8,688 nucleotides of DNA from positions 1 through 8,688 of the forward strand of contig RFHZ01000846.1 in assembly GCA_003696125.1 (NCBI GenBank), written 5' to 3'. Position 1 is the first letter of the stretch, and each line of letters begins with the position of its first letter. A model generated the notes under the pieces. That model searched no databases, was not told where the DNA came from, and saw only the letters and a program-made list of their open reading frames with translations. The stretch is from Nitrospinota bacterium (GTDB lineage Bacteria > Tectomicrobia > Entotheonellia > J063). Shown here piece by piece: positions 1 through 8,688 of this stretch. Made by a program: the position numbers and the translations under genes.

Positions 1-1
1 C

Positions 2-118
<117 letters not shown>

Positions 119-232
119 CAGATCCATGTGGTAGCGGTGTCTCTACTACCATAGGGACAAAGATCGGCTGTGCACATTGTACTTCTCTAGCGGGATCAAC
201 CCGATACCAATTACTTGTATTTCGGAATGTGT

Positions 233-239
233 AAGGAGG
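233..239 (+). promoter_or_regulatory. Shine-Dalgarno site that sets the htrA start
   Basis: AAGGAGG lies six bases before ATG 246. The frame is open upstream to an ATG at 177, but that start has no ribosome site. It would also put 23 residues, including a run of four arginines, ahead of an otherwise well-formed signal segment. Confidence 0.8.
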
Positions 240-245
240 AGGCGT

Positions 246-1715
246 ATGTTTTGGTATGTAAGGAAACACTGGCTGATCATTCTCCCAGTCCTTTTCCTGA
301 TCCTGGGAGGGATCGCATTCCTGGGCTCATCGAGTCAGGCCCAGGGGAAAAAGTTCTGGTCTGAGAAGCCGGGGGAAGAGATCCTCGCTCCCATGCCCCC
401 GTCGTTTAGCGTGCTGGTGGAGAAGCTGCAGCCGGCCGTGGTCAATATCAGCACCACCCAGGTGGTCAAAGAACGCGGTCGCTTCTTCCACTTCCCCAGC
501 CCTTTTGGTGAACGCCGTCCCTCTCCCCAGGACCCATTTGAAGAGTTCTTCCGGCGTTTCTTTGGCGATATTCCCGAGCGGGAGTTCAAGCGACAGAGCC
601 TCGGCTCAGGGTTTATCATCAGTCCTGACGGGTACATCGTGACCAACAACCATGTGGTCGAAAACGCCTCGGAGATCAAGGTGATCCTGAGCAACGAGGA
701 GGAATATGATGCAGAGGTGGTGGGACGCGATCCCAAGACCGATCTGGCCCTGATCAAGATCAATGCCAAGAACAGTCTCCCGGTCGTTCCCCTGGGCGAT
801 TCGGATAAACTGAAGATCGGGGACTGGGTCATCGCCATCGGGAATCCGTTTGGCCTGAGCCATACGGTGACGGCAGGGATCGTCAGCGCCAAGGGACGGG
901 TCATCGGTGCCGGTCCGTACGACGACTTCATCCAGACCGATGCCTCCATCAATCCGGGAAACAGTGGGGGACCGCTCTTCAACACCCGGGGAGAGGTGGT
1001 CGGCATCAACACCGCCATCATCGCCACCGGCCAGGGGATCGGTTTCGCCATCCCCATCAACATGGCCAAACAGATCCTCCCGCAACTGCGTGAGAAGGGG
1101 AAGGTAACCCGCGGCTGGCTCGGGGTACAGATTCAGCGTATCACCCCAGAGCTGGCCAAATCGTTCGGCCTGGAGAGCGAGCGGGGCGCGCTGGTTGCCG
1201 ACGTCATTGAGGGCACCCCGGCCGAGAAGGCGGGTCTGCAACGGGGAGACATCATCATCGAATTCGATCACAAACCGATCAAAGAGATGAACGACCTGCC
1301 TCGTATCGTGGCCAATACCCCTCCTGGGAAACGCGTTCCTATCAAAGTCCTCCGGCGGGGAAAGGAGAAGACCCTGTACGCCACCATCGCCGAGATGGAA
1401 GAGGAGCGCATCGCCTCGCGGGAGACCACAGAAGAATCGCTGGGGCTCACCACCCAGGAACTGACTCCGGATATCGCCAAGAGTTTGGGGCTTTCCGATG
1501 ACAACGGGGTGGTGATCACGGATGTCGAACCGGGCAGCCCGGCCGATGAGGCCAATCTGCGACGGGGAGATGTGATCCTGGAGATCAACCAGCACCCGAT
1601 AAAGACGATGGAAGATTACAAGAGGATGCTGGATCAGATCAAGAAGGGGGATACGGTCCTCTTCCTGGTACGACGTGGCAACAACACCTTCTATACGGCG
1701 GTCAAAACAGGATAA
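246..1715 (+). CDS. htrA: HtrA/Deg (Do-family) periplasmic serine protease with two PDZ domains
   Basis: The product is a 489-residue ATP-independent protease/chaperone of the S1C (DegP/DegQ/MucD) family, which degrades or refolds damaged envelope proteins. Residues 1-32 form a signal peptide or membrane anchor: basic start MFWYVRKHW, then a hydrophobic run to about residue 27, with possible cleavage after SQA. A Phe/Pro/Arg-rich linker (about 78-115) resembles the LA loop of DegP. The protease domain shows the full triad: His136 in TNNHVV, Asp166 in KTDLALIK and Ser240 in GNSGGP. PDZ1 spans about 290-385 and PDZ2 about 400-487, each with a GD-x-I core strand. Length is normal for the family (DegP is about 475). 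ATG 246 was chosen for its strong Shine-Dalgarno site. The next gene begins 14 bases after the stop, suggesting co-transcription. I found no convincing promoter in 119-245. DegP, DegQ and MucD cannot be separated from sequence alone. Confidence 0.95.
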   Translation: MFWYVRKHWLIILPVLFLILGGIAFLGSSSQAQGKKFWSEKPGEEILAPMPPSFSVLVEKLQPAVVNISTTQVVKERGRFFHFPSPFGERRPSPQDPFEEFFRRFFGDIPEREFKRQSLGSGFIISPDGYIVTNNHVVENASEIKVILSNEEEYDAEVVGRDPKTDLALIKINAKNSLPVVPLGDSDKLKIGDWVIAIGNPFGLSHTVTAGIVSAKGRVIGAGPYDDFIQTDASINPGNSGGPLFNTRGEVVGINTAIIATGQGIGFAIPINMAKQILPQLREKGKVTRGWLGVQIQRITPELAKSFGLESERGALVADVIEGTPAEKAGLQRGDIIIEFDHKPIKEMNDLPRIVANTPPGKRVPIKVLRRGKEKTLYATIAEMEEERIASRETTEESLGLTTQELTPDIAKSLGLSDDNGVVITDVEPGSPADEANLRRGDVILEINQHPIKTMEDYKRMLDQIKKGDTVLFLVRRGNNTFYTAVKTG

Positions 1716-1729
1716 GTGAGGTCGACTCT

Positions 1730-2926
1730 ATGCGCATGATCCTGCAGGCAGCTCAAGTGATCGATGGTACAGGAAAGCCCCCTTATCGACCCGGAACAGT
1801 CGTGGTGCAGCAGGGACGTATCGAAGCGGTAGGAGGAGCGGATACCCCTCTTCCCCCGGGCACTGTCGTAGATCTGGGGGAGAGAACCCTCCTCCCCGGC
1901 CTGATCGATGCCCATCTCCACCTGCGGGGACGCAATGGGCAGGATGCCCTCGCTTACAGCGCCGTCCCAGACGCCACGCAGGGGATCCGGGCCGTTGCCG
2001 AAGCGAGAACCTTGCTCCAGGCCGGATTTACCACGGTGCGCTGTCTGGGGGGACGGGCCGAAATAGCTCTGCGGGATGCCATCCGGGAAGGCCTGATCCC
2101 GGGACCACGCATCGTGGCTGCCGGTCTCGCCATTACACAGGCGGCAAGCCGCTGGTACATCGATGGACTCCCCCCGGATCAACAATGGGTCCGCCTGGCC
2201 TACGGTCCCACCGCGTGTCGCCGTGCCGTCCAGGCCTGCTATCGGGAAGGATCTGACCTGATCAAGATCTGCACCTCTTCGGGCACAACGCATGCCTGGG
2301 GGAAACGCCCCGTCTTTACCCTGGAAGAGGTGCAGGCCATCACCGATGAAGCGCATCGCCTCGGCCTGCCGGTCACCTGCCATTGCATGGGAGACCAGGG
2401 GGTACGGACGGCGCTGGCCGGTGGGGTGGACTATATCGAGCACGGGTACGGGATCGACGATACGACCCGAGAGTTGATGCTGCAGAAAGGGGTTACCCTG
2501 ATCCCCACCCTCTGGCTCGGATATGAAGCGGCAAAGGTCCTGCCAGGCTTCCAGGAGATCTTCCAGCAGCAGCTCGTCTCGTTGCGTCGCTGCCATGCCA
2601 TGGGTATCCCTATTGCCCTGGGAACCGATTGCACCGGTGTCTCCTGGCTTCCCCATGGGAAGAATGCCCGGGAGTTTGAGCTGATGGTGCTGGCCGGCCT
2701 TTCCCCCATGGAGACCATCGTGGCGGGCACGCAAAATGCGGCCCGCGTTCTGGGGCTGGCGGATCGGGTGGGCACCCTCGAACCCGGGAAATGGGCCGAT
2801 ATCATCGCCGTGGATGCGGACCCTCTGCAGGAGATTACCGCTCTCCAGGCCGTCTCTTTTGTCATGCAGGGAGGAAAAATCATCAAATCCCCCCTACAAA
2901 AAGAGGAACAGAAGCATGCCGTGTAG
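1730..2926 (+). CDS. Metal-dependent amidohydrolase (imidazolonepropionase/prolidase-like)
   Basis: The product is a 398-residue amidohydrolase-superfamily enzyme: a small beta-sandwich (about 1-55 and 350-390) wraps a TIM barrel carrying a metal centre. Visible ligands are His62 and His64 (DAHLHL), Lys179 (DLIKICTS, the lysine carboxylated in binuclear members), His218 (VTCHCMG), His238 (YIEHG) and Asp300 (GTDC). The C-terminal GTLEPGKWADIIAVDADPL is the typical family ending. The layout matches the prolidase/imidazolonepropionase-like group of cytoplasmic enzymes that hydrolyse N-acyl or peptide amino acids or cyclic ureides. The substrate cannot be read from the sequence, and no signal peptide is seen. 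ATG 1730 follows the htrA stop by 14 bases with only a weak GTGAGG ribosome site, so translation may be coupled; ATG 1736 is an alternative. The last 11 bases overlap the start of the Trp-rich leader peptide. Confidence 0.87.
   Translation: MRMILQAAQVIDGTGKPPYRPGTVVVQQGRIEAVGGADTPLPPGTVVDLGERTLLPGLIDAHLHLRGRNGQDALAYSAVPDATQGIRAVAEARTLLQAGFTTVRCLGGRAEIALRDAIREGLIPGPRIVAAGLAITQAASRWYIDGLPPDQQWVRLAYGPTACRRAVQACYREGSDLIKICTSSGTTHAWGKRPVFTLEEVQAITDEAHRLGLPVTCHCMGDQGVRTALAGGVDYIEHGYGIDDTTRELMLQKGVTLIPTLWLGYEAAKVLPGFQEIFQQQLVSLRRCHAMGIPIALGTDCTGVSWLPHGKNAREFELMVLAGLSPMETIVAGTQNAARVLGLADRVGTLEPGKWADIIAVDADPLQEITALQAVSFVMQGGKIIKSPLQKEEQKHAV
2859..2888 (+). promoter_or_regulatory. Candidate promoter for the Trp leader, inside the amidohydrolase gene
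   Basis: TTGTCA (2859-2864) and TCAAAT (2883-2888) are 18 bases apart and match the sigma70 consensus at 5/6 and 4/6. Transcription would begin near 2895, about 20 bases before the leader-peptide ATG, which is the short distance usual for attenuator leaders. Readthrough from the htrA operon could also feed the attenuator. No TrpR-like operator is obvious. Confidence 0.3.
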
Positions 2927-2975
2927 TGTCCTGAGCATACCTGTCTGGCGTTGGTGGTGGACGGCTCTCCGGTAA
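2916..2975 (+). CDS. Trp-rich leader peptide of a transcription attenuator (trpL-like)
   Basis: This short gene encodes MPCSVLSIPVWRWWWTALR, 19 residues. Four Trp codons (2946-2948 and 2952-2960) fall within five consecutive positions, followed by TAA at 2973-2975. A Shine-Dalgarno AAGAGGA (2901-2907) sits eight bases before the ATG. Trp-cluster peptides of this kind (WWRTS in E. coli TrpL, WWWTAHP in some actinobacterial trp leaders, from memory) act in cis: ribosome progress over the Trp codons reports the level of charged tRNA-Trp and selects the RNA fold downstream. The stop codon lies inside segment B, the first strand of the pairing chain below. The gene overlaps the end of the amidohydrolase frame by 11 bases in another frame. 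A chance run of TGG in G+C-rich DNA is possible in isolation, but not easily with the ribosome site and the alternative hairpins. Confidence 0.85.
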   Translation: MPCSVLSIPVWRWWWTALR

Positions 2976-3099
2976 GGCCTCCACTGCTTGACGCCTGAAG
3001 AACCCAGTCAACCCGGGCAGCCGTGGATGCCTTACCGGCCCACGGCTGCTCTCTTCTCAAACCATGCCGTGGGTAGTGAAGACTCCCACGGCTTTTTTT
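2946..3099 (+). promoter_or_regulatory. Trp-type attenuator: chain of mutually exclusive RNA helices
   Basis: The segments can be named as in the his operon leader. B (2969-2984) pairs with C (3023-3038): ten perfect pairs (CCGGTAAGGC with GCCTTACCGG), one mismatch, then five more. C-side bases 3017-3026 (GCAGCCGTGG) pair perfectly with D 3040-3049 (CCACGGCTGC). D 3039-3046 (CCCACGGC) pairs perfectly with E 3066-3073 (GCCGTGGG). E pairs perfectly with F 3085-3092 (CCCACGGC), followed by seven T. A weaker A (2953-2961, over the Trp codons) can pair with B (2980-2988) using wobbles. Hence B:C plus D:E blocks the terminator, whereas C:D plus E:F forms it. Geometry suggests that a ribosome stalled on Trp leaves B mostly free (readthrough), whereas one at the stop codon covers B (termination). 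The pairings are seen; the regulatory direction is inferred. Confidence 0.85.
3066..3099 (+). terminator. Rho-independent terminator of the Trp attenuator
   Basis: An eight-base-pair G+C-rich stem (GCCGTGGG with CCCACGGC) encloses an 11-base loop and runs directly into TTTTTTT at 3093-3099. It ends 14 bases before the next start codon, so it controls that gene rather than only closing the previous one. Its left arm can instead pair with 3039-3046. Confidence 0.9.
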
Positions 3100-3113
3100 A
3101 TGGAGGAAGGGGT

Positions 3114-3386
3114 ATGACACACCGGTTGGAAGAGCTCTTACAGGCGCTGGAAAGGATCGATACCCAGATTATGGTCTTGCTCCAGCAGCGGTGTACACTC
3201 AGCCGCAAGGTACACGCGATCAAAGAACGGCAAGAGGGGTCTACAGCGATACCGGATCGGGGACCGGAGATCCTCTCCCGTCTCACCCGCTCCAACCCAG
3301 GACCGCTGAGTGATCAGATGGTGGTGAGTCTCTTCTCCCATATCCTCTCCTGTACCGAAGGCGGAAGGGATTCTGAGCAGAACTGA
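3114..3386 (+). CDS. AroQ-fold chorismate mutase family protein with altered active site
   Basis: This is a 90-residue all-helical protein of the type II (AroQ) chorismate mutase family, which normally converts chorismate to prephenate for Phe and Tyr synthesis. The core L-x-x-L-x-x-ID-x-Q-I-x-x-L-L-x-x-R followed by K-V-x-x-I-K aligns without gaps to helix 1 of the E. coli P-protein domain. Arg26, Lys37 and Arg49 match E. coli Arg28, Lys39 and Arg51. By hand alignment the partner-chain Arg11 is Leu9, Asp48 is Ile46, Glu52 is Gly50, and Gln88 is probably not kept. Activity may be weak, need a partner enzyme, or be lost. Translation starts at ATG 3114 behind GGAGGAAGGGG, just after the attenuator terminator. 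The frame stays open to 2988, but that part is the attenuator RNA. The M24 peptidase follows after 105 bases and may share the transcript. Confidence 0.8.
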   Translation: MTHRLEELLQALERIDTQIMVLLQQRCTLSRKVHAIKERQEGSTAIPDRGPEILSRLTRSNPGPLSDQMVVSLFSHILSCTEGGRDSEQN

Positions 3387-3491
3387 TCGATTTTCCTTGC
3401 TTTCTGTTGCTTCCCCTGTTATAGGAAGAGGAAGCCATAAACGAGAGTAGTCATCGAACCGCGAGACGGCCAACCAAGAGGGAGAGACTTT

Positions 3492-4619
3492 ATGGACTAT
3501 GATGCGCATCTGATCATTGCGGCCAGCGAAAGGGATGCCAACCTTTACTATGCCACCAAATTCTCTGCCCCTGATCCGTTTATCTTCTTGCAGGTACGTG
3601 GACAGAAGCTGATTGTGGTCAGCGATCTGGAAATCGAAAGGGCCAAAGCCCAGGCCCGGGTGGATATCATCCTCTCCCTCTCCGCCTACGAGAAGCAACT
3701 GGAACAGGAACAGGGAGAAAGACCCTCCCTGCTCCAGGTTCTCGATGCTGTCCTCCAGGAGCAGCATATCCAGAAGATCCTCGTGCCAGCCGACTTCCGT
3801 ATCGAAGCGGCCGATTTCCTGCGGGAACGTGGCTATCATGTCGACTGGAAACAGGATCCCTTCTACGAGGAGCGACTCCGGAAGAGTGCGGAGGAGGTGG
3901 CGCAGATCGCCGAGGTACAGCGGGCGGCTGAGGCAGCCATGCAGGAGGCTGAAACCCTGTTGCGCACGGCCGAAATCCACGAGGGGACCTTGTATCTTCA
4001 TGGAGAGCCCCTGACGGCAGAGATGGTGAAGAAACAGATCCACATTACCCTCCTCGAGCACGACTGCACGGCCCGCCATACCATCGTTGCCGGGGGAGAC
4101 GACGCCTGCTTTCCGCATAACGAGGGGAGCGGTCCGCTGCCGGCCGATGCCCCTGTTGTCATCGATATCTTCCCCCAGTCGAATGTGACCGGCTACTATG
4201 CGGATATCACCCGTACCTTTGTCCGGGGAACCCCCTCTCCCCGGGTAGAGCGGATGTACGAGGCGGTCCTGGCCGCCCAGACCCTGGCTTTGGAGCGGAT
4301 CAAAGAGGGGATCAACGGCCGTGACATCCATCAAGCCGTATCCGATCTCTTTGTCCAATACGGGTTTCAGAGCGGGAACATCGAAGGAACACAGCAGGGA
4401 TTCATCCACGGCACCGGTCATGGGGTCGGCCTGGAGATTCACGAACCCCCCCGCATCAGCCGTACCGATCATCTCCTGCAGGCAGGGGAGGTGGTGACGG
4501 TAGAACCAGGACTCTATTACCTCGGTGCAGGAGGGGTCCGCATCGAAGATCTGGTGGTGGTCACCCGGGACGGCTGTCAAAACCTGACCAGGTACCCGAA
4601 GCACCTGGTGCTCGCCTAG
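3492..4619 (+). CDS. M24-family metallopeptidase (Xaa-Pro aminopeptidase/dipeptidase-like)
   Basis: The product is a 375-residue cytoplasmic peptidase with the pita-bread fold and a two-metal centre. The N-terminal creatinase-like domain covers about 1-130 and the catalytic domain about 135-375. All five metal ligands can be assigned: Asp225 (VIDIF), Asp238 (YADITRTF), His310 (HGTGHGVGL), Glu338 (VEPG) and Glu352 (RIEDLV). The substrate-site histidines 209 (FPHNEG) and 317 (EIHEPP) are also present. The two Asp are 13 residues apart instead of the usual 11, because the strand reads DIFPQSNVTGYYAD. This places it in the DIFP-type subgroup rather than classical PepP/PepQ. Substrates are probably peptides with Pro in second position, but this is inferred from the family. 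ATG 3492 has a GAGGGA ribosome site about eight bases upstream. It may be read through from the Trp attenuator or have its own weak promoter in 3387-3491. Confidence 0.9.
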   Translation: MDYDAHLIIAASERDANLYYATKFSAPDPFIFLQVRGQKLIVVSDLEIERAKAQARVDIILSLSAYEKQLEQEQGERPSLLQVLDAVLQEQHIQKILVPADFRIEAADFLRERGYHVDWKQDPFYEERLRKSAEEVAQIAEVQRAAEAAMQEAETLLRTAEIHEGTLYLHGEPLTAEMVKKQIHITLLEHDCTARHTIVAGGDDACFPHNEGSGPLPADAPVVIDIFPQSNVTGYYADITRTFVRGTPSPRVERMYEAVLAAQTLALERIKEGINGRDIHQAVSDLFVQYGFQSGNIEGTQQGFIHGTGHGVGLEIHEPPRISRTDHLLQAGEVVTVEPGLYYLGAGGVRIEDLVVVTRDGCQNLTRYPKHLVLA

Positions 4620-4707
4620 TGCAGAAGGGGGGAATGTATCCTCGAGGGCTCGTGTTGTACAGGGAAACCGAACAGATCAGCCCTCAGCTTCAGCAAAGGA
4701 GTGTGCT

Positions 4708-5763
4708 ATGCGAGCAAGGCTATGCCCTACTGTCCTCCTTCTCCTCCTGGGGGGATGGTATGCCATCTCCACAGCAACGTCGATCGATCCGCAACAGATC
4801 GTTACCCTCCTCCCCCAAGACGCCATTCCAGCCATTCTGGACCCGGCCCCTCTCCTCGTCTCTGCCCAGGAGGCGGAAGCGGAGATGGAGGAGGATGAAG
4901 CGGTCATCGGGGTGAGCTGGGCAGGGGAAAGCCACGCCTACCCGATCACCTTCCTTAGCTGGCATGAAATCGTCAACGATGTGGTGGGAGGCAAGGCGAT
5001 CGCCGTGACCTGGTGACCCCTCTGCTACACGGGGATCGTGTATGCCCGGGAATACGGAGGGGAGACGCTCACCTTTGGCGTGTCGGGAAAACTCTATGCC
5101 AACTCGCTCATCATGTACGATCATCAAACCGGAAGCCTGTGGAGCCATCTGACCGGTGAGGCCATAACCGGAGCCAAACGAGGCACCAGGCTACGCGTCT
5201 TACCGGCCATGCAGACGACCTGGAAACTCTGGAGAGCGCTCCACCCGGAGACACTGGTGATCGCCAAATCCAGGAGTCCCTATCTGCGTGATTACAGCCG
5301 GGACCCCTACGAAGGCTACTACTACTCCAGCCGTACCGGGGTCATCCCCCCTCTGCGCAGAGACCAGCGGCTCAATCCCAAGGAGTATATCATCGGGGTC
5401 CGCATCGCCGGGAAAGCCAAAGCCTATCCCTTCTCCCTGCTGAACACTCATCCGGTGATCAATGACTCCTTTCAGGGCACACCGCTCCTCGTCGTCTTCA
5501 GCAGAGAGAGCGCCACGGGAATGGTTTTCCGGCGAACCCTGGCCGGAAAGGTGCTCACCTTTTCCCTGGCCGGCGAGGGCAAGGGAGAAGTCATTCTCTT
5601 ACGCGATGCTGAAACAGGTAGCCTCTGGTCCGGGTTGACCGGCACAGCGCAACAGGGGCCTCTACAGGGGAAGAGCCTGATCCCGCTTCCCCTGACCTAT
5701 GCCTTCTGGTTTGGCTGGAAAGACTTCTATCCCGATACGGTGATCTGGGAGGCTCCTCGCTGA
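4708..5763 (+). CDS. DUF3179 secreted protein, predicted selenoprotein (Sec103, UPLC motif)
   Basis: The frame runs from ATG 4708 (AAAGGAG six bases upstream) to TGA 5761-5763 and contains a single internal TGA at 5014-5016. Read as selenocysteine, this gives 351 residues. Residues 1-25 are a signal peptide (MRARLCPTVLLLLLGGWYA), so the protein is exported. It then shows the full DUF3179 pattern: IPAILDP, VIGV, AYP, LSWHEIVND, GG-x-x-x-AVTW, position 103, PLC, FGVSG, LIMYD, TGSLWS, LTGEA. Family members that I recall read CPLC where this protein reads UPLC, so the internal TGA replaces the first Cys. Function of the family is unknown; a CxxC/UxxC pair suggests redox or metal chemistry. The protein is two tandem repeats (about 65-190 and 228-351). 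Without recoding, translation would stop after 102 residues. A recent nonsense mutation or a base-call error (TGC to TGA) remains possible. The 3' end overlaps rimO. Confidence 0.82.
5014..5050 (+). promoter_or_regulatory. UGA codon with candidate bacterial SECIS hairpin
   Basis: After the TGA (5014-5016), bases 5030-5033 (CGGG) pair with 5045-5048 (CCCG). After a G-G mismatch, 5035-5036 pair with 5042-5043, closing a five-base loop CGTGT whose second base is G. The loop starts 20 bases after the UGA. A G in the first two loop positions and this spacing fit what is known of bacterial SECIS elements read by SelB. A competing stem, CCCC 5017-5020 with GGGG 5031-5034, is also possible. Hand folding only. 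Confidence 0.5.
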
Positions 5764-7136
5764 GGGACCACCTCGCCGATCAGATCGTAATCGAGGGCAC
5801 GGGTGATCCTGACCGGGACCAGTTGACCGGGTGAGGGCTGTTCTCCCTCGATGTAGACCACACCATCGATTTCTGGAGCCTGCCCTCGTGTCCTCCCCTC
5901 CATCACGTACTCCAGATCGGGAGAGGGACCATCGATCAACACCTCCTGGATGGTACCGACCAGGGCTTCATTCTTGCGGCGAGAAATCGCCCGCTGGACC
6001 TCCATGAGCCGGTGGCGGCGACGCTCCTTGACCGCCTGGGGGACCTGGGACTTCATCAACGCGGCCGGAGTCCCCTCTTCCCGGGAATAGGTGAATACCC
6101 CTACCCGATCAAACTGTACGGTCTCGACAAAACGGAGAAGCTCCTGGAAGTCCCGCTCCCTTTCTCCCGGGAAGCCGACGATAAAGGTGGTACGGATGAT
6201 CGCCTCTGGAAGCGTTTCCCGAATGGTATGGAGCAACCGCTCGATATCCTTGCGTCTCCCCTTCCGGTTCATGGCCTTCAGGAGGGTATCATTACAGTGC
6301 TGGAGGGGAAGATCAAAATAGGGGCAGATCTTGGGTTCCTGGGCCATCAAGGTGATCAGCTCAGGGGTAACGTCTGTCGGGTAGTTGTAGAGGAGTCGAA
6401 TCCAGCAGATTCCTTGGATAGAAGCCAGGTCTTCGAGGAGAGAGACGAGTTGCGGCCTGCCATAACGATCCCGACCATAGGTATTGATCGTCTGCGCGAT
6501 GAGGTTTACCTCTTTTACCCCCTGGGCTGCCAGCGCTCTGACCTCTTGCACAATCGATTCCCGGGTCCGGCTCTGCTGCCTTCCCCGCAGGTGGGGAATG
6601 ATGCAGAAGGTGCAGCGGTAATCGCACCCCTCGGCAATCTTGACGTACGCGGTATGGGACGGGGTGGTACGGAGGCGAGGGGTATCGGCATCGTAGAGAA
6701 AGCCCTTCTGCTGAAACCACATCTGGGGCCGGGTCTTCTCCCGCTTCTCCTGCCGTCGGTAGAAGGGATCATGGTGGTGCTCGAGGACCAGGCTCTGGCA
6801 GATATCGACGATACGCTGCAGGTCACCGGTCCCAATCAATACGTCGATTTCTGGGATTTCCCGACTCAACTCCTCACGGTACCGCTCCGAGAGGCACCCG
6901 GAAACGATGAGCTTTCGACAGTTCCCCTGCTTCTTCAGCTCCCCCATCTCCAGAATGGTGTCGATCGACTCCTCTTTAGCCGCCTCGATGAAGGCACAGC
7001 TATGCACGATGATCACTTCGGCCTCGGCCGCATCGGTGGTAATCTGGCATCCGGCTTGCTGCAACAGGCCGAGCATCACCTCACTATCCACTCTGTTCTT
7101 TTGGCAACCGAGACTCACCAGGCCGACTTTGGGCAA
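5727..7136 (-). CDS. rimO: Ribosomal protein S12 methylthiotransferase RimO
   Basis: The product is a radical-SAM methylthiotransferase that adds a methylthio group to a conserved Asp of ribosomal protein S12 near the decoding centre. Counting from TTG 7136 it has 469 residues. The N-terminal MTTase domain holds the first [4Fe-4S] cluster cysteines 11, 47 and 81 (SLGCQKNRVDSE, VHSCAF, VSGCL). The radical-SAM domain holds CDYRCTFC (Cys171, 175, 178), followed by IIPHLRG. The C-terminal TRAM domain spans about 400-460. RimO rather than MiaB is indicated by DLPLQHCNDTLLKAMNR and RTTFIVGFPGE. TTG 7136 gives the family start MPKVGLVSLGC and sits eight bases from AGGAGG. TTG 7139 and GTG 7145 are alternatives, and the longest frame (GTG 7193) lacks a ribosome site. 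A good promoter lies at 7201-7229. The usual IAQD-x-T-x-YG stretch reads IAQTINTYG here. The stop lies inside the convergent DUF3179 gene. Confidence 0.95.
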   Translation of the reverse strand: MPKVGLVSLGCQKNRVDSEVMLGLLQQAGCQITTDAAEAEVIIVHSCAFIEAAKEESIDTILEMGELKKQGNCRKLIVSGCLSERYREELSREIPEIDVLIGTGDLQRIVDICQSLVLEHHHDPFYRRQEKREKTRPQMWFQQKGFLYDADTPRLRTTPSHTAYVKIAEGCDYRCTFCIIPHLRGRQQSRTRESIVQEVRALAAQGVKEVNLIAQTINTYGRDRYGRPQLVSLLEDLASIQGICWIRLLYNYPTDVTPELITLMAQEPKICPYFDLPLQHCNDTLLKAMNRKGRRKDIERLLHTIRETLPEAIIRTTFIVGFPGERERDFQELLRFVETVQFDRVGVFTYSREEGTPAALMKSQVPQAVKERRRHRLMEVQRAISRRKNEALVGTIQEVLIDGPSPDLEYVMEGRTRGQAPEIDGVVYIEGEQPSPGQLVPVRITRALDYDLIGEVVPQRGASQITVSG

Positions 7137-7141
7137 CAAGT

Positions 7142-7150
7142 TCACCTCCT
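7142..7150 (-). promoter_or_regulatory. Perfect Shine-Dalgarno site that sets the rimO start
   Basis: The minus strand reads AGGAGGTGA, a nine-base complement to the 3' end of 16S rRNA. It lies five bases (TTG 7139) or eight bases (TTG 7136) before two consecutive TTG codons. The GTG at 7145 is part of this site itself, so it is less likely to be the start even though it is in frame. Confidence 0.75.
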
Positions 7151-7200
7151 CCTCTCTGGACAACTCTTCCTTCTCTGCCGCCCGGGGGCGCACTTTTCTT

Positions 7201-7229
7201 ATTGTAGCGAAGAGGAAAGGGGTTGTAAA
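7201..7229 (-). promoter_or_regulatory. Sigma70-type promoter of rimO
   Basis: The minus strand has TTTACA (7229-7224), a 17-base spacer and TACAAT (7206-7201), each 5/6 to consensus. Transcription should begin near 7194, giving a leader of about 55 bases. This start would place the in-frame GTG at 7193 at the very 5' end of the RNA, arguing against its use. Confidence 0.65.
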
Positions 7230-7241
7230 TCAGAAAAACCC

Positions 7242-7271
7242 TTGCAATTTCCTGCAGAGGTGTGATATAGT
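7242..7271 (+). promoter_or_regulatory. Extended -10 promoter of the gene at 7331
   Basis: TATAGT (7266-7271, 5/6) is preceded by TGA as an extended -10. An imperfect -35, TTGCAA (7242-7247), lies 18 bases upstream. Initiation near 7278 gives a leader of about 50 bases. The promoter points away from the rimO promoter in the same intergenic stretch. Confidence 0.55.
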
Positions 7272-7330
7272 GCATCAGCCTAGATGAGTATAGCTGAGAA
7301 TGCTCTCTGCTAGAAGAAGGTATAGGCTCT

Positions 7331-8688
7331 ATGAATCCACGAGCTTCCCTTGTCGCCGGTCTAGACATTGAGTGTGATTTTCGCACCTGGGATGGAGCCA
7401 AGATTCACCCCAAGGAGTATCTCCGAGGGGGAAAACGGTTTGAGAAGATGTACCAGCTCGGGGGATCGGTACACTTCGACCGGGACGACTATGAGATCTC
7501 GAGTTTTCCCCTCCTCTATAGCCTCCGCGATGTTCCTATCCGCAAGCTGAGCCAGAAGCTCAACGACATCCTTCGCCTCATCGAAGTCGACTGCTACCGC
7601 GCCTCAGAGGTTCTCTCTCAACTCTGTCACCGTGAGATATTTGCCGTACCGAACAATGTCCATATCAGCAAGAGCAGCAGCGGAAACGAAGAGGGACGGA
7701 ATTATCAGGGACTGGGGGTGGTGGAGCGGGGGTTTATTGTGGAGCGGATCGTGTACGATCAGATTACGCGATCGCGTGTCCCCAATGTGCGTACCAGCCG
7801 GACCAAATTCCGCAAAGAGATCCTGACGGTGTATCGACTCGATAAGACGGTGCGGCTCGCCTTAGACCTTCTCTCCGATGTCGAGTACGACCTCCTCCGG
7901 CTCATCGAGCAGCAAGAGGATGTGGTGATAGAGCAGGCCTGGCGAGAGTACCATCGCCTGAAGGAGGCAGGCACGTTAGTCTCCAGCTATCGGCAGGCCT
8001 GGATCAATCTGGCCATCACCACCCTCGAATTTCTGGAGCAATACGGGTGGGAGATCGATTGGAATACGGTAACCAGCTTGAAGAAGATCAATAAGATCAG
8101 CGTAGGGGGATGGGATGTCCCCATCTATGGGGAGAAATCGTACCGGGATCTCCTGCGCGAGTTGCTGGCCTCTCCGGCCTTTCAATGGGGGTTATTAAAG
8201 AATGGCCCCCTGGAGGATTACTGCCTGATCAAAGGCGTTGCCCTCGGCCTCATTCCCCAGAGTCCTTACCGCACCCCTGATATCATCCGCCTGGAGGGGG
8301 AACTGCCGGTGGTCGAGGATTTCCTCATCCACAGCCTTGACCAGCAGTATATCGACCAGATCAAGGAGGTAGAAGTCGAGCCGAGTATCCCCCTGGATCT
8401 GGACGCCTTTGCCATCGAGTTCAAAACCGAACCCTCTTCGGTCAGTGCAGGCATGGGAACCAAGTATGCGGTAGTCTTTAAAGAGCGCACCTCTAAGGGT
8501 CGAGGCCAGCAGCGGGTCATCCCCCTCCACCAGGTGGAAGCGATTCAAAAGGCGGTGGAAATCGGTAAAATGTATCCCCAGGGGGACATCGCCCAAACCT
8601 TCTTCGACGACCAGGCCTTTGCCTCCCTCTTCGGCATGGAGAACTTCCGGGTTGTCCCGGCCGAGGGGGGAAACGTGGTGACCTATGA
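7331..8688 (+). CDS. Large protein of unrecognised family, 3' end beyond window (amidoligase-like motifs)
   Basis: An uninterrupted frame of 452 codons starts at ATG 7331 and leaves the window; the TGA at 8686-8688 is out of frame. AGAAGG lies ten bases before the start and a promoter about 60 bases before it. I do not recognise the family. No signal peptide or membrane segment is seen. Three N-terminal motifs stand out: GLDIECDF (10-17), GGSVHFDRDDYEISSFPL (44-61) and PNNVHISKSS (107-116). Their order and spacing weakly recall the metal-binding strands of glutamine-synthetase/GCS-fold carboxylate-amine ligases, such as Dop/PafA (GIETE, then a V-D-x-x-x-H-P-E-Y strand) or bacterial amidoligases. 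Residues 155-245 look helical and charged. The C-terminal part seen (about 350-452) is a mixed region with AFAIEFKTE and KYAVVFKER strands. The protein is certainly coding; the fold suggestion is speculative. Confidence 0.8.
   Translation, partial: MNPRASLVAGLDIECDFRTWDGAKIHPKEYLRGGKRFEKMYQLGGSVHFDRDDYEISSFPLLYSLRDVPIRKLSQKLNDILRLIEVDCYRASEVLSQLCHREIFAVPNNVHISKSSSGNEEGRNYQGLGVVERGFIVERIVYDQITRSRVPNVRTSRTKFRKEILTVYRLDKTVRLALDLLSDVEYDLLRLIEQQEDVVIEQAWREYHRLKEAGTLVSSYRQAWINLAITTLEFLEQYGWEIDWNTVTSLKKINKISVGGWDVPIYGEKSYRDLLRELLASPAFQWGLLKNGPLEDYCLIKGVALGLIPQSPYRTPDIIRLEGELPVVEDFLIHSLDQQYIDQIKEVEVEPSIPLDLDAFAIEFKTEPSSVSAGMGTKYAVVFKERTSKGRGQQRVIPLHQVEAIQKAVEIGKMYPQGDIAQTFFDDQAFASLFGMENFRVVPAEGGNVVTY

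Follow-up and report, generated by a model that had tools for sequence, protein, structure and literature searches.

Sequence evidence for selenocysteine at an in-frame TGA of a DUF3179 protein, with a candidate Rieske-like scaffold

Analysis of an 8,688-nt stretch of contig RFHZ01000846.1, from a MAG named Nitrospinota bacterium (GTDB lineage Tectomicrobia), revealed a gene of the DUF3179 family whose only internal stop codon, a TGA, very probably encodes selenocysteine (Sec), as judged from sequence comparison; the whole stretch is hereafter called the window. A preliminary description of this DNA had proposed the same, and the proposal is strongly supported by the sel genes of the source assembly, by the restriction of TGA to one alignment column in 45/45 TGA-bearing genes, by Cys at that column in 41/41 other relatives and by a conserved hairpin downstream. 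Its further remark, that DUF3179 was not known to be an established selenoprotein family, does not hold: two reviews count DUF3179 (pfam11376), with a UxxC/T motif, among the selenoprotein families of prokaryotes, both citing Zhang & Gladyshev 2007 (Olavius algarvensis symbiont; PMC9312934, PMC13188914). The Sec finding is therefore correct but not new in kind; what is added here beyond the two reviews is a member from a separate phylum, evidence for a SECIS element, and a structural lead comprising a tandem repeat and a predicted Rieske-like fold. The features of the gene that bear on Sec are as follows.

4708..5763, + strand: putative selenoprotein gene of the DUF3179 family (PF11376), coding for 351 aa, the 103rd being Sec; PF11376 E-value 1.7e-91
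5014..5016, + strand: predicted Sec codon UGA (U103 in UPLC); same-column TGA in 45/45 TGA genes, TGC/TGT in 41/41 Cys forms
5023..5025, + strand: codon of the second Cys, C106 of UxxC; Cys in 86/86 aligned sequences
5030..5048, + strand: candidate bSECIS hairpin; RNAfold, RNAalifold consensus, covariation and frozen codons

The translated frame starts with ATG, contains 351 sense positions and terminates at a TGA at positions 5761-5763, its sole internal stop being codon 103, in the context AVTW-U-PLC. The Pfam DUF3179 profile was matched over its full length (positions 1-292 of 292) with 307 bits, compared with a gathering score of 27 bits, and since this match runs continuously across the TGA, no frameshift or loss of motifs is present. 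The preliminary account of the frame thus stood in all its parts: 351 codons with one interruption, nothing broken after it, TGA where relatives have Cys, and the second Cys of the pair retained. The NCBIfam search yielded no match for the window protein. The program-made list of open reading frames ends the gene at W102 and calls the C-terminal part as a separate frame, which is what ordinary gene calling would do with this gene.

Searching genome contigs at the protein level gave 27 homologues that carry TGA at the site, from Chloroflexota, Nitrospinota and two unclassified MAGs grouping with Nitrospinota, together with one archaeal contig carrying Cys forms. Of 400 genomes surveyed in the phylum to which one Chloroflexota match belongs, 81 had DUF3179, often as several paralogues and some of them with TGA; 17 further TGA-bearing genes read from this survey brought the relatives to 44, or 45 genes with that of the window, and these were aligned with 41 Cys forms (86 sequences). 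TGA occurs at one column of this alignment and at no other in all 45 TGA-bearing genes, and in all 41 Cys forms this column reads TGC or TGT, so that the position is not due to chance; the TGA/Cys pairs that the preliminary description had advised looking for among homologues are thus found at the very same site. After the TGA, the frame stays open to a proper stop some 240-265 codons further on in each of the first 27 TGA genes.

The predicted Sec forms span at least four subfamilies (TWUPLC, LVTWUPLCYTGLVHD, AYUTLC and TYUPAC/TYUVVC) and are widespread in Chloroflexota and Nitrospinota. Within the Chloroflexota group, loci L089-L098 carry the presumed Sec at the same position in the divergent subfamilies AYUTLC, LVTWUPLCYTGLVHD and TYUPAC/TYUVVC; their hairpins differ in sequence and lie about equally far from UGA. 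In a quick tree of the 86 sequences three Sec/Cys changes suffice, and a single origin of the Sec forms would still be compatible with these data. Five genomes of the window's phylum were examined and DUF3179 was present in four; apart from the window gene, these are three Cys forms belonging to another subfamily. One Cys form (L102, contig C135 of G009) shows the context of the Sec clade, TWCPLCFSA, and sits on a long branch beside that clade, possibly reflecting a Sec-to-Cys change. Two Cys-form paralogues, L099 and L100, contain in-frame TAG codons, that of L099 standing for the Tyr of AYP; decay or error is the probable cause.

Counted from the U of UGA, the stem of the candidate SECIS hairpin is formed by nt 17-23 and 29-35, with a single G.G mismatch and the loop CGUGU (5037-5041). 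The minimum free energy structure obtained with RNAfold for a 53-nt window fragment contains this nt 17-35 hairpin, whereas a 43-nt fragment folds differently; RNAalifold, applied to 28 sequences and not supplied with its position, recovered the same hairpin in the consensus. When 32 sequences representing two subfamilies were compared, standard pairs made up 95.1% of pair cells and three pairs showed two-sided changes, with a covariation of 0.203 versus 0.059 in shuffles (reached in 0/500), and the signal was lost when the partner strand was slid. Codon usage points to the same segment: in the TWU clade (35 genes) the most frozen synonymous columns are +9 (TAT, 33/33), +8 (GTG, 33/35) and +5 (ACG, 33/33), the sixth most frozen being +7 (ATC, 33/33). 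All four fall within the hairpin, and among the Cys forms the codons in these columns vary in the ordinary way.

Published limits for bSECIS elements are a loop of 3-9 nt with G in one of its first two positions, a stem of 4-16 bp, a distance of 16-37 nt from UGA and an energy of -7.5 kcal/mol or lower (PMC13188914, Fig 2). The window hairpin has this geometry, with G second in the loop, a spacing of 20 nt and a stem of seven positions including the mismatch. Its energy is -5.8 kcal/mol for the bare hairpin, -7.4 for nt 14-39 and -22.6 for the 53-nt fragment, the last value including an extra outer stem; bare hairpins of relatives L022, L018 and L024 gave -9.9, -7.7 and -2.7 kcal/mol, respectively. 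Because the window hairpin taken singly is weak (-5.8 kcal/mol, one mismatch, and at least six of the seven stem pairs kept in 18% of random synonymous recodings), the SECIS assignment rests on conservation rather than on a single fold. With consensus folding, covariation and frozen codons in agreement, the check for a SECIS-type element suggested in the preliminary description came out in favour of Sec, and the frozen codons could serve as an annotation marker for Sec-DUF3179 genes.

The source assembly (4.18 Mb, 94.8% complete) encodes SelA, SelB, SelD and tRNA-Sec, the genes whose search had likewise been recommended. The tRNA-Sec gene scored 74 bits, above the Rfam cut-off, and was also called by ARAGORN as tRNA-SeC with anticodon TCA. 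SelB (386 bits over the full model) shares a contig with most of SelA, the N-terminal part of which lies at the end of another contig, and of SelD the N-terminus was found, cut by a contig end. This SelD (L050:1-320, complement, contig C684) appears to be a selenoprotein itself, having an in-frame TGA in VACAGUASK, the usual Sec site of SelD, followed by a GC-rich hairpin. The DUF3179 window and the sel genes are located on different contigs because the MAG is fragmented (990 contigs, with 8% contamination). Since the composition of the window agrees with that of the SelAB contig (tetranucleotide r of 0.89; GC of 58.2 and 58.7%, respectively), contamination is unlikely to explain their pairing in one assembly. 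SelB exceeded the cut-off in 24/27 Sec-form genomes of the first set and 9/10 of the second. Among Chloroflexota having one DUF3179 copy only, and that of the Cys form, it was likewise found in 26/34. Its presence in Sec-form genomes is thus to be expected without being peculiar to them, and its co-occurrence (9/10 versus 26/34) was rejected as a discriminator between Sec-bearing and Cys-only genomes of this phylum.

These results bear directly on the other ways in which the TGA might be read. That it arose from faulty sequencing or assembly, or by nonsense mutation of a gene in decay, could be argued from the fragmented state of the MAG and from the stray TAG stops of the two paralogues mentioned above, but an error or decaying gene fits poorly with TGA at exactly one codon in 45/45 genes from assemblies of several phyla, with a frame that remains open for about 240-265 codons and matches the profile in full, and with downstream synonymous codons frozen in the TGA forms only; the probability of this reading is negligible. 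Hardly more credible is a genome-wide reassignment of TGA, for instance to Trp or Gly, or its read-through without Sec. One TGA is indeed read in frame, but the DUF3179 gene itself terminates at TGA, the other long annotated frames of the window are open under table 11 without TGA as a residue, SelA, SelB, SelD and tRNA-Sec are at hand in the assembly, and all relatives lacking TGA have Cys, not Trp or Gly, as the aligned residue. Sequencing error, pseudogene and code reassignment are thus effectively excluded. Under the Sec reading, selenocysteine would be inserted at codon 103 by SelB and Sec-tRNA, with the hairpin lying about 20 nt downstream of UGA within the coding sequence as their guide.

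The remaining features concern the export and architecture of the protein.

4708..4782, + strand: N-terminal signal-peptide-like stretch, MRARLCPTVLLLLLGGWYAISTATS, read from the translation
4894..5259, + strand: repeat 1, the UxxC-bearing copy, predicted Rieske-like beta-sandwich; pLDDT 95.2, Rieske-fold PDB matches with Z 8.9
5380..5748, + strand: repeat 2, both UxxC positions Ser; 36% identical to repeat 1, predicted Rieske-like with Z 8.4

The leaders of the Sec forms are of lipobox type in Chloroflexota (LAAC, LSAC and similar) and ordinary signal-peptide-like in Nitrospinota, and owing to these leaders the protein is probably exported. The gene neighbourhood of the Sec-DUF3179 loci was examined and gave no function. 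A DegP/HtrA-type protease gene is located at positions 177-1715 (+) of the window, 3 kb upstream of the DUF3179 gene, and was observed upstream in 8/8 loci of the Nitrospinota clade (L024, L025, L026, L028, L031, L032, L033 and L035); it was not seen at the Chloroflexota Sec-DUF3179 loci. A 452-aa open frame at 7331-8686 (+), running off the window end, had no significant match in Pfam or NCBIfam.

BLASTP comparison of the two halves of the protein (36% identity, E-value of 5e-29) revealed a tandem duplication, with UxxC kept in repeat 1 only. AlphaFold2 models reached a pLDDT of 86.9 for the whole protein and 95.2 for repeat 1. In the PDB, modelled repeat 1 came closest to 3c0d (Z 8.9 over 98 residues at an rmsd of 3.6), which is a putative nitrite reductase small subunit, and matched naphthalene dioxygenase ferredoxin with Z 8.6; repeat 2 came closest to a carbazole dioxygenase ferredoxin (Z 8.4 over 93 residues at an rmsd of 2.8). 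Rieske folds ranked first for both repeats, although a best Z near 8 can also reflect a common arrangement; Foldseek E-values were weak (best 0.05-0.1), with probabilities reaching 0.9-0.99. At the sequence level, the Rieske profile PF00355 did not match the window protein at E 0.001, hhalign of repeat 1 with Rieske proteins of the same genome gave a probability of 0.1%, finding no sequence homology, and a PDB sequence search returned nothing meaningful.

Rieske box II has the form CPxHGxxFDxxTGEx. The stretch DHQTGSLWSHLTGEA resembles this box, the ligands being replaced by D138 and T141, and hhalign placed it in the same register without significance. D138, T141 and W145 are invariant or nearly so in the alignment and G127 is invariant; the cluster ligands C-x-H ... 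C-x-x-H are absent from the translation. Identification of UPLC itself with box II (CPxH) was considered and dropped, as the TGEA match puts the box at D138-x-x-T141. From the fold matches and the box II-like stretch devoid of ligands, each DUF3179 repeat is read as a probable cluster-free Rieske-like sandwich, a prediction that offers a handle on this family of unknown function.

Such a product would be an exported two-repeat beta-sandwich protein, in which the U103-P-L-C106 pair would most likely cycle between selenol/thiol and selenenylsulfide outside the cytoplasm and so reduce or exchange an extracytoplasmic substrate, repeat 2, with its pair lost, being structural or regulatory. By the logic of the motif, a redox role of the UxxC pair in an exported selenol/thiol oxidoreductase is somewhat favoured. 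The pair might instead be mainly a metal or cofactor site, as the metal-binding nature of the Rieske-like scaffold and the invariance of D138, W145 and G127 would suggest; this is improbable, however, as the Rieske ligand pattern is absent, Sec in place of Cys at the first position of CxxC is typical of redox sites, and repeat 2 has lost both pair residues together. The more inclusive proposal that DUF3179 is a tandem cluster-free Rieske fold turned exported selenol/thiol oxidoreductase, employing Sec across several phyla and subfamilies, is put forward tentatively, with somewhat less confidence than the redox role taken by itself. If true, the scaffold bearing the redox pair UxxC would be of the Rieske and not of the thioredoxin type.

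Compared with the DUF3179 selenoproteins already catalogued, the window protein belongs to the same Pfam family and shares the same UxxC with Sec at the first position, but its phylum is a separate and small one. Among its homologues, the Cys forms (TF-CPLC-N...) that are common in Chloroflexota have CxxC at the same position, with both Cys invariant; they differ in having Cys for Sec, mostly Phe instead of Trp before it, hairpin codons that are not frozen, and a mostly separate main clade. To the Rieske-fold proteins, namely the dioxygenase ferredoxins and NirD, each DUF3179 repeat is similar in its predicted fold, whereas DUF3179 lacks both the PF00355 match and CxH...CxxH and carries UxxC instead.
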